DNA from: a virus
Strand: one strand, 5' to 3'
IMG/VR virus record: IMGVR_UViG_3300027782_000104
Location: 1 to 56,496 of that record
DNA length: 56,496 nt
The notes below the pieces were generated by a model, which saw nothing but the letters and a program-made list of their open reading frames with translations, was not told the origin of the DNA and ran no database searches. Numbering within the stretch: position 1 is the first letter of the stretch; each line of letters opens with the position of its first letter. The position numbers and the translations under genes were made by a program. Positions 1 through 56,496 of this stretch are shown here, piece after piece.

Positions 1-119
1 GGCGGCGGCGGTGGCGGCGGTGGCGGCGGTGGCCCAGGAGGAGGAGGCGGTGGCGGAGGTGGTGGTGGCGGCGGAGGTGGTGGTGGTGGCGGAGGTGGTG
101 GTGGTGGTGGTGGCGGAGC
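1..119 (-). repeat. in-frame trinucleotide tract coding polyproline
   Basis: The plus strand reads as repeated GGN triplets (GGC, GGT, GGA). On the coding minus strand these are CCN codons, giving an almost pure proline run in the large tail protein. Because the unit is three bases, gain or loss of units keeps the reading frame. Shorter tracts of the same kind lie near 370-385, 710-730 and 865-890, each between predicted domains. Confidence 0.85.
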
Positions 120-3100
120 AGGTGCCTGAACAAGCACTGTTGGCGTTGTTGATGCAGATCCACCAGGACCAACAGCTGTTACTGTTTCGCTCTTAGTTCC
201 AGCAGTAGAAAACGGATAAGGCAATGAACCAGAAGAAGAAAACAGCTGAGCGCCGTATGTACTTAGTGTCACATGTGTTGAATTCGTAGAACTCCAAGAT
301 AATGTTGAATTTTCACCAGTAAATATTACAGCAGGATTAAATGAAGCCGTAACTGTAGGAGCAGGTGGAGGAGGCGGCGGAGGAGCAGCTGCATCGCGAA
401 TTGCTACTGAAGAACTTGTCGCAACAATTGTTCCTCCTGTGCTTCCAGTTCGTAGATATACTACGAATGCTTCTGCATCATCAGAAATTCCGTCACTAAG
501 TGCTGTTCTATTGATACTGCCACCGCTACCATAAATTGTCACAGTACCGCTGCTAGAACCATCGGTGAAATCTGCAGCTCCTGCGCTTCCTGACGAGGTC
601 CAATAGAGTGTTGTTCCATCAGCAATATTCGTAGTCACAACAGAAAATGTTACCGTAGAACCTTCAGTGATTGAAAGCACGTCAGGATAAATTGCATATG
701 TTGGTGCTGGAGGAGGCGGAGGTGGTGGAGCAGGCGAAACATATCCGCAATACGGAGCGTTAGCTTGGAATAGAGTTGTAGTTTCTCCGTTATTTCCGTC
801 CGTATAGACTGAATATTGATCAAATCCTACGCAAGTATATCTTTTGAATAGACCAGCAGCAATAGGTGGAGGAGGTGGAGGTGGAGGTATAATTCCAACA
901 ACTCGACTACTATCAGCAGAATTTGTGATATTCGTAGAAATTATTTGTGTTTCTGTCATAGAAGAAGCAAAAATTTCTGGAACACGAGTAGATATAGTAA
1001 CGTCAGAAACGCCGGATTGTAACCCACTAGCATTATAATCACCTTCAGCTGAAGTAGTGAATGCGCCAAATGCTTCAGTATTTCTTGGATTATCTGTTAC
1101 TCTTAGTCTCTTAGTACCTACGTTAAATTTTAATGAAGAATCATTAGGAATTCTAAAGATAAAAAATACGTTGCCTGATGAGTTAGAAAACAGACTTGTG
1201 CCTTCCAAATTTGAAGGAAGCAAAGGAGCATTTGTGTTGGGATTTTTCAGACGAGTATTGTACTCTGATTCTGTCAAAGGAGTTATGTATGTGCTAACCA
1301 ATTTGCTATCAAAGAAAACGTACAAACGACTAGAAGGTTTTAGAGAAGACCCCTTAACAAAAATTTGTTTAGAACGCATAAAAGGTATAAGCGTTTGATC
1401 AACTATAACTTGTCCAGCTGAAGAAGTAGAAGTCGAACCTACTCGACCTGGCTTATATGTTGTGCGTGTCTGGGTGATTGGTGTAGTTGTAATAGATTCT
1501 GTTCTGAAACTTTCAACAATTTGTTTAGTACCATCAGCCAGAGTTTTCATTTCTGTTCCGCTGATAATATCTTGAGAAGCAGATGTTACAGGCACACCAA
1601 CAAATGAATTTTGCCATGCGCTTGGTTCTGTTTGCCAAGAATTCTGCATGTAATTCCAATTGTCTTGCGTGTTTTCTACTGGTACAGTTATAGCTGGTCG
1701 TGTTGTTGTGTCGAACCAATAATCATTATTGGGGTCGAGTGATAATGTACCTTTCCAGTTATATGAAGAACCAGAACAATTTCTTGTTGTAGTTCCGTAT
1801 GGTTGTTGAGCAAAAACTTTATGAGAATACGGTAATGTTACTAGATCACCAGCTGAAATTCCTGTAACAGCAGAAATAGTACCTGTAACGGAACCGTTTG
1901 TTACAGTTCCCCCGACAGCAAAATTACCTGTAGCATTCTCGATATAAAGTTTTGCTCCAACTTTATATCTTAGATAAGCAGTATTTCCACCAGAACTTAC
2001 TGTCATACCAGCAGTGAATGCTGGAGTAGAAGAAGTAAGAGTTACGATTTGATCACGCGATACACCCGTAGGCGTTACGTTCGTACGAACAACATGAGTA
2101 GAACCAGATGACCATGTTAGTTCTGTATTATCTACAGAAACAAGAGGACCTAATTCACCCTTAGCGCGATTGATAGAAGCCTTATAATCTAAATCAAATA
2201 CGTTTGCGATATTCGTGCCGTTGAATGCGTCTACAAGAATACCATTTTTGAAACGATCTAAACCATTATCGTCTGGGATCATCAGATCTTTAGAATTCTT
2301 TTCAAGTAGGGTTAGTGAAGTTAGATATTCCAGGCGATCAATACGGTCGCGCAGAACACCAATATCTTTCATGGTGAAGCGTTCGTTCTTAAGGCGCTTG
2401 ATACTGTTTGTTAAATCGGGACGATTGATCTGACGACCAACTTGTTCTGAAAGTGAAGGATAAGGCGCAAGAGAAATAACTGCTAGAGACATAGCATCAT
2501 CTGGCGCATATGGTGTTATAGGATTAAGAGAAGGTACGCCTTTGGTTATATCTATCGCACCTTCCTTGGTGATAGAAACTACGTCTTTTCTCTTTAGATA
2601 ATACGAAAGATCTGTTGTGAAATCTTGATTAGGGGGAGAATGATGCAGTCCTGTCACACCGCCAGATTGGAAACTAGTAGTGCCGATAGGATTTAAAGAA
2701 ACACCAGAAACTGTTGCATATACAGAATTAGCAGTATCAGAAACACGAGGACGGATGTCGATACAATTTCTTAGATCGTATGTAACACCGTTTGTCGGAG
2801 AAGTGAAAATCGGAATTTCATATGTGTAAATTTTAGTGCTGTCTACTCCAGCATTTGTATCGTCTATTGGATAAGAATTTACAGAAAAATATCCTACGCC
2901 AGTCGAATAGCTGTGTGTGAAATGATCAATAGAAACAAGCAAACGATCTGTACTCGTCAAACCTCCAGGTATTTGTGCGCCTGGTTTCTTAACAAGTTTC
3001 GCATGATCATAGTATGTGTCTTTCATACCAGTATCAATAGTAAAGTATTTGGTTACATCTTCACCATCTGCTGTGGTTGCGAAATTAGAACCAGTCAAAC

Positions 3101-5390
3101 GACGAACAGAATTGAGTTTAAATCCATCAGAAAGACCTAGAGGCCATGGACCTGTTGTGTTTCCAGCATACGAACCAATACCTAGTGATTTAGTGTTACC
3201 TGTTCTGATAAGAACCAAACGATCACGTGCGACAAGTTTAGCAGCTTCTTGCCCATCAATCTTATTGAGCGTAGCGATAACTGTAGCGTTTAATGAAGAA
3301 CCTAGAGTTTCGCTTAGTGCAAGATCTGCTTGACGCGAAGGAGTACCTGAAATAGAAATCGTACGATTACCATTTTTACCGACGCCCGCAAAATCTAAAA
3401 CCTGACCAGACTTAAATCGCTTGAAATAAGGCATATTTGTTTTAGAAGCTACAACTGTTCCGAAAACCTGCAGCTGTGTATCACTAACAACTCTACTTAC
3501 GACATAATCTCCACTGTTAGCAACAGCAATAATATCGCCAGGATTTACTTGAGTAGTAAACGCAGTTCCAGTACCACCGAAAGCATTAATTGTGTTTCCT
3601 GCAGTTGTTACGCTAACTGTGCCAGTAAGAGCAGCAGAGTTGGCAGTTCCGCGGGAAACAACATAAAAATCTGTACGAGTAGCATCATCACCTAAAGTTC
3701 CTGAACCGTCAAATGTCTCGGAATTCGTTCCACTGTTAATTGTTGCTGCACCAGAAGTGTTAAATGTAACATCAAAAGAACGATAAAATGAGAAATCGTT
3801 GTTGATACTACCAGCTGTGTTACGAACAGTTTTAATAGCATTTGCAGGGAGACGGAAAACTCCACGATCAAACGAAGGATCAGTTAAAGCAGCATTAGTT
3901 CCGTCAGAATTTAGTATATCAGCTTTACCTTTAGAACTACCACCAAACATCAAGCTCTGAACTTTGGTAAAGCTCTGACGAGCATTCATCTTGATATCTG
4001 TTAGATAAAACTTATATTGTGCGCTGGGTAAACCAGGAGTTCCGCTGTAGTATTCTACTCCGCGCACGCGAGCCGTGCCAATTTCATTTCCTGAAAGAGC
4101 AGAAGTAGAATAGCCTCCACCACTGATTGCATTCGATTGGCTATCGCGAAGAGAAATTACACTTTGTCTATCTAGATCCCATAATCCAACGACGTTGTCG
4201 CAAATTACATAATTGCTATAGTCGATAAGAGCTTTTGCCGATTCGATAGATTCGAAATCTGTAGCCTTAGTGATAGTTTTTCTAGACGATACGATTTTTT
4301 CAATATCGTAACCTTTGATATACGCTTTACCTTCACTGAGATTAACCGAAAGCTTTTCTGCGCTTCCTCCTACATAATTTTCAATCAATCCTCCATTTTT
4401 ACCTGATTTCAAATGTTCTTGTATAGAAACATTAAAACCTTTTACGATGTAGTCACCAGATTCGTCGTATGTGCGTTGAGCCATATAATCACGAATGGCT
4501 GCATAAGAAGGCTTAGTAGAAACAGACTGAACCAAACCATTGTCGACCTGCATCAATTCGATGAATGTATTTGACACTGCAGTTGTCAATGGGACTGCTT
4601 TGATGGTAGCTTCTAGCTTGAGACGAGCCGCACCTGGAGCAGAATAGTTATAGGAACCTTGTGCTGGGTCTAATAGCGTGTCGTCTGTTTGTTCGGTAAC
4701 AATTGTTTCGGTGATGTCAAAACCAACACGAACAGAAGGATACTGCGAATACTTATCCAGAATAACAGTCTGTTCGGGAACTCTGATGAAATGGTCTTTA
4801 GCGTAAACAATACCCGCGCCAAACTTAACGGCAGCACCTTGTCCGCCGGGAAGACTGTTATTATTAGACTGAGCGGCAGTAATTGTATTGGCTGTTAATA
4901 GCGGAAACCCTACAGCTGTTATGATTTCGTTAGCTTTGAAATATCTATAATCGGTTGTTGTATTGGCTGCAATAAATTTAATATGGAATGTCTTGAAACT
5001 AGGATTGTTAGATTCTGAGCCAGTAGAAACATTAACAACTTCAGCTAGAACACCAGAATTAGCACCCTTAATGACTTTACCTAGAAAATCAGACACATTA
5101 ACTGTATTTGCACCAGTAGAATTCTTATCTCTAATTTTTACATAAGCATAATTTGGGTCGTAGTTCATTTCTAAACCACGAACAGTTGAACCTTCTTTGA
5201 AGATATGACCCGCAAAACGATCAATCTGATTCTGAAGAATAGATTGCATCTGCGTAAGTTCGCGAGCCTGTACAGCCAATCCTGGACGAAACAGAATTCT
5301 ATGGAAATTCTTTTCTTCATTGAAATCATCGTAGTATGGATCTACGTTGAAATTTGTTGAGAGAGTTACGTTATTAGCTTCTGCGGCCAT
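1..5390 (-). CDS. DUF4815-type tail/baseplate protein, C-terminally incomplete
   Basis: Open from an ATG at 5390 to the left edge, about 1796 codons, with its C-terminus outside the window. The N-terminus contains NFHRILFRPGLAVQARELTQ and resembles the DUF4815 virion proteins of cyanophage-like T4 relatives, which lie next to gp8 as here. The first ~1490 residues are long beta-rich structural sequence. The C-terminal end is modular. Proline runs near residues 1500, 1557, 1670 and from 1757 on separate a small domain with two Cys, a Calx-beta-like domain (about 1563-1656, SITEGSTVTFSV) and an Ig-like domain (about 1677-1756, SFNPAVIFTGENSTLSW). It starts 13 bp after the gp8-like gene in the same late transcript. 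Role inferred: peripheral baseplate or host-contact protein. The tail position is well supported; the exact role is not. Confidence 0.85.
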   Translation of the reverse strand, partial: MAAEANNVTLSTNFNVDPYYDDFNEEKNFHRILFRPGLAVQARELTQMQSILQNQIDRFAGHIFKEGSTVRGLEMNYDPNYAYVKIRDKNSTGANTVNVSDFLGKVIKGANSGVLAEVVNVSTGSESNNPSFKTFHIKFIAANTTTDYRYFKANEIITAVGFPLLTANTITAAQSNNNSLPGGQGAAVKFGAGIVYAKDHFIRVPEQTVILDKYSQYPSVRVGFDITETIVTEQTDDTLLDPAQGSYNYSAPGAARLKLEATIKAVPLTTAVSNTFIELMQVDNGLVQSVSTKPSYAAIRDYMAQRTYDESGDYIVKGFNVSIQEHLKSGKNGGLIENYVGGSAEKLSVNLSEGKAYIKGYDIEKIVSSRKTITKATDFESIESAKALIDYSNYVICDNVVGLWDLDRQSVISLRDSQSNAISGGGYSTSALSGNEIGTARVRGVEYYSGTPGLPSAQYKFYLTDIKMNARQSFTKVQSLMFGGSSKGKADILNSDGTNAALTDPSFDRGVFRLPANAIKTVRNTAGSINNDFSFYRSFDVTFNTSGAATINSGTNSETFDGSGTLGDDATRTDFYVVSRGTANSAALTGTVSVTTAGNTINAFGGTGTAFTTQVNPGDIIAVANSGDYVVSRVVSDTQLQVFGTVVASKTNMPYFKRFKSGQVLDFAGVGKNGNRTISISGTPSRQADLALSETLGSSLNATVIATLNKIDGQEAAKLVARDRLVLIRTGNTKSLGIGSYAGNTTGPWPLGLSDGFKLNSVRRLTGSNFATTADGEDVTKYFTIDTGMKDTYYDHAKLVKKPGAQIPGGLTSTDRLLVSIDHFTHSYSTGVGYFSVNSYPIDDTNAGVDSTKIYTYEIPIFTSPTNGVTYDLRNCIDIRPRVSDTANSVYATVSGVSLNPIGTTSFQSGGVTGLHHSPPNQDFTTDLSYYLKRKDVVSITKEGAIDITKGVPSLNPITPYAPDDAMSLAVISLAPYPSLSEQVGRQINRPDLTNSIKRLKNERFTMKDIGVLRDRIDRLEYLTSLTLLEKNSKDLMIPDDNGLDRFKNGILVDAFNGTNIANVFDLDYKASINRAKGELGPLVSVDNTELTWSSGSTHVVRTNVTPTGVSRDQIVTLTSSTPAFTAGMTVSSGGNTAYLRYKVGAKLYIENATGNFAVGGTVTNGSVTGTISAVTGISAGDLVTLPYSHKVFAQQPYGTTTRNCSGSSYNWKGTLSLDPNNDYWFDTTTRPAITVPVENTQDNWNYMQNSWQTEPSAWQNSFVGVPVTSASQDIISGTEMKTLADGTKQIVESFRTESITTTPITQTRTTYKPGRVGSTSTSSAGQVIVDQTLIPFMRSKQIFVKGSSLKPSSRLYVFFDSKLVSTYITPLTESEYNTRLKNPNTNAPLLPSNLEGTSLFSNSSGNVFFIFRIPNDSSLKFNVGTKRLRVTDNPRNTEAFGAFTTSAEGDYNASGLQSGVSDVTISTRVPEIFASSMTETQIISTNITNSADSSRVVGIIPPPPPPPPIAAGLFKRYTCVGFDQYSVYTDGNNGETTTLFQANAPYCGYVSPAPPPPPPPAPTYAIYPDVLSITEGSTVTFSVVTTNIADGTTLYWTSSGSAGAADFTDGSSSGTVTIYGSGGSINRTALSDGISDDAEAFVVYLRTGSTGGTIVATSSSVAIRDAAAPPPPPPPAPTVTASFNPAVIFTGENSTLSWSSTNSTHVTLSTYGAQLFSSSGSLPYPFSTAGTKSETVTAVGPGGSASTTPTVLVQAPAPPPPPPPPPPPPPPPPPPPPPPPPPPPGPPPPPPPPPP

Positions 5391-5403
5391 GGATACCTAC
5401 CAA

Positions 5404-7206
5404 TTAAAAATTAATGATGACTTTAACGTCTTCTGTTTGTTCTAGCGCTCTACTAACAGGAGCTCTGTTTTCAGTATATATTACTAATCCGCTGTACTTT
5501 TTTAGAGCACCAGAAGTGACTGATTGCACGTTAGCAATTCTGGTACTAATAGAACCCTGAACGATTTCACCTATTTGAAACGAACCGCCTGTTCCGTTTG
5601 TTGTGATTCTAATTAATTTTAAATCACCCTTAGTTCTTGCACTATCAGTATTCGCGAAATATACTAAACGACCTTTAGCGCCACTCGACAACCCAGTTAC
5701 TACTTCGTCTGCAACAAAATCACCAGAAACTTCATTCACATTTACTCGTGTCGTCTGATCTAATGTAGAAACAGTAGCAGCAGAACCATTAGCTAACAAT
5801 GGGTCACGCATAATACCGATTAATCTGAAATCGTTATTTGTAGGAAACGTATTAGATTCGGCTCCAGAAACTCGAATATTCATTAAAATACTAGTAGCGT
5901 ACAATTCATCGACCGGATCACTGCCGTGCCCATTTCTAGGGGAAATTATAGCACGAGCAGTAGCACCATAACCATGTGATGAATTAGCACTAATCGTTAC
6001 GTTTGCAGTAGAATATGAACGACCCTGATTAATCATAGTTATCTTACGAACTCGACCAGCGAATGTATTAGATACGTATGCGTCCGAGCGAGATAACAAA
6101 GTGCCACCACTATCGCCTCGTATAGTGACCAAAGGAGAAATTATATATCTACTTGATGTGGTAGGTGTACTAGTGAAAGCAGAATTTACAATACAATAAT
6201 TGTTAGAACCATAATACTTAACGATTTTACGGACTTCACCTGAAGCGGGACCAGAACTAATAAAAAGCCCAGAACCATTATACACACCATCAACAACACT
6301 AGCGTCTGTTTTTAATGTAAATGCGGATTTACTAGAAACAGAAGCAAAAGTATTTGTTGTAGTTAAGTAATTAGCACCGTTCGCAATAACTTTAATGTAA
6401 TGTATAGCACCATTAGCAGCAGATGTCTGAACATCCCACTGATCACTACTATCATCAGCTGCTAGAGTTTTAACAGGGATAAAATCCGTAGTTAGAAATT
6501 TTAGTGCGCTGGCAGCAGTTATTGTATACATATATTTCCAACGATAACCATCAGTAGTAGAAATTATATCGTTGGTTACAACTCCAGTTGGTTCTACAGT
6601 AGATGCAGAATTTCTATTATTTTCAATACACTTATATACATTGCCTGCTGTTGTAGTAACATAATACTGCTTTTCATCAAGAATAGGATCTAAGTCATCA
6701 TATTCAGCATATGATGTGCCAGATATCCATTTATTTCTAGCAGCAACATGACTAACATCAGAAAACTGAATGCGTTTAGCCGCGATCATGTTTCGCCAAA
6801 TATCAAAATAGGTGTCTTGATATCTATCCACTGGAGCAATAGGCGTATAGTCTGAGTATGGTAAACGAACATATAGATTAGCACCTACTGTGGTTGTGGT
6901 AGTAGGTCTAATAGCAGAAATAAATGTTTGCGCGTTAGGTATAGAATGCACTCGCAAATCTTGTGAAGTGCCAGTAACTCGTACAATAGCTCCATTAGTC
7001 AATTCAGTATCAAAATACGTTCCGCTACCAACAACTGTATTAGATGTGCTGGTTATTTTTACTGTTCCTCTTGTAGGAACAGCATTTGCAGAAGCGTAAT
7101 TCTTACCGATAAAATAGTAATATCGAGTAGAAAGAGCTTCATTGAAAGATTCATAAAACTGAATCGCGTTGTGAATCCTAAAATGATGAGTTACTATAGC
7201 AGTCAT
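5404..7206 (-). CDS. gp8: gp8-like baseplate wedge subunit
   Basis: A 600-residue protein. The segment around residues 220-245 (TTDGYRWKYMYTITAASALK) and the upstream VEPTG motif resemble the gp8 baseplate wedge proteins of marine T4-like phages, which are larger than T4 gp8 (334 aa). The N-terminus (HHFRIHNAIQFYESF) also fits that group. The gene lies downstream of gp25, gp6 and the gp7-like gene, in T4 order, and overlaps its upstream neighbour through TAATG. Expected role: part of the wedge that assembles around the central hub before tube and sheath polymerise. The family call is by remembered motifs and synteny. Confidence 0.75.
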   Translation of the reverse strand: MTAIVTHHFRIHNAIQFYESFNEALSTRYYYFIGKNYASANAVPTRGTVKITSTSNTVVGSGTYFDTELTNGAIVRVTGTSQDLRVHSIPNAQTFISAIRPTTTTTVGANLYVRLPYSDYTPIAPVDRYQDTYFDIWRNMIAAKRIQFSDVSHVAARNKWISGTSYAEYDDLDPILDEKQYYVTTTAGNVYKCIENNRNSASTVEPTGVVTNDIISTTDGYRWKYMYTITAASALKFLTTDFIPVKTLAADDSSDQWDVQTSAANGAIHYIKVIANGANYLTTTNTFASVSSKSAFTLKTDASVVDGVYNGSGLFISSGPASGEVRKIVKYYGSNNYCIVNSAFTSTPTTSSRYIISPLVTIRGDSGGTLLSRSDAYVSNTFAGRVRKITMINQGRSYSTANVTISANSSHGYGATARAIISPRNGHGSDPVDELYATSILMNIRVSGAESNTFPTNNDFRLIGIMRDPLLANGSAATVSTLDQTTRVNVNEVSGDFVADEVVTGLSSGAKGRLVYFANTDSARTKGDLKLIRITTNGTGGSFQIGEIVQGSISTRIANVQSVTSGALKKYSGLVIYTENRAPVSRALEQTEDVKVIINF

Positions 7207-7793
7207 TAAGCAGAAGCAGTATAAGTTACGTTAAGTGTGTCGCCAGCAGTAACAACCTTATCGCCTACTGTGAACAAACCAGCAGAATATAGGGTTCCTG
7301 TTGAACCGGCCTTAGTAGCGTTGTTTGCGATGAACGCACCCTTAACAGTTCCAGCAACTGTGATTGTGAACACAACAGCATTAGAAGTTGCTTTAGAACC
7401 AGCTGAAGCAGCAGCGAAAGTGACTGCACAACGATTTGTCTGATTATAACCAGGAGCACGACCACCCTGAGCACCAGATTCAATCCATCCAGTATGCGAA
7501 GACATTGTGTCTGCAGCAGAAATGGCTGAATAACCATTAGCAGCAATCAAACCCATATACATCTGAGTTGTTTGCGAACCTACGCCTGTTCCGCTTAGAT
7601 AAGCGTTTAGAATGGCATTCTTACCTGCAGTCGTTACAGTGTTAGGAAATTCATCAGCCCACTTTACTCGACCGTTTGCATCAAGACAAACAGCTGTGTA
7701 TGTGCCGTGCAAATCTACAGATTCAGCCGAACCTGCGCCACGAGTTACGACTACGCTAGTAGAATCACCTGTATTAATTTTTTCGATAGACAT
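7206..7793 (-). CDS. small virion structural protein
   Basis: A 195-residue Ala/Gly/Thr-rich protein with no predicted membrane segment. The segments WADEFPNTVTTAGKNAILN and the C-terminal LFTVGDKVVTAGDTLNVTY resemble short structural proteins found in tail or head-decoration positions of many tailed phages. It is inserted between the gp7-like and gp8-like genes, a place where T4 has no gene. It has its own TATAAATA late promoter at 7825-7832, so it may be made in larger amounts than the surrounding wedge genes. High copy number and surface location are inferred from this promoter; the exact role is unknown. Confidence 0.6.
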   Translation of the reverse strand: MSIEKINTGDSTSVVVTRGAGSAESVDLHGTYTAVCLDANGRVKWADEFPNTVTTAGKNAILNAYLSGTGVGSQTTQMYMGLIAANGYSAISAADTMSSHTGWIESGAQGGRAPGYNQTNRCAVTFAAASAGSKATSNAVVFTITVAGTVKGAFIANNATKAGSTGTLYSAGLFTVGDKVVTAGDTLNVTYTASA

Positions 7794-7824
7794 CTTAATA
7801 GTACTCCCTTGGGTTAGGTACGTT

Positions 7825-7832
7825 TATTTATA
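7825..7832 (-). promoter_or_regulatory. T4-type late promoter (TATAAATA)
   Basis: The minus strand reads TATAAATA 32 bp upstream of the ATG at 7793, in the short gap between two late genes. It matches the -10-like late promoter read by gp55/gp33-modified RNA polymerase in T4. An AAGGGAG ribosome-binding site lies between it and the start codon. Confidence 0.7.
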
Positions 7833-7846
7833 ATACGAAAAGATAG

Positions 7847-10800
7847 TTAGAATGGTTTAATTGACGAACTTTGTGTCACTGAACCAGTATTAGTTACGAT
7901 ATTAACTGCACTTGCGTCGATTGTTGGTGAATCTCCCAACATTAGATATTTCGTGTTTGGTATATTTGGTAGAGGTACGAAATTCGGCACTGTAATTGTT
8001 GTTGCGGTTGGGTTGTATACTGCTGTTCCTACAACTACTCGTAGGTTTGTCATATATCCAGGCCATGATCTTAGATAAGAAGCACCGATTCGTTTTGTGG
8101 CTCCAATATAATTTATGGAGTTAGTTAATGTTCCAGTCGAGCTACGAGTACCATTTAAGAACAGTGTTTCTGTAGTTCCTGATCTGACTAGAGCGAAATG
8201 ATACCATGTGTTTGCAGACATCGCTGGAACAGTATATGCCTTTTGACCTAAACCGCCATTGCCATCGCTAGTGAACGTTGTGCTGTTAGACACAAACAGA
8301 TTTATTGGTCCGACTGTGGTATCCCCTGTTATTGCTCCTAGTATCGAATAGGCGTTGGTGAAATCTGGTAGTCTAATCCAACCTTCGATAGTGTATGAAC
8401 TATCGTTCAGCGTGAATCCTGTATTAAGATCCAACATACGTGTTTCAGCAACACCGCCTGGGAAGCTCAAGCTACCGGCTACAGAATTACCAACATATAC
8501 TGTATCGTCAAGATTTAGAACAGGAGTTACGAATTCACTAATTTGTGTAGACTGATATACTGAAATCTGTACTGAAGCATACGGAGTAATTGCTCCGTTG
8601 TTTTCGGTTATTGCTCCGCTCGTTCTGTTAGCACCAACAACAGAATCTGTTGAAGTAATCGTTTCGCTTATGGAAGCACCAAGAGTTACTAGAGCACCAA
8701 TAGAATCTGTCGGAGTTACTGATTCGGCTCCTGTAGTTGCACTCGTTACTACACCACCAACAACAGAATCGTCTGAAGTAATAGATTCGCTAGTTTCAGC
8801 TGAAGTTACTCCGTAGCCTATAATAGAATCTGTTGATGTTATAGATTCAGTGATCACTGATGGGATTGAACTAATACCAACAACTGAATCTGTTGATGTT
8901 ATAGATTCAGCGAAACTCGCGATAGCTCTATTCGTACCAACAATAGAATCTGTAGCGGTGAATGATTCATCGTAAGCAACATTCTTGGTAACATAACCAA
9001 CCATAGTGTCTGTTGCTGTAATTGATTGGGCGCCAGTATCGAGTTCACCACTGGTGTAAATGCCTGCAACAGAATCTGTTGTTGTTATCGACTGAGTTCC
9101 AGTGTTTAGGTCAGATACATATGTCGCGTCATTTGTATTTGTTACAGTTATAGATTCTGTGCCAGAAGTTAGATTTACAGATCTGTAAGTTCCGTTAACA
9201 ATTTCAGTTGCGTCAACTGATTCTGTTGTTGTAGCAACAGCTTTGTTAGTAGAATTTAATGAATCTGTAGCACTAATCGATTCGTTATATGCAACATTCT
9301 TGGTAACATAACCAAGCATAGATTCTGTAAGAGAAATCGTTTCTGGACCTAAGATACCACTAGTGACTCTAGCACCAACAACTGTGTCTATTATTGAAAC
9401 GCTTTCGCTTAAACTCAATGCGAATATGCTTGACTGCGTTAGTGTTGTTAATGCTGGTGTGTTAACAGTTGCATTGATTTGATAATCAGCGAAAAGTTTT
9501 GTGCCAGAAGGATGTACTAGTTTTCTAACAACATCACGATACTTTTCTAGCAGTTCCGTTACACGAATAACATACGAAAATTCTTGATAATAGAAATTAT
9601 CTTGGAGCTTATTATTCCATGACAAGAAACCTTTAGTGTCAACATATTTTCCAGGATAATTGGTAACACCTGTTGGTTGCGCCAATCCTTCACCGCTATA
9701 GGTCTTTTTCTGTATTGTGTATTTCGTAGCAGCAGCACCACTCACAGAACGACCAGCATGACTAGTAGTGAACGAACTATTTCCCTGAGTAGTATTCAAC
9801 ATATAGGCTGCAGAATATTTGTTAAAATTAGAACCTCTAGTTAATATGTTAAGTTCTGCAATTTCACCAGTTATTGTATTCGCAACAGCAACAGCATTTC
9901 TACCTAGATATCCACCATATCCGTCATCTACATTTAATTTCGTAATTTCATCATCAATGATAGTGATCGTAGGAATAGTTGTATAATTTTTTCCTGGATT
10001 GATGATAGAAATCGCATTGATCATATAGAAACTCGCGGTGCTATATGTTAATGCAGACGCGAGCGTAGATGAAACATTAGCCGCAGCCAATTTACTATAG
10101 CCGTTCGCGCGAGCATTTACGTTTGTTCGTGCAGTAGAAACGAATGTTTGCGCACCACCAATAGAATGAACTCTAAGCGCTGTACTAGATCCAGTGATAC
10201 GAACAATATCACCAACAGCTAACTGAGAAGTGAATGCGCTACCGATACCATAAACAGTATTCGTAGAGGTTTTTGCTTTTAATATACCTGTTAATTTCTT
10301 AGTCACGGCAGCTGTATTAGCACCTTTACGAACAAAAAAGTCCGAATCAAGGCGAACGTTTTTCATATTCCCAATAATATCAGAATTCAATGCAGTAGGA
10401 ATAGCTTCTGGATAATAAGAAGCAACAACAATTTCTGTTCCTGTGCCATCACCATTTACTCGAACACGAGTGTTGTTTTTAGTGTATCCAGATCCACCCT
10501 TGACAATACGAGCAGTTATACCTGTTGCTTCTTTAACTCTAGTAACAATAGCTGTAGCTGTAGAAGTCGAACCTGCTCCACCAATTTCAATTAAATCGCC
10601 TGTATTATGGCGCGAACCGCCTTCTGTTATGTTGAATTGTGTGACAGGACCAATTTGCGCACTAACGGTAGCGTAATTATTGTTATCGTCGAATACTCTT
10701 TCGCCATCAACGAATGTTCCGTCGATGCTTTCTACCGTCATGTCGTAAATAATCATTCCAGAAGAAATGGTAGAAACTACTCCCTGAACAACAGCAGTTG

Positions 10801-11305
10801 CCCCAGAAACAGCACCTGTTACTTTAATACCTCCGAACCCTGAAGGATTAATGTTCTTAGGTTCGCCGACACGAAGCTTTGACTCTCTGAGCCAACGTCC
10901 GTCAGACGCACGTAGAATATCATCGCCTGGATAATAGAAATCTACTTCTTTATTGAAAAGCGCACGAAATAGAAAACGATACGATTCTGGAGTACCTCGA
11001 GATTTATAAAAATCGCGAATATTCTTAATCAAAAGGCGTTGGTCTACAAGAGCGTCCTTTGGTATACTTGGCATAAGTTCGCGACGAAAATATTCAACAA
11101 AAGAATCTAATGTTCTGTCAATATCACGATAATCACTAAGAGAACGTGTTGCGTTAACAACCTTACCGTTCTGTTCCATATACTCAAAATATGCTTTCAG
11201 AAACGAAACGAATTGCGGTCCTTCTTCGCGAATAAACCCAGGAAACTGAGATTCGATTTGAGAAGATAATTTCTTAAATGTTTCGTTTGCGCCAGCTATT
11301 GCCAT
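7847..11305 (-). CDS. gp7: gp7-like baseplate wedge protein fused to repeats and a LamG domain
   Basis: 1152 residues. The N-terminal ~150 residues (FPGFIREEGPQFVSFLKAYF, then RALFNKEVDFYYPGDD) match the large wedge protein that follows gp6 in marine T4-like phages, in the place of T4 gp7 (1032 aa). The middle is beta-rich. Residues about 628-905 hold some thirteen degenerate ~20-residue repeats with the core ESITSTDSVVG. Residues about 935-1130 resemble a LamG/concanavalin-A-like lectin domain (YTIEGWIRL, WYHFALVRSG, LFLNGT, MTNLRVVVGTAVY). The wedge role follows from the N-terminus and synteny; carbohydrate binding by the C-terminus is inferred. It is coupled to gp6 by a TAATG overlap. The gp7 name is positional; sequence similarity to T4 gp7 itself is not certain. 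Confidence 0.75.
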   Translation of the reverse strand: MAIAGANETFKKLSSQIESQFPGFIREEGPQFVSFLKAYFEYMEQNGKVVNATRSLSDYRDIDRTLDSFVEYFRRELMPSIPKDALVDQRLLIKNIRDFYKSRGTPESYRFLFRALFNKEVDFYYPGDDILRASDGRWLRESKLRVGEPKNINPSGFGGIKVTGAVSGATAVVQGVVSTISSGMIIYDMTVESIDGTFVDGERVFDDNNNYATVSAQIGPVTQFNITEGGSRHNTGDLIEIGGAGSTSTATAIVTRVKEATGITARIVKGGSGYTKNNTRVRVNGDGTGTEIVVASYYPEAIPTALNSDIIGNMKNVRLDSDFFVRKGANTAAVTKKLTGILKAKTSTNTVYGIGSAFTSQLAVGDIVRITGSSTALRVHSIGGAQTFVSTARTNVNARANGYSKLAAANVSSTLASALTYSTASFYMINAISIINPGKNYTTIPTITIIDDEITKLNVDDGYGGYLGRNAVAVANTITGEIAELNILTRGSNFNKYSAAYMLNTTQGNSSFTTSHAGRSVSGAAATKYTIQKKTYSGEGLAQPTGVTNYPGKYVDTKGFLSWNNKLQDNFYYQEFSYVIRVTELLEKYRDVVRKLVHPSGTKLFADYQINATVNTPALTTLTQSSIFALSLSESVSIIDTVVGARVTSGILGPETISLTESMLGYVTKNVAYNESISATDSLNSTNKAVATTTESVDATEIVNGTYRSVNLTSGTESITVTNTNDATYVSDLNTGTQSITTTDSVAGIYTSGELDTGAQSITATDTMVGYVTKNVAYDESFTATDSIVGTNRAIASFAESITSTDSVVGISSIPSVITESITSTDSIIGYGVTSAETSESITSDDSVVGGVVTSATTGAESVTPTDSIGALVTLGASISETITSTDSVVGANRTSGAITENNGAITPYASVQISVYQSTQISEFVTPVLNLDDTVYVGNSVAGSLSFPGGVAETRMLDLNTGFTLNDSSYTIEGWIRLPDFTNAYSILGAITGDTTVGPINLFVSNSTTFTSDGNGGLGQKAYTVPAMSANTWYHFALVRSGTTETLFLNGTRSSTGTLTNSINYIGATKRIGASYLRSWPGYMTNLRVVVGTAVYNPTATTITVPNFVPLPNIPNTKYLMLGDSPTIDASAVNIVTNTGSVTQSSSIKPF
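8590..9420 (-). repeat. tandem ESITxTDS repeats inside the gp7-like gene
   Basis: About thirteen degenerate repeats of roughly 60-66 bp encode variants of ESITSTDSVVG followed by a variable spacer. Two copies, near 8968-9015 and 9285-9330, share the segment GYVTKNVAY almost exactly at DNA level, which points to a recent internal duplication. The period stays in frame. Confidence 0.8.
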
Positions 11306-13191
11306 TAGAAGTTATATAACCTTCCGGTAGGAGTTAGCAATGTAGCTGTCTGACCCATCGTGTCTACGTTCGAAGAAACAGCAACCGTTTTACCTGTGTT
11401 GTCATCAATCACGTTAACGATAGTCTGAGACATTAATAAAATTTGATTTCGAATAGGAATGATATTGGGATTAACAGGAGAAACAACAATAGAAATTTCA
11501 GAACCAACAATAGTGCCAGGAACGAAACTATTAATATTCACCGTGCCAGTTTCGTAGTCTATGGTTCCTGCTGTATTGTTTGTGTATACTCTCGAAGAAA
11601 TCCCACCAATACCAGTCGTATGATAAATGCGAAGCGTACCATATCCATTATCATCGAAATATGAATTAAAATCAGCATACTGGAACTGCGAAGAAGTTAA
11701 GCAACCAAATGCAGAATTCTGTATAGTATCACTCAAAGAACCTAGTCTTTGAATCTTATGATTGAATTTCAATGTATATGAGTTGATGCCAGTAAAATTA
11801 GGCACAAATGTTTTTCTCAAACGAATATTTGCGTTTGTAGAAACGATAGCATCATCAACGCTGTCTAGAAAATCTAAGAATCTTGAATATCTAAAACGCT
11901 GACCAAATCTTGAAAGATAAGCACTTTCGTATGCTATGACTTTATTGGTTATAGCGTCAGCAATTTCACCAGGAGTTTTTGCAGTTTGCGAAGGAACATA
12001 ACGCACGTCAATTTCTGGCATAATATACAGATAAGTTGGATCAACAACTTCTACGTCAATTGATTGTACATTGAACTTACGAACAGAAGTACGAATATCA
12101 GTTTTGCGAGTTGTTGAGAATAGAGTTCCGGTTTTAGGTTTCGGACAAACAAATACTTTACCATATATCGGAGGAACGTTTTCTTCGCCACCCCAAACAG
12201 TAACAGCTTGAATATCTGGATTTTCACGAAGCAGAATACGCTCATAGTCGTATGATGTTACGCTACGATTTTGGGTTTCATATTGAAGAGGAGCATTAAA
12301 ACGAACCGACTCAATTGATTCGATAGCAGCACCACCTGAAGCACGACCTACTGGTTCGATGTATATGCCATTTTGTCCGTCAATAGTAGAACCAACAACA
12401 TTAAAGATATTAGCGCCATTTGGAGCTGCACCATTACAAACACGATAAGAAACAGCAACAACACTTGATGTGGATGGTAATTTACCTAAAACGCCATCAC
12501 CGAAAACAACTTTATATCTCTGCTCTTTATCCGCTTCTACGAAATATATCTGAGAACTAGAATTGATAGTCAATATGTCATCTACTTTAACGTAATTTTG
12601 TGTATTACCGCTCGTAGTGACAGTTACAGTGATGCTCGACGTATCTACGTTATCGTTAGGTAAAACGAATGATGTGTTAGATGCGCGATTGAATAAGAAT
12701 CTGTGAGTAAGCGGAACACCTTCTGTGATACGAATATATTCGGAAAATCCATCATCAGTGTTAGCCGTAATTGTGTATGTTTGAGGCGCAACGAATGTGT
12801 ATGAAGTTCCGTTAACTGATGTAGTGAACTTAGTGTCTTTAGCGACACGAATAGAACGGAATGTTGTATTCGCTACCGAATTCGTGAAGATAAGCTTGAC
12901 GTTCGCACTCGCGCCTCGCGCGCTCGTGGGAGTATATCCTAATTTTTTAGCATGAGACACAACGCTATCATAGAGCTGTGCTGTGTCTAAGAACGACTCG
13001 TTAGCAGCCATATTAACGTAGAACGCATTATAGTATGTGTTATATGCCAATAAGTCTAGAAGCGTTCCTAGAGCAGAGTCGTTAAAATCGTAGTCTGTGA
13101 ATTCAGGTTTAGCAGCAATGAACGTGCGCAGATTTGCACGAATCGTATCGTAATCTAATCCTGTTACTATGAGATCTGTATTAGCAGGCAT
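11305..13191 (-). CDS. gp6: Baseplate wedge protein gp6
   Basis: 628 residues, close to T4 gp6 (660). The N-terminus (LDYDTIRANLRTFIAAKPEF, then NDSALGTLLDLLAYNTYYNA and ANESFLDTAQL) is characteristic of gp6/baseplate-J-type proteins. In T4, gp6 dimers form the continuous inner ring of the baseplate and link the wedges. The central region (YRVCNGAAPNGAN, YDYERILLRENPDIQAVTVW) also fits. It lies directly after gp25 and before the gp7-like gene, overlapping both by a few bases, so the three wedge proteins are probably co-translated. Confidence 0.9.
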   Translation of the reverse strand: MPANTDLIVTGLDYDTIRANLRTFIAAKPEFTDYDFNDSALGTLLDLLAYNTYYNAFYVNMAANESFLDTAQLYDSVVSHAKKLGYTPTSARGASANVKLIFTNSVANTTFRSIRVAKDTKFTTSVNGTSYTFVAPQTYTITANTDDGFSEYIRITEGVPLTHRFLFNRASNTSFVLPNDNVDTSSITVTVTTSGNTQNYVKVDDILTINSSSQIYFVEADKEQRYKVVFGDGVLGKLPSTSSVVAVSYRVCNGAAPNGANIFNVVGSTIDGQNGIYIEPVGRASGGAAIESIESVRFNAPLQYETQNRSVTSYDYERILLRENPDIQAVTVWGGEENVPPIYGKVFVCPKPKTGTLFSTTRKTDIRTSVRKFNVQSIDVEVVDPTYLYIMPEIDVRYVPSQTAKTPGEIADAITNKVIAYESAYLSRFGQRFRYSRFLDFLDSVDDAIVSTNANIRLRKTFVPNFTGINSYTLKFNHKIQRLGSLSDTIQNSAFGCLTSSQFQYADFNSYFDDNGYGTLRIYHTTGIGGISSRVYTNNTAGTIDYETGTVNINSFVPGTIVGSEISIVVSPVNPNIIPIRNQILLMSQTIVNVIDDNTGKTVAVSSNVDTMGQTATLLTPTGRLYNF

Positions 13192-13622
13192 TAGCGGACC
13201 CTATTAAGATTGACGTCCAGCGATACGTCGTTGAGTGTACCCACGTTTCGGAAACGTACAGTAACCGATAGTGCGTTTTCATCTGTATATTCTTTTACTG
13301 TTACTGATTCTCTGCCGTCTTCAGACTCGAGCTTCACTCTTGGCTCGTAGTTTCCGATAGCGATATTAACCATCGTCTCGAATTCTGATTTCGTGATAGA
13401 GTTGAAATTCTCAAACAAACGAGCACGAATATTGCCGCCGAATTCTGGGTGAAACGGGCGCTCGTAGTGATTTGTCATGACAAGATTCTTGACGGCTTGC
13501 TTAACGGCTTCGTCGTCTTTTTTGATTATTAGCTTACCAGTCGTAGGGTGACGTCTAAACGCAAGGTCGAAATCCCTGTTCGTCGCTTTATTAAGATATG
13601 CCGGCAGAGATTTCTTTTGCAT
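13191..13622 (-). CDS. gp25: Baseplate wedge protein gp25 (gp25/W family)
   Basis: 143 residues (T4 gp25 has 132). The motifs RPFHPEFGGNIRARLFENF and the ending VSLDVNLNRVR are typical of the GPW/gp25 family. Family members join the sheath initiator ring to the baseplate core. The start is preceded by AAAGGAAAAGG. An AATAAATA sequence 21 bp upstream may be a weak late promoter. The gene overlaps gp6 by one base. Confidence 0.93.
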   Translation of the reverse strand: MQKKSLPAYLNKATNRDFDLAFRRHPTTGKLIIKKDDEAVKQAVKNLVMTNHYERPFHPEFGGNIRARLFENFNSITKSEFETMVNIAIGNYEPRVKLESEDGRESVTVKEYTDENALSVTVRFRNVGTLNDVSLDVNLNRVR

Positions 13623-13642
13623 AAACCCTTTTCCTTTATCTT

Positions 13643-13650
13643 ATTTATTC
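13643..13650 (-). promoter_or_regulatory. possible late promoter variant (AATAAATA)
   Basis: The minus strand reads AATAAATA 21 bp before the gp25 start, one base off TATAAATA. Its place at the head of the gp25-6-7-8 block makes it plausible. It is weaker than the exact matches at 7825 and 20352. Confidence 0.4.
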
Positions 13651-13679
13651 TTGACAAACAGTGGTATTTACATTATAAT
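13651..13679 (+). promoter_or_regulatory. perfect sigma70-type promoter pointing antisense
   Basis: On the plus strand TTGACA (13651-13656), a 17-bp spacer and TATAAT (13674-13679) give an exact consensus promoter. It lies in the gap between gp25 and the Gly/Ala-rich gene but points right, against both. Transcription would run antisense through the 3' end of the Gly/Ala-rich gene. The only ORF just downstream, 13680-13805, mirrors that gene and does not look coding. Confidence 0.65.
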
Positions 13680-13690
13680 ATGAAATGTAA

Positions 13691-15142
13691 TCAGGCGTTA
13701 GTAATAGCTTTAGCAGCCCTTTCAGCCATATCAATAATATGCAAAGCTTCTGCCACAGTTGTGTTAGACTTTATCTGTGGATATTTCTTTTTCATATCAG
13801 CATAGCTCATAGAAGTGAGTTTACTATAGTCTGTCATCTGTTCCAGTTCAGCCATATGCTTTTCGATTTTAGCAGCAAGCTCTAGTCGTTTTTGTTCTTG
13901 TGCTAACAATTGTTGGTCGCGACCATATCCACCAGCGCCCCAGTTAACTGTATTCGCAGTATTTGTTAACTTCTGTTCGCCGTATGAAGTTTTTGCAGGT
14001 CCACTATTAATTAGGTTCGTTTGAGGTGCGATGGTTGACATCATCCCCATAAAAGCAGATAAAGGTTGAGTCAATGTCGCTAGAGTACCTCCAGCAGCTG
14101 CTTCGGCGAATAGATTTTTCATCTGTAATGCTTTAACAGGTTTTGCTGGATTAGCTGTTTTCTGAGGTTTAATAGCGTTTGCTGTAGGAGTTTTGCCTGG
14201 AATAGGGAGCATTTTCATTACTCCTCCAGCCAAATTCATATTCGGTATCATTGTATTTAGATTGATTCCGGCACCTGAAGCTGCTCCACTAATCATTTTA
14301 TTCGCTATAGCATTCACATTTATCATAGGAAATTTCGCAGCAATTCCAGCTGCTGAAGCTGCGAATGCGATAGGATTACTTGCTAAACCAGCAAGACCAG
14401 CAACCTGACTCTGAAGATTAACAACATTCTTAAGAGCGTCCGCTCCAGGAATATCAGACAATAGATTTCCATTAACAGCTTTAAATAATAAAGCAGCTGG
14501 TCCTTTTACTTGAGCAGTTAAGTGAGCTTTAACACCAGCAATTTGTCCTGCTATATTATGTGCACCTGCTGCGGCTGCACCGACTCCTCCTGGAAGTCCT
14601 GGGATTCCAGCTGTAACTGCTCCCATAGCACCTTTCATAGCTTCCATAGGACCATCCAATCCAGGAGGCACAAAACTTTTTGCTAATCCTGTTAGTGAAG
14701 ATAAACCACCACCAAGAGCACCTGCAGCTGCACCAGCAGCACCTCCTAATGCGCCTCCCAAAGCTCCTGCAGCAGCTCCTCCTAATGCATTTGCTGCTCC
14801 GCCTAATGCTCCAGCAGCTCCAGCCAATCCGGCGGCTCCAGCTAATCCACTAGCGAAATCTGCAGCTTTTGATGCGGCATTAAGAGTCGCCAATCCTTTC
14901 ATCACATTTGGATCTATTTGAAATGTTGGAGGTTTAAATCCCATAGGATTTGCGAGCATAGCTGCAGCATTTGCTTTATTAATCATGTCTGGATGTTTCA
15001 TACTCAAGTCATCAATCATGTCTTGAATTTTATCAGCACCTTTGTACATGATTTGCTGACCATTAATTGTATACATTTGTCCTGGAACTGCGTCTGGAAA
15101 AGCAGTTGCTATTTTATAATCTTGCGATACTTGATCTACCAT
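13691..15142 (-). CDS. Gly/Ala-rich structural protein between PAAR and gp25
   Basis: 483 residues from the ATG at 15142, which overlaps the PAAR stop as TAATG; an in-frame extension upstream would lie inside the PAAR gene and is not favoured. The N-terminus (YKIATAFPDAVPGQMYTING) is ordinary. Residues about 75-300 are strongly Gly/Ala-rich with weakly hydrophobic repeats such as GALGGAAGALGG. The C-terminus is charged and helical (EQKRLELAAKIEKHMAELEQ). Position in the baseplate operon suggests a structural or assembly role near the spike. No enzymatic motif is visible and the family is not recognised. Confidence 0.8.
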   Translation of the reverse strand: MVDQVSQDYKIATAFPDAVPGQMYTINGQQIMYKGADKIQDMIDDLSMKHPDMINKANAAAMLANPMGFKPPTFQIDPNVMKGLATLNAASKAADFASGLAGAAGLAGAAGALGGAANALGGAAAGALGGALGGAAGAAAGALGGGLSSLTGLAKSFVPPGLDGPMEAMKGAMGAVTAGIPGLPGGVGAAAAGAHNIAGQIAGVKAHLTAQVKGPAALLFKAVNGNLLSDIPGADALKNVVNLQSQVAGLAGLASNPIAFAASAAGIAAKFPMINVNAIANKMISGAASGAGINLNTMIPNMNLAGGVMKMLPIPGKTPTANAIKPQKTANPAKPVKALQMKNLFAEAAAGGTLATLTQPLSAFMGMMSTIAPQTNLINSGPAKTSYGEQKLTNTANTVNWGAGGYGRDQQLLAQEQKRLELAAKIEKHMAELEQMTDYSKLTSMSYADMKKKYPQIKSNTTVAEALHIIDMAERAAKAITNA

Positions 15143-15432
15143 TAACCACCTGCGAATACGTTTGGAGAACCTGCAGCAACAGAAGTGCAACCAGAAATTC
15201 CGTCACCAATTCTACCGACACCTTTACCGTTTGCGAAAACAGTAGTAGAACCAGTTGTGATAGCTGCTGAATGGGACGGACAAGGAGCACCAGGAAGTAG
15301 ATGTGAAGTGTTTACGTCACCTTGACGACTTACGCCTATGCCGTTTATAAACACGTCTGAAGATTTTCCTTGCCTAGTCATTCCCGAACAATGAGCAACG
15401 TCTGCGTCACCAAATCTAGTTACTGCTGGCAT
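15142..15432 (-). CDS. gp5.4: PAAR-motif spike-tip protein (gp5.4-like)
   Basis: 96 residues, nearly all PAAR-like: FGDADVAHCSG, VFINGIGVSRQGD, then a C-P-S-H segment and VFANGKGVGRIGD. PAAR proteins fold as small metal-bound cones that sharpen the tip of the central spike (T4 gp5.4, type VI secretion). His and Cys residues that could bind the metal are present. The gene follows the OB-fold and beta-helix spike genes, consistent with an assembled needle made from several polypeptides. Confidence 0.92.
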   Translation of the reverse strand: MPAVTRFGDADVAHCSGMTRQGKSSDVFINGIGVSRQGDVNTSHLLPGAPCPSHSAAITTGSTTVFANGKGVGRIGDGISGCTSVAAGSPNVFAGG

Positions 15433-15629
15433 TATTTCTTTTCCCTTTTCATAAGCTCTTTTAGTTTATCATTCCATTCGGCAATTTCATCGTGTTCATC
15501 ATGCGTATGAGGACCTTCAGAAATTTCTGGTAAAAACTGTATCACATGATCAAATGATTCAGGAATATCTTCGAATCGAGTATATTCTGTCAATATATTA
15601 TTGTTTTTGATAACAAACTTATATGCCAT
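15432..15629 (-). CDS. small conserved protein of the spike operon
   Basis: 65 residues, acidic and partly helical, with a His/Asp/Glu-rich stretch (EGPHTHDEHDEIAEWNDKLK). It lies between the beta-helix spike gene and PAAR; a short ORF in this place is common in cyanophage-like T4 relatives. The His-rich segment could bind metal, but that is only an inference. Function unknown. Confidence 0.7.
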   Translation of the reverse strand: MAYKFVIKNNNILTEYTRFEDIPESFDHVIQFLPEISEGPHTHDEHDEIAEWNDKLKELMKREKK

Positions 15630-15638
15630 GATAAATCA

Positions 15639-16304
15639 CTAATTCAGATAAATGTTAGAAGCTGTTGCAGTCATGTTACCCGAAACACCAATACCTAATT
15701 CACCACCAGCACCAAGCCCCATATTATCAGCCGATACTATAGATACGTCACCACCAGAAACGATACCAGTTGAACCAGCAGTCATATTAGCCGAATCACC
15801 AGAAGTTGTTACATTTCGATTACCACCTACTGTTTCAACCATATTAGACCCTGTAATATGCTCACGTTCACCGCCAGTTCTATGTGAAGTTTTCCCATTC
15901 ACCTGAACACGTTGGTCGCCTCCAGTTTCTTGGAGATTATTTCCAGCCGAAACAACACGAAAATCACCATGCGTGACGATTTCATAATCACCTTTAACTT
16001 CCTGTTTCATACTTCCGGTGACATGAATGAACACATCACCATCAACAGTAAGATTGAACTGACCAGTAATCTTCTGATCTTTTCCTGCTTCAAGAAATTC
16101 CTGATCTTGTGCTACGACCTTACTGATACGAGCGCCGTCATCTTTGATTTCAATGTAAGTCCCGCTCGCATGATAAATATGAATACGTCTATCATTTGGA
16201 GAATTGTCTATCTCAATCTTATGACCAGCTTCAGTAGTTGTGACATGATTCCCAAGATATTTGGAACTACTACCACCTGGTTTTTGCTCTTGATATTTTG
16301 CCAT
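15639..16304 (-). CDS. gp5: gp5 C-terminal-type beta-helix spike protein
   Basis: 221 residues. After HKIEIDN and TYIEIKDDG the sequence becomes a regular beta-helix repeat (ITGQFNLTVDGDVFIHVTG and many similar octads) to the end, as in the C-terminal needle of T4 gp5 and VgrG. It should trimerise into the membrane-piercing spike. No lysozyme domain precedes it, and the OB-fold that is normally N-terminal in gp5 is encoded separately at 17118-17507. It probably attaches to that OB-fold protein and carries the PAAR tip. Confidence 0.85.
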   Translation of the reverse strand: MAKYQEQKPGGSSSKYLGNHVTTTEAGHKIEIDNSPNDRRIHIYHASGTYIEIKDDGARISKVVAQDQEFLEAGKDQKITGQFNLTVDGDVFIHVTGSMKQEVKGDYEIVTHGDFRVVSAGNNLQETGGDQRVQVNGKTSHRTGGEREHITGSNMVETVGGNRNVTTSGDSANMTAGSTGIVSGGDVSIVSADNMGLGAGGELGIGVSGNMTATASNIYLN

Positions 16305-16314
16305 TATTTAATCC

Positions 16315-17118
16315 TTATCCAAATGGACTACCAACGTCCGTAGCTGCATTTCCAGTTCCGCCTGGATTGCTTTGAATCAATGCTTTTGTTTCATCAGGTG
16401 CTGCTCTCATTTCTGGAGTTGAGCTAGCAGCTTCAATTTCAGCAGAAGTTATACCAGCGAGAGCGTCTTTAGCTTGTCCAGCATCTGGCACTTCGATATC
16501 TGGGGCAGAAGCACCACTATCAGTAGATTTCATCGGATGTTTCTTAGGAGGAATAGGAGCAGTAGTAGCTTTCGCTCGTTTTTCTTTATCTATGATTCTA
16601 GCGTCCGAACCTCGTTCCTGATCTGAACGACCAGCGAGAGAAGTAGAACTATCATCATCAAGAGAAGGATGAACTGCAGGATTTCCACCCACACCATTTT
16701 GCCCACCAAACATTTTACCTACACTATCCATAAGTCCTGCGACTAATGCTACTTTTTGCAGAATAGTGAGATTTTTTTGCTGTTCTAGTATTTGATAAGG
16801 AACAGGTTCTATAATAAGTTCGCCATTCGTAGTATCTTTCGCGAGCGTAGCGCGAGTATTAACGTCTACGACTCTAGCTTCTACGTTATATGTTCCTTCG
16901 AATAATGGACTATCAAAATGAAGTTTCCACACATTAGGAGTAACTTTTTCATCAACACCTAGTTTACCATCAAACAATTTGTATACAACGTAATTGATTT
17001 CTACTTCGATAGTTTCGCGAGGAATTCCTTTAGCATCTATTCGAGTGTAATCAACTGTTCCCGTAAGAATAGGCATAGTGTTCGAAGTTCTTAAAGGTTT
17101 TACGGTGATACTCGCCAT
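16315..17118 (-). CDS. unknown baseplate-operon protein with N-terminal beta domain
   Basis: 267 residues. Residues 1-105 look like a beta-sandwich (ITVKPLRTSNTMPILTGTVD, TYNVEARVVDVNTRATLA), similar to small Ig-like modules. The remainder is low-complexity, Ala/Pro/Asp-rich and probably flexible. It sits between the OB-fold and beta-helix spike genes and overlaps the former by one base. It may link or cap the split spike, but this is inferred only from position. Confidence 0.75.
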   Translation of the reverse strand: MASITVKPLRTSNTMPILTGTVDYTRIDAKGIPRETIEVEINYVVYKLFDGKLGVDEKVTPNVWKLHFDSPLFEGTYNVEARVVDVNTRATLAKDTTNGELIIEPVPYQILEQQKNLTILQKVALVAGLMDSVGKMFGGQNGVGGNPAVHPSLDDDSSTSLAGRSDQERGSDARIIDKEKRAKATTAPIPPKKHPMKSTDSGASAPDIEVPDAGQAKDALAGITSAEIEAASSTPEMRAAPDETKALIQSNPGGTGNAATDVGSPFG

Positions 17119-17507
17119 TACTTAGCACCTCCAGAACCTGGAGCTCCTTGACCTGCTCCACCTTTCTGTTGAATATGAGGCATTGTAGCAAGCACAACAG
17201 GAACCTGACCAGCAGCACCGTCCATGAAAAATCCTAGAACCTTAGTTCCTTCTGCAATTCCTGTTGGACTTTGACCTACTCCACTGATAGAAGCAGAAGT
17301 TGTAGGAGTACAAACATAACACCACGGAAGGTCTTTAGTAGGAAGAACTCCCTTATCTTGTGAATGATGTACGTCGATACGGACTTTGATTCGTCCGAGC
17401 TTTAGATTATCTTTTTGCCCTGAAAACTGACCAGAACCGCGATCTTCAACAGTGCCCATCCACCATTTCATGCCGTCCTGGCCCATTACTGTGCCTTCTT
17501 CAGCCAT
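17118..17507 (-). CDS. gp5: gp5/VgrG-type OB-fold hub protein
   Basis: 129 residues that look like the OB-fold N-terminal domain of T4 gp5: MKWWMGTVEDRG, GRIKVRIDVHH, LPWCYVCTPTT and GTKVLGFFMDGAAGQVPVVL. This domain docks on the gp27-type hub trimer and carries the spike. The protein ends in a short Gly-rich tail where T4 gp5 would continue into lysozyme and beta-helix. It overlaps the hub gene upstream by one base and the next gene by one base. Confidence 0.85.
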   Translation of the reverse strand: MAEEGTVMGQDGMKWWMGTVEDRGSGQFSGQKDNLKLGRIKVRIDVHHSQDKGVLPTKDLPWCYVCTPTTSASISGVGQSPTGIAEGTKVLGFFMDGAAGQVPVVLATMPHIQQKGGAGQGAPGSGGAK

Positions 17508-18757
17508 TATGCAACTCCCGAATTACCAGATGAAGATTTGTTTTTAGAATCAGATTTGCATTCTAAAATACAATTATATTTCATATCGTTTTCTTCTTTA
17601 TATATAATATGTTTTATAGAAGTAACCAAGAACGAACCGGAACGCTGGTCCAGTTCCATATTTTCTTGGTTGCCTGGAATATTGATTTTCACTTTAATTC
17701 CTGGTTTATATGCAGTGTTTCCAGGAACACGAATATTTATGACCAGATTATCTAGCTGAACAGCAGCAGACGACTGAGCTGCATGTTCAGGAAGCGAACG
17801 TTTATGCTCAGCAATTTCAGGGTCGCGCGAGTCGCGAAATTTACTTTTCACTTGACCTGGAGCTACGATTAGATTATATCTTTCACCACGACCACTGGTT
17901 TGCTTTTGAGTTAGTTGCGTAGAACCTGTATGAGTAGTATCACCTGCTCCGTCACGTTTACCTTTTTCCGACGAGTCGACTTTTCCTGTCGTGGGGTCGT
18001 AGAAATACCAGTGATCTGAATCTGCGCCATTATAGCTAGAATCTAAGCTATTGAAATCGCCTTTCTGGTCGAACGAAATGATTTTGAAATTAGGATCACC
18101 ACCAGCAGCACCGATGTTCTGAGCAGCATATGAAAATGTGTACTCGTCACCACCAGAAAGCATTTTATCTACTGTGCGAAAATGATATCCGTCGCGGTCT
18201 TGATAGAAAAGATAGTTAGACGCTTTTGCTTCAGCTGATTTGCCTTCTTTAGCAGCCCAACGAATAGCAGTGATTGGAGACTTACCAGTTCCATGATAGC
18301 TCTGCTTATCTTCAGTTTCTTCGTTAGTTGCTAGATCTTTTTTCAGAGTCTTAGTTTCTTTGGTGTATTCTTCGTGCCAATCTTTGACCATATCGGACAC
18401 TTTTTTGCCCTTATATGCTTTGACAATTTCTTTTTGATTCTGTTCGAGAAACTCTTGAGGTACGCAGTTGATATTAAACATGTCCTGATTACTTTTCACG
18501 CGCATGCGATTACCCTGCATTGCAGTTACGAAATTCATCTTGATCGTGCTTTTACGATCACCAAACATAATAGATACGTCTTCGCCGCCTTTAAGATTAG
18601 CTCTTTGATTGAATCCGCTAGAATCGTTAACAGTTAAATTACATGATGCGCAAGGTGCGTATATGCTTTCAAAATACTCCAGCATATTGATTAGCTGTTT
18701 GATTTCTTCGCCGTTAACAGATACCTGATTTAAATTGCCGCCGCCTACATCACTCAT
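17507..18757 (-). CDS. gp27: baseplate central hub protein (gp27-like)
   Basis: 416 residues, near T4 gp27 (391). The N-terminal half (IKQLINMLEYFESIYAPCAS, VSIMFGDRKSTIKMNFVTA) and the C-terminal IRVPGNTAYKPGIKVKINIP fit a hub protein of the gp27/gpD type. The immediate downstream gene encodes the OB-fold partner. The start is set by ATGA coupling to the gp53 stop. The hub identity rests mainly on size, fold-like pattern and synteny. Confidence 0.7.
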   Translation of the reverse strand: MSDVGGGNLNQVSVNGEEIKQLINMLEYFESIYAPCASCNLTVNDSSGFNQRANLKGGEDVSIMFGDRKSTIKMNFVTAMQGNRMRVKSNQDMFNINCVPQEFLEQNQKEIVKAYKGKKVSDMVKDWHEEYTKETKTLKKDLATNEETEDKQSYHGTGKSPITAIRWAAKEGKSAEAKASNYLFYQDRDGYHFRTVDKMLSGGDEYTFSYAAQNIGAAGGDPNFKIISFDQKGDFNSLDSSYNGADSDHWYFYDPTTGKVDSSEKGKRDGAGDTTHTGSTQLTQKQTSGRGERYNLIVAPGQVKSKFRDSRDPEIAEHKRSLPEHAAQSSAAVQLDNLVINIRVPGNTAYKPGIKVKINIPGNQENMELDQRSGSFLVTSIKHIIYKEENDMKYNCILECKSDSKNKSSSGNSGVA

Positions 18758-19344
18758 CTTACATATGTACCTTCATCAAAAATATATGGATGCTGCTCTT
18801 TAATAAGAAGCGTAAAGTTAAGGTCTAATAGAAATATGTTTTTGTTATCGTCGTTTATTTTACTTTCATGTTCAAATATAGTAACTGCTTTGCGCTCTGA
18901 CGCGATCAGTGAAGTGTATGTTGTATAATCAACCGTAATAGTTTTTTCTTGAATGATGCGCTGAATACCAGATTCAGTTAAGAGCTGATAAGGCGTGATG
19001 ATTTGCTCATAATGGTGATTTGTTCTCATAGCGTATTCTACGCTGCCATATTTCTGTTTGATATATGAATTGAACTGCTCGTATGTACGAGGCCACTGGA
19101 AATAAGGATCATGAATTTCATTAGCAATTAACACAAGCCAATCTAGGGTCTGGTCACTATAGTATTGATAAGCCACAGTATCTGGACGATCACCATCTTG
19201 CAAAATATAATTATCGAAATGAACTTTCGCGTTCGATATGAAACTGGTCAAAGCAAATCGTCTAGTGATATCAGTAACACTAACAGATTTGGTTTCTTTT
19301 GGAATACGATACTTGATCGTAGGAAACGGTCTAAAATAAAACAT
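18754..19344 (-). CDS. gp53: Baseplate wedge protein gp53
   Basis: 196 residues, the same as T4 gp53. The motifs YILQDGDRPDTVAYQYYSD and LDWLVLIANEIHDPYFQWPR are typical of gp53, which has a LysM-like fold and tethers the wedge inner ring to the hub. The gene is first after the tube-cap gene and overlaps the hub gene by 4 bp. Confidence 0.92.
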   Translation of the reverse strand: MFYFRPFPTIKYRIPKETKSVSVTDITRRFALTSFISNAKVHFDNYILQDGDRPDTVAYQYYSDQTLDWLVLIANEIHDPYFQWPRTYEQFNSYIKQKYGSVEYAMRTNHHYEQIITPYQLLTESGIQRIIQEKTITVDYTTYTSLIASERKAVTIFEHESKINDDNKNIFLLDLNFTLLIKEQHPYIFDEGTYVR

Positions 19345-20331
19345 TTAGTTGAACCTTTGACCTGTTATGGGATCTTTGTAATCCAATGAATTCTTTGTGA
19401 TAATTTCGGTTTCTCTAAACGATAATGTTAACTCAATTTCGACAGGTGCAGGAATTCCACCGCCATTTGCGTCGCGAACATATCCAGCATAACCCTGGGA
19501 ATGATAATTCACTTTGATATCTGTACATACAGATGGGCGCAAATCGAATAGATACTCTGGATGATTAAACTTGATTTCAAAATACTCTGGATACTTGAAA
19601 AACAAACCTCCACCAACAAACTCTGGATGAGTATAGAATCTCATCATTTTAATAATATCGCGTATAGTATCCGACTCTTGGCGATTCTTAGGTGATAGTT
19701 TCCAGCTAAAACTATGATCACGAAAATCAACGCCTGTAAACAATAGTATTTTGTTAGGGTTTAGTGCAACACCACCAGCAGTTTTGAGCACAGCTGCAGC
19801 AACGTCTTCTCCACCTGCCGCCTTCATTCCTGCTTGAACTTTTGCATTCTGTCCGGCTATTCCTAATGCAATTCCTGCCATAGCAGCACCAGTCGCAGCT
19901 CCCCCACCCATTTCTTGATTACCGTACATTGCTCTATCGAATGGTTTTATTATAGAACCAGCAGCAGCACCTAAATCTTTTTTAGAATACTCAGGATTGT
20001 AGTCGGTAGAAAGATTAGAAGGCAAGGGTAAGAAAACTGAACCACCTGCAACGTTGAAATTACTTCCTATATTTACTCCAAACCCACTAAGAATTCCTGC
20101 TGCTAGTCCGTTTGTTTGCTTAGCAGTAAACGAAACCCAATGGTCTAGGTTGACTAGATCGTCTGGAAATGTTAATCTTGCGCCAGAAAACTGATCAGTA
20201 CCAATTCCCCCGTTAGCGAGTGAAGCTAGAGTAATACCCGCGCCAGCAAGCGCAGCAACAGCACCGACAGCTCCAACAGTTCCTATTGCAGTTCTTCTGG
20301 CAACTAGTCTGGCTAAACTTGATAAGGCCAT
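19345..20331 (-). CDS. gp48: baseplate tail-tube cap/initiator (gp48/gp54-like)
   Basis: 328 residues. The C-terminal half carries FTGVDFRDHSFSWKLSPKN, RQESDTIRDIIKMMRFYTHP and EIELTLSFRETEIITKN, as in gp48-type tube-cap proteins of T4-like phages, which continue the baseplate hub into the tail tube. The N-terminus is Ala/Gly-rich with a hydrophobic stretch (residues about 15-40). It is the first gene of the minus-strand late cluster, with a TATAAATA site 20 bp upstream and an AAAGGA ribosome-binding site. Confidence 0.75.
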   Translation of the reverse strand: MALSSLARLVARRTAIGTVGAVGAVAALAGAGITLASLANGGIGTDQFSGARLTFPDDLVNLDHWVSFTAKQTNGLAAGILSGFGVNIGSNFNVAGGSVFLPLPSNLSTDYNPEYSKKDLGAAAGSIIKPFDRAMYGNQEMGGGAATGAAMAGIALGIAGQNAKVQAGMKAAGGEDVAAAVLKTAGGVALNPNKILLFTGVDFRDHSFSWKLSPKNRQESDTIRDIIKMMRFYTHPEFVGGGLFFKYPEYFEIKFNHPEYLFDLRPSVCTDIKVNYHSQGYAGYVRDANGGGIPAPVEIELTLSFRETEIITKNSLDYKDPITGQRFN

Positions 20332-20351
20332 GCAGTATCCTTTCTTTTTTA

Positions 20352-20359
20352 TATTTATA
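20352..20359 (-). promoter_or_regulatory. T4-type late promoter (TATAAATA) for the baseplate cluster
   Basis: The minus strand reads TATAAATA in the 38-bp gap between the divergent tube-cap and gp4 genes. It is followed by AAAGGA and the ATG at 20331. No equivalent motif was found on the plus strand for the gp4 operon in this gap. Confidence 0.75.
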
Positions 20360-20369
20360 TCGTATACAT

Positions 20370-20822
20370 ATGAGTATGGCTACTTACAAAGGCAGATTCG
20401 TCCCCAAAAATCCCGCAAAATACAAAGGCGATCCTACGAAAATCGTTTATCGATCGTCGTGGGAGCTTCGCTTTATGAAATATCTCGATGAGAACTCAAA
20501 CATTATCCAATGGGCATCGGAAGAACTAGCTATCCCATATAAGTCCCCGCTAGACGGACGATGGCATCGCTATTTCCCAGATTTCCTCGTGCGCATGCGC
20601 GATCGCGAGGGAAACATAACTGTCAAGATGATTGAGATTAAACCTCGCTCGCAGTCGGTCCCACCTACTCCTAAGAATAAAGGTTCTAAACCAACCAAGA
20701 GATATCTACAGGAAGTAGCAACTTTCGGAATAAATAGTGCTAAGTGGCACGCAGCTAAAGACTATTGCGAAGACCGTAAATGGCAATTTGTTGTGCTTAC
20801 AGAAAAGGAATTAGGGCTTTAA
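20370..20822 (+). CDS. gp4: Head completion protein gp4
   Basis: 150 residues from ATG 20370 (an equally good ATG lies at 20376), the same length as T4 gp4. YKGRFVPKNPAKYKGDPTKI, YRSSWELRFMKYLDENSNII, YFPDFLVRM and IEIKPRSQ match gp4 motif by motif. The WEL-PDF-EIK pattern is that of a PD-(D/E)XK-like nuclease fold. In T4 it acts on packaged heads before tail joining. It opens the plus-strand late operon; its stop overlaps the next start as TAATG. Confidence 0.92.
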   Translation: MSMATYKGRFVPKNPAKYKGDPTKIVYRSSWELRFMKYLDENSNIIQWASEELAIPYKSPLDGRWHRYFPDFLVRMRDREGNITVKMIEIKPRSQSVPPTPKNKGSKPTKRYLQEVATFGINSAKWHAAKDYCEDRKWQFVVLTEKELGL

Positions 20823-21436
20823 TGGTTGCTTACATATTCGACACAATCGTTAAACGCGGAGCTAAGGCTGGTGTTAATCCTTCTATTAAAAAGAGTAGTC
20901 GTGATTGGTTTCGCGAGCAAGCTAAAACCGTAACAACCGCAAATCCTACTCGCATGATACGCAGTAATGCTGCTAGGATGACTGATAAACCTCTGATTGG
21001 TCGTATGTATCTATTTCAGTACGACCCAAAAACTAAGGATAAACTCCCATATTATGACAGATTTCCTTTGGTCATCCCTATCGGTTCTAACAGAACTAAC
21101 GGATTTGCTGCGAGCGGAGGGTCATTCCTCGGACTCAATCTACACTATCTACCGCCGGTTCTTCGTGCTAGATTAATGGATGCACTTTATAAAGTTGCGT
21201 CTACAAAAGAAATCGATGAAACAACCAGACTGCGAATATCGTATAATATTCTAGCTCAGGCTACTCAATATCGTTTCTTTAAACCATGCATCAAACGATA
21301 TCTGATTTCACAGACACGCAGTAAGTTTTTCTACATAGAGCCTACAGAATGGGAAATGGCTTTGTTTCTGCCTCTTGATAGATTTGTTGGCTCAACAAAA
21401 CAACGCATTTATCGCGATAGTCGCAGCAGGATTTAA
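20822..21436 (+). CDS. conserved T4-like virion structural protein
   Basis: 204 residues from the ATG at 20822, which overlaps the gp4 stop. Motifs LPYYDRFPLVIPIG, FLGLNLHYLPPVLRARLMDA and FFKPCIKRYLISQTRSKF are familiar from proteins next to gp4 in marine T4-like phages. No enzymatic residues are apparent. Position between head completion and tube genes suggests a structural or joining role; no firm T4 counterpart can be named. Confidence 0.75.
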   Translation: MVAYIFDTIVKRGAKAGVNPSIKKSSRDWFREQAKTVTTANPTRMIRSNAARMTDKPLIGRMYLFQYDPKTKDKLPYYDRFPLVIPIGSNRTNGFAASGGSFLGLNLHYLPPVLRARLMDALYKVASTKEIDETTRLRISYNILAQATQYRFFKPCIKRYLISQTRSKFFYIEPTEWEMALFLPLDRFVGSTKQRIYRDSRSRI

Positions 21437-21438
21437 CA

Positions 21439-22128
21439 ATGCCATTTAACATCGCAGATTTCAATTCGTCCATCGCTAAGTCTGGAGTAGCAAGCACTTC
21501 TCATTTCGAAGCTATGATTCTTGGGGGACCTGGATCATACACGAGCGGAAGAGGTATGTCTACTACGAACGTGCTTTCATACTTTGGTTTAGAAGAAGGT
21601 ATGCGATTTCGTATCGAATCTCTTAATATGCCTGGCAGAAATTTAACCACATTAGACCAGAATTATCATGGTCCAACTCGTGCCATGCCTTATAGATTTA
21701 CTCAACAACCAGTTTCTATGACAGTTATCCTCTCGCGCGACATGCGTGAGCGCGAAATATTCATGCGTTGGCAAGATTACTTCGTAGGACATTATCGCGC
21801 TAATCCTAATCGAAATGTTATGAGGGGTCAGTTCGACACGAAGTATTATCAGGGTGGAATTGGAACTGTAAAAATCCTACAATATTCTATTCCTCTTGAT
21901 GAAAAAGTTAAATCTAACAACGATACTTCTGGTAACAACTATACACTACAAACAGAAATCCTACTAGAAGAAGCATTCCCTATTTCTGTTCATGATATCG
22001 CTATGGCTTGGGGTGATGAAGGATATGGTAAGCTTCAGGTAGAAATTAGATATCATCGTTCAACAGAGTTAAATCATACGTTTCCATATACGAGTTTGTT
22101 TGACATGGATAAATCAAACAGAAGATAA
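21439..22128 (+). CDS. tail-tube-like protein (gp19/gp54 family)
   Basis: 229 residues. MRFRIESLNMPGRNLTT and the tube-type beta pattern (YRFTQQPVSMTVILSRDMRE, MRWQDYFVG, then HDIAMAWGDEGYGKLQVEIR) are like tail-tube and tube-initiator proteins of T4-like phages. It starts 3 bp after the preceding gene. It could be the tube initiator (gp54-like) rather than the major tube protein, since a major tube gene normally sits beside the sheath gene, which is not in this window. Confidence 0.7.
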   Translation: MPFNIADFNSSIAKSGVASTSHFEAMILGGPGSYTSGRGMSTTNVLSYFGLEEGMRFRIESLNMPGRNLTTLDQNYHGPTRAMPYRFTQQPVSMTVILSRDMREREIFMRWQDYFVGHYRANPNRNVMRGQFDTKYYQGGIGTVKILQYSIPLDEKVKSNNDTSGNNYTLQTEILLEEAFPISVHDIAMAWGDEGYGKLQVEIRYHRSTELNHTFPYTSLFDMDKSNRR

Positions 22129-22141
22129 CATGAGGTGAATT

Positions 22142-22846
22142 ATGGCATTACCTAAAATCGCAGTTGCTAAATTTGGACTAGAACTACCATCTACAGGAAC
22201 CCGAATCACATTTAGACCGTTTCTTGTGAAAGAAGAAAAGATGCTGCTTATGGCTGCACAATCGGAAGATTCGCTTTCGATGATTGATGCAGTTAAAGAC
22301 GTAATCGCAGCATGTACCGATGATGTTAATGTTGAGAAAATTCCATACTTTGATTTGGAATATCTGTTTCTCAATATCCGAGCTAAATCTGTTGGCGAAA
22401 TCGTTAAGTTAGAATATCGTCACACTGGTGGAGTAAATTATCAGGGGATAACATGCGAAGCTGTTACTCCTGTAGAAATCAACCTCGAGCAAGTTAAAGT
22501 TGATAAGTTGCCTGAGCATACTACGAAAATTCAGCTAGACGATAAGCTCGGTATGGAAATGCGTTATCCTACTATCAATGACGTTCGTAAAGTCAGTGAA
22601 GGCAGTGACGAAATTGAAATGCTGGCTAAGTGTATTCTTCATGTGTACGATGATGATAACATTTACGAACCAGACAATATCGAAGACTCGGTTAATTTCA
22701 TCGAGTCGTTGAACAGCGCTCAGTTCACTAAGATTATGCAGTTCATTGGAACTATGCCAAAACTACGCCACTCGTTTACTTACAAATGTAAGGGATGTGG
22801 TCAGGAAGATAAGGTGACGCTGGAGGGAATGGCTGATTTTTTTTAA
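22142..22846 (+). CDS. gp26: Baseplate hub/tail assembly protein gp26
   Basis: 234 residues (T4 gp26 has 208). The N-terminus (GTRITFRPFLVKEEKMLLMA), the central DLEYLFLNIRAKSVGE and the C-terminal CKGCGQ element with two Cys are typical of the T4 gp26 baseplate family. It is preceded by GAGGTG. The gene ends in a run of eight T directly before its TAA, and the next ORF starts in the -1 frame at that point. It may therefore act like the short form of a tail-assembly chaperone pair. Confidence 0.88.
   Translation: MALPKIAVAKFGLELPSTGTRITFRPFLVKEEKMLLMAAQSEDSLSMIDAVKDVIAACTDDVNVEKIPYFDLEYLFLNIRAKSVGEIVKLEYRHTGGVNYQGITCEAVTPVEINLEQVKVDKLPEHTTKIQLDDKLGMEMRYPTINDVRKVSEGSDEIEMLAKCILHVYDDDNIYEPDNIEDSVNFIESLNSAQFTKIMQFIGTMPKLRHSFTYKCKGCGQEDKVTLEGMADFF
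22837..22846 (+). other. candidate programmed -1 frameshift site (T8)
   Basis: Eight consecutive T (22837-22844) end gp26 as GAT TTT TTT TAA. A slip of one base back on TTT TTT would bypass the stop and read TTA ATG into the 60-codon ORF, giving a protein of about 295 residues. The -1 frame is closed upstream at 22834 (TGA) and open from 22837. The TAATG overlap would also allow ordinary translational coupling, so both routes are possible. Confidence 0.5.
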
Positions 22847-23028
22847 TGATCCTCTCTCATAATACTCTTGCGAATTACTACCAGACCAATTTTTCGTTAA
22901 TGCAGCACCACAAATACTCGCTGAGTGACATAGAAGGTATGATTCCGTGGGAGAGGGATATCTATGTTAAAATGTTGGTTGAATATCTTGAAAGGTTAAA
23001 AGACGAACAAGAAAAGCAAAGGCGATAA
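22846..23028 (+). CDS. gp51: gp51-like baseplate hub assembly protein, -1 frame of gp26
   Basis: 60 residues: NFSLMQHHKYSLSDIEGMIP then WERDIYVKMLVEYLERLKDE. This is a short, helical, conserved ORF following gp26 in many marine T4-like phages, usually labelled as the gp51 hub-assembly catalyst although T4 gp51 is much longer. Its frame, its place just before the tape-measure-like gene and the T8 run upstream suggest that it may be the C-terminal extension of a frameshifted chaperone. Confidence 0.75.
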   Translation: MILSHNTLANYYQTNFSLMQHHKYSLSDIEGMIPWERDIYVKMLVEYLERLKDEQEKQRR

Positions 23029-26000
23029 ATGGCCAAAGATAAAAGAATTGTAGCAGGCGTTATAAGCGATACGAAATACTATTACGCAAGTGATGGTTCG
23101 GTCGTTGACGAAGATGGTAAACCAGCACCTGCTAAATTCGCGGCTATGTTTCCGCCTATGCCTGAGCAGAAACCTGAACCTGTCAAGGAAACGAAACCTA
23201 AGAAAACACGTCGCAAACTAAAAGACCTTGCGGGTAGAATTAAGAACTCGAAATACTATTACGATGCCGAAGGCAATGTCGTAGACGAAGAAGGTAAACC
23301 TGTAAACGAAAAACTCGCTGGATATTTCGGTAAGCGAGAAGAGCTGCGTAAAGACATACCTAAAGTAGAACCTAAGAAACAAACTGATATGATTGACGGC
23401 AAAAGATTGCGAGTCATAAATTCAGAAATAGGTAAAGCTATACGAAGCACGCAAAATCTCGTACAGTCTAACGAAATAATTCAAGATAAAATGACGACTA
23501 TGTTTGACTCGTTTAACGACGTAGTCAAAACACTAGGCGACCAGAACGACGCGATCGTACAACGACTAATTCAACAGAACCAAGAGTTTCAAGATAAGGT
23601 CATAGAAACATTATCTGGAGTTCCGGGAGCTACAAAAGCAGGTGGTGCTAAACCAAAAAAGATAAATCCTAGAGCAGTTGGTGGTTCTAAGGCAGCTAGA
23701 GGAACAGAACTCAAAGTAAAGACAACCAATTATCGCGAAACTCGTAAACAAGAAGTCGAAGATCGCGCGCGACGCATAGCTGAGATTAAAACTAAACGCG
23801 ATATTAAATCTATAGTTGTTGGTTCTTTGATAGGAGCAACTGCTGGTATTGGTGCTGGCGCATTAATTTCTGCTATCACGCCTAGCACAACTGCTCCATC
23901 AACTCCTACTCCTCCAGGAGGTGCTCCAGGAGGAACTACTCCTAGTGGTCCAGGCGGAGGTAACGGAGACACGACTCCTGGCAGCGGAGGCATGACTCGA
24001 CTAAAAACTAAGAGCGGAAAAGCATACGAGGTCGACTCTAAATTCGCTGCTAATTTCAAAGGATTTGTTGACGAGCTCGAAGCCGCTGGATATCAAATCA
24101 AAAGTATTGGAGGATACAGTCCGCGCCCAGGATGGCACGGAAAAGGTATGGCGATTGATATTAATCCCGACCAGAATCCTATGCTCATTAATTCTGGCGG
24201 TAGAATTATAAACAAACTCACTGGACAAGAGTCTAGTAATCTAAAGAATTCTAAGTATCCATTTGGTTACGGTACTGATAATTTCGGTTCTATTGACGTA
24301 AGTTCTATGGCTAGAAAATGGGGACTTGGTTGGGGTGGAAATTGGAAAAGTTCATCAGACACAATGCACTTTTCTGCTGGAGCAAACGAAGGTGGAACTG
24401 GAGTTGTGCCTGAAGGAGGTCCTCAAGTTGCGGTTAATGGTGGCGCAGGTGCAGGTTCTCCTACAGGTGGAATAGCACCAGCACCTGCACCTGCGCCACC
24501 AGGAACAGGAACAGGTGGAGTAGGTACTACTCAGGCTCCGGGAGCAGGCTCTATATCAGCAGGAACATCTGGTGCTGGTGCGGCTCCAGGAACTATCGCA
24601 AGAATCAATGAAGTAGGTCCTGGATATAATGTTGTTCAGCTTGGTGATGGAAGCGTAGAACGTCGCGCAGGCGCACGAAACTGGAGAAACAATAATCCCG
24701 GAAACATTGAATACGGCAGCTTTTCTAAATCAGCTGGTGCGATAGGTTCTGATGGTAGATTTGCTATATTCCCTTCGTATGAAGTGGGTCGTGCTGCTAA
24801 AGAAAAACTATTGTTCGAAGGTCGTTCTTATAGCGGAATGAGTATTCAGCAAGCGATATATAAGTATGCTCCTCCTAGTGAAAATAACAGTGCTGCTTAT
24901 GCCGCGAATGTAGCTGCTGCAGCGGGTGTTTCACCTTCGACTGCATTGACAGCTTTGAATGCTGATCAAAGAAAAGCCATGCTCAACGCTATGGAAAAGG
25001 TTGAAGGATTCAGATCAGGAAAAATTACAAAAGTCAGCGAAGGCAATACTCAAGTTGCTTCAGCTGGAACTCCTCCTAAAGCATACGCCGCTGGTGATCC
25101 ATATGTTCCTAACACTGGACCAGCAATCGTTGGTGAAAGAGGTCCTGAATTAGTCATAGGTAAAGATGGTTCGTCTAGATTAACAGGAGACGGTCCTCGT
25201 ATTGAAAACTTGAATCAGGGTGATTCTGTTGTTCCTGCTGATAAGACCAAAAAATTAATGGGTTATGCTGAAGGCACGTCGGCTGACATTACGAAATTAT
25301 TGCCAGCCGTTAATTATGAAATGGATAAAAACTCCTATTTCAAAAAAGGAGAACTTAACAGATATGAAACAGATCCTCGTCCTGATCTACCATTAGGATC
25401 ATCAGCAGATCTGTTTTATAACGGTGATGAAAAGACTAGAAAAGCGCGACTACTAGATTATCAAACTAATCCAGATTCTGAAGGTAAATCAGCATTTGAA
25501 GCTGGTTATCAGTATCGTGGTTTTAGTAACATGTATAATAAAGCTGGTGATATCGGCAGACCTGAAAAGAAAATGAGCGACGTATCTTACAGCGAACTCA
25601 TCGAGCGTTCGAAACGAGCTGATGTTGAAACATTAAAGCCTGGTGAAGGAATCTTTGGATATGCTGAAGGCACATCTTCTGCGGATATCTTAAAGCTATT
25701 GCCAGCCGTTAATTATGAAATGGATAAGAATTCGTATTTCAAAAAAGGAGAACTTAACAGATACGAAACTGATCCCCGTCCCGATTTACCATTAGGTTCA
25801 ACAGAAGATTTATATTTTAACGGCGATGAAAAGACAAGAAAAGCTAGATTATTAGATTATCAAACAAATCCTGATTCTGAAGGAAAAACTGCATTCGAAG
25901 CAGGATATCAGTATCGCGGTTTCAGTAATATGTATAATAAGGCTGGCGATATTGGTGGACCTGAAAAGAAAATGAGTGATACTTCGTATAGCGAGCTGGT

Positions 26001-26670
26001 CGAACGTTCTAAGCGACCTGATGTTGAAACACTAAAGCCAGGTGAAGGTGTTTTCGGTAAGCTTGAAGGATATGCTGAAGGAACTTCTAATTCTAAAGAT
26101 TTTGAATTTTTAAACTATAATCCTCTCGGTGGTTTCGTCAACGATAAAAAAATTGACCAATCGCTTGTTCAGTTTAGACGTCGCGCGCATGGGCAACGTA
26201 TGTCTGAATCTTCGGCGGAAGATAGAAAAGGTTTCGAACGAATTCAAAAAGGTGCGAGCGGTGAAGATTATGGCGCACATAATAGAACATTTTATTATGA
26301 AAAAGATATCCCAGGGCTCAACGGTTTAACTAGAAATTCAGTAACCGCAACAGGATATTATAATCCTATTACGGATAAACATTATTCACCAGAGTCTGGT
26401 ATCAAACAAAGTCAACGTAGTTCTCCAGAAGCAATTAAAAGCAAACTTGAAATGTGGAACATAAACGCAAATGCGATGTCAGAACAAAATGCAATGCAAG
26501 AATATACTCAACCTCCAGCAGTGAAAACAGTAGTAATTAATAACAATAGAACAAACAACGTAACAAAAACAGTCAATCAGGGTTCATCTCTACCTCAGTT
26601 AGATAGAAACGAATCAGCTAATCCGCTCGCACAGGGTGGCAATAAACGTACTGCTATGGGAGCATTCTAA
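23029..26670 (+). CDS. tape-measure/hub protein with M15 peptidase and lysozyme-like domains
   Basis: 1213 residues. Two N-terminal repeats (about 13-42 and 71-100, cores TKYYYASDGSVVDEDGKP and SKYYYDAEGNVVDEEGKP) precede a coiled coil (120-195) and a hydrophobic segment (261-284). Residues about 323-450 look like an M15 D,D-/L,D-carboxypeptidase with zinc ligands H370, D377 and H447 (HGKGMAID, DTMHF). Residues about 545-663 hold a phage muramidase-like domain (RNNNPGNI, GRFAIFPSYEVG). VGERGPELV (701-709) is a common tape-measure motif. Two 132-residue near-identical repeats follow (746-1009). Expected role: tail length control or hub, with wall digestion at entry. It replaces the lysozyme domain missing from gp5. 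The domain calls are by motif only. Confidence 0.8.
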   Translation: MAKDKRIVAGVISDTKYYYASDGSVVDEDGKPAPAKFAAMFPPMPEQKPEPVKETKPKKTRRKLKDLAGRIKNSKYYYDAEGNVVDEEGKPVNEKLAGYFGKREELRKDIPKVEPKKQTDMIDGKRLRVINSEIGKAIRSTQNLVQSNEIIQDKMTTMFDSFNDVVKTLGDQNDAIVQRLIQQNQEFQDKVIETLSGVPGATKAGGAKPKKINPRAVGGSKAARGTELKVKTTNYRETRKQEVEDRARRIAEIKTKRDIKSIVVGSLIGATAGIGAGALISAITPSTTAPSTPTPPGGAPGGTTPSGPGGGNGDTTPGSGGMTRLKTKSGKAYEVDSKFAANFKGFVDELEAAGYQIKSIGGYSPRPGWHGKGMAIDINPDQNPMLINSGGRIINKLTGQESSNLKNSKYPFGYGTDNFGSIDVSSMARKWGLGWGGNWKSSSDTMHFSAGANEGGTGVVPEGGPQVAVNGGAGAGSPTGGIAPAPAPAPPGTGTGGVGTTQAPGAGSISAGTSGAGAAPGTIARINEVGPGYNVVQLGDGSVERRAGARNWRNNNPGNIEYGSFSKSAGAIGSDGRFAIFPSYEVGRAAKEKLLFEGRSYSGMSIQQAIYKYAPPSENNSAAYAANVAAAAGVSPSTALTALNADQRKAMLNAMEKVEGFRSGKITKVSEGNTQVASAGTPPKAYAAGDPYVPNTGPAIVGERGPELVIGKDGSSRLTGDGPRIENLNQGDSVVPADKTKKLMGYAEGTSADITKLLPAVNYEMDKNSYFKKGELNRYETDPRPDLPLGSSADLFYNGDEKTRKARLLDYQTNPDSEGKSAFEAGYQYRGFSNMYNKAGDIGRPEKKMSDVSYSELIERSKRADVETLKPGEGIFGYAEGTSSADILKLLPAVNYEMDKNSYFKKGELNRYETDPRPDLPLGSTEDLYFNGDEKTRKARLLDYQTNPDSEGKTAFEAGYQYRGFSNMYNKAGDIGGPEKKMSDTSYSELVERSKRPDVETLKPGEGVFGKLEGYAEGTSNSKDFEFLNYNPLGGFVNDKKIDQSLVQFRRRAHGQRMSESSAEDRKGFERIQKGASGEDYGAHNRTFYYEKDIPGLNGLTRNSVTATGYYNPITDKHYSPESGIKQSQRSSPEAIKSKLEMWNINANAMSEQNAMQEYTQPPAVKTVVINNNRTNNVTKTVNQGSSLPQLDRNESANPLAQGGNKRTAMGAF
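25264..26055 (+). repeat. 396-bp tandem duplication in the tape-measure-like gene
   Basis: Two direct copies, 25264-25659 and 25660-26055, encode the same 132-residue unit starting YAEGTS and containing NYEMDKNSYFKKGELNRYET. The copies differ mainly at synonymous positions. A partial third start (YAEGTSNS) follows. The period is in frame. Confidence 0.9.
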
Positions 26671-29285
26671 TGGCTATATCGAAACTCGTTAAGTCAGGTC
26701 AGTCATTTGATCGTCCCAGCGTTTCTGCATTCTTTGGTAAAGCTGGTCCTGCGAACGATAATCTACAGAAACAATCAGATATGTTTTCTGGAGGTAATTT
26801 CGTCAGCAGCATCACGAATATGTTGCAACAACTTAATGGTCAGTTGCAAAAACTACAAGAAACTTCTCAGAAAACGATACTTGCGTTCAATAAGATAATC
26901 AAAGATATTCGCGACGTTAAAAAAGATATCGTATCAAAGTTTCGCATCGTTAACAACGAATTGAATTCTAACAAACTTGATTTCGTCAATGGCATACGAG
27001 GAGGCGAACTACCTAAACCAATAACAATGCCAGAACCAGGAACTCCTGTTCCTGCGAACGCACCTGCGGCTGCAGCAGCTGCTCCTGCTGGCGGTGGATT
27101 TGATTTATTTTCTTCACTAGCAGATTTGCTAGGCGGTGCTAGTTTATTAAAAGATCTTATCAAGTGGGCTCCAAGAATTGCTCCTATACTTGGTTCCGCA
27201 ACGGTAATTGGATTAGCTGGATATGCTACATTTGAAGCTTTCAAAAAGGCTATGTTTAGTATAGCCGAAATCGCTGATTGGGTTGAAGAAAAGCTTGGGT
27301 TGAAAAAACTATACAAAGAACGTATGGAAACTCAAGAATATAAGGATATGCAGGACACGCAAACTAAGATCACCGAAGACGCTCGCAAAACGAACGTTGA
27401 TAAGGGTGATCGTATTAAGATGATGCAGAAAACTCTTGATGATAATAAGCTGCAAAAGAAAGACGTTAAGACTCTACAAGGCGATATCATTACGATGATT
27501 GATGGTCGTCAGTTTGATATTAAAACTCAAAAACCAGTAGAAGCAACACCAGACACTACTACGGCTGCTCCTGCTGCAACACCTGCTGCTACTACTCCAA
27601 GCGCACCAACCGATAATGCGCAAACTCCTGCTGCAGCAGCACCTGCAGCAACTGCTCCTACTCCTGGAGGCGCAGCAGAAGATAAGAAAACTCCCGAAGC
27701 TCCAGCAGGCGGTGGAGGCGGAAGCGGAGGCGAAGGTGGTGCAGGAGGTTCTCCTGCAGCTAGCGCTCCTGCAACTACTCCTGCTGCTCCTGCTGGCGGA
27801 GGTGGCGGAGGTGAAGGTTCTCCTGCAGCTAGTGCTCCTGCGACAACACCATCTGCTCCTACTGCAACACCATCTGCGCCTGGTTCTAATGCTCCCGCAC
27901 CTATGCCTGCTCCAGCTGCTCCATCAGCAGGAACTGGTGGTGTAGGTTCTATTCAAGCACCAGGCGCAGGATCGCCAACACCAGCAACCACACCTCCTGC
28001 TGCTACTCCTCCCGCCGCACCTCCAGCAGGAACACCAACTCCAACAGCTAGACCTACTGGAGATGAATTAAAAGCTTTAGGAGGAATAGAAAGAACAACT
28101 CCAACTGAGCAAGCGCAGCAACAAGCACAACAGAACACTGCTGCTATTCAGAATCCTATGGCTCTTATGGCAGCTAAGATGGAAGCTGCTAAACAAATCG
28201 ACGAAAATAAACCGAAAGCTGCCGAACCAAACACAATTGTTAAAGGTGAAGCACCTGTTTATACCGCTATGGGCGATCTTGCGATGCCAGGAACTCCTGA
28301 TCAAAAGTTTGTTGGATCAGGAAGAGGTTCGGTTGTTGAAGGATTAAACGACAGAGCTAATGCTCAAGCAGTTGGTTCTGGTCGCGGTTCTGTCATCGAA
28401 GCTCCTGGAGCACGAGCAGCTGCTAATGCGCCGAAACCAAAACCAGCTGCTCCTGTTGCCTCTGCACCTGTAGTAGATCCGCACGCTAAATCTAAAGCAT
28501 TATTCCAAGAAGTGTTGGATATCGAAAAGCAAGGTGGTAACAGCACAGCAAAATATTTTGAAGCTGATAAACAACGTATGGCTGAACTTGCTGCTATTAA
28601 AGATAAACCAGCAGAAGGGGCTCCAGCGGCAGCTAAGAAAACTGCGCCTAAAAAAGAAAAAGAAATGTCCGCTATGGACAAAATGCGTATGGGTCGCGGT
28701 GCTGGTGATCATACTGCTCCTATGGGATTAGGAGACGAATCTGCTGGATATACAGGAGCTGCGGGTGATATACTACAGGCTGGATTAGATCAACAGAAAG
28801 CATTAAATGCTGGACCCGAACCTGGATATAGCGGAAAAGGTGGTCAAGTTCTACAGACTAATCTTAATGATGCAGCTGTTGTTGAAGCAGAACAGCAAAA
28901 AGAACGCGCAGCAGCTGCACAGAAAATGCAAGCAGTTGACGACGCTGACATGGCTCGCGCTCCAGGTGAACGCTCAGTCATGGCAACAGACCAAGCTAAG
29001 ATAGAAGCTATTAAATCTGGAGTGACTCCAGCTGCTGCTGGTGCAAGAACATTACGTCAAGCTGGAGCACAAATTGGCCCTAAACCAGCAGACTTAGAAC
29101 CTCCACCGAAAATGTCAGATCAAGGTGCAGGAGAACCTCAAATTCAAAATAACAACCAGACGCAAAATAGTGGAACATCTTCTGGTGGTGAAGGTAATAA
29201 TGTTGCTGGGCAAAACCTTCCTATGAAAGCAACTAATGATTGGTTGAAAGATTTTATCGAACGTCAGCAAATATCTTATCAATAA
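26670..29285 (+). CDS. second tape-measure-like tail protein, Pro/Ala/Gly-rich
   Basis: 871 residues, starting at a TAATG overlap with the preceding gene. Residues 45-110 form a coiled coil (ITNMLQQLNGQLQKLQE), and 168-187 form a hydrophobic helix (APILGSATVIGLAGYATF). Residues about 265-470 are low-complexity Pro/Ala/Gly with PAAAAP and GGGGGS-like repeats; the rest is helical and charged. The linker segment GTGGVGSIQAPGAGS nearly repeats GTGGVGTTQAPGAGS in the previous protein. A membrane-active tail protein ejected with, or packed beside, the tape measure is plausible. No enzymatic motif was seen. Confidence 0.75.
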   Translation: MAISKLVKSGQSFDRPSVSAFFGKAGPANDNLQKQSDMFSGGNFVSSITNMLQQLNGQLQKLQETSQKTILAFNKIIKDIRDVKKDIVSKFRIVNNELNSNKLDFVNGIRGGELPKPITMPEPGTPVPANAPAAAAAAPAGGGFDLFSSLADLLGGASLLKDLIKWAPRIAPILGSATVIGLAGYATFEAFKKAMFSIAEIADWVEEKLGLKKLYKERMETQEYKDMQDTQTKITEDARKTNVDKGDRIKMMQKTLDDNKLQKKDVKTLQGDIITMIDGRQFDIKTQKPVEATPDTTTAAPAATPAATTPSAPTDNAQTPAAAAPAATAPTPGGAAEDKKTPEAPAGGGGGSGGEGGAGGSPAASAPATTPAAPAGGGGGGEGSPAASAPATTPSAPTATPSAPGSNAPAPMPAPAAPSAGTGGVGSIQAPGAGSPTPATTPPAATPPAAPPAGTPTPTARPTGDELKALGGIERTTPTEQAQQQAQQNTAAIQNPMALMAAKMEAAKQIDENKPKAAEPNTIVKGEAPVYTAMGDLAMPGTPDQKFVGSGRGSVVEGLNDRANAQAVGSGRGSVIEAPGARAAANAPKPKPAAPVASAPVVDPHAKSKALFQEVLDIEKQGGNSTAKYFEADKQRMAELAAIKDKPAEGAPAAAKKTAPKKEKEMSAMDKMRMGRGAGDHTAPMGLGDESAGYTGAAGDILQAGLDQQKALNAGPEPGYSGKGGQVLQTNLNDAAVVEAEQQKERAAAAQKMQAVDDADMARAPGERSVMATDQAKIEAIKSGVTPAAAGARTLRQAGAQIGPKPADLEPPPKMSDQGAGEPQIQNNNQTQNSGTSSGGEGNNVAGQNLPMKATNDWLKDFIERQQISYQ

Positions 29286-29309
29286 AAAAGGGAGGGCCGA
29301 AGCCCTCCC
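29283..29309 (-). terminator. UUCG-loop intrinsic terminator after gp32
   Basis: On the minus strand GGGAGGGC-TTCG-GCCCTCCC is followed by TTTTTT: an 8-bp GC-rich stem with a stable tetraloop and a U tract. It lies between the convergent tape-measure and gp32 genes and should stop gp32 transcripts. On the plus strand the U tract is absent. Confidence 0.92.
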
Positions 29310-29316
29310 AGGTAGT

Positions 29317-29342
29317 CGTAGGGGAAAGGAATAAACCCTACG
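29317..29342. other. second hairpin at the gp32 3' end
   Basis: CGTAGGG (29317-29323) and CCCTACG (29336-29342) form a 7-bp stem with a 12-base loop, just after the gp32 stop and before the terminator. It has no U tract of its own; it may protect the gp32 mRNA 3' end. Confidence 0.5.
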
Positions 29343-29343
29343 A

Positions 29344-30249
29344 TCAATCGTCATCCTCAGCCAGTTTGTTGAAGAAATCCAAGTCGTCATCGTCTGCTGC
29401 CTTCATAGGCTTAGCTGGCGTTGTCTTACCTACTGCAGGCGCTGCTACGGGGCGAGCAGTAGGACGTTCAAAAGGGATTTCGTCTTCCTCAATCTTACGA
29501 GAATTAGGCTCAGATAACACCTTATCCAAACGAGCCTTAAGATCAGCATAAGACTTGAACTTATCCGGGGCAACCAACTCAGCGAGTGAGTACTCACCTT
29601 TCCAGATAGCTTCCATGTTATCGTCATCGTCAGACAGCGGAGCAGACTCGGAGAACTCGCTCTTATCGTAGTTACGATAACCTTCAACCTTGCGAATCTT
29701 GAGCTTGAAATCAGCTCCGTTCCACAGGTCAAAAGGATTCATGGGAGTCTCATCCTCGAACTGAGGATTCATCTTTTCATTGATCTTATCGAAAATTTTC
29801 TTACCGAACTTATACAGGAACACCTTGCCTTCGTTCTCAGGATGAGCAGGATCCTTGACAACGTAGATATTGGCGATATAAGTCAAACGACGCTTACGCT
29901 GACGTACGATTTCCTTATCCTTGTCATTACCTGAGTTCCAAAGCTTGGAATTCATTTCAGATACAGGATCGGGTTGATTAAGAGTAGTAAGAGAGTTTTC
30001 GATATACCATCCGCCTGGACCCTGAAATCCATGATTCCAAAGACGAACCCATGGGAGTTCTTCGTTCTGGGGAGCAGGGAGGAAACGAATAACAGCATAG
30101 CCGTTACCGACCTTATCAACTTCAGGTTGCCAGAAACGATCGTCTTCGTTCGACGCAGTTTCCTTATTAGCAAGCTTGTTGATTTCTTTGGTCAAACGCT
30201 CGAGAGAAGAAGTGCGCTGACGCTTTAGAGCAGAAAAAGATTCATTCAT
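29344..30249 (-). CDS. gp32: Single-stranded DNA-binding protein gp32
   Basis: 301 residues, the same as T4 gp32. It has an N-terminal basic helix (LKRQRTSSLERL) like the gp32 cooperativity domain, an OB-fold core (YAVIRFLPAP, WVRLWNHGFQGPGGWYIENS) and an acidic tail (ADDDDLDFFNKLAEDDD) used to contact partners. The Cys residues that bind zinc in T4 gp32 are absent from the corresponding stretch. gp32 coats ssDNA in replication and recombination; its helicase loader gp59 is encoded just upstream. It is driven by its own sigma70-type promoter and ends in a strong terminator. Confidence 0.95.
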   Translation of the reverse strand: MNESFSALKRQRTSSLERLTKEINKLANKETASNEDDRFWQPEVDKVGNGYAVIRFLPAPQNEELPWVRLWNHGFQGPGGWYIENSLTTLNQPDPVSEMNSKLWNSGNDKDKEIVRQRKRRLTYIANIYVVKDPAHPENEGKVFLYKFGKKIFDKINEKMNPQFEDETPMNPFDLWNGADFKLKIRKVEGYRNYDKSEFSESAPLSDDDDNMEAIWKGEYSLAELVAPDKFKSYADLKARLDKVLSEPNSRKIEEDEIPFERPTARPVAAPAVGKTTPAKPMKAADDDDLDFFNKLAEDDD

Positions 30250-30302
30250 TGTATGTCTCCGTATTTGTTGTATATGTGTATAACTGTCTTATCCACTTGA
30301 TC

Positions 30303-30331
30303 ATAGTATATCATTATATAGTCATCGTCAA
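30303..30331 (-). promoter_or_regulatory. sigma70-type promoter for gp32
   Basis: The minus strand has TTGACG (30326-30331), a 17-bp spacer and TACTAT (30303-30308), starting in the last codons of gp59. The leader to the gp32 ATG is about 50 bases, with CGGAGA as ribosome-binding site. Confidence 0.75.
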
Positions 30332-30921
30332 GAAAGAAAAACGCTCTTCATGACTTTTTTTATCACTTCACGGTCAATGCGAACAAAAGGCCTGTACTTA
30401 GATAGTTGACGATACACCTCAGGCCATATGATAGGATCGTCAATTAATGCGTTCCACTTTTCGAGCATATCGCCAGTAAATACGTCGAACGCAATAATAG
30501 TTTCTGCTTTGATTTTCCCACCCAGATACATTTTCATTAGAGCAGGATGGGTATCAACGCATGTCATGCACTGTTTCCAGTCGCCATTGTCTCTTATATA
30601 TTCTAGGTCTTGCTTGAGATGATATGAAAAAGTTTCCATACGACCTTTCCAGGCATTGTAGACTTTCTCGGACTCAGGACCAGACATTTCACCGACCCAA
30701 CGAACGCCAGCTTGTGAAACGAAATTCGCTACAAAGAAATCAGTCAGCTCGTTATCATCGTACTTGCGCTCGAGCTTGCGAAACAGAAACTGATCTTTGC
30801 GCTTTAGAAATGACTCATCAGATATCTTGCGGACCTTGCCGCCGTACTTGATAAAGTCGTAGTCGCTAGTGAAATGGAGCTTGAGTGCTTGGTATTTTTG
30901 GTAGGCTTTAATTCCTTCCAA
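30328..30921 (-). CDS. gp59: gp59 helicase loader
   Basis: 197 residues (T4 gp59 has 217). The N-terminal half aligns by eye with T4 gp59: YDFIKYGGKVRKISDESFLK, RKDQFLFRKLERKYDDNEL and FVANFVSQAG. gp59 loads the replicative helicase gp41 on gp32-covered forks and controls origin- and recombination-dependent replication. It overlaps the upstream nucleotidyltransferase gene by 14 bp and precedes gp32, as in T4. Confidence 0.9.
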   Translation of the reverse strand: MEGIKAYQKYQALKLHFTSDYDFIKYGGKVRKISDESFLKRKDQFLFRKLERKYDDNELTDFFVANFVSQAGVRWVGEMSGPESEKVYNAWKGRMETFSYHLKQDLEYIRDNGDWKQCMTCVDTHPALMKMYLGGKIKAETIIAFDVFTGDMLEKWNALIDDPIIWPEVYRQLSKYRPFVRIDREVIKKVMKSVFLS

Positions 30922-31912
30922 CGACCCAACCTCTTTCTTGCATTCTGGTGATTCTATATGGTTTCACGAGCTCCATGACACCAGACTGATTGGAACGGAT
31001 TTCTTTCTTCATGATAGTATCATACACATCACGACTGATATAGAGCTTATCATCCCAAGGCGTATACGAAACGCAACAATGCACCATATCAAAATGTTCT
31101 ACGAGCTTTTGTCTAGTAGGATACTTGGTCGTGATGAACTGCAACTTAGTGATCGTATCGAACGCAGTATATTCGATGCTATCATTATCCATATAGTTTG
31201 AGCTGCCTTCCTTGATGATTTCGCTGGAAGGATTCTTAAACTTGACTTGCTGAATATGCGTATGAACCATATCCTTAGTTTTTTTATCGTTGAGAATAAA
31301 CACGTCGATATCGCGTGGAGTATCACCATGAAATAGCGAAGTCCAGCAACCACCAGCGATAACAATATGCTTACTGTACATAAGCTCGCTAGGAATATAC
31401 ATCCAGTATTTTTGCTTAAGATTTTGCTTAGCAGTAGTGATAAGAGCTTGCTCGTAAGGACCAAACGTCTTATCGCGAGCTAAGATTTCTTCATCACTCA
31501 GAGGAGTATAACCGACATGACCAGTAGAACTGATCATAGGAGAATATGTTGTTTGTATAGTTCCTGAACCACCACTACCACCACCCCAACCTGCGCCTTG
31601 AGCGCCTGGAAAAACTATGCCACCTATCCCAGGATTAGCCGCTTCTCTAATGATATCGCCAAGTTTGTCAATAGGTACTGCCATGATATTACTGATAGCC
31701 TCTAATATAACTTCGTAGGGATCTTTTGCGTCTTCTAGTGCATATCTAGTTATTCTTTGTGCATTTTTATTATCTGTATTGACGATAGTTAAATCATCGG
31801 TCAAAGGACTAGTCGCAAACACAATGTTGGGAAGTTTAAGGCTTCGAATAAACTGCCCAAGATCGCGCATCGTTGTGTAGCTGTTTTTTCCGGTAACGTA
31901 TGTTATAGCCAT
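30908..31912 (-). CDS. nucleotidyltransferase-fold protein
   Basis: 334 residues. Residues about 180-205 read HIVIAGGCWTSLFHGDTPRD followed by IDVF, which is the GG...DxD signature of the DNA polymerase-beta-like nucleotidyltransferase fold. The N-terminal ~120 residues and a Gly-rich linker (GAGWGGGSGGSG) are not recognised. It lies between gp33 and gp59 and overlaps both. Candidate substrates are tRNA, another RNA or a protein; the sequence does not decide. Confidence 0.75.
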   Translation of the reverse strand: MAITYVTGKNSYTTMRDLGQFIRSLKLPNIVFATSPLTDDLTIVNTDNKNAQRITRYALEDAKDPYEVILEAISNIMAVPIDKLGDIIREAANPGIGGIVFPGAQGAGWGGGSGGSGTIQTTYSPMISSTGHVGYTPLSDEEILARDKTFGPYEQALITTAKQNLKQKYWMYIPSELMYSKHIVIAGGCWTSLFHGDTPRDIDVFILNDKKTKDMVHTHIQQVKFKNPSSEIIKEGSSNYMDNDSIEYTAFDTITKLQFITTKYPTRQKLVEHFDMVHCCVSYTPWDDKLYISRDVYDTIMKKEIRSNQSGVMELVKPYRITRMQERGWVVGRN

Positions 31913-32151
31913 TAGATTGGTAACCGTGATCCAGTGCGTTTCAGAAGATTAAGAGTAGTCGCTTCTGCTGCGAGTAACTTACGCATAGAAGGAGTCATTA
32001 GCTTGGAGACGTTTTCGAACTCCAAACCAGTCTTTTCACAGACATCAGTAATCGCTTCGAGATAGCTCATACCTTGTTCGCCGATACGATTTTCAACTAA
32101 TGAAATGAAGGTGTTCGCGCTCATCACGCTCGCGACTACTGTTTCTGTCAC
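31912..32151 (-). CDS. gp33: gp33 late transcription co-activator
   Basis: 79 residues (T4 gp33 has 112). The pattern NRIGEQGMSYLEAITDVCEK and EFENVSKLMTPSMRKLLAAE fits the gp33 proteins of marine T4-like phages, and the T4 neighbours gp59 and gp32 follow on the same strand. In T4, gp33 binds the RNA polymerase beta-flap and links the sliding clamp to late transcription with the sigma factor gp55. Its presence agrees with TATAAATA sites in front of late genes here. It is coupled to the cupin gene by ATGA. Confidence 0.82.
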   Translation of the reverse strand: MTETVVASVMSANTFISLVENRIGEQGMSYLEAITDVCEKTGLEFENVSKLMTPSMRKLLAAEATTLNLLKRTGSRLPI

Positions 32152-32744
32152 TTGTTATATCCCTCAGGCATATGTGAAAGTCCGTATGCTTGAATCTGTT
32201 CGGGAGTACGATCGCAGCCACGACACTTATTAGTCATTGGGTCGATATCGCACACATTGCAGCAAGGGGATACAGATGAAACAGTATAAGCATAAGTCTT
32301 TAAGTCTGGATAATTGATATTTTCCAAACCCGTAGTGTTCATAGTGACTTGACCACTCATAGAATTAAGCTTTTCGATTGTTGTGGATGGTGTAGTTGTT
32401 CTACCGCCGACGCTCTTGCGAACGATATCTTCGCTCAGAGGTTCGGGATAGTAGAGTTCTAATGCGACACAATCATCGACGCAGTTGAACCAATGAAACT
32501 CGCCAGGAGAAACACTAGTAAAGTCACCTGCTCTGAGAGTAGTGACATCAGTGAGCTCGTAGTTATTTTTTCGTACATGGATTTCCAAAGTTCCTGAGAT
32601 GACGTAGAATCCGTTCCATTTGTGTACATGCTTATGCTCCGAACACTTGTAGCCAGCCTTGATATTGATCTTGTGAAGTTCGACAAGTGGATTCTGAATG
32701 ATTACGCTGGTGTCGCCCCAGACTTTTCCGGTGATATTTCCCAT
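32148..32744 (-). CDS. cupin protein with C-terminal Cys cluster
   Basis: 198 residues. Residues 1-105 form a cupin (GYKCSEHKHVHKWNGFYVIS, LRAGDFTSVSPGEFHWF) with the His/Glu metal-binding pattern of phosphomannose-isomerase-like and epimerase-like cupins. Residues about 160-185 hold CCNVCDIDPMTNKCRGCDRT, a four-Cys element like DUF1289 proteins. The start lies inside the KdsA gene, overlapping it by 43 bp, so the two are probably co-expressed. A sugar-related or metal-binding role is inferred. Confidence 0.8.
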   Translation of the reverse strand: MGNITGKVWGDTSVIIQNPLVELHKINIKAGYKCSEHKHVHKWNGFYVISGTLEIHVRKNNYELTDVTTLRAGDFTSVSPGEFHWFNCVDDCVALELYYPEPLSEDIVRKSVGGRTTTPSTTIEKLNSMSGQVTMNTTGLENINYPDLKTYAYTVSSVSPCCNVCDIDPMTNKCRGCDRTPEQIQAYGLSHMPEGYNK

Positions 32745-33586
32745 GCCTTTTCCGCCTTTCTCATGCTCAATTTGTATTTAACAACGCTATCCAACTCTAC
32801 TAAATCATATACTAATTTGTAGAAGTCGTCAAGATAAATCATGTTGAATCCATCACTAGGCGCAGTACGAGGAGCCTGATGCACTTCGAGGAATACAGCT
32901 GATACGCCAACAGCAACAGCAGCGCGAGCCATAAGAGGAACATACTTACTTTCGCCAGCAGAACTAGTCCCGTGTGCGCCTGGGAGCTGGACCGCATGCG
33001 TACAGTCCATGATAACGCTGTTAGTATATTGCTTCATGATATCCAGCGAACGGAAATCGACTACGAGATTGTTGTAGCCAAATGTTGTTCCACGCTCAGT
33101 GAATAGATATTTGTCACAACCGAACTTGCGCAGTTTCTCGGCAACATTACGCATTTCCCACGGGGATAGGAACTGACCTTTCTTCACGTTGACTGGCTTA
33201 CCTGTTTCTGCAGCCGCCGCAAGAAGGTCAGTCTGACGACAAAGGAACGCAGGAATCTGAAGAATGTCAGCATTCGTAGCGCCACATTGCCAGGGTTCGT
33301 GAACGTCCGTGAGAACCTCGATTCCTCGAGCACGGACGGCCTCCATTCCGTAAAACGCCTCGTCGAAGCCGCCACCTCTATTACTATCCGCGGAACTTCG
33401 ATTCGCTTTATCGAAAGAGGTCTTATAGATAAAGTTGATCTCACGACCAAAATCATCTCCAATACGTTTACAATCAGCCTTTAAATGCTCTGCCATCATA
33501 ATAGCATGTTCTGTAGTTTCAAATGCACAAGGACCAGCAATGATACTTAGCGGCTTATCGTTATGACAGTTTTCATAGAAACTCAT
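32702..33586 (-). CDS. kdsA: 3-deoxy-D-manno-octulosonate 8-phosphate synthase
   Basis: 294 residues, near the bacterial length (about 280). Motifs LSIIAGPCAFE, YKTSFDKANRSS, GIEVLTDVHEP, LQIPAFLCRQTDLL, VNVKKGQFLSPWEM, TERGTTFGYNNLVVD and DCTHAVQLPG are all those of KdsA, including the active-site Lys and the metal-linked Cys/His/Asp region. KdsA condenses PEP and arabinose 5-phosphate to Kdo 8-phosphate for the LPS inner core. In a phage it could feed surface-sugar change or another Kdo-like product. The gene seems intact. Confidence 0.93.
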   Translation of the reverse strand: MSFYENCHNDKPLSIIAGPCAFETTEHAIMMAEHLKADCKRIGDDFGREINFIYKTSFDKANRSSADSNRGGGFDEAFYGMEAVRARGIEVLTDVHEPWQCGATNADILQIPAFLCRQTDLLAAAAETGKPVNVKKGQFLSPWEMRNVAEKLRKFGCDKYLFTERGTTFGYNNLVVDFRSLDIMKQYTNSVIMDCTHAVQLPGAHGTSSAGESKYVPLMARAAVAVGVSAVFLEVHQAPRTAPSDGFNMIYLDDFYKLVYDLVELDSVVKYKLSMRKAEKAWEISPEKSGATPA

Positions 33587-33589
33587 TTT

Positions 33590-34264
33590 TTAATCCCACA
33601 GTGCGCGATAATATCTACCGAAAAGCTTAAAGGCGTTTACCTTACGCTTATCAAACTTAGCATTCTCTTCGTGATACTTTTCCCAAGAAGCACGATTTTC
33701 TGGCGACTCATCAAACGGAACACCTTCCATTATCTTACGAGTATATGCACTAGGGCTTTCTGGTGCATCAGGGTCTTCGTTTGCTTCCTGATAAAACGCC
33801 CAAATCATTTCGTCAAGAATCCAATCCCAACGAGCTTCGTGTAGACTATCTGTGCCGCCATAGTTCTTTTCTTCTTCAGTCAAAGGCGGTGCAGCAGTAG
33901 AGCGCAAATGCTCAGGTACATCTTCATCGTCAACCCAAGGCGAACCATGCTTAGTCGCCTTCATCTGAACGAGCATAGGGTGAATGATAAGCGATAGTGT
34001 ATGATCCATTGACCACGTATCATAGTTGTCAATACGAATCTTAACTTTGCGCTTTTTCTTCGACTCAATCCAGTTGCAAAAATTGCAAAGCCAATTGACT
34101 TCAGACAACCAATCACCAAACTTATCGTGAGCTTTATAATCCCAGCGCTCAAGACGAGGATCATTATCATCAAAGATACCGCGACGATCAATCCAAAAGA
34201 AAATCTTATCAGCGATCTGATATGGACCAACCCAGTTTCTGTAGGGACCAATATGAATTTTCAT
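33590..34264 (-). CDS. conserved phage protein of unknown function
   Basis: 224 residues: IGPYRNWVGPYQIADKIFFW at the start, then IDNYDTWSMDHTLSLIIHPM, DDEDVPEHLRSTAAPP and RWDWILDEMIWAF. This protein is recognisable from many myoviruses, but to my knowledge has no assigned function. It is rich in Trp and acidic residues, with no transmembrane segment. It lies 3 bp upstream of the KdsA gene. Confidence 0.8.
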   Translation of the reverse strand: MKIHIGPYRNWVGPYQIADKIFFWIDRRGIFDDNDPRLERWDYKAHDKFGDWLSEVNWLCNFCNWIESKKKRKVKIRIDNYDTWSMDHTLSLIIHPMLVQMKATKHGSPWVDDEDVPEHLRSTAAPPLTEEEKNYGGTDSLHEARWDWILDEMIWAFYQEANEDPDAPESPSAYTRKIMEGVPFDESPENRASWEKYHEENAKFDKRKVNAFKLFGRYYRALWD

Positions 34265-34267
34265 GTA

Positions 34268-34483
34268 TCACCAGTTCTCGTAATCAGTAATGTCTTTCCA
34301 GAGACCTTCGCCTTCAGCAGTTTCAATTTCTGCGCGAAGACAAAAGCCGATACCTGTGCTTCCGCCGATAAGAGTAATCTTGTGAGGCTGAGGGTCCATA
34401 GGCTTGATCCACTCAGTCAAAGATTCTAACTCTTTAGGACTAATCATTAGTTGATACTTACGTTCCACGCGATCCTCATCCAT
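34268..34483 (-). CDS. small conserved hypothetical protein
   Basis: 71 residues from the ATG at 34483, chosen because GGAG lies seven bases before it and because longer versions would run into the tRNA gene. ISPKELESLTEWIKPMDPQ then a beta segment (GGSTGIGFCLRAEIET). No function is recognised. It is the first gene after tRNA-Gln and just upstream of the conserved 224-residue protein gene. Confidence 0.7.
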   Translation of the reverse strand: MDEDRVERKYQLMISPKELESLTEWIKPMDPQPHKITLIGGSTGIGFCLRAEIETAEGEGLWKDITDYENW

Positions 34484-34498
34484 ATCATGCTCCAAAGT

Positions 34499-34574
34499 TG
34501 GCTCGGGGTGATGGGCTCGAACCACCAACACGCAGATTCAAAGTCTGCTGTTCTACCAATTGAACTAACCCCGA
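34499..34574 (-). tRNA. tRNA-Gln (anticodon UUG)
   Basis: A full cloverleaf reads on the minus strand. Acceptor TCGGGGT (34574-34568) pairs with ACCCCGA. The D-arm contains TTAGTTCAATTGGTAGAA. The anticodon stem GCAGA/TCTGC holds the loop CTTTGAA (anticodon TTG), and the T-arm is GGTGG-TTCGAGC-CCATC. The discriminator is G, as expected for Gln, and CCA is encoded at 34501-34499. Confidence 0.95.
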
Positions 34575-34578
34575 ATAA

Positions 34579-34809
34579 TCACTTGTTCATATGTTCCGTA
34601 AGCAGTTGAGTAACAGTTTTAACAGTTGGATCAGCTGGTTCATCAACGAACGCCATGAGCTGTTTAGCCTTAGTGATAACTGAATCCACATCTGGATACT
34701 TGCGTTTTGCGTCGCGCTTAACTTCCTGCGCGAAAAGATATTCCTGGTCGCACATAGTCTGTGCCATCTGAAGAACTTGGAAACGAAGCTGCTTATCATT
34801 ATCGGTCAT
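34579..34809 (-). CDS. small conserved T4-like phage protein
   Basis: 76 residues, helical: DKQLRFQVLQMAQTMCDQEY, LFAQEVKRDAKRKYPDVDSV, then ITKAKQLMAFVDE. Proteins of this size and pattern occur in many marine T4-like phages without a known function. It lies between the hydroxylase-like gene and tRNA-Gln. Confidence 0.75.
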   Translation of the reverse strand: MTDNDKQLRFQVLQMAQTMCDQEYLFAQEVKRDAKRKYPDVDSVITKAKQLMAFVDEPADPTVKTVTQLLTEHMNK

Positions 34810-34817
34810 AATTTACC

Positions 34818-35351
34818 TCAAGGATTATTAGGTGATTTAGGTACATCAAACACAAACGTGATACGGTCAACGTCTGCTATATTTTGCGCCGAATGAACCT
34901 TCTTATTATCGAACCAAAAAAAAGTCCCTGGAGTAATAATATGCTCTTCGCCGTCTACTTCATAAAGATATTCACCTTGCAAAGCGAAATGATATCGGTC
35001 TCGCGTAAGATAGTATTTTCCGTCATCAGTGTGACTTCCCATAGAACCACCGACTTCTAATCTAAAGAAAGCTGCTCGAGAAATCTTTGTGATATTCTTA
35101 GATATAAGCCAATTACGGATTTCAGTGTATTTATGGTACAAAGGCGTGAACTGTTGCAGTTCTGTGTCTTTAGGATTATCTCCAGCTGATTGTACTACAG
35201 CCATAACAAGAGGAAGAAATCCATATGGTTTTAAATTTCCTGCGATGTTATCGTAGGTTGATACTTCGTTCCAGTCGTCTGGATTATCTAACACCTGCTG
35301 AAGAACAAGTTGATATGGTTCATTACGCCCAAGAAATCTGAAATTCGACAT
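34818..35351 (-). CDS. AspH-like 2OG-Fe(II) dioxygenase
   Basis: 177 residues from the ATG at 35351; a longer in-frame start would lie inside the tmRNA coding piece and is rejected. FFRLEVGGSMGSHTDDGKYY gives the HxD iron site, RYHFALQGEYLYEVDGEEH the strand with the 2OG-binding Arg, and FFWFDNKKVHSAQNIAD the distal His. This is the aspartyl/asparaginyl beta-hydroxylase pattern. The substrate (peptide or small molecule) cannot be told. Confidence 0.78.
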   Translation of the reverse strand: MSNFRFLGRNEPYQLVLQQVLDNPDDWNEVSTYDNIAGNLKPYGFLPLVMAVVQSAGDNPKDTELQQFTPLYHKYTEIRNWLISKNITKISRAAFFRLEVGGSMGSHTDDGKYYLTRDRYHFALQGEYLYEVDGEEHIITPGTFFWFDNKKVHSAQNIADVDRITFVFDVPKSPNNP

Positions 35352-35409
35352 GATATATCCTATGAAAAAGTGAGGGGATTCTGTTTCCAAGCTCCCCCCG
35401 AGCTCATAC

Positions 35410-35451
35410 TTACGCCGCTAGTGCGTAAGAGATAGGTGCATTGTCGTTTGC
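35410..35451 (-). other. tmRNA tag reading frame (ANDNAPISYALAA)
   Basis: Starting at the resume codon GCA, 13 codons then TAA encode ANDNAPISYALAA. It opens with the AND common to many bacterial tags and ends in ALAA, the ClpX-recognised end. Confidence 0.9.
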
Positions 35452-35515
35452 ATCTAGAACGTCGCTTTGGTCTACTCGTACCTTTATCATCAATAATCGA
35501 GCCTATTTCGCCCCC

Positions 35516-35615
35516 ATCAAAGATACACCGGAAAATCCAACGTGCTGGCGGATTTTTATGGGATAGCCAGCACCCTCGTAGCCTAACGAAGTTAGAAACC
35601 CAACCGATGTATCCG
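35516..35615 (-). other. intervening segment of the permuted tmRNA precursor
   Basis: About 100 bases between the acceptor CCA and the coding 5' end. The ends can pair (GGATACA near one end, TGTATC near the other). Inside are GTGCTGGC/GCCAGCAC and CTAAC/GTTAG hairpins. Such a folded insert would be removed by tRNA-processing nucleases to give two RNAs. Confidence 0.75.
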
Positions 35616-35685
35616 TGGTGGAGGCGTCGGGTACTGCCCCCGAGTCTTACTGACTTATTCCGAACGCCTCAACAACCTTAGCGTA

Positions 35686-35820
35686 TTATTTATAATACCA
35701 CTTTACAGGTGGATTGTCAAGAAGGAATTTCCTAGCCTGAGTCTCAGACCAGTTATTGATACAGATATGTCGCGGACAATCCCAATAGATAAAAGTCCAC
35801 GAGCTATAATGCTCACTCAT
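35686..35820 (-). CDS. small protein overlapping the tmRNA promoter
   Basis: 44 residues, MSEHYSSWTFIYWDCPRHIC then INNWSETQARKFLLDNPPVK, rich in Trp and Tyr. It overlaps the upstream gene by 8 bp (ATGAGTGA) and fills an otherwise empty stretch with coherent protein-like sequence. The last codons (FLLDNPP, KWYYK) contain the tmRNA -35 and -10. Function unknown. Confidence 0.6.
   Translation of the reverse strand: MSEHYSSWTFIYWDCPRHICINNWSETQARKFLLDNPPVKWYYK
35692..35720 (-). promoter_or_regulatory. sigma70-type promoter for the tmRNA, overlapping TATAAATA
   Basis: TTGACA (35720-35715), 17-bp spacer, TATTAT (35697-35692). The -10 overlaps a TATAAATA late motif (35694-35687). Transcription would start near 35685, immediately before the acceptor piece. 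The -35 lies in the end of the small gene upstream. Confidence 0.8.
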
Positions 35821-35995
35821 CTATATTCCTAGTCTGCCAATCAGGCACGAAATCTAGCCAATCTTCTGCTCTTTCTGGATAAGCGCGAAGGAACAAAATA
35901 ACTCTATGAACGAAATACTTGGTATTATATTTAGGATCAGTCATGATTTCCATATCACGAGTGATCCTATCTTGCTTATCGCTCCACTCGCTCAT
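35813..35995 (-). CDS. small conserved hypothetical protein
   Basis: 60 residues, helical and charged: QDRITRDMEIMTDPKYNTKY, FVHRVILFLRAYPERAEDWL, then DFVPDWQTRN. It is coupled by ATGA to the exonuclease gene upstream. Function unknown. Confidence 0.65.
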   Translation of the reverse strand: MSEWSDKQDRITRDMEIMTDPKYNTKYFVHRVILFLRAYPERAEDWLDFVPDWQTRNIDE

Positions 35996-36687
35996 GCTAT
36001 CTCCATTAAGGCTTTACGAACTCGATACTCGTGATCGTCGCGCACGCGAATGAGATCAGCCACGTAGTCGTTTCTCTCGCCATGAAAAGCCTGAAACTCT
36101 GCGTCTTCTGTCACCATAAGGATAACGAAATTTGGCGTTCTGATGCCAGTGTGCTCTTCGAACATGATTGAATAAGCCGTGGCTTGTAGGAAATAATCCT
36201 TGATCATGTCGCGAGTTTTCATCCGCGTGGCTGTCTTAAAATCGACTACGGTGACTTCACCGTTCCACTCACAGATTAAGTCTGCTGTCCCCGCGAGCCT
36301 GAGAATATCTGAGAACATTGGCGTTTCAGACGCATAGACAAGTTGCAGATTTTCGTCAATACACTTTTGAACAGGACGAAAGTATGAGAGCGTCGTAGGT
36401 AGTATTTTTCTTGCATCTATTTCATCTCCGAGAATATATTTTTCCATGAGATTATGAAGAGCGGTCCCCCTACTAGCGGCTTGTCTGCTTATCTTGTTAG
36501 CTTGTTCTTCGCCAACACGAGCTCGCCACTCAGCAAGAGATTTCTTCTTCTCTGGTTGAGAACCAAGGACGGTTGTTATTGATGGATATATGTTACCATC
36601 GGGGGTCGAATAACGACGCCCCAATGATGTGTTGATTTGATGAGCTTTTGGTAAATCAATGTGAGGACTAAATTCAAACTTTTTCAT
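35992..36687 (-). CDS. RecB-like PD-(D/E)XK exonuclease
   Basis: 231 residues. YPSITTVLGSQPEKK, ASRGTALHNLMEKY, LAGTADLICEWNG, VTVVDFKTA and YFLQATAYSIMFEEHTG are the ordered motifs of a RecB/MGME1/Cas4-like nuclease. The catalytic Asp in GTADL and the D-x-K of VVDFKTA are present. No Cys cluster is seen, so it is unlike an iron-sulphur Cas4. A role in recombination or host-DNA breakdown is likely. PhoH lies just upstream. Confidence 0.82.
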   Translation of the reverse strand: MKKFEFSPHIDLPKAHQINTSLGRRYSTPDGNIYPSITTVLGSQPEKKKSLAEWRARVGEEQANKISRQAASRGTALHNLMEKYILGDEIDARKILPTTLSYFRPVQKCIDENLQLVYASETPMFSDILRLAGTADLICEWNGEVTVVDFKTATRMKTRDMIKDYFLQATAYSIMFEEHTGIRTPNFVILMVTEDAEFQAFHGERNDYVADLIRVRDDHEYRVRKALMEIA

Positions 36688-36698
36688 GTTATTATATA

Positions 36699-37472
36699 TT
36701 ACGCAATAATGCCGCGTTCCTCAAGTTCTGTTCTTGTTATGATATAATCTTTAACAAACCCAGAACGAACGATATCATTTTTATCGAACTTGATGATATC
36801 GAAAGATTTCATTTCAGCCGCGACCTTGAGCAAAATATGCATTCCGCTGCCTTCACGAGTATAGTCCTTTTGCGTAAAGTCACCACAGAAAATGACACGA
36901 CATCCTTCACCCACTCGAGTCATTACCGTATGGATTTCGTGGTCGCTCATGTTCTGACACTCATCAATTATAATAATGTTGTCGCGAAATGTCAAGCCGC
37001 GTAGGAATGACGTTGTGTCAAATTGAATATAGCCGTTCTGCTTGAGCCAGTCGTAAGGCTTATCACAGACTTCTGATACGATCCCTTGATAAGGGCTTTC
37101 GTATACAGCAGCCTTATCCTTAGCGTTGCCAGGCAAGAATCCAATATCACGAGTTGGCACTACGCTGCGTAGGATAACGATTGGCTTGGGTGCGTCACCA
37201 TTAATCATAGCATTCAGTGACAACCACAGAGCAAGAAACGTCTTACCTGTTCCCGCGCATCCGTGAAGGATTAGATTTCTGTCGTTATGGAACGCATCAT
37301 ATGCGATACGTTGTGCTGCGGTCTTAGGGGATATACGACTCAGACTAGGAATCACGGGTTGTCGATGATTAGTCGGACCTCGTGTTCTCTTTTTTTGTTT
37401 TCGTTCTTTTCTCGTCAAATACTTACTTGCTTCGGCTTCAAGGAATGCTTCGTCTATGATTGCAGGCTTCAT
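36699..37472 (-). CDS. phoH: PhoH-family P-loop ATPase
   Basis: 257 residues. Walker A GCAGTGKT (71-78), Walker B IIIIDECQN, and ILRSVVPTRDIGFLPG plus YYT-like core segments are those of PhoH. PhoH is common in marine phages; the host protein is phosphate-regulated, and its phage role is uncertain (RNA/helicase activity has been proposed). The N-terminal ~35 residues are basic (RKERKQKKRTRG). A leader of about 70 bp without an obvious promoter precedes it. Confidence 0.93.
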   Translation of the reverse strand: MKPAIIDEAFLEAEASKYLTRKERKQKKRTRGPTNHRQPVIPSLSRISPKTAAQRIAYDAFHNDRNLILHGCAGTGKTFLALWLSLNAMINGDAPKPIVILRSVVPTRDIGFLPGNAKDKAAVYESPYQGIVSEVCDKPYDWLKQNGYIQFDTTSFLRGLTFRDNIIIIDECQNMSDHEIHTVMTRVGEGCRVIFCGDFTQKDYTREGSGMHILLKVAAEMKSFDIIKFDKNDIVRSGFVKDYIITRTELEERGIIA

Positions 37473-37540
37473 GTCTGCTCCGATTGTTATTGTTAATGGG
37501 AATCATAACGAAAGAGAACGAGTCTGTGTCGTAGTACCTC

Positions 37541-37774
37541 CTAGAATGTGTTGACAGTTGAGCGGGGATGTCGTTTCTTGATGGTTCTCAGAATATCTCT
37601 GAACCCCTGATCAGGTTTATTTTTGCTGGAAATGACGCCCGCTACGATTGGGGGAGCGCTGAGAACTTGACGCATATGCGGTTTTTCCGCTAAAAGAGTT
37701 TCTAGTGCAGACCAAGACATGAACTCGGTCGTCACTTCGCCAGTTTCTGTGTTTTCAAGATTATATGTTGGCAT
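37541..37774 (-). CDS. FmdB-like small protein without zinc ligands
   Basis: 77 residues: MPTYNLENTETGEVTTEFMS, EKPHMRQVLSAPPIVAGVIS, then PDQGFRDILRTIKKRHPRS. Many T4-like marine phages carry this protein; the start resembles the FmdB family, but the paired Cys of a zinc ribbon are absent. It follows ThyX and precedes PhoH. Function unknown. Confidence 0.75.
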   Translation of the reverse strand: MPTYNLENTETGEVTTEFMSWSALETLLAEKPHMRQVLSAPPIVAGVISSKNKPDQGFRDILRTIKKRHPRSTVNTF

Positions 37775-37786
37775 CTTATCCTTTAT

Positions 37787-38470
37787 TTAGCTATCGATGA
37801 TAACTTCACTGAGTGAGGGAAAATAGAAAAGAATATTAGTCCATGCCATCTGAGCAATCTCGCGATGTTCTTTCTGAGTCGACGGGTCCATTCTCACTTG
37901 GCAATAATGGATCCAACTGCGAAGGCTACCAGCCATATACATCCGACTAAGAATAAGTCCCTCAGGCAGTACAGCACGAGCTTGCTCCTTGGCAATTCCG
38001 TGTTCGATTGCCCATGTGTATGCTTCGGTTGCTGCAAGTCTAACAAGGTGTTGTTCTTTTTCCCAATCACTGGCAAGTTTTTCGTCGTTCGTTTCAACCG
38101 AGTTCTGTCGATTTTTTGTGTCTTGTAGACGGGCTTCACGGGTAACGAACCCCATGTCTTGTGTTGGATCTGCATAACGCTGACTAAACTCCTGAAAGCG
38201 GAATGAACGGTGACGCAGAATCTGTCGACCGATATCGCGTGTCGTACTAATTTCCATACAAACATCAACCATCTCGAACGGAGACCAGTGTTTATGCTTC
38301 GCGAGATATTTCAACAGTTTCGTAGCAGTCAGGTGATTATTTTGATTGCTAGGATTACTCACGCGAGCGACGTATGCGATGAACTCATCTACTGTTAGTT
38401 TCTGTGGACCACCTGGAGCGTCTGTCCAGATAGTAGGTTCACTTACAGCTACAGTCTTTACGGTTTGCAT
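37787..38470 (-). CDS. thyX: FAD-dependent thymidylate synthase
   Basis: 227 residues from the ATG at 38470, chosen over an upstream ATG because GGGGA lies seven bases before it. The ThyX signature RHRSFRFQEFSQRY is present, with LLKYLAKHKHWSPFEM before and EQARAVLPEGL plus SLRSWIHYCQVR after. ThyX makes dTMP from dUMP with FAD, NADPH and methylenetetrahydrofolate. In a phage it raises dTMP supply. It overlaps the upstream small gene by 32 bp. Confidence 0.95.
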   Translation of the reverse strand: MQTVKTVAVSEPTIWTDAPGGPQKLTVDEFIAYVARVSNPSNQNNHLTATKLLKYLAKHKHWSPFEMVDVCMEISTTRDIGRQILRHRSFRFQEFSQRYADPTQDMGFVTREARLQDTKNRQNSVETNDEKLASDWEKEQHLVRLAATEAYTWAIEHGIAKEQARAVLPEGLILSRMYMAGSLRSWIHYCQVRMDPSTQKEHREIAQMAWTNILFYFPSLSEVIIDS

Positions 38471-38693
38471 TCTTGTTCCCCAATGCTTCATTAACTAATT
38501 TCACTGCTTGCGAAAGACTTTCTTCTACAAACCATTCTTTTTCGTTCGCACCATTCATACAGAAAATTGTAGTTGTTAATCCACCCTCAGGCCCGCTTCT
38601 GCGAGACTCATACAAAGTTAGAATATGATTTGCGTTAATATATACAGGCTGATCTAGATGATTCATATTAAGATTGGTGAACTTGACTAGCAT
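38439..38693 (-). CDS. small conserved hypothetical protein
   Basis: 84 residues from the ATG at 38693 (GGAG just upstream). VKFTNLNMNHLDQPVYINAN, HILTLYESRR and WFVEESLSQAVKLVNEALG resemble small FlbD-like proteins in layout, but this is weak. The end has three Lys/Cys-rich residue groups (KDCSCK). Coupled to ThyX. Confidence 0.65.
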   Translation of the reverse strand: MLVKFTNLNMNHLDQPVYINANHILTLYESRRSGPEGGLTTTIFCMNGANEKEWFVEESLSQAVKLVNEALGNKNANRKDCSCK

Positions 38694-39216
38694 TAAACCA
38701 CTCCGGTGTTTCACGGCTTGTCCATTTCGCGAACCGTGCTTTATGATTTATATAGTATGTGCGATAGCCCTCAATAGGATCAGGACGCTTACAATCATCA
38801 GGCATCGCTTGAGGAAATTCGTAGACAGGACCATTCTTGAGACTGTTAGGCTTGTGGTGCAAAGTCTTCCACAACATTTCGCATTTGTGTACCTTGTTGT
38901 ACCGATGACGATATTCATTCAGTAGCGCACGGAATAACATTACAGCCCACACATAATTATCTGACGACTGCATCACCCACTGAGTGCAGGGATGTCCGAC
39001 ATGAGTAGCCTTGTATAGTGAAAGCTCGCGATCGTCGTGCAGTTTCCAACGCTTGATCTTACGACCAGACGATGCGTCGGTATACTCTTCGCCGTCAAGA
39101 ATACGATGCGCCGTAGAAAGCATTTGAGCTTCCTCGAGAATCATCTTGACCACATGCTTATCGCAGTGGTACTCTGCGGCTTTGAGTGGATTCTGGTCTA
39201 GGATAAATCTGTTCAT
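38668..39216 (-). CDS. conserved phage protein (CDKHVVKMI family)
   Basis: 182 residues. The opening MNRFILDQNPLKAAEYHCDK, then HVVKMILEEAQMLSTAHR and PCTQWVMQSSDNYVWAV define a protein widely found in T4-like phages. The conserved Cys, His and Lys suggest an enzyme or nucleic-acid role, but I know of no assigned function. ATGA coupling to the upstream gene. Confidence 0.78.
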   Translation of the reverse strand: MNRFILDQNPLKAAEYHCDKHVVKMILEEAQMLSTAHRILDGEEYTDASSGRKIKRWKLHDDRELSLYKATHVGHPCTQWVMQSSDNYVWAVMLFRALLNEYRHRYNKVHKCEMLWKTLHHKPNSLKNGPVYEFPQAMPDDCKRPDPIEGYRTYYINHKARFAKWTSRETPEWFNASQVHQS

Positions 39217-39434
39217 TTGCCAATCTTGCTCATTGATTTTCTGCCGATGGTTTCATTCACTCGCGCTCTGATATAAGCATTTTCCCAAGTCCACGACTCA
39301 CCCGTGTCATCTTGGAAACACACCCACATCAGGTCATTTTCAATACCATAGTCAATCAGGAAATGTGCCATTGCTCTACCCTTCGGTGTCATCAAAGGAA
39401 TAGGTGGATTCAATTGCGTTATGGTATTGCTCAC
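39213..39434 (-). CDS. small conserved phage protein, GTG start
   Basis: 73 residues: LNPPIPLMTPKGRAMAHFLI, DYGIENDLMWVCFQDDTGES then WTWENAYIRARVNETIGR. Starts with GTG at 39434 in a GTGA overlap with the upstream stop. A recurrent small phage protein; function unknown. Confidence 0.75.
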   Translation of the reverse strand: MSNTITQLNPPIPLMTPKGRAMAHFLIDYGIENDLMWVCFQDDTGESWTWENAYIRARVNETIGRKSMSKIGK

Positions 39435-39868
39435 ACCTTCACTCCCAAATATTCTGCGATTCGATGCGTCAACGAAATCTGATTGGTTTCAGCTTGCCGT
39501 GTCGCTCGCCGTTCAAAATACATACGCATTTTAGCCACTTCTGTGATTGATTTCATGTTGCGAATATCGGGATCAATATCATTGAACCTGACACCTGAAA
39601 ACCCCATGCGCCAATCTTTCATTTCGTCTGTAACTCTATCAGCAATCCACTTAGCGGGATCACTAGTGATTAGCGATAGCTGTTCCTGCATGTCTTTGAT
39701 ATATCCACTGGTATCTTTTACCATAGGAGTAGAATATGATTCTTTGGCAATCGAATAACCAATATCATAGGTCTGAGAAGGAACAGGATTCATATCTGAT
39801 TGAACGCCAAGAGTTGAAGCACCAACAGCACCAAGACCTAGAAATGATAGCATACTACGTCTATTCAT
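39431..39868 (-). CDS. protein with twin-arginine-like signal
   Basis: 145 residues from the ATG at 39868. The N-terminus MNRRSMLSFLGLGAVGAST has RR followed by a moderately hydrophobic stretch and small residues, like a Tat signal peptide (consensus S/T-RRxFLK); the F is replaced by M. The rest is charged and helical (YIKDMQEQLSLITSDPAKWI). If the signal is real it would be exported folded. Function unknown. Confidence 0.7.
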   Translation of the reverse strand: MNRRSMLSFLGLGAVGASTLGVQSDMNPVPSQTYDIGYSIAKESYSTPMVKDTSGYIKDMQEQLSLITSDPAKWIADRVTDEMKDWRMGFSGVRFNDIDPDIRNMKSITEVAKMRMYFERRATRQAETNQISLTHRIAEYLGVKV

Positions 39869-40010
39869 CGTTGTCAACCTCTAATATCGCATAGACGATA
39901 GGCACAATCTTGCGATATATCCAACGCTCTGGTTCTTCAAAACGAATCACAGGTAGGATATCATCTTCTTTATCCACCCAGTGTGGATAACATAACCAAG
40001 CAAGCTTCAC
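39861..40010 (-). CDS. small conserved phage protein, GTG start
   Basis: 49 residues. GTG at 40010 overlaps the upstream TGA as GTGA. KLAWLCYPHWVDKEDDILPV, IRFEEPERWIYRKIVPIVYA, then ILEVDNDE is a coherent, conserved-looking small protein that fills a gap of about 140 bp. It ends 8 bp inside the next gene. Function unknown. Confidence 0.7.
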   Translation of the reverse strand: MKLAWLCYPHWVDKEDDILPVIRFEEPERWIYRKIVPIVYAILEVDNDE

Positions 40011-40708
40011 TTTCTATCTCCCAACAACTGAAGCAGGTTCACAAAGATATTGATGAAGTCTAGGTAAAGATTGAGAGCGCCAAAGATGCCAGCCTTGCGG
40101 ATTTCTTCGTCGTCATTTAGTTCGTAATACTTCTCTTTGATATCCTGCATGTCATATGCGGTGAAGCCAACAAAGATAAGCACACCGATAACGCTGATGG
40201 CAAAAGCCATAATGCTACTCTGTAGGAACAGATTGACAACACCAGCGATCATCAAACCAATAGCGCCCATCATGAGGAACGAACCCATGCTACTGAGGTC
40301 ACGCTTGGTTGTGTAGCCGTACAATGCAGTAGCACCAAATGTTGCAGCACTAATGAAGAACACATTAGCAATGCTGCCCAGCTTGAATATCATAAAGATG
40401 CTACTAAGGCTCAGGCCCATCAAAGCAGAGAAACAATAGAGCATGGTCCTTGCTGTGCTAGACGACATACTATCTGCCATGTACGAGAACAGGAACACGA
40501 ATGCAAGAGGCGCAAAGATAGCAACCCACTTGAACGGTGTTCCCCAAATAGCTGCACCAATCTCAGGTGTGAGACCAATGTATGCGCTGACAACCGCACT
40601 GATTAGCAATGCGATTCCCATATGATTGAACACACCAACGAGATATGTTCTCAGACCCCAATCAACGACTGGTGCTGGGTATGCGTGTGATTCGTTTTGA
40701 TATGACAT
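40007..40708 (-). CDS. Bax inhibitor-1/YccA-like membrane protein
   Basis: 233 residues from the ATG at 40708, chosen because AAAGGAA lies just upstream. It has about seven transmembrane helices and BI-1/TMBIM features: the first-helix region YLVGVFNHMGIALLISAVVS, ARTMLYCFSALMGLSLSSIF, and the C-terminal FVGFTAYDMQDIKEKY with paired Asp. Bacterial members (YccA, YbhL) sit in the inner membrane; YccA modulates FtsH, and others leak calcium or protons. A phage copy could affect membrane proteolysis or lysis timing; this is inference. A sigma70-type promoter lies about 145 bp upstream. Confidence 0.9.
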   Translation of the reverse strand: MSYQNESHAYPAPVVDWGLRTYLVGVFNHMGIALLISAVVSAYIGLTPEIGAAIWGTPFKWVAIFAPLAFVFLFSYMADSMSSSTARTMLYCFSALMGLSLSSIFMIFKLGSIANVFFISAATFGATALYGYTTKRDLSSMGSFLMMGAIGLMIAGVVNLFLQSSIMAFAISVIGVLIFVGFTAYDMQDIKEKYYELNDDEEIRKAGIFGALNLYLDFINIFVNLLQLLGDRK

Positions 40709-40718
40709 TTGATTTCCT

Positions 40719-40964
40719 TTACCATTCTGGACCAGTTGTCTTTTCGGTACGCTCATAGATATAGCTGAAGTCTACGCCATACGCAGGAACGACCAATAGC
40801 TTCTGCGGCATGTTGTTGCCATCACGCTCACCGAGAACGCCACTAATGAATATAGTATCAGGAAACTTGTCTGGTGTCAAGCGACGAAGGATGTTAGCCT
40901 GCATATCGCACTTCTTTGTAAGGCGTTCAATCTCAGCTTCCAACTCTGCTACACGGTCAGTCAT
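40719..40964 (-). CDS. small coiled-coil protein
   Basis: 81 residues from the ATG at 40964 (AGGGGA before it; ATGACTGA overlap with the upstream stop). RVAELEAEIERLTKKCDMQA is a leucine-zipper-like coil. The C-terminal part (LLVVPAYGVDFSYIY) is beta-like. Its codons for LTPDKFPDT also contain the TTGACA...TACTAT promoter that serves the BI-1-like gene. Confidence 0.65.
   Translation of the reverse strand: MTDRVAELEAEIERLTKKCDMQANILRRLTPDKFPDTIFISGVLGERDGNNMPQKLLVVPAYGVDFSYIYERTEKTTGPEW
40852..40880 (-). promoter_or_regulatory. sigma70-type promoter for the BI-1-like gene
   Basis: TTGACA (40880-40875), 17 bp, TACTAT (40857-40852), inside the small coiled-coil gene. It would give the BI-1-like gene its own transcript. 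Confidence 0.6.
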
Positions 40965-41241
40965 CTTTCCCCTCCAGTGCTTTGCGCGTTTCCGGCTTAA
41001 GATAGTGCCAGTCCGCCCGTGCAAGATACCCTGCCACATCATCCAGCGCCGCCTCCAGCTTCTCGATATGATTGGTGGCTTTATTGAAAGCATGGAAATA
41101 CAACTTAAATTGGCTTTCCAGTTTTTCGATGCGCTGTTCTTTATCAGCAATGGTCTGCTTCATTTCCATGATGCCGCCAGGCCCAGAAGTGAGTCGTTCA
41201 TTTTCTTTCGCAACAGCCTCAGCGAATTGCTCAAGCGGCAT
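40957..41241 (-). CDS. small coiled-coil protein
   Basis: 94 residues from the ATG at 41241 (a TTG at 41259 with GGAG upstream is an alternative). EQFAEAVAKENERLTS and MKQTIADKEQRIEKLESQFK are coiled-coil. Ends within the next gene by 8 bp. Function unknown. Confidence 0.6.
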   Translation of the reverse strand: MPLEQFAEAVAKENERLTSGPGGIMEMKQTIADKEQRIEKLESQFKLYFHAFNKATNHIEKLEAALDDVAGYLARADWHYLKPETRKALEGKDD

Positions 41242-41242
41242 T

Positions 41243-41479
41243 TCAAGTTTGTGATTCAAGTTCGTCTTCTCCTGGATGGATAGTAAGTGTTGCTTCTCTT
41301 AGTCTATAACCTCTGTCATGCCATCTCTGTATACGGGTAGGGCGTTCGATATCATGTACCTCGTGCCCAAGCTTTCTATACCATGCTTCACCAGCAGTGG
41401 GAGCAAATGTCCAGTATCCAAGCGCATAGGCTGCATCGCCAGGAGGAACAATCACGAATCCTTTGATTTCTTTGGTCAT
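41243..41479 (-). CDS. small conserved hypothetical protein
   Basis: 78 residues from the ATG at 41479, in an ATGA overlap with the oxygenase stop. KGFVIVPPGDAAYALGYWTF, RKLGHEVHDIERPTRIQRWH. Compact, Trp/Tyr-rich; no known function. Confidence 0.65.
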   Translation of the reverse strand: MTKEIKGFVIVPPGDAAYALGYWTFAPTAGEAWYRKLGHEVHDIERPTRIQRWHDRGYRLREATLTIHPGEDELESQT

Positions 41480-42159
41480 TGATAGAATTTCCAATATGTT
41501 TGTTGATACATACCGAACGGGTGTTTGTTGTTGATATTCTTATAGATGAGCGCGAAATCGCCCGCGATAGACTGACGAATCCCTTTCTGGTCACCCATAT
41601 GAGTTGTTGAGTGAATGAGTTTAGAAGGGAAAATATAAAGCTCGCCTTCTTTAGGAATGAAGTGATAATTTTTATCGTTGTACCGATTAGAACCTTTGCA
41701 GTTCGGCGGTTCGCCTAATGTCTGGTCGAACCCATAATGAAAAGGCTCATTTATGTTTGGTCGGTAATCGTGAAAATTTATAGACTGACAATTCTCTGGA
41801 GTGTTTACATAATAGATAAACGACAAATGATGATCAGCATGACTATGAGCCGGAACAATAATCTGATTATCGCAAAACGAAAACCATGACTTCGCTAAAG
41901 CCAAATAAAAATTATCTATTTCCATATTGAGTTCCATGATATAGAGTTTAGCACAAACAGCCACATAATCATAGAACTCTTCGAACGCCGGTTCGTGCTG
42001 AACTTGATTATATCCATAATGTTCGCCTGTCAAAAATCGACCATCCTTATCATAGTGGCCATACTTTTGATATTTACGTTCGAAGAGTTCTTTGAACTCA
42101 GTGTGCTTTTCATATTCGAACGTACATACGAGCGTAGGATATAATTCATGTTTGTTCAT
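41476..42159 (-). CDS. 2OG-Fe(II) oxygenase (TIGR02466-like)
   Basis: 227 residues from the ATG at 42159. IIVPAHSHADHHLSFIYYVN gives the iron-binding His pair region with Asp, ENCQSINFHD and GELYIFPSKLIHSTTHM give the distal His, and RQSIAGDFAL the 2OG-binding Arg. This arrangement is that of the TIGR02466 group of putative 2OG oxygenases found in phages and marine bacteria. Substrate unknown. It starts 3 bp after the metallophosphoesterase. Confidence 0.8.
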   Translation of the reverse strand: MNKHELYPTLVCTFEYEKHTEFKELFERKYQKYGHYDKDGRFLTGEHYGYNQVQHEPAFEEFYDYVAVCAKLYIMELNMEIDNFYLALAKSWFSFCDNQIIVPAHSHADHHLSFIYYVNTPENCQSINFHDYRPNINEPFHYGFDQTLGEPPNCKGSNRYNDKNYHFIPKEGELYIFPSKLIHSTTHMGDQKGIRQSIAGDFALIYKNINNKHPFGMYQQTYWKFYQ

Positions 42160-42161
42160 TA

Positions 42162-42842
42162 TCAAATCTCCACGATCTTCGGAGCATAACGCCAGTAATC
42201 GTCACGCTCATTCTTGTAGCCACGAGGATGGCAGATCACGCGAGTATCGCCAATCATGTAGTCGAAGTCATCATGCGTGTGCCCGTGAATCCAAAGCTTA
42301 GGTGGCTTTTTCATATTGAGAATCTGTTTCTCAAGATTATTGGCAAAGCACACATTATGCGGATCGTTCATGTAGCGTTCGTGCACCGAACGCATCGTAG
42401 GCGCATGGTGCGACACGATGATATCAGCGTCCATACCGAACAGGAAATGTTTGTGCATTTCGTGGGCTTCAATCATAGCTTTTTGCGTGAGGTCTGAGAT
42501 ATAGTAGCAATCAATCAGGCCTTTCTTGTAGGTGTACCACGCCAGATTGTCCTGCAAGTTTGTCCATAGAGTAGCACCAGCAATGCGAACACCGTTGACC
42601 TCGCGCAAGATCGTGTGATACTTGGCATCCGAGAATGTGTTGCCATAGTAATCGTGATTACCATGGATAGCCAACATATGGTCGTAATGTTTCGAGCAGA
42701 ACGCTGCACGAGAAGCCGCGTCCTCGCAGATATCGCCGGCGCAGATATAAAACACGTCTGCCTCAGGCTCGAAATCCCAAGGCGTTTCTTCCGTCTTCAC
42801 AGTCTTGTACATGTGAAGGTCTGACATAATGCCAATTTTCAT
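42162..42842 (-). CDS. calcineurin-like metallophosphoesterase
   Basis: 226 residues from the ATG at 42842, six bases after GAGGAG; the ATG at 42848 has no spacing. Motifs in order: SDLHMYK, ICAGDICED, AIHGNHDYYGN, IIVSHHAPTMRS, LWIHGHTHDDFDY. All dimetal ligands of the family (D, H, D, N, H, H, H) are present. Possible substrates are nucleotides, phosphoproteins or nucleic acid. It has its own strong promoter. Confidence 0.9.
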   Translation of the reverse strand: MKIGIMSDLHMYKTVKTEETPWDFEPEADVFYICAGDICEDAASRAAFCSKHYDHMLAIHGNHDYYGNTFSDAKYHTILREVNGVRIAGATLWTNLQDNLAWYTYKKGLIDCYYISDLTQKAMIEAHEMHKHFLFGMDADIIVSHHAPTMRSVHERYMNDPHNVCFANNLEKQILNMKKPPKLWIHGHTHDDFDYMIGDTRVICHPRGYKNERDDYWRYAPKIVEI

Positions 42843-42867
42843 AGTCATCTCCTCAATTCATATGACT

Positions 42868-42896
42868 ATTATAGTCCGTTTCATGTCGTTCGTCAA
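42868..42896 (-). promoter_or_regulatory. sigma70-type promoter before the metallophosphoesterase
   Basis: TTGACG (42896-42891), 17 bp, TATAAT (42873-42868), about 26 bp before the start codon. Confidence 0.8.
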
Positions 42897-42899
42897 GAC

Positions 42900-43061
42900 T
42901 TACCAGTGACGTATCACGCCAGCAATGATGAACATATTCGTGATGATGTACGACAAAATGATAAGAGTACGGATAAGGGCGACCCTATCCGACTCTGTAT
43001 CAGTGATGCCATCTTTTCTGCCGAGAGCCTTAGCCCAAAGACGCCATAGTCGTTTACGCAA
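42900..43061 (-). CDS. small single-pass membrane protein
   Basis: 53 residues if it starts at TTG 43061; an ATG at 43088 would add nine. LRKRLWRLWAKALGRKDGIT is followed by TESDRVALIRTLIILSYIIT and NMFIIAGVIRHW, a C-terminal transmembrane helix. Similar short proteins ending in IAGVIRHW are common in marine T4-like phages and begin near the LRKRLW segment, which favours the shorter form. Function unknown. Confidence 0.65.
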   Translation of the reverse strand: MRKRLWRLWAKALGRKDGITDTESDRVALIRTLIILSYIITNMFIIAGVIRHW

Positions 43062-43161
43062 AATACTCGTTCCAGTATTCCACCACATCAGCCCAAATCC
43101 TAGGATTATAGCCCGACTCAATCATGTCCAGTTCTACGTGGATTTCAAGTTCACTTTGCAC
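43054..43161 (-). CDS. possible 35-residue protein, GTG start
   Basis: GTG at 43161 lies in the end of the upstream gene and TAA at 43054. VQSELEIHVELDMIESGYNP then RIWADVVEYWNEYFA looks protein-like and fills the gap between neighbours, with an 8-bp overlap to the next start. Weak, because it is short and the start is not ATG. Confidence 0.35.
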   Translation of the reverse strand: MQSELEIHVELDMIESGYNPRIWADVVEYWNEYFA

Positions 43162-43405
43162 CAAAGTATGCCTCCTGCTGGAATGGGTCCATGTAATACT
43201 TAATGATACGCTTTAAGGCTGCACGAATGCGCCTAAAGTCTTTCATGTCTTGAAGCTCATAGCGCTCAAGCTTTTCGCCATTCTTGTGACGAAGCTTAAG
43301 AGCAGCATATGATTCACAGTTGCTTTCGTATGACTGCTTAAGATTCTCAAGAGTAATCTTGTCTGAAAGCTCGTAGTCGATTTGGATAGTAAGTGACTGA
43401 CTCAT
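43151..43405 (-). CDS. small conserved hypothetical protein
   Basis: 84 residues from the ATG at 43405, coupled by ATGA to the upstream gene. SLTIQIDYELSDKITLENLK, RHKNGEKLERYELQDMKDFR. Charged and helical; function unknown. Confidence 0.7.
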   Translation of the reverse strand: MSQSLTIQIDYELSDKITLENLKQSYESNCESYAALKLRHKNGEKLERYELQDMKDFRRIRAALKRIIKYYMDPFQQEAYFGAK

Positions 43406-43881
43406 TTTTCCCATGGCTCCTTAGTCATATGTTCATAGCAAGTGTGACGGTATTTTCCGTCTTCGGTAGGAAATCCGCAGCTGGTAACTTCATAGCACCC
43501 AGGCTCGTCGCAACAGTTGAGGACTTCTTTAAGTTCATGGAAATGATATTCTTTCATATCATCACCATGTTTGAATGCTCCTTCGAGCATACGCCTAGCA
43601 TTAGGCAAAGCTTCGGCATCAAACTCATTACTGATGAATAGTCCATCGCTACACAATGGCGCATACGCATCAGGACCAAAGCCAAGTCGTTCGTAAATCA
43701 GATAGCGATACGAACCACCTTCTTTGCCGTGGTCTGCAATGTGCTTCATAACCCAACGAGTCACTGCGAGCTTCATATCATAGTCGCATGATTCCGCGAG
43801 TTTGTCAAGATCTTTTTCACGCTCAGCCATTGCTTCACCTATCTTTGCGAAAGCTTCCCACATGTCATCTTTATCGGTCAT
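43402..43881 (-). CDS. hypothetical protein with C-terminal Cys/His cluster
   Basis: 159 residues. The middle (MKHIADHGKEGGSYRYLIYE, RLGFGPDAYAPLCSDGLFIS) recurs in phage early proteins. The C-terminus has CCDEPGC, then SCGF and HTCYEH, a probable zinc site. Function unknown. Confidence 0.7.
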   Translation of the reverse strand: MTDKDDMWEAFAKIGEAMAEREKDLDKLAESCDYDMKLAVTRWVMKHIADHGKEGGSYRYLIYERLGFGPDAYAPLCSDGLFISNEFDAEALPNARRMLEGAFKHGDDMKEYHFHELKEVLNCCDEPGCYEVTSCGFPTEDGKYRHTCYEHMTKEPWEK

Positions 43882-44035
43882 TGTTGTTTGCTTTCACTTC
43901 TGCTTCGAGTTCTTTGATACGCAAACGAAGCTGATCGTTTTCGCGTTCGAGCCTTAGCACTTCCTCAATGAGCTTTTCCACTTCCTTTTCGACAGTGGCT
44001 AGCATATTATCGTACGAGTTCTTAAGTCTGCTCAT
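43871..44035 (-). CDS. small coiled-coil (leucine-zipper-like) protein
   Basis: 54 residues: MSRLKNSYDNMLATVEKEVE, KLIEEVLRLERENDQLRLRI, then KELEAEVKANNNDR. Leucines recur every seven residues over about five heptads. The ATG at 44035 is in an ATGA overlap with the upstream stop, and the end overlaps the next start by 11 bp. A dimeric adaptor or DNA-binding helper is possible. Confidence 0.65.
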   Translation of the reverse strand: MSRLKNSYDNMLATVEKEVEKLIEEVLRLERENDQLRLRIKELEAEVKANNNDR

Positions 44036-44247
44036 GGGAACATATCCACTATTCGGTTGGTTTGCTCATCGACTATACGGACGCGAGCGACAAGACCAGT
44101 CACTGGTTGTGAGAATCGCGATTTGGCAGCATATGCACGAGGCACATATACCTGAGCATCATTTTGCACAGAACCTTCACATGTTGCCCAATTATTAATC
44201 ACTGAACCGATGACGTTCACTATCATATATTCAATGCGGACTGTCAT
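44032..44247 (-). CDS. small hypothetical protein
   Basis: 71 residues, beta-rich: EYMIVNVIGSVINNWATCEG, YVPRAYAAKSRFSQPVTGL, VRIVDEQTNRIVD. No function recognised; part of the early operon. Confidence 0.6.
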   Translation of the reverse strand: MTVRIEYMIVNVIGSVINNWATCEGSVQNDAQVYVPRAYAAKSRFSQPVTGLVARVRIVDEQTNRIVDMFP

Positions 44248-44248
44248 A

Positions 44249-44590
44249 TCAAAACTCTTTCCATATGTAGGTCGAATTCTTGGTTTTGAACTTCACAGTC
44301 CAGTAGCCATCATCATTAACCGACTCCTCAGTGATCTCGGTAATCGGTGTGGTCTGCCAATAATCTTGCGCGGAGTATGTGCGCCCATACGGTGAGCCGA
44401 CGCGAACACCATATCCAATCATAGGATAGTCAGCATTCTTTACAGCCGTGCCGCTCTCAGCGTCAAGGATTTCACACATAGGCCCGGAGTCACCAGCACC
44501 ATCTTTGTCACGTACCAACGAATATCTAGGCATAGGTCTATCTTCTCCACGACTTGCAGCCATCAGCTTCTTCGATTGATATCCAGGCAT
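44249..44590 (-). CDS. small hypothetical protein
   Basis: 113 residues from the ATG at 44590, in a TGATG overlap with the SWIM-motif gene. RYSLVRDKDGAGDSGPMCEI, YPMIGYGVRVGSPYGRTYSA, TVKFKTKNSTYIWKEF. Beta-rich, unknown function. Confidence 0.65.
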   Translation of the reverse strand: MPGYQSKKLMAASRGEDRPMPRYSLVRDKDGAGDSGPMCEILDAESGTAVKNADYPMIGYGVRVGSPYGRTYSAQDYWQTTPITEITEESVNDDGYWTVKFKTKNSTYIWKEF

Positions 44591-44967
44591 CACTTGCACT
44601 CCCGAACATGCTTGCAGTCTTTACGGAAACCAAAGCCAACACAGGTGCAGCTCCAGTGCGAACCATCACAGGTAACAGTGTATGACGAGCCAGGCTTCGA
44701 GCCTTTGACGATGAAAGTCTTGGATGTGGGCGTGACGGTAGCACCTTCAAACTCAGCACGATAGAATGTGGTCCTAGCCTTCTCTATCACGCGCACGGGA
44801 AACTTGGCATCACCCGTAGACAGGCAGAAAACATCAGGACCAAAGCCTTTGAGATTGGGCACGATGGTGCCAGTGTACTCGTTCCATTCGCGAATAACGC
44901 CATTAGCATACGCTTTGACATTACGAGCATCGCGAACCATAACAGTTACCACGTCACCGATATTCAT
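44590..44967 (-). CDS. hypothetical protein with SWIM-type zinc finger
   Basis: 125 residues from the ATG at 44967 (GGGGA upstream). Residues 1-85 form a small beta domain. The C-terminus, YTVTCDGSHWSCTCVGFGF then RKDCKHV, matches the SWIM pattern CxC...CxH, a DNA- or protein-binding zinc finger. A regulatory role is possible. Confidence 0.72.
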   Translation of the reverse strand: MNIGDVVTVMVRDARNVKAYANGVIREWNEYTGTIVPNLKGFGPDVFCLSTGDAKFPVRVIEKARTTFYRAEFEGATVTPTSKTFIVKGSKPGSSYTVTCDGSHWSCTCVGFGFRKDCKHVRECK

Positions 44968-44990
44968 GCCCAATCCCCTATCTATGAGTA

Positions 44991-45019
44991 ATTATAGCTC
45001 ACTCAGCTTTAGGTGTCAA
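44991..45019 (-). promoter_or_regulatory. sigma70-type promoter before the SWIM gene
   Basis: TTGACA (45019-45014), 17 bp, TATAAT (44996-44991). Both hexamers are perfect. It overlaps the end of the preceding gene. Confidence 0.85.
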
Positions 45020-45445
45020 GACTGAATTTTCGGCTACTGCTTCGGCCCAGGTATAGTTGCGAACAGGAACCTCTTCCTTGAGAGCATTAGCAACAGCCTT
45101 TTCCGCCAACTCCTGATAAGCTTCAGAGTAGATAGTATCGTGCTCATACAAGAACATGAGGCAACACATAGCATGGGCTAGATGACTACGCCCAGTTTCA
45201 CGATCGTTGGCTTCACCCATCTTCCAGGACCAGAGATGGCGCTGAAGAGCGTCGAAGTACCTACGCTTCGCGTCAGGAACGTGAATCCAGTTGTCACGCT
45301 CGTACTTCTGAGCGCCAAGAGTAAGCACGTCTACTGTAGCCATAAGAGCATAAGCGGGAAGCAAACCATACTCCAGCTTATCACCATCGAATTTGCGTCC
45401 ACCAGAATTTGCGTTCTGTGAAGCCTTTACTGCGTCATCATTCAT
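44999..45445 (-). CDS. dATP/dGTP diphosphohydrolase N-terminal-domain protein
   Basis: 148 residues. GGRKFDGDKLEYGLLPAYAL, DVLTLGAQKYERDNWIHVPD, YFDALQRHLWSWKMGEANDR and SHLAHAMCCLMFLYEHD fit the phage all-alpha dNTP-hydrolase-like domain (dGTP_diPhyd_N). Glu/Asp/His residues able to bind metal are conserved. Such proteins trim (d)NTP pools and in some phages support modified bases. Activity not shown here. Confidence 0.78.
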   Translation of the reverse strand: MNDDAVKASQNANSGGRKFDGDKLEYGLLPAYALMATVDVLTLGAQKYERDNWIHVPDAKRRYFDALQRHLWSWKMGEANDRETGRSHLAHAMCCLMFLYEHDTIYSEAYQELAEKAVANALKEEVPVRNYTWAEAVAENSVLTPKAE

Positions 45446-45690
45446 TTCACTTTCTCCTCATTTGAAATCACAACAAACTCATCGGCTATGCGATAGAAAT
45501 GCTCAGCCATTTTACGCGAACCATACGACTCTTTCCACGCATACACAGTAGTATCAAATGCTGTCTGTAGAACGAGTCGTGTTGCTTTGCGATCATCCAT
45601 TCCGGATTCTTTTAAGCGATCAGCTTCCTCGAATATGAAATCGAGAAATCTCATTCGAACCAGTGCTTCGTCAAAATCTTTTTCGCTCAT
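45442..45690 (-). CDS. small helical hypothetical protein
   Basis: 82 residues, all-helical: LVRMRFLDFIFEEADRLKES, TRLVLQTAFDTTVYAWKES. ATGA coupling on both sides. Function unknown. Confidence 0.65.
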   Translation of the reverse strand: MSEKDFDEALVRMRFLDFIFEEADRLKESGMDDRKATRLVLQTAFDTTVYAWKESYGSRKMAEHFYRIADEFVVISNEEKVK

Positions 45691-45935
45691 GCGGGCATAT
45701 CCATGTCTAGGAATTTGCGCTCTAGGAACTTGCGGAAGTTCTCAGGCGTGTCTGTTATATATGACTGACGAATTTGCCACAACACGCGATCGCTATTCGT
45801 TTCGCGAACTTTCTCTTCGTCTTTATCAAGCACCACGTATCCGCGATACTCCAGTTCGTCGATAAGATCTTCGCTATCGAAGTCGTCGATATCAACGTCT
45901 ACGTCTACGTCAACAGATACGGTCTTACGCCTCAT
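45687..45935 (-). CDS. small acidic hypothetical protein
   Basis: 82 residues. A V-D repeat (SVDVDVDVDIDDFDSEDLID) then RVLWQIRQSYITDTPENFRK. The strongly acidic N-terminus could mimic DNA or bind a basic partner; inference only. Confidence 0.65.
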   Translation of the reverse strand: MRRKTVSVDVDVDVDIDDFDSEDLIDELEYRGYVVLDKDEEKVRETNSDRVLWQIRQSYITDTPENFRKFLERKFLDMDMPA

Positions 45936-46104
45936 ATTCCAGCTCCACTTCCTCGACCCAGTTATCAGCGCGAACCCATCGCTCGTTCGTGTTTATATAG
46001 CGAATGCGTGCCTTAGCTTCCTCGTATGAGTCGAAGACTTCGGTCACATATTCGGTAGGTTCACCAATTTCGCGATGCGTCACATTGATACGATATGCGG
46101 TCAT
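45925..46104 (-). CDS. small hypothetical protein
   Basis: 59 residues from the ATG at 46104. YRINVTHREIGEPTEYVTEV, FDSYEEAKARIRYINTNERW. A beta-beta-alpha layout common in small early phage proteins. Overlaps the next gene by 11 bp. Confidence 0.65.
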   Translation of the reverse strand: MTAYRINVTHREIGEPTEYVTEVFDSYEEAKARIRYINTNERWVRADNWVEEVELEYEA

Positions 46105-46111
46105 GATAGCC

Positions 46112-46378
46112 TCACTTAGGGAAGAGATATGAATAAGCCAGCGAACCACTCACGCTCGCGCGAACCTTGCGCTCACCGTTCGGTTCATCATACGCAGTCA
46201 GGCAGAACCCGCCGGTAGAAAACGAGTTGGTCTTGTGCATATAGGTGTATGCCATAGAAACCATGAAAGACCTGAAATCTTCCCATGACTTATAATCCAG
46301 GTTCTCCGAACCCATCGAAGGATTCATCACGAACACAGCTTGAGCGGTCTTGTCGAAATCGTACTCGTCGATATTCAT
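46112..46378 (-). CDS. small hypothetical protein
   Basis: 88 residues: NPSMGSENLDYKSWEDFRSF, TNSFSTGGFCLTAYDE, VRASVSGSLAYSYLF. ATGA coupling with the upstream gene. Function unknown. Confidence 0.65.
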   Translation of the reverse strand: MNIDEYDFDKTAQAVFVMNPSMGSENLDYKSWEDFRSFMVSMAYTYMHKTNSFSTGGFCLTAYDEPNGERKVRASVSGSLAYSYLFPK

Positions 46379-46626
46379 TGAGCAGCTTCCTCTTGTTCCA
46401 TACGGTTATAGGTTTCGGCGAAATAGTCGCGAGCGACCTTACGAGCGTAGACCTGATTTCCGCCACGAGCGTTGAAATCCATGAAAGTCTCGACAAGCGC
46501 CCAAGCGCCGGGACGAACTTCGCTGAACACTTCGAACGTGGCAGAACCGTTCCAGCGGATAGCCATATCCAACCACTCGTCGTGAGCTACGATAAAGCCG
46601 TCATTGAGCATACGATGAAATTCCAT
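46375..46626 (-). CDS. small hypothetical protein
   Basis: 83 residues from the ATG at 46626, seven bases after GAGGAGG; a longer frame upstream would overlap the next gene. NGSATFEVFSEVRPGAWALV, NARGGNQVYARKVARDYFAE. Function unknown. Confidence 0.65.
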   Translation of the reverse strand: MEFHRMLNDGFIVAHDEWLDMAIRWNGSATFEVFSEVRPGAWALVETFMDFNARGGNQVYARKVARDYFAETYNRMEQEEAAQ

Positions 46627-46636
46627 ACTAACCTCC

Positions 46637-46888
46637 TCAGAGCAGATCGTAGATTTCGCCATCGGCGTGGCGGAACAGAACTTCTTCCATTTCGTCGCTG
46701 TCGATGAACGACACGGTAAACTCACCCATGATACAGATACCGAAGTCACCGAACTCGCCGATAAGGTCGCCCTCGTCAGCACCGGCAAAGCCCTGGAGCT
46801 CGCCTTCGGAAATCTGACGGAAATCGACGGTATCGAGCAAGAGCTGGGCGTCGACTACGGTACGCGGTGCGGAGATTGAGATTTGCAT
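46637..46888 (-). CDS. small acidic hypothetical protein
   Basis: 83 residues from the ATG at 46888 (AAAGGAAAG before it). SEGELQGFAGADEGDLIGEF, GEFTVSFIDSDEMEEVLFRH. Strongly acidic. It has its own promoter module. Confidence 0.65.
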   Translation of the reverse strand: MQISISAPRTVVDAQLLLDTVDFRQISEGELQGFAGADEGDLIGEFGDFGICIMGEFTVSFIDSDEMEEVLFRHADGEIYDLL

Positions 46889-46915
46889 TGGCTTTCCTTT
46901 CCTCATTTATACCTT

Positions 46916-46944
46916 ATTGTAACTCAGCTCGACCGGATTGTCAA
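46916..46944 (-). promoter_or_regulatory. sigma70-type promoter module
   Basis: TTGACA (46944-46939), 17 bp, TACAAT (46921-46916), then AAGG-TATAAAT in the transcription start region. Nearly the same layout recurs at 47190. Confidence 0.85.
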
Positions 46945-46948
46945 GCCC

Positions 46949-47152
46949 CTATGCGTAGGCAGCGAAACGAACACCGCCTACGGTCAACTCAATCAGATAC
47001 CGATCGTACTCGACGATAGGGTCGGACTCGAGATAATCGCGAACGAAAATCTCAGCCTCAAGATAGGTGGGAAAAGAGGCGATAGCCTCGGGCAGCTCGT
47101 CGGAGCCGTAGAACGAACCGTAAACGGTGAAGGCGCGAGGATAGGCGGACAT
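46949..47152 (-). CDS. small hypothetical protein
   Basis: 67 residues: RAFTVYGSFYGSDELPEAIA, SFPTYLEAEIFVRDYLES. Beta-alpha layout. Transcribed singly from the promoter at 47190 and followed by the next promoter module. Confidence 0.65.
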   Translation of the reverse strand: MSAYPRAFTVYGSFYGSDELPEAIASFPTYLEAEIFVRDYLESDPIVEYDRYLIELTVGGVRFAAYA

Positions 47153-47189
47153 TGCGAAGCTCCTGCTCGGTTAACTCAATTTATACCCT

Positions 47190-47218
47190 ATTGTACCGCG
47201 TATATTCGTAGTTGTCAA
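47190..47218 (-). promoter_or_regulatory. sigma70-type promoter module
   Basis: TTGACA (47218-47213), 17 bp, TACAAT (47195-47190), then AGGG-TATAAAT, as at 46916. Confidence 0.85.
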
Positions 47219-47229
47219 GGCCCCTAAAT

Positions 47230-47262
47230 GAAAAAAAGCGCCCTTTTTAGGCGCTTTTTTTG
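47230..47262. terminator. bidirectional intrinsic terminator
   Basis: A7-GCGCC (47231-47242), a seven-base loop, then GGCGC-T7 (47250-47261): a stem that is extended by the A/T runs and has a U tract in both directions. It lies after the gene at 47274 and before the next promoter. Confidence 0.9.
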
Positions 47263-47273
47263 TAATTTTCTTG

Positions 47274-47549
47274 TTACAGACGTAACAGTTTTTTAGCGTT
47301 TCGTAACTCGTTGGTGGCGGTTCGTAAATCGAAATCGGCATGATTTTGGTGGAATTTTACTTTACCCTCGATTTTATTTATTACGGCCATTACTTGAAAT
47401 TTGGTAGTAAAATCAGAGGCTTGAAGTAAACGCTTGGCTTCGATTAAATCTAAACTATACTCGACCCATTTTATAGTAGGGTTGAACTTAGCCGCGCCAC
47501 CTTTATACTTTTTGGCGGGGGTATTATACTTGAGAAATAGCTTTGACAT
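47274..47549 (-). CDS. small basic hypothetical protein
   Basis: 91 residues, Lys-rich: LKYNTPAKKYKGGAAKFNPT, then YSLDLIEAKRLLQASDFTTK and LRTATNELRNAKKLLRL. Its pI is clearly basic, unlike its acidic neighbours, so nucleic-acid binding is possible. Own promoter upstream and terminator downstream. Confidence 0.65.
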   Translation of the reverse strand: MSKLFLKYNTPAKKYKGGAAKFNPTIKWVEYSLDLIEAKRLLQASDFTTKFQVMAVINKIEGKVKFHQNHADFDLRTATNELRNAKKLLRL

Positions 47550-47575
47550 TTTAGCGTTCTCCTAGCTTACCCCTT

Positions 47576-47604
47576 ATTCTAGCTCGGCTAGGGCTAATTG
47601 TCAA
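47576..47604 (-). promoter_or_regulatory. sigma70-type promoter
   Basis: TTGACA (47604-47599), 17 bp, TAGAAT (47581-47576), then AAGGGGTAAG. Drives the small basic gene. Confidence 0.8.
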
Positions 47605-47975
47605 GCCCCTTTTTCTTGCTTGACCGTAGCCTTATCTTCGTGGGTGAACTCGAATCGTAGCCCAAACGCCTTGATAACATGCTCGTGCGCCATGACGCGC
47701 AGTTCTTCGACGCTAGTCGTCTGCCCTAGGAACTTGTTGTTGTTCTTGAACCAACCATAATACAGACCGTCTTCCTTGACGATGTTGACAGGAATGAACG
47801 CCTTATCAGCGTCGTCGAAATCAAGCATGTCATCCGATGAAATGGAGCCAACGACTTCTGGTCCGTCTGGGTTGATGTTGAAATACTTGCGCATGAGGAA
47901 TCGCGCGAAAAAAATTCCAGCCATCCAGCTAGAAGCTACGAGTACGATATTGGCGATATAGTGAACGGGATCCAT
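47601..47975 (-). CDS. single-pass membrane protein
   Basis: 124 residues. An N-terminal transmembrane helix (YIANIVLVASSWMAGIFFAR) is followed by a soluble acidic domain (SDDMLDFDDADKAFIPVNIV, TSVEELRVMAHEHVIKAFG). It lies directly after the TAGT-like gene. Function unknown. Confidence 0.7.
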   Translation of the reverse strand: MDPVHYIANIVLVASSWMAGIFFARFLMRKYFNINPDGPEVVGSISSDDMLDFDDADKAFIPVNIVKEDGLYYGWFKNNNKFLGQTTSVEELRVMAHEHVIKAFGLRFEFTHEDKATVKQEKGA

Positions 47976-47984
47976 TCGATTTCC

Positions 47985-48821
47985 TTATGCGAAGAACGAG
48001 TCGAGATTGTTAGTGAACTGGGAACTCTCGTATGCCTTTTTCCACTGGATACGGACTTCCTTGCGATTTTCCATTCCCATCTTACCCCATGCACCTTCCT
48101 TTTCTACGACATCCACGAACTGTGGAAAATACTTTCGGAGCTCGTTCGCAGCTTGTTCTTGCAGTTCCTTATTGCGGAACGTGGAGTTGCCACCTGCGCT
48201 GTTATGATTATAATTGAAAAAGTATTTATAGATAATGGCGTTCTTGAATCCCTTCGTCAGCATTGACAACGTGATCCAGTAGTCTTCATAGAGCTTGATG
48301 CTCTTGTTCTGCTGATACATCCCGTCGAAACGAATCCCCTCGCGCTCCATCCAGTCTGTGCGTAGTCCGTACGTCGCGTATGCGCGACCCACTTCCTTGA
48401 TGTCCTCCTCCACGTGATTGTTTCCACCGCGAGCAGAAAAGCCGACTTGCATATACTCTTCGAGCATACTGTCGACCAAAGCATACATCCTCAACCATTC
48501 TTCTTCTTCCATCCCGTTGAACTGCTTCAGCTCTTCGTTACGCCAACCAAACGTAGCAAGGTCGTCAATGAACCAGACCTTTCCCTTGCCTACAGCAGGA
48601 TTGTCAATACAGCGTTGCCTAATATCAGCAATCCCATCAATATCACTGGGATTAGCAATAATACGGATACTATCAGGAATATGAGGTCGAAGGTTGGAAA
48701 CGCGATCTTCTCGCGTGAAAACATAGACGTTCTCGTGGAGCGTCTTGGGAATCTGAAAAACTGCACGTTGGTTATCCTCGCGCATGAAGGTTGTGATGAT
48801 AATCTTAAGGGGTAAACTCAT
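47985..48821 (-). CDS. TAGT-like (TET-associated) glycosyltransferase
   Basis: 278 residues with a GT-A-like layout. IIITTFMREDNQRA opens the fold, GIADIRQRC (residues 63-71) and VWFIDDLATF (82-91, the DD metal site) fit the TET-associated glycosyltransferase family, and the C-terminus has NHNSAGGNSTFRNKELQEQA. These enzymes put sugars on hydroxymethylated pyrimidines in phage DNA. Here the TET/JBP-type oxygenase is encoded three genes upstream. The family call is by remembered motifs. Confidence 0.72.
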   Translation of the reverse strand: MSLPLKIIITTFMREDNQRAVFQIPKTLHENVYVFTREDRVSNLRPHIPDSIRIIANPSDIDGIADIRQRCIDNPAVGKGKVWFIDDLATFGWRNEELKQFNGMEEEEWLRMYALVDSMLEEYMQVGFSARGGNNHVEEDIKEVGRAYATYGLRTDWMEREGIRFDGMYQQNKSIKLYEDYWITLSMLTKGFKNAIIYKYFFNYNHNSAGGNSTFRNKELQEQAANELRKYFPQFVDVVEKEGAWGKMGMENRKEVRIQWKKAYESSQFTNNLDSFFA

Positions 48822-49197
48822 TCTGGAATCCTTCGAGTGTCATGGCTTTATCGTCGATGTACCACATTCCATATGGCTTACCGAACACGAGTTGGTCGAA
48901 TGGGATTTCGTTGCGGTCAAGCCAATCTACAGTGATTTGGCTGAGCTTATTGAAACAGGTCTCAACATCATTTAGCTGAGAGCGCATATGGCGCGCAGTC
49001 AGAATGGTGATGTACCATCCGTTCTTGTGACACTCGCGCAACTTTTCTACGATAGGAGTGTTTGGCGTAGTGGAACCATAACGAGTACGCGAATCCTCGA
49101 TAGATACGTCAGCGAAACTGAGCGTATCATCGAGGTCGAACACTAGGCTTTTATCATACAAATCCGCTGTCTGCGGACGCCTTACGATACAGTGCAT
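48805..49197 (-). CDS. HAD-family phosphatase
   Basis: 130 residues. FDLDDTLSF (D21, D23 nucleophile and acid), ITILTARHMR, FGKPYG (Lys) and WYIDDKAM (acidic pair) are the four HAD motifs. The form is compact and capless, like HADs next to nucleotidyltransferase-kinase genes in capsule loci. The start ATG at 49197 lies inside the upstream gene, with its own promoter at 49239 and an AGGAAG site. Confidence 0.85.
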   Translation of the reverse strand: MHCIVRRPQTADLYDKSLVFDLDDTLSFADVSIEDSRTRYGSTTPNTPIVEKLRECHKNGWYITILTARHMRSQLNDVETCFNKLSQITVDWLDRNEIPFDQLVFGKPYGMWYIDDKAMTLEGFQNEFTP

Positions 49198-50749
49198 AGA
49201 AAACTTCCTGATTGGTCCTGTTATGTGAATGAAGTGGTATCATACTCAAAAACAGAGACGCTGTCAAGAACAAAGTTAAACGCCAAACCTTATCGCCATA
49301 TTTGGCTACGAAAGCAGTCTTGTAAGCTTCACGCGCAGCTTCTTTGCCAGCATCAAAGATTATGATATCGTCGCCTTTCTTGACATAGAGCTCAGCGTCG
49401 ATATAGTCGTAGGGATAGTAGGCGGAATGTGTGAGCTTGGCTAAGTCATACAGAATATTACCATACGCATCACCACGAGGGTCGATGAGCTTTATCTGTT
49501 TGCTGCCAGGATGATAGAAAATGTTCGAGAAGCAGAAATCGCCATGCGACAACGAGTCAGACCAATGAACAAGAGTTTCTTCGTCTTCCTTCATTTCATC
49601 GAACTTGCGCAGGAACTCACGCGCATGGTCGAAATCGAAATCAGGAAGCTCTTGTTCAATCATGAAGAATCGTTCCCAGTTCTTTTCGGACATCTTATTG
49701 AAGAACTCGGAATAGACACCTGGCTTATAGTAGAACCTGAACTTATCCAAGATATCAAACAACTTGGTATAGATTTCTGTCCAGAAGATTGGGTCAGATT
49801 CAAGATACAGATAAAGCTCACGCAACGTAGGACTATCAATACGCTCCATCGTGTAGGTAGGACGTCCGCTTTCTACGCTACCATATGGTTTCTTTTCAAG
49901 GATACGCGGAGTCAGCAACTTGATAGGAGTCGGAAGATTTTCGTACCAGTTCATCTCAGCATGAATCTTAGCTGGTTGCATATGAGACGACTTGGTGATA
50001 GTCGTTCCCTTATCCGTAGCATGAACCTGATTAAACTCACGCGAGTTCTTGATGCCGCGATTCTCAAGATACTCTTGCAACGTACCAAAGTCTTTGATAC
50101 TGATTTCCTTAACCTGAATTTCTTCCTTAGCCGTATAACGTGTCATGGCGTACGAAATCTGAACCTCACCATCACGCACGCGAGCGCTGTAGATTGCTTC
50201 ATGCAACGACTCACGCAAAAGCGCACCATTTGCGAAATAGTAAACTCCGCTCACGGCAAGATTCGTAGGAGGCTTATCAGCAGGCTTATCATGAAATGCT
50301 CTGATGCGATTATCACCCACTTCAGCCATACACCAGCGATTCCAGTCAGGAACTTTCTGTACGCTAATCCAAGAAACAGAACCTGTAGCGAACCACATAT
50401 CAGGAACAGTCTTGACGATGATATCACTCAACAGAACAAGAACTGGCTCGTTGATAGTTTCAGGAATACCGCAGTAGATAGATACGGCAGGACCACCATT
50501 TCCGATATCAACATAGTCTTCGAAACGAATCCTATCATCGTCCGGATAATACATCTTCACAATCTCAATGATGCGATGACCCTGATGACCCGTAACGATC
50601 GTGACGATACGAGCACCAGCTTCAAGCGCGAAACGGATGTTATGAACGATGATAGGAATTTCTTGATACGGCAGGACGCACTTAGGATAGTTCTTACCGA
50701 GTTCGTTGAACCGAACGCCGCGTCCTGCCGCAGGAATCACACAATGCAT
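49154..50749 (-). CDS. nucleotidyltransferase-kinase fusion
   Basis: 531 residues in two parts. Residues 1-235 are a sugar-phosphate nucleotidyltransferase (VIPAAGRGVRF, K23 region, VLVLLSDIIV with the metal Asp, AVSGVYYF). Residues about 250-531 are an APH/choline-kinase-like domain (HGDFCFSN at 402-409, LIDPRGDAYGN at 421-431 with the DxD-type metal Asp). Such fusions activate a sugar or small molecule by phosphorylation and NDP transfer in capsule loci. Here the product could feed the TAGT-like transferase. Confidence 0.85.
   Translation of the reverse strand: MHCVIPAAGRGVRFNELGKNYPKCVLPYQEIPIIVHNIRFALEAGARIVTIVTGHQGHRIIEIVKMYYPDDDRIRFEDYVDIGNGGPAVSIYCGIPETINEPVLVLLSDIIVKTVPDMWFATGSVSWISVQKVPDWNRWCMAEVGDNRIRAFHDKPADKPPTNLAVSGVYYFANGALLRESLHEAIYSARVRDGEVQISYAMTRYTAKEEIQVKEISIKDFGTLQEYLENRGIKNSREFNQVHATDKGTTITKSSHMQPAKIHAEMNWYENLPTPIKLLTPRILEKKPYGSVESGRPTYTMERIDSPTLRELYLYLESDPIFWTEIYTKLFDILDKFRFYYKPGVYSEFFNKMSEKNWERFFMIEQELPDFDFDHAREFLRKFDEMKEDEETLVHWSDSLSHGDFCFSNIFYHPGSKQIKLIDPRGDAYGNILYDLAKLTHSAYYPYDYIDAELYVKKGDDIIIFDAGKEAAREAYKTAFVAKYGDKVWRLTLFLTASLFLSMIPLHSHNRTNQEVFYALYRKASADSGFV
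49239..49267 (-). promoter_or_regulatory. sigma70-type promoter inside the fusion gene
   Basis: TTGACA (49267-49262), 17 bp, TATGAT (49244-49239), about 40 bp before the HAD gene start and within the 3' end of the fusion gene. Confidence 0.75.
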
Positions 50750-50763
50750 AGTATATCTCCTTC

Positions 50764-52185
50764 TTAGAAAGTTTGCTCGAGACCAAGCTTATTTAGAACC
50801 TCGTTTGCCTGCTCTAAGAATCCGTTATGACCAAGATAGTTCGCCCACTCTACTGTATCCCACATTCCAGGAGACACACCATTCCAGCTATCAGAGAGCA
50901 CACCTTGTTCATTCTTAGGACGGTCTGGATGCTCCTTACTATCGCGACGCATATACACAAACTCGCGACGACATTCTTCATACTTACGCGAACCACAACT
51001 AATCATAGACTCACGGAAATACATGACCACACTCATACGCTCGAAACCTTCTTCGTAGTCGAACGCAGGTGAGTTGCTATGAATACGATGAGCATTCATC
51101 ATAATCATATCACCGGCGCGGATATCAACAGCAACGCGGAACTCGGGAAAGCAAAGATAGAAACCATTATATTGCTTACCATTATCAAGAACGAGTAGAT
51201 TGCTGAATCCCTTAGGAATATTAACGCCTGGAGTTTCGTAGCATTCACACAGATCACCAACATCTCTATGAGCAGCAGTACGAAAATCGCGATTGATAGT
51301 TAGAGTCGTATAGACAGTATTACCGATACGCCAATCTTCACCGATTTGCTTCATAGCTTCCGCTTGACCTGCCCAGCGAATAGGGACTTCGCGCTTGAAT
51401 ACTTCATTAGCAGCTTCGAACAGAGCAAGAGAAGCTTCGTATTTATCTTTGTTGTTCGATTGCCATCCAGTTTCACGGCAGAAAGGAATACGTGGATATC
51501 TATCCATGAAACCACCAACACCAGAACGAACACCATTAGCATACGTTGTGTCTGAAATCATGTCGAACAGGATATGATGTGCTGCTTGACGACGCTCGTT
51601 CGCATTCTTAGTACGAACATCAGCATACCACTTGTCGAAGTCAAAGTCAAGAGCTTTAGTTTTGCCTACTATCCAGATAGCGCCTGCACGAACGTCACCG
51701 TTTTCTTTATTTCCACCAGCACCACGACCTTGCAAAGGAGTATCGGGGGTGTTTTCATAAATTTCTTGCAGTCTATCTTGGTCGTCTATAGAACGAGTCG
51801 AACCCTGAGCAAGATACTGTAGAACTGCTTTTTCGCGTTCAGTCACCCAACGGCGAGAACCTTCACCGTCAGGCAATTTCTGAAATGCAGTATCGCGTTC
51901 GGCTCCAGCAGCGAGACCGCGATTATCAGACATCATAGCGCCACTACGCAAATGTTTGAATGCGGCGTCTGTCATTTCTTTAGGGAACACATTCTTACGA
52001 AACTTGCATAGCAAATTACGTTCGCTATGCTCTTCTCCCAAAGCTAACTGAAATGGCGTCAACGGCTCATAGACGTCTGTATCTTCTGTTAGCACCAAAT
52101 CATAACAATCATGGTCTAGAAACTTGCCTAGTTTATCATTGAGTTGGTTCAACTGTGAATGTTCGAGATAGATTTTCTTAACCAT
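50764..52185 (-). CDS. TET/JBP-family 2OG-Fe(II) dioxygenase
   Basis: 473 residues. The catalytic domain is C-terminal: YTTLTINRDFRTAAHRDVGD (H306, D308), LLVLDNGKQYNGFYLCFPEF, VDIRAGDMIMMNAH with RIHSNS (H369) and FERMSVVMYFRE (R383). The order HxD, G-Y-G strand, GD, H and R matches the TET/JBP family, which oxidises the 5-methyl group of pyrimidines in DNA. The first ~200 residues are not recognised and may bind DNA. GGAG lies seven bases before the ATG. Whether it acts on 5-methylcytosine or thymine is unknown; no DNA methyltransferase is in the window. Confidence 0.82.
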   Translation of the reverse strand: MVKKIYLEHSQLNQLNDKLGKFLDHDCYDLVLTEDTDVYEPLTPFQLALGEEHSERNLLCKFRKNVFPKEMTDAAFKHLRSGAMMSDNRGLAAGAERDTAFQKLPDGEGSRRWVTEREKAVLQYLAQGSTRSIDDQDRLQEIYENTPDTPLQGRGAGGNKENGDVRAGAIWIVGKTKALDFDFDKWYADVRTKNANERRQAAHHILFDMISDTTYANGVRSGVGGFMDRYPRIPFCRETGWQSNNKDKYEASLALFEAANEVFKREVPIRWAGQAEAMKQIGEDWRIGNTVYTTLTINRDFRTAAHRDVGDLCECYETPGVNIPKGFSNLLVLDNGKQYNGFYLCFPEFRVAVDIRAGDMIMMNAHRIHSNSPAFDYEEGFERMSVVMYFRESMISCGSRKYEECRREFVYMRRDSKEHPDRPKNEQGVLSDSWNGVSPGMWDTVEWANYLGHNGFLEQANEVLNKLGLEQTF

Positions 52186-52215
52186 GGTAAACTCCTTCTC
52201 CTAAATTCGATACCA

Positions 52216-52794
52216 CTATGTATGCTTTAGAAGATTCTCATAAGTGTTGATAAACACATTTTTACCATATACTGGATTAATTGTCAAGTCATTTGGGAAA
52301 ATAAAAATGAAGTCAACCTCAGGATGTTGGTTTACAAGCCATTGAACATAACGAATACGTCCGGGATTATCATTCGCGCTCGCGCGAGTTTCCATACCAT
52401 AGTTATCTGTGCCATGATAGAGATTAGACACAGACTGATTAGCATCACTAATCATAAAGTCAAAGCCCATGCAAATCAACTGGTCGAAATCCAGCTTGAT
52501 TGCTTCGCGCATAGCATTGACACCAGCATTACTGCGCGGGCGTCCTTGATTACAAGAAGCTGGTTCCCAGCGTTCATCAATCGGTGGAAAGATAACACGT
52601 TTCGATGGGAAATCAGAACTTTCAATTTCTGTCATGATGCCGTCGTCGATAGCAACAAGATAATCAGGAATCGAGTGGTCTGGGAAATCTCTATAGAGCG
52701 CATTGCATCCAAAGATAGTCCCGTATGGTTTCAGCCTCGTGAGGTCAAACGACTTACGAGACGTACCATTACCGATGATAAACGCTGTATTCAT
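52216..52794 (-). CDS. glycosyltransferase-like Rossmann protein (DUF115/GT29-like)
   Basis: 192 residues. FIIGNGTSRKSFDLTRLKPY and GTIFGCNALYRDFPDHSIPD, then LVAIDDGIM, SNAGVNAMREAIKLDFDQLI and CMGFDFMISDANQSVSNLYH fit the GNG-S Rossmann fold of DUF115 and sialyltransferase-like proteins seen in phages. It is 30 bp upstream of the TET/JBP gene, so it may act on the modified base or on cell-surface sugar. Family call moderate. ATGA coupling upstream. Confidence 0.65.
   Translation of the reverse strand: MNTAFIIGNGTSRKSFDLTRLKPYGTIFGCNALYRDFPDHSIPDYLVAIDDGIMTEIESSDFPSKRVIFPPIDERWEPASCNQGRPRSNAGVNAMREAIKLDFDQLICMGFDFMISDANQSVSNLYHGTDNYGMETRASANDNPGRIRYVQWLVNQHPEVDFIFIFPNDLTINPVYGKNVFINTYENLLKHT
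52261..52289 (-). promoter_or_regulatory. possible weak promoter before the TET/JBP gene
   Basis: TTGACA (52289-52284), 17 bp, TAAAAA (52266-52261). The -35 is perfect but the -10 is poor. It lies in the end of the preceding gene. Confidence 0.35.
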
Positions 52795-53264
52795 TTCTTA
52801 GCCTTTGCCGCCTTAGTTGTCTTAGGTTGTGCTGTATCCCAATGACCAGCAAGATTAGGGAATGCTTGCTTAACTGCTTCCATGCTGATATTGAGCTGCT
52901 TATTTTTCATGCGTAGAATCAACTTAGCATCACGAGGATCGACCGATTCAAGCACCTGAATGAAAAGCTGCTCGCGCTTAATAGTCTTTACTGTGCGACC
53001 TTCATCGGTGTCTACGAAATAGATAAGTTTCTTGCACTCAGAGTAAAACTTTTCTTCCTGATCAGCTGCTTCAAACAGCGGAGTATATGGAGGGTCGGTT
53101 TCAGGAAGCAACCACTTGCATCCAGGGTCCATACCATAACCAAGCACAATCTTTAGTGCGTATGAAGAATGCAGATTGAGAAAATCAACCTGTCGTTCTA
53201 CGGTTGTTTGAGCTTCAATCTTTTCGATGATCGAAGACATACATTTTCTTGAATCAAGCGCCAT
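52791..53264 (-). CDS. conserved phage protein (DUF6433-like)
   Basis: 157 residues from the ATG at 53264 (GGAG before it). QVDFLNLHSSYALKIVLGYG, CKWLLPETDPPYTP, VDTDEGRTVKTIKREQLFIQ, DAKLILRMKNK and VKQAFPNL are typical of a protein widely present in marine T4-like phages. The end is Lys/Ala-rich. Function unknown. Confidence 0.75.
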   Translation of the reverse strand: MALDSRKCMSSIIEKIEAQTTVERQVDFLNLHSSYALKIVLGYGMDPGCKWLLPETDPPYTPLFEAADQEEKFYSECKKLIYFVDTDEGRTVKTIKREQLFIQVLESVDPRDAKLILRMKNKQLNISMEAVKQAFPNLAGHWDTAQPKTTKAAKAKK

Positions 53265-53571
53265 CGTCAATCTCCATTTCTTGTGAATCGTAGTCGATAT
53301 AGTTTATATATGAAAATTTTCTGTCATCATCCCACGACGCGAGATAATCATTATCTTCATTGAATAACTTTATATACTCATCGCGACTGATTTCATAATG
53401 AGAAATCACAGGACTTGGTTCCAAGTGTTTCTGACTGAATTCTTTGAATTCGAAATTTTGTTCTTGCATAATAACTTCGTCGAGCGCATGGTCAATGTCG
53501 TCTTCTACTTCAACAACATAGCGCATACGATACTGCGAAAGCACTTCAACCATAACAAGTTTCTTAGTCAT
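53254..53571 (-). CDS. small acidic conserved protein
   Basis: 105 residues: VEVLSQYRMRYVVEVEDDID, HALDEVIMQEQNFEFKEFSQ, SHYEISRDEYIKLFNEDND. Acidic and probably one domain. It is found next to nucleotide or modification genes in related phages. Function unknown. Confidence 0.68.
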   Translation of the reverse strand: MTKKLVMVEVLSQYRMRYVVEVEDDIDHALDEVIMQEQNFEFKEFSQKHLEPSPVISHYEISRDEYIKLFNEDNDYLASWDDDRKFSYINYIDYDSQEMEIDDGA

Positions 53572-53981
53572 TAGATATCGCCTTCCTTACGATTCTGTGA
53601 GTAGAACGGATCAAACGTACCGCCGGGATAACGAGCTTCAAGCTTAGTCACGTTTCCTGCGATCACTTCATTCGGATCAATCTGCAACGCATTACACGCA
53701 TTAGTCCAATACCAAATCACATCGCCGAGTTCCTTGATAAGATGCTGACGAGTTTCCTCGGTGTAAGGTTTACCCTGGAACAACACCTTCTTGATGATTT
53801 CCTGAGCTTCGCCTGCTTCACTGGTCATGCCAATCATAGCCGTAAGCAACAGAGGCACATTGATGATATTATCCCTATCATAGTGTATTTGCTTCACTCT
53901 GTCAAGAAATTCCGCACATACGCGACTTTCTTTGCTCGTTACAGCCATAACGAACTCAGCATACTTAGCCATATCAATCAT
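53571..53981 (-). CDS. mazG: MazG-like nucleotide pyrophosphohydrolase
   Basis: 136 residues. MTSEAGEAQEIIKKV and HLIKELGDVIWYWTNACNAL carry the ExxE...ExxD pattern of MazG, and KLEARYPGG ends the fold. MazG removes pyrophosphate from (d)NTPs, and phage versions may change nucleotide pools or ppGpp. The start is set by ATGA coupling. It contains an internal promoter (53877-53905). Confidence 0.88.
   Translation of the reverse strand: MIDMAKYAEFVMAVTSKESRVCAEFLDRVKQIHYDRDNIINVPLLLTAMIGMTSEAGEAQEIIKKVLFQGKPYTEETRQHLIKELGDVIWYWTNACNALQIDPNEVIAGNVTKLEARYPGGTFDPFYSQNRKEGDI
53877..53905 (-). promoter_or_regulatory. sigma70-type promoter inside mazG
   Basis: TTGACA (53905-53900), 17 bp, TATGAT (53882-53877), within the first third of mazG. 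It would give transcripts of the downstream genes but no full MazG. Confidence 0.55.
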
Positions 53982-54256
53982 TCTTCAAGTTCTCCAGTAG
54001 GTAATAAGATTTGTGTTACTTTTAAATCATTCATGTCTCGTTGAGCTATTGGAAGAGGAATCCACTCAGGCGAACCCTGACGCTTATATTGAATCTCGTG
54101 GCGCAGAATATCCCACGTTTTCTTTTCAGCCGTAGTCCATCCCCAATAGTTTACTGCGCGGATATCAATCACAGCATTATCAAGTTTCGCCTTGAGGCTT
54201 CGAATCTCTTTTTCCATCGCAACGATATCACGTTCGATACGATCTGTATCACTCAT
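53978..54256 (-). CDS. small conserved hypothetical protein
   Basis: 92 residues. An N-terminal coiled coil (DRIERDIVAMEKEIRSLKAK) and AVNYWGWTTAEKKTWDILRH then a beta end. ATGA coupling both sides, with RNase H upstream. Function unknown. Confidence 0.68.
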   Translation of the reverse strand: MSDTDRIERDIVAMEKEIRSLKAKLDNAVIDIRAVNYWGWTTAEKKTWDILRHEIQYKRQGSPEWIPLPIAQRDMNDLKVTQILLPTGELEE

Positions 54257-55122
54257 CAGAATTCTCCGATAGCTTCAGTGAGCGTACGCAAACGATTCTT
54301 GATGAAGTAGTTAAGAATCATGCTGCGCGGCAGTCGCTCGTAGTTTTCATACGCCTCAACGATTTCTTTCTGTAGATCCTGAGGAATATAGTCGAAGTCA
54401 ACCATGACACGATTACGCTCATAGTTCGACAGCATCCCTGGAGTCGTACAATATGTAGCATAGTCAAGCATAGTCCATTCTTCCAGCTTTTTCTTAGGAA
54501 GAGGTTTCTGGCGCTTACCATCTACAACGAACGTGTCGTCATCAGAAAGGAAATTAGGCACACCGTCACCAGCGTCACCCTGTAGAATATGATACTGCTT
54601 GAACCGAGCAGGATTCACATCAGGCGTGATGAACTTCTTAGCGATTGGACTGTACTGTGTGATGTTACCGAACTGCTGCAACTGCATGAAATCCTTATCA
54701 CCTGATACGATAAGGATGCGTTCGGCTGTGTTGAGAAACGAGCCACGAGCATTACAGATAGAACCAATAATATCATCAGCTTCAGCTTTCTCAAAACGCA
54801 GTGTGATGTATGGCATATTATCACGCATCTCATCGCGAATCTTGTTCAGAGAAGTGAAAATAACATTCCAATCGTGGGGCGACTTATCGCGGGACTTTCT
54901 ACGAGCAGCCTTATAGTGAGGAAATACGTCACGACGCCAGTACGAGTAGCCATCGCAACAGATTACGAGCTCACCATACTCTTCACCGAACTTTTTCTTG
55001 TATAGTCGCAGGCTCGACAGGACCATATGGCGGACCATTTCCTCGTCGAGCTGCTTTTCATTATTAGCCAATTGCATCATGATATTGGAAATCATGACTT
55101 GACTGAAATCTACGAGGATCAT
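54256..55122 (-). CDS. rnh: T4-type RNase H (5'-3' exonuclease)
   Basis: 288 residues from the ATG at 55122, eight bases after TGGAGT (T4 RNase H has 305). ILVDFSQVMISN, FEKAEADDIIGSIC, ILIVSGDKDFMQLQQFG and ILQGDAGDGVPNFLSDDDTF are the acidic motifs of the FEN/RNase H family. It removes RNA primers from lagging-strand fragments, working with gp32. Own sigma70-type promoter. Confidence 0.92.
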   Translation of the reverse strand: MILVDFSQVMISNIMMQLANNEKQLDEEMVRHMVLSSLRLYKKKFGEEYGELVICCDGYSYWRRDVFPHYKAARRKSRDKSPHDWNVIFTSLNKIRDEMRDNMPYITLRFEKAEADDIIGSICNARGSFLNTAERILIVSGDKDFMQLQQFGNITQYSPIAKKFITPDVNPARFKQYHILQGDAGDGVPNFLSDDDTFVVDGKRQKPLPKKKLEEWTMLDYATYCTTPGMLSNYERNRVMVDFDYIPQDLQKEIVEAYENYERLPRSMILNYFIKNRLRTLTEAIGEF

Positions 55123-55144
55123 ACCAAACTCCATTTCATAACAT

Positions 55145-55173
55145 ATAGTACCACGTCAGCGACGAGATGTCAA
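55145..55173 (-). promoter_or_regulatory. sigma70-type promoter for rnh
   Basis: TTGACA (55173-55168), 17 bp, TACTAT (55150-55145), about 23 bp before the start codon of rnh. Confidence 0.8.
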
Positions 55174-55544
55174 GCTGGTTCTGGATCTGGTTCGAACTCA
55201 TCATCGTCATTATCATGCGCAAACTTCACACACTTGTCTACGATTTCCTGGAAAGGATGATGAATATCATACGTGGCGTACAAAGTAGAACGCACAGTCT
55301 CCACTACAAAGCCAAAGTTCTTATCAAACACCTTCGTCTGAATATCAAAGCCTTCTTCATGAAACTCAGAAAGCAAATGAAGGGCTAGCTCGTGTACGAA
55401 CTCATCGACGTATTTACGATCAGCCTCTTCATTCTTTTCTGCTTCCTCGATAGGAACTAGGCGTAGTCTTGTCGTGGGAAAAGGAATGATATTGTCCTCA
55501 CTTGACTGCTCGGAGGATGACGGTGGTTTCGTTGACTCGTCCAT
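55170..55544 (-). CDS. conserved phage protein of unknown function
   Basis: 124 residues from the ATG at 55544. NIIPFPTTRLRLVPIEEAEK, VHELALHLLSEFHEEGFDIQ, GFVVETVRSTLYATYDIHHP and an acidic tail. It resembles conserved proteins of marine T4-like phages. The first 47 bp overlap the upstream gene in another frame. Confidence 0.72.
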   Translation of the reverse strand: MDESTKPPSSSEQSSEDNIIPFPTTRLRLVPIEEAEKNEEADRKYVDEFVHELALHLLSEFHEEGFDIQTKVFDKNFGFVVETVRSTLYATYDIHHPFQEIVDKCVKFAHDNDDDEFEPDPEPA

Positions 55545-56496
55545 TCGGTGCACTTGCTTTCGTTGTTACAGAGTTGAAACTGCGCTCAGCGCTTTTGGAT
55601 GTACTGGTAGTGATGCTTGGCAGAACATCTGCTGGCTTACGCAGTTTCTTCTGCAACGAGGCTTCGGTGAAGTTCTGAAGAGTAGTGCCTTTCAGCGATA
55701 AGCCTCCCTCGCCCGCGACGTAGTGGGAAAGGACGTTGTATTTAGTGTTGAATGTCCAGAGCTCAGTTGCACCAACAAGCTTGGATGGGTCGATAGATAC
55801 GATCTTGAGAGCCGTATCTTCTTTCTGATACTTGATCTTTGATACGACCTTATCAGCCGACTTCGGTTTAGCCACACGAGGCTTACGAGTCACAGCCTTA
55901 CGCTTATTCGATACGATAGATTCGCAATCGCTGATGATACCAGCAAACATAGCAATGCGTTCTTTAAGCTTCTTTTTTGTGAAGTGACGATAAGCATACT
56001 TGAGATCTGGGTCTTTAGTCTTTTCAGCTTCCTGTAACTCCGCGAGAGTTGGTCTGTAATAGTCAGCGATAGCCTTAGCTTGATTAGGCTTAACCTGACG
56101 AGTATCTTTAAGCCATGAGTAGAAATTCGCTGACCATTCCTCGTCTGGATTATGGTCAATCATTTCCTCGATGTCAGCAATAAGGCTATCAGCAGGATTC
56201 TTTACGAAACTGACCTTAGCCGCCGCAGCTTTCTTTTCTTCTTCGGTGATAGCGATACCAGACTCGACGAGCTTAACCAAGTGATCGTTAAGCTGCGTAC
56301 GAAGCTTTTCGTGTTCTAAGCCCATAGAAAGCATACGAGCAACCTTACACATGGTAAAGTTGAGTTTCCAGTCTACGTTCTTGCCAACCATAGTCATAGC
56401 TGCTTTGGACATACCGCTGTCAAGCATGTAGACCATGAGGTACTCGCGCGCGAACTTGGCGTCGAGGAAATAGTTGTACCAGTTATAAGCCGAGGC
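55498..56496 (-). CDS. conserved hypothetical protein, N-terminus outside window
   Basis: At least 332 residues; open to the right edge, so the start lies beyond 56496. NWYNYFLDAKFAREYLMVYM and LDSGMSKAAMTMVGKNVDWK then LNFTMCKVARMLSMG form a helical N-terminal part. A basic linker (KRKAVTRKPRVAKPKSADKV) leads to a beta-rich C-terminal domain (ATELWTFNTKYNVLSHYVAG). Related proteins occur in marine T4-like phages without a known role. The basic linker hints at nucleic-acid contact. Confidence 0.75.
   Translation of the reverse strand, partial: ASAYNWYNYFLDAKFAREYLMVYMLDSGMSKAAMTMVGKNVDWKLNFTMCKVARMLSMGLEHEKLRTQLNDHLVKLVESGIAITEEEKKAAAAKVSFVKNPADSLIADIEEMIDHNPDEEWSANFYSWLKDTRQVKPNQAKAIADYYRPTLAELQEAEKTKDPDLKYAYRHFTKKKLKERIAMFAGIISDCESIVSNKRKAVTRKPRVAKPKSADKVVSKIKYQKEDTALKIVSIDPSKLVGATELWTFNTKYNVLSHYVAGEGGLSLKGTTLQNFTEASLQKKLRKPADVLPSITTSTSKSAERSFNSVTTKASAPNGRVNETTVILRAVK

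Follow-up and report, generated by a model that had tools for sequence, protein, structure and literature searches.

The window (the whole stretch of viral DNA analysed, 56,496 nucleotides of IMG/VR record IMGVR_UViG_3300027782_000104) carries on its minus strand a circularly permuted tmRNA gene of the alphaproteobacterial type, residing in the genome of a T4-like phage. The call is secure. The features of the locus are collected in Table 1.

Table 1. Permuted tmRNA gene of the window, its predicted signals and the flanking genes
Feature	Position	Strand	Basis or remarks
PD-(D/E)XK exonuclease gene, 5' neighbour of the tmRNA	35992..36687	-	phrog_298, PF12705
Sigma70-type promoter, TTGACA-N17-TATTAT, TG before -10	35692..35720	-	11/12 consensus matches
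Late promoter motif of the T4 type, TATAAATA (overlaps the -10)	35687..35694	-	sequence motif
Acceptor piece	35616..35677	-	Rfam alignments, fold; 3' half of H5, T arm UCGGG/CCCGA, acceptor CGCCUCC, ACCA
Intervening segment (100 nt), an exchangeable cassette; excision in maturation predicted	35516..35615	-	comparison of inserts
Basal stem, 5' arm GGATACATCGG	35604..35614	-	pairs with 35531-35521
Basal stem, 3' arm CCGGTGTATCT	35521..35531	-	pairs with 5' arm
Unpaired leader TTGAT before the coding piece	35516..35520	-	predicted RNase P cleavage 35516/35515
Coding piece	35374..35515	-	Rfam and sequence; putative 3' end; contains GGGGGCGAAAUAGG
Tag reading frame ANDNAPISYALAA-stop	35410..35451	-	ARAGORN, direct reading
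Asp/Arg hydroxylase/cupin-like gene, 3' of the tmRNA	34818..35348	-	PF05118, PF07883

The tmRNA gene, its promoter and its phage neighbourhood

A permuted tmRNA with the tag ANDNAPISYALAA* is called by ARAGORN, and two Rfam covariance models match the locus on the minus strand with scores above their curated cut-offs: RF01849 (alpha_tmRNA) at 35724-35369 (107.4 bits, gathering threshold 50, E 2e-28), and RF04321 (tmRNA_permuted) at 35677-35410 (89.2 bits, gathering threshold 47). The order of the pieces is permuted. The acceptor piece ends at 35616 in ...CGCCTCCACCA, the CCA being encoded. The GGGGGCG at the start of the coding piece (35515) pairs with the acceptor CGCCTCC, the G3:U70 identity pair included. 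This piece comprises GGGGGCGAAAUAGG, the H5 partner, the tag region and, in the 3' pseudoknot region, the conserved UGGAAACAGAA motif. The tag frame is closed by a stop codon and features a C-terminus of the proteolysis type. The original prediction had listed an acceptor piece ending in CCA, a coding piece paired to it with G:U as third pair, a tag frame with stop, and a folded insert of about 100 bases; all were found in place on the minus strand, and the covariance scores bear out the permuted, two-piece type that it had assigned. The whole precursor is more stable than 100 shuffled sequences (z -3.5), and in the predicted fold T arm, acceptor stem and insert stem are stacked in line. The group I intron form of tmRNA was ruled out, as the T loop is intact and the insert follows the CCA and precedes the coding piece at its 5' end.

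T4-type core genes mark the contig. Those for a single-stranded DNA-binding protein (gp32-type), a helicase loader (gp59-type), the baseplate wedge, exonuclease, PhoH and thymidylate synthase confirm the T4-like affiliation proposed earlier. According to ARAGORN, a permuted tmRNA is located within 1.5 kb downstream of the exonuclease in 11 of 18 close relatives (at least 71% identical) and in 24 of 49 distant ones (35–52% identical). The tmRNA gives the impression of a gene long established in the phage group, not of one picked up by chance from a host. That it would rescue ribosomes during infection is plausible. SmpB genes were found neither in the window nor in 13 other phage records; host SmpB would therefore have to serve, and the special SmpB preference once envisaged for the phage RNA has gained no evidence.

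Other genes of the window include a Bax1-I (BI-1/YccA-like) membrane protein (40007-40756, minus strand; PF01027, E 2e-59), with a possible FtsH-related function, and a protein of the DAHP-synthetase-I family (DAHP or KDO-8-P synthase type; 32702-33586, minus strand; PF00793, E 3e-55). The latter has as neighbours a cupin/DUF1289 protein and a protein that may be nucleotidyltransferase-like; these would be phage-borne genes of sugar or aromatic metabolism. One other phage contig (G342, L482) carries a pair of permuted tmRNA genes, at 8190-8402 and 9117-9390, about 0.7 kb from each other.

The consensus promoter attributed to the gene by the original prediction is present and of the sigma70 type, but the overlap of its -10 hexamer with a T4-type late motif had been missed. 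Sequences of the type TTGACA-N16-18-TANNNT precede the tmRNA in 32 of the 207 phage loci listed, and occur in 3 of 190 control stretches. Of the 288 phage permuted tmRNAs listed, 187 have the motif NATAAATA in the 90 bases 5' of the gene, in nearly all cases at an almost constant distance; a control window placed some 200 bases farther upstream yields 4 of 288. The motif precedes 2 of 146 alphaproteobacterial permuted tmRNAs. A TATAAATA-type promoter lies directly upstream of the tmRNA in the window, a feature of T4-like phage late genes. TTGACA and TATAAATA are likewise found 5' of the tmRNA of phage Melnitz, the promoter of which is classed as early (sigma70) in PMC9004378. A joint early and late promoter would be the simplest reading of the overlap, and suggests that phage tmRNAs may be expressed late as well as early, in contrast to the early placement made there for Melnitz. 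Three further TATAAATA sites, all on the minus strand, are present in the window (7825, 20352, 48223). Two of them lie 20–40 bases 5' of genes, as late promoters would; the total count of the motif is no greater than chance.

Basal stem and exchange of the intervening segment

Inserts were collected by pattern scans of viral contigs and regular-expression parsing, and those of at least 44 nt were kept, which yielded at least 219 phage tmRNAs. The sample is biased by the search patterns, and frequencies hold among the matches listed. Comparison of the phage homologues shows a predicted basal stem of about 10 bp to be conserved, and to covary in fixed register. The stem starts 0–1 nt after the CCA and ends 4–5 nt before G1, the base k after the CCA pairing with the base at offset k+4 before the coding piece. 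In 173 distinct arm pairs from the phage tmRNAs listed, standard pairs fill 95.7% of the cells at stem positions 1–10, versus 66.6% when partners are shuffled (maximum of 500 shuffles, 69.1%) and 57% or less when the register is slid by 1–3 bases. Most positions feature 4–6 types of pair. The last four bases of the leader are TGAT in 149 of these 173 pairs, again among the matches listed. The region of the stem is unpaired in the Rfam alignments of the window tmRNA (RF01849/RF04321). Long bacterial inserts often have a similar, looser stem (57% pairing versus 42% when shuffled).

The insert of the window is more stable than all of 200 dinucleotide shuffles (z -4.3), so the folding ascribed to it by the original prediction stands. 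The basal stem supplies most of this signal: the apical part alone has a z of -1.65, and the mean for the apical parts of phage inserts is -0.49, slightly more stable than shuffles. The notion that apical parts in general fold unusually well was dropped on account of this mean.

What had escaped the original prediction is the modular nature of the insert. Comparison of the loci shows that inserts behave as cassettes exchanged between phages. The window insert is identical in 99 of 100 bases to that of another contig (L677), the only further copy found in viral contigs among the matches listed; the mature pieces of the two tmRNAs are 68% (acceptor) and 71% (coding) identical. Nucleotide homology between the contigs was otherwise found in the gp32 region alone, as a match of 68%. 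The closest tmRNA listed (L140) has acceptor and coding pieces 90% and 92% identical to those of the window, and an unrelated insert (54% identity, near chance level), which was also found in L654, L655 and L688, with three other tags.

The pattern is general in the sample. Sorted at 0.66 identity (null maximum 0.63), the apical parts of the 219 phage tmRNAs listed fall into at least 109 clusters. At least 169 pairs share a cassette (0.85 identity or more), yet have mature parts less than 0.85 identical, and among the matches listed, 35 cassettes are recurrent, 32 of which are combined with at least two different tags. At least 10 pairs with flanks 93–99.9% identical hold unrelated cassettes; in one (L008 and L071) the flanks are 97–99% and the mature tmRNAs 100% identical. 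For pairs with flanks 97–99% identical, we rejected ordinary spacer drift as the source of the hypervariability. When mature parts are at least 0.98 identical, insert identity drops below 0.6 in 48% of the 44 phage pairs listed, and in none of 20 alphaproteobacterial pairs, a limited control dominated by few genera. Cassettes cluster at about 50–110 nt in length; phages with spacers of 10–40 nt also exist. The phage cassettes matched no cultured phage record; they matched none of 289 alphaproteobacterial genomes either, a weak result of a search run without positive control.

Cargo of the cassettes and competing explanations

Some cassettes encode predicted membrane micropeptides which, to judge from codon changes, are under purifying selection. 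A cassette of 159 nt encodes a membrane peptide of 26 aa; single-base codon differences are synonymous in 346 and non-synonymous in 118 cases in its frame, versus 96/403 and 30/435 in the other two frames. The peptide of a 109-nt cassette ends as M-G-A-K-stop inside the GGGGGCGAAATAG of the tmRNA itself, and four more unrelated cassettes, each found in one copy among the matches listed, contain SD-preceded membrane peptides. An intact tRNA-Arg(TCT) gene resides in an insert of 110 nt (L041). The remaining cassettes, that of the window included, look like non-coding RNAs. The window insert has no Rfam match up to E 5, and 37 insert loci have none at E <1 except to tmRNA families; a Moco hit, on a sequence other than the window insert, was discarded as due to chance. 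Among 337 apical pairs, in structures predicted from the same alignments, 24 show double changes, 22 one-sided changes, and 7 are broken. The consistency of these changes is suggestive only, because the families are small and the structures predicted.

We consider it probable that the window hosts a functional-looking tmRNA, and that the spacer cut out of it provides a modular slot for cargo, the function of this cargo being inferred. Permuted tmRNA precursors of bacteria are cut by tRNA-processing enzymes into two pieces. The phage gene would be transcribed from the predicted overlapping sigma70/T4-late promoter, and its precursor cut after the CCA (35616) and before GGGGGCG (35515) by RNase P and the 3'-processing enzymes of the host. 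The resulting two-piece tmRNA may use host AlaRS and SmpB for trans-translation. The excised segment would not be filler, but a modular cassette of about 45–160 nt, clamped by the conserved basal stem of about 10 bp; as this stem continues the acceptor stem, the precursor would stay foldable whatever the cargo. Cassettes would be replaced by ordinary phage recombination via the conserved tmRNA halves, the simplest route. Cargo of three types is seen: RNAs of no known family, as in the window, single-span membrane micropeptides, and an intact tRNA-Arg. Maturation would release the cargo as a defined, stem-closed small RNA, the tmRNA gene doubling as an expression slot.

A possible, if rather unlikely, alternative is that the tmRNA works and the cassette is a neutral spacer. 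Processing would then depend on the basal stem and the leader alone, and swaps of the apical part would reflect frequent recombination between co-infecting T4-like phages via the conserved halves. The halves that flank the insert are natural anchors for recombination, strong constraint is confined to the stem and the TGAT leader, the mean apical z is only -0.49, and the high identity of common cassettes may reflect recent transfer alone. A neutral spacer fits poorly, however, with the clear coding signature, the several unrelated SD-preceded membrane micropeptides and the intact tRNA, with paired apical positions that change mostly consistently, and with lengths clustering at about 50–110 nt although some phages have spacers of 10–40 nt.

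The strict register of the stem at both ends, and the looser counterpart often seen in long bacterial inserts, would also suit a maturation device, in which the stem would attract or position RNase P, RNase III or RNase E and define where the two pieces end, variability being an escape from nucleases of hosts or rivals. This is improbable, as it accounts neither for the coding and tRNA cargo nor for the same apical sequences turning up in phages that are only distantly related. Doubtful to a greater degree is that the RNA of the phage acts as a decoy or an inhibitor by titrating host SmpB, as reported for the truncated tRNA-like form of mycobacteriophage DS6A (PMC11915505, PMC4131195): this form is a precedent, and no SmpB was found in the 14 phage records, but the complete tag frame ending in ALAA, the conserved resume region, H5 and 3' pseudoknot region, and the tag frames intact in many relatives argue against it. 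Metagenome assembly chimeras, conceivable since all loci apart from those of cultured phages are metagenomic contigs, have next to no probability and were already disfavoured, as the two stem arms change together, the same cassettes recur with different tags in contigs of different samples, and cultured Melnitz and DSS3P8 also have long stem-closed inserts.

Under the cargo-slot reading, roles of the cassettes in host interaction or counter-defence are suggested, because the cassettes swap rapidly. A wider proposal, which we advance tentatively, is that the intervening segment of permuted pre-tmRNA serves T4-like phages as a general, exchangeable slot for expression. It would release stem-closed small RNAs, micropeptide messages or tRNAs that change rapidly between near-identical phages, and whose probable targets would be the defence or the physiology of the host at a late stage of infection. 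If true, phages have turned a housekeeping ribosome-rescue RNA gene into a cargo bay, small phage RNAs and micropeptides gain a new source in the more than 100 unrelated cassettes of the sample, and the long structured spacers of phage permuted tmRNAs are accounted for. Swapping of unrelated cargo in a tmRNA insert is, to our knowledge, undescribed.

Comparison with known systems

Permuted tmRNAs are no novelty in phages, and a claim of this sort was rejected, the kind being already published: in PMC9004378, the two-piece type makes up 53 of 133 unique phage tmRNAs in a survey of 2021, 50 of the 53 being aquatic, and the Melnitz tmRNA is described in detail. The Methylophilales phage Melnitz and the Pelagibacter phage Mosig, both cultured, are T4-like (Kyanoviridae) as the phage of the window, and ssrA is annotated in both at the same map position, near the same exonuclease. 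They differ from the window in tags and inserts, the insert of Mosig being short. A glutamine riboswitch lies 3' of the tmRNA match in Melnitz, whereas Rfam revealed no riboswitch in or near the window tmRNA. The 142-nt insert of the published Melnitz ssrA (L446, 5279-5420) contains an SD-preceded reading frame (MFKWLSKTRL...) which resembles cassettes in L015 and L084, and on which the accessible text of PMC9004378 makes no remark. In the cultured Roseobacter phage DSS3P8 (KT870145, about 8.5–9.5 kb; L451, 1842-2275 and 2446-2832), an un-annotated permuted tmRNA with the tag ANINNAPMEMAIAA and a 106-nt stem-closed insert is found directly downstream of a GOLLD RNA.

In the open-access literature searched, two precedents for cargo were seen, both in intervening sequences (PMC11915505): a tRNA-Ala, which lies within a single permuted tmRNA of a MAG nominally assigned to the archaea, and one repetitive element. 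The MAG tmRNA resembles the phage genes in holding a cargo gene inside the intervening segment; unlike them, it is known from a single passing mention, without reported exchange or phage context.

The two-piece tmRNA of alphaproteobacteria (RF01849/RF04321, Caulobacter ssrA) has in common with that of the window the order acceptor piece, intervening segment, coding piece, as well as the CCA, the G3:U70 pair, the A-N-D-N start of the tag and the 3' UGGNAACAGAA region. The window differs by the phage late/sigma70 promoter, and by an insert of 100 nt whose basal stem is strict in register and covaries. Alphaproteobacterial inserts mostly measure 10–50 nt, and swaps were not seen between close relatives, whereas phage inserts are exchanged. 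Small RNAs processed from spacers of pre-tRNAs are known, such as the 3'ETS-leuZ sponge, which derives from the 3' trailer of a tRNA operon. The two cases are alike in that a by-product of tRNA-type processing is proposed to act as RNA; the sponge is the 3' trailer of an operon, the phage cassette internal, stem-closed and exchangeable, with a putative function.
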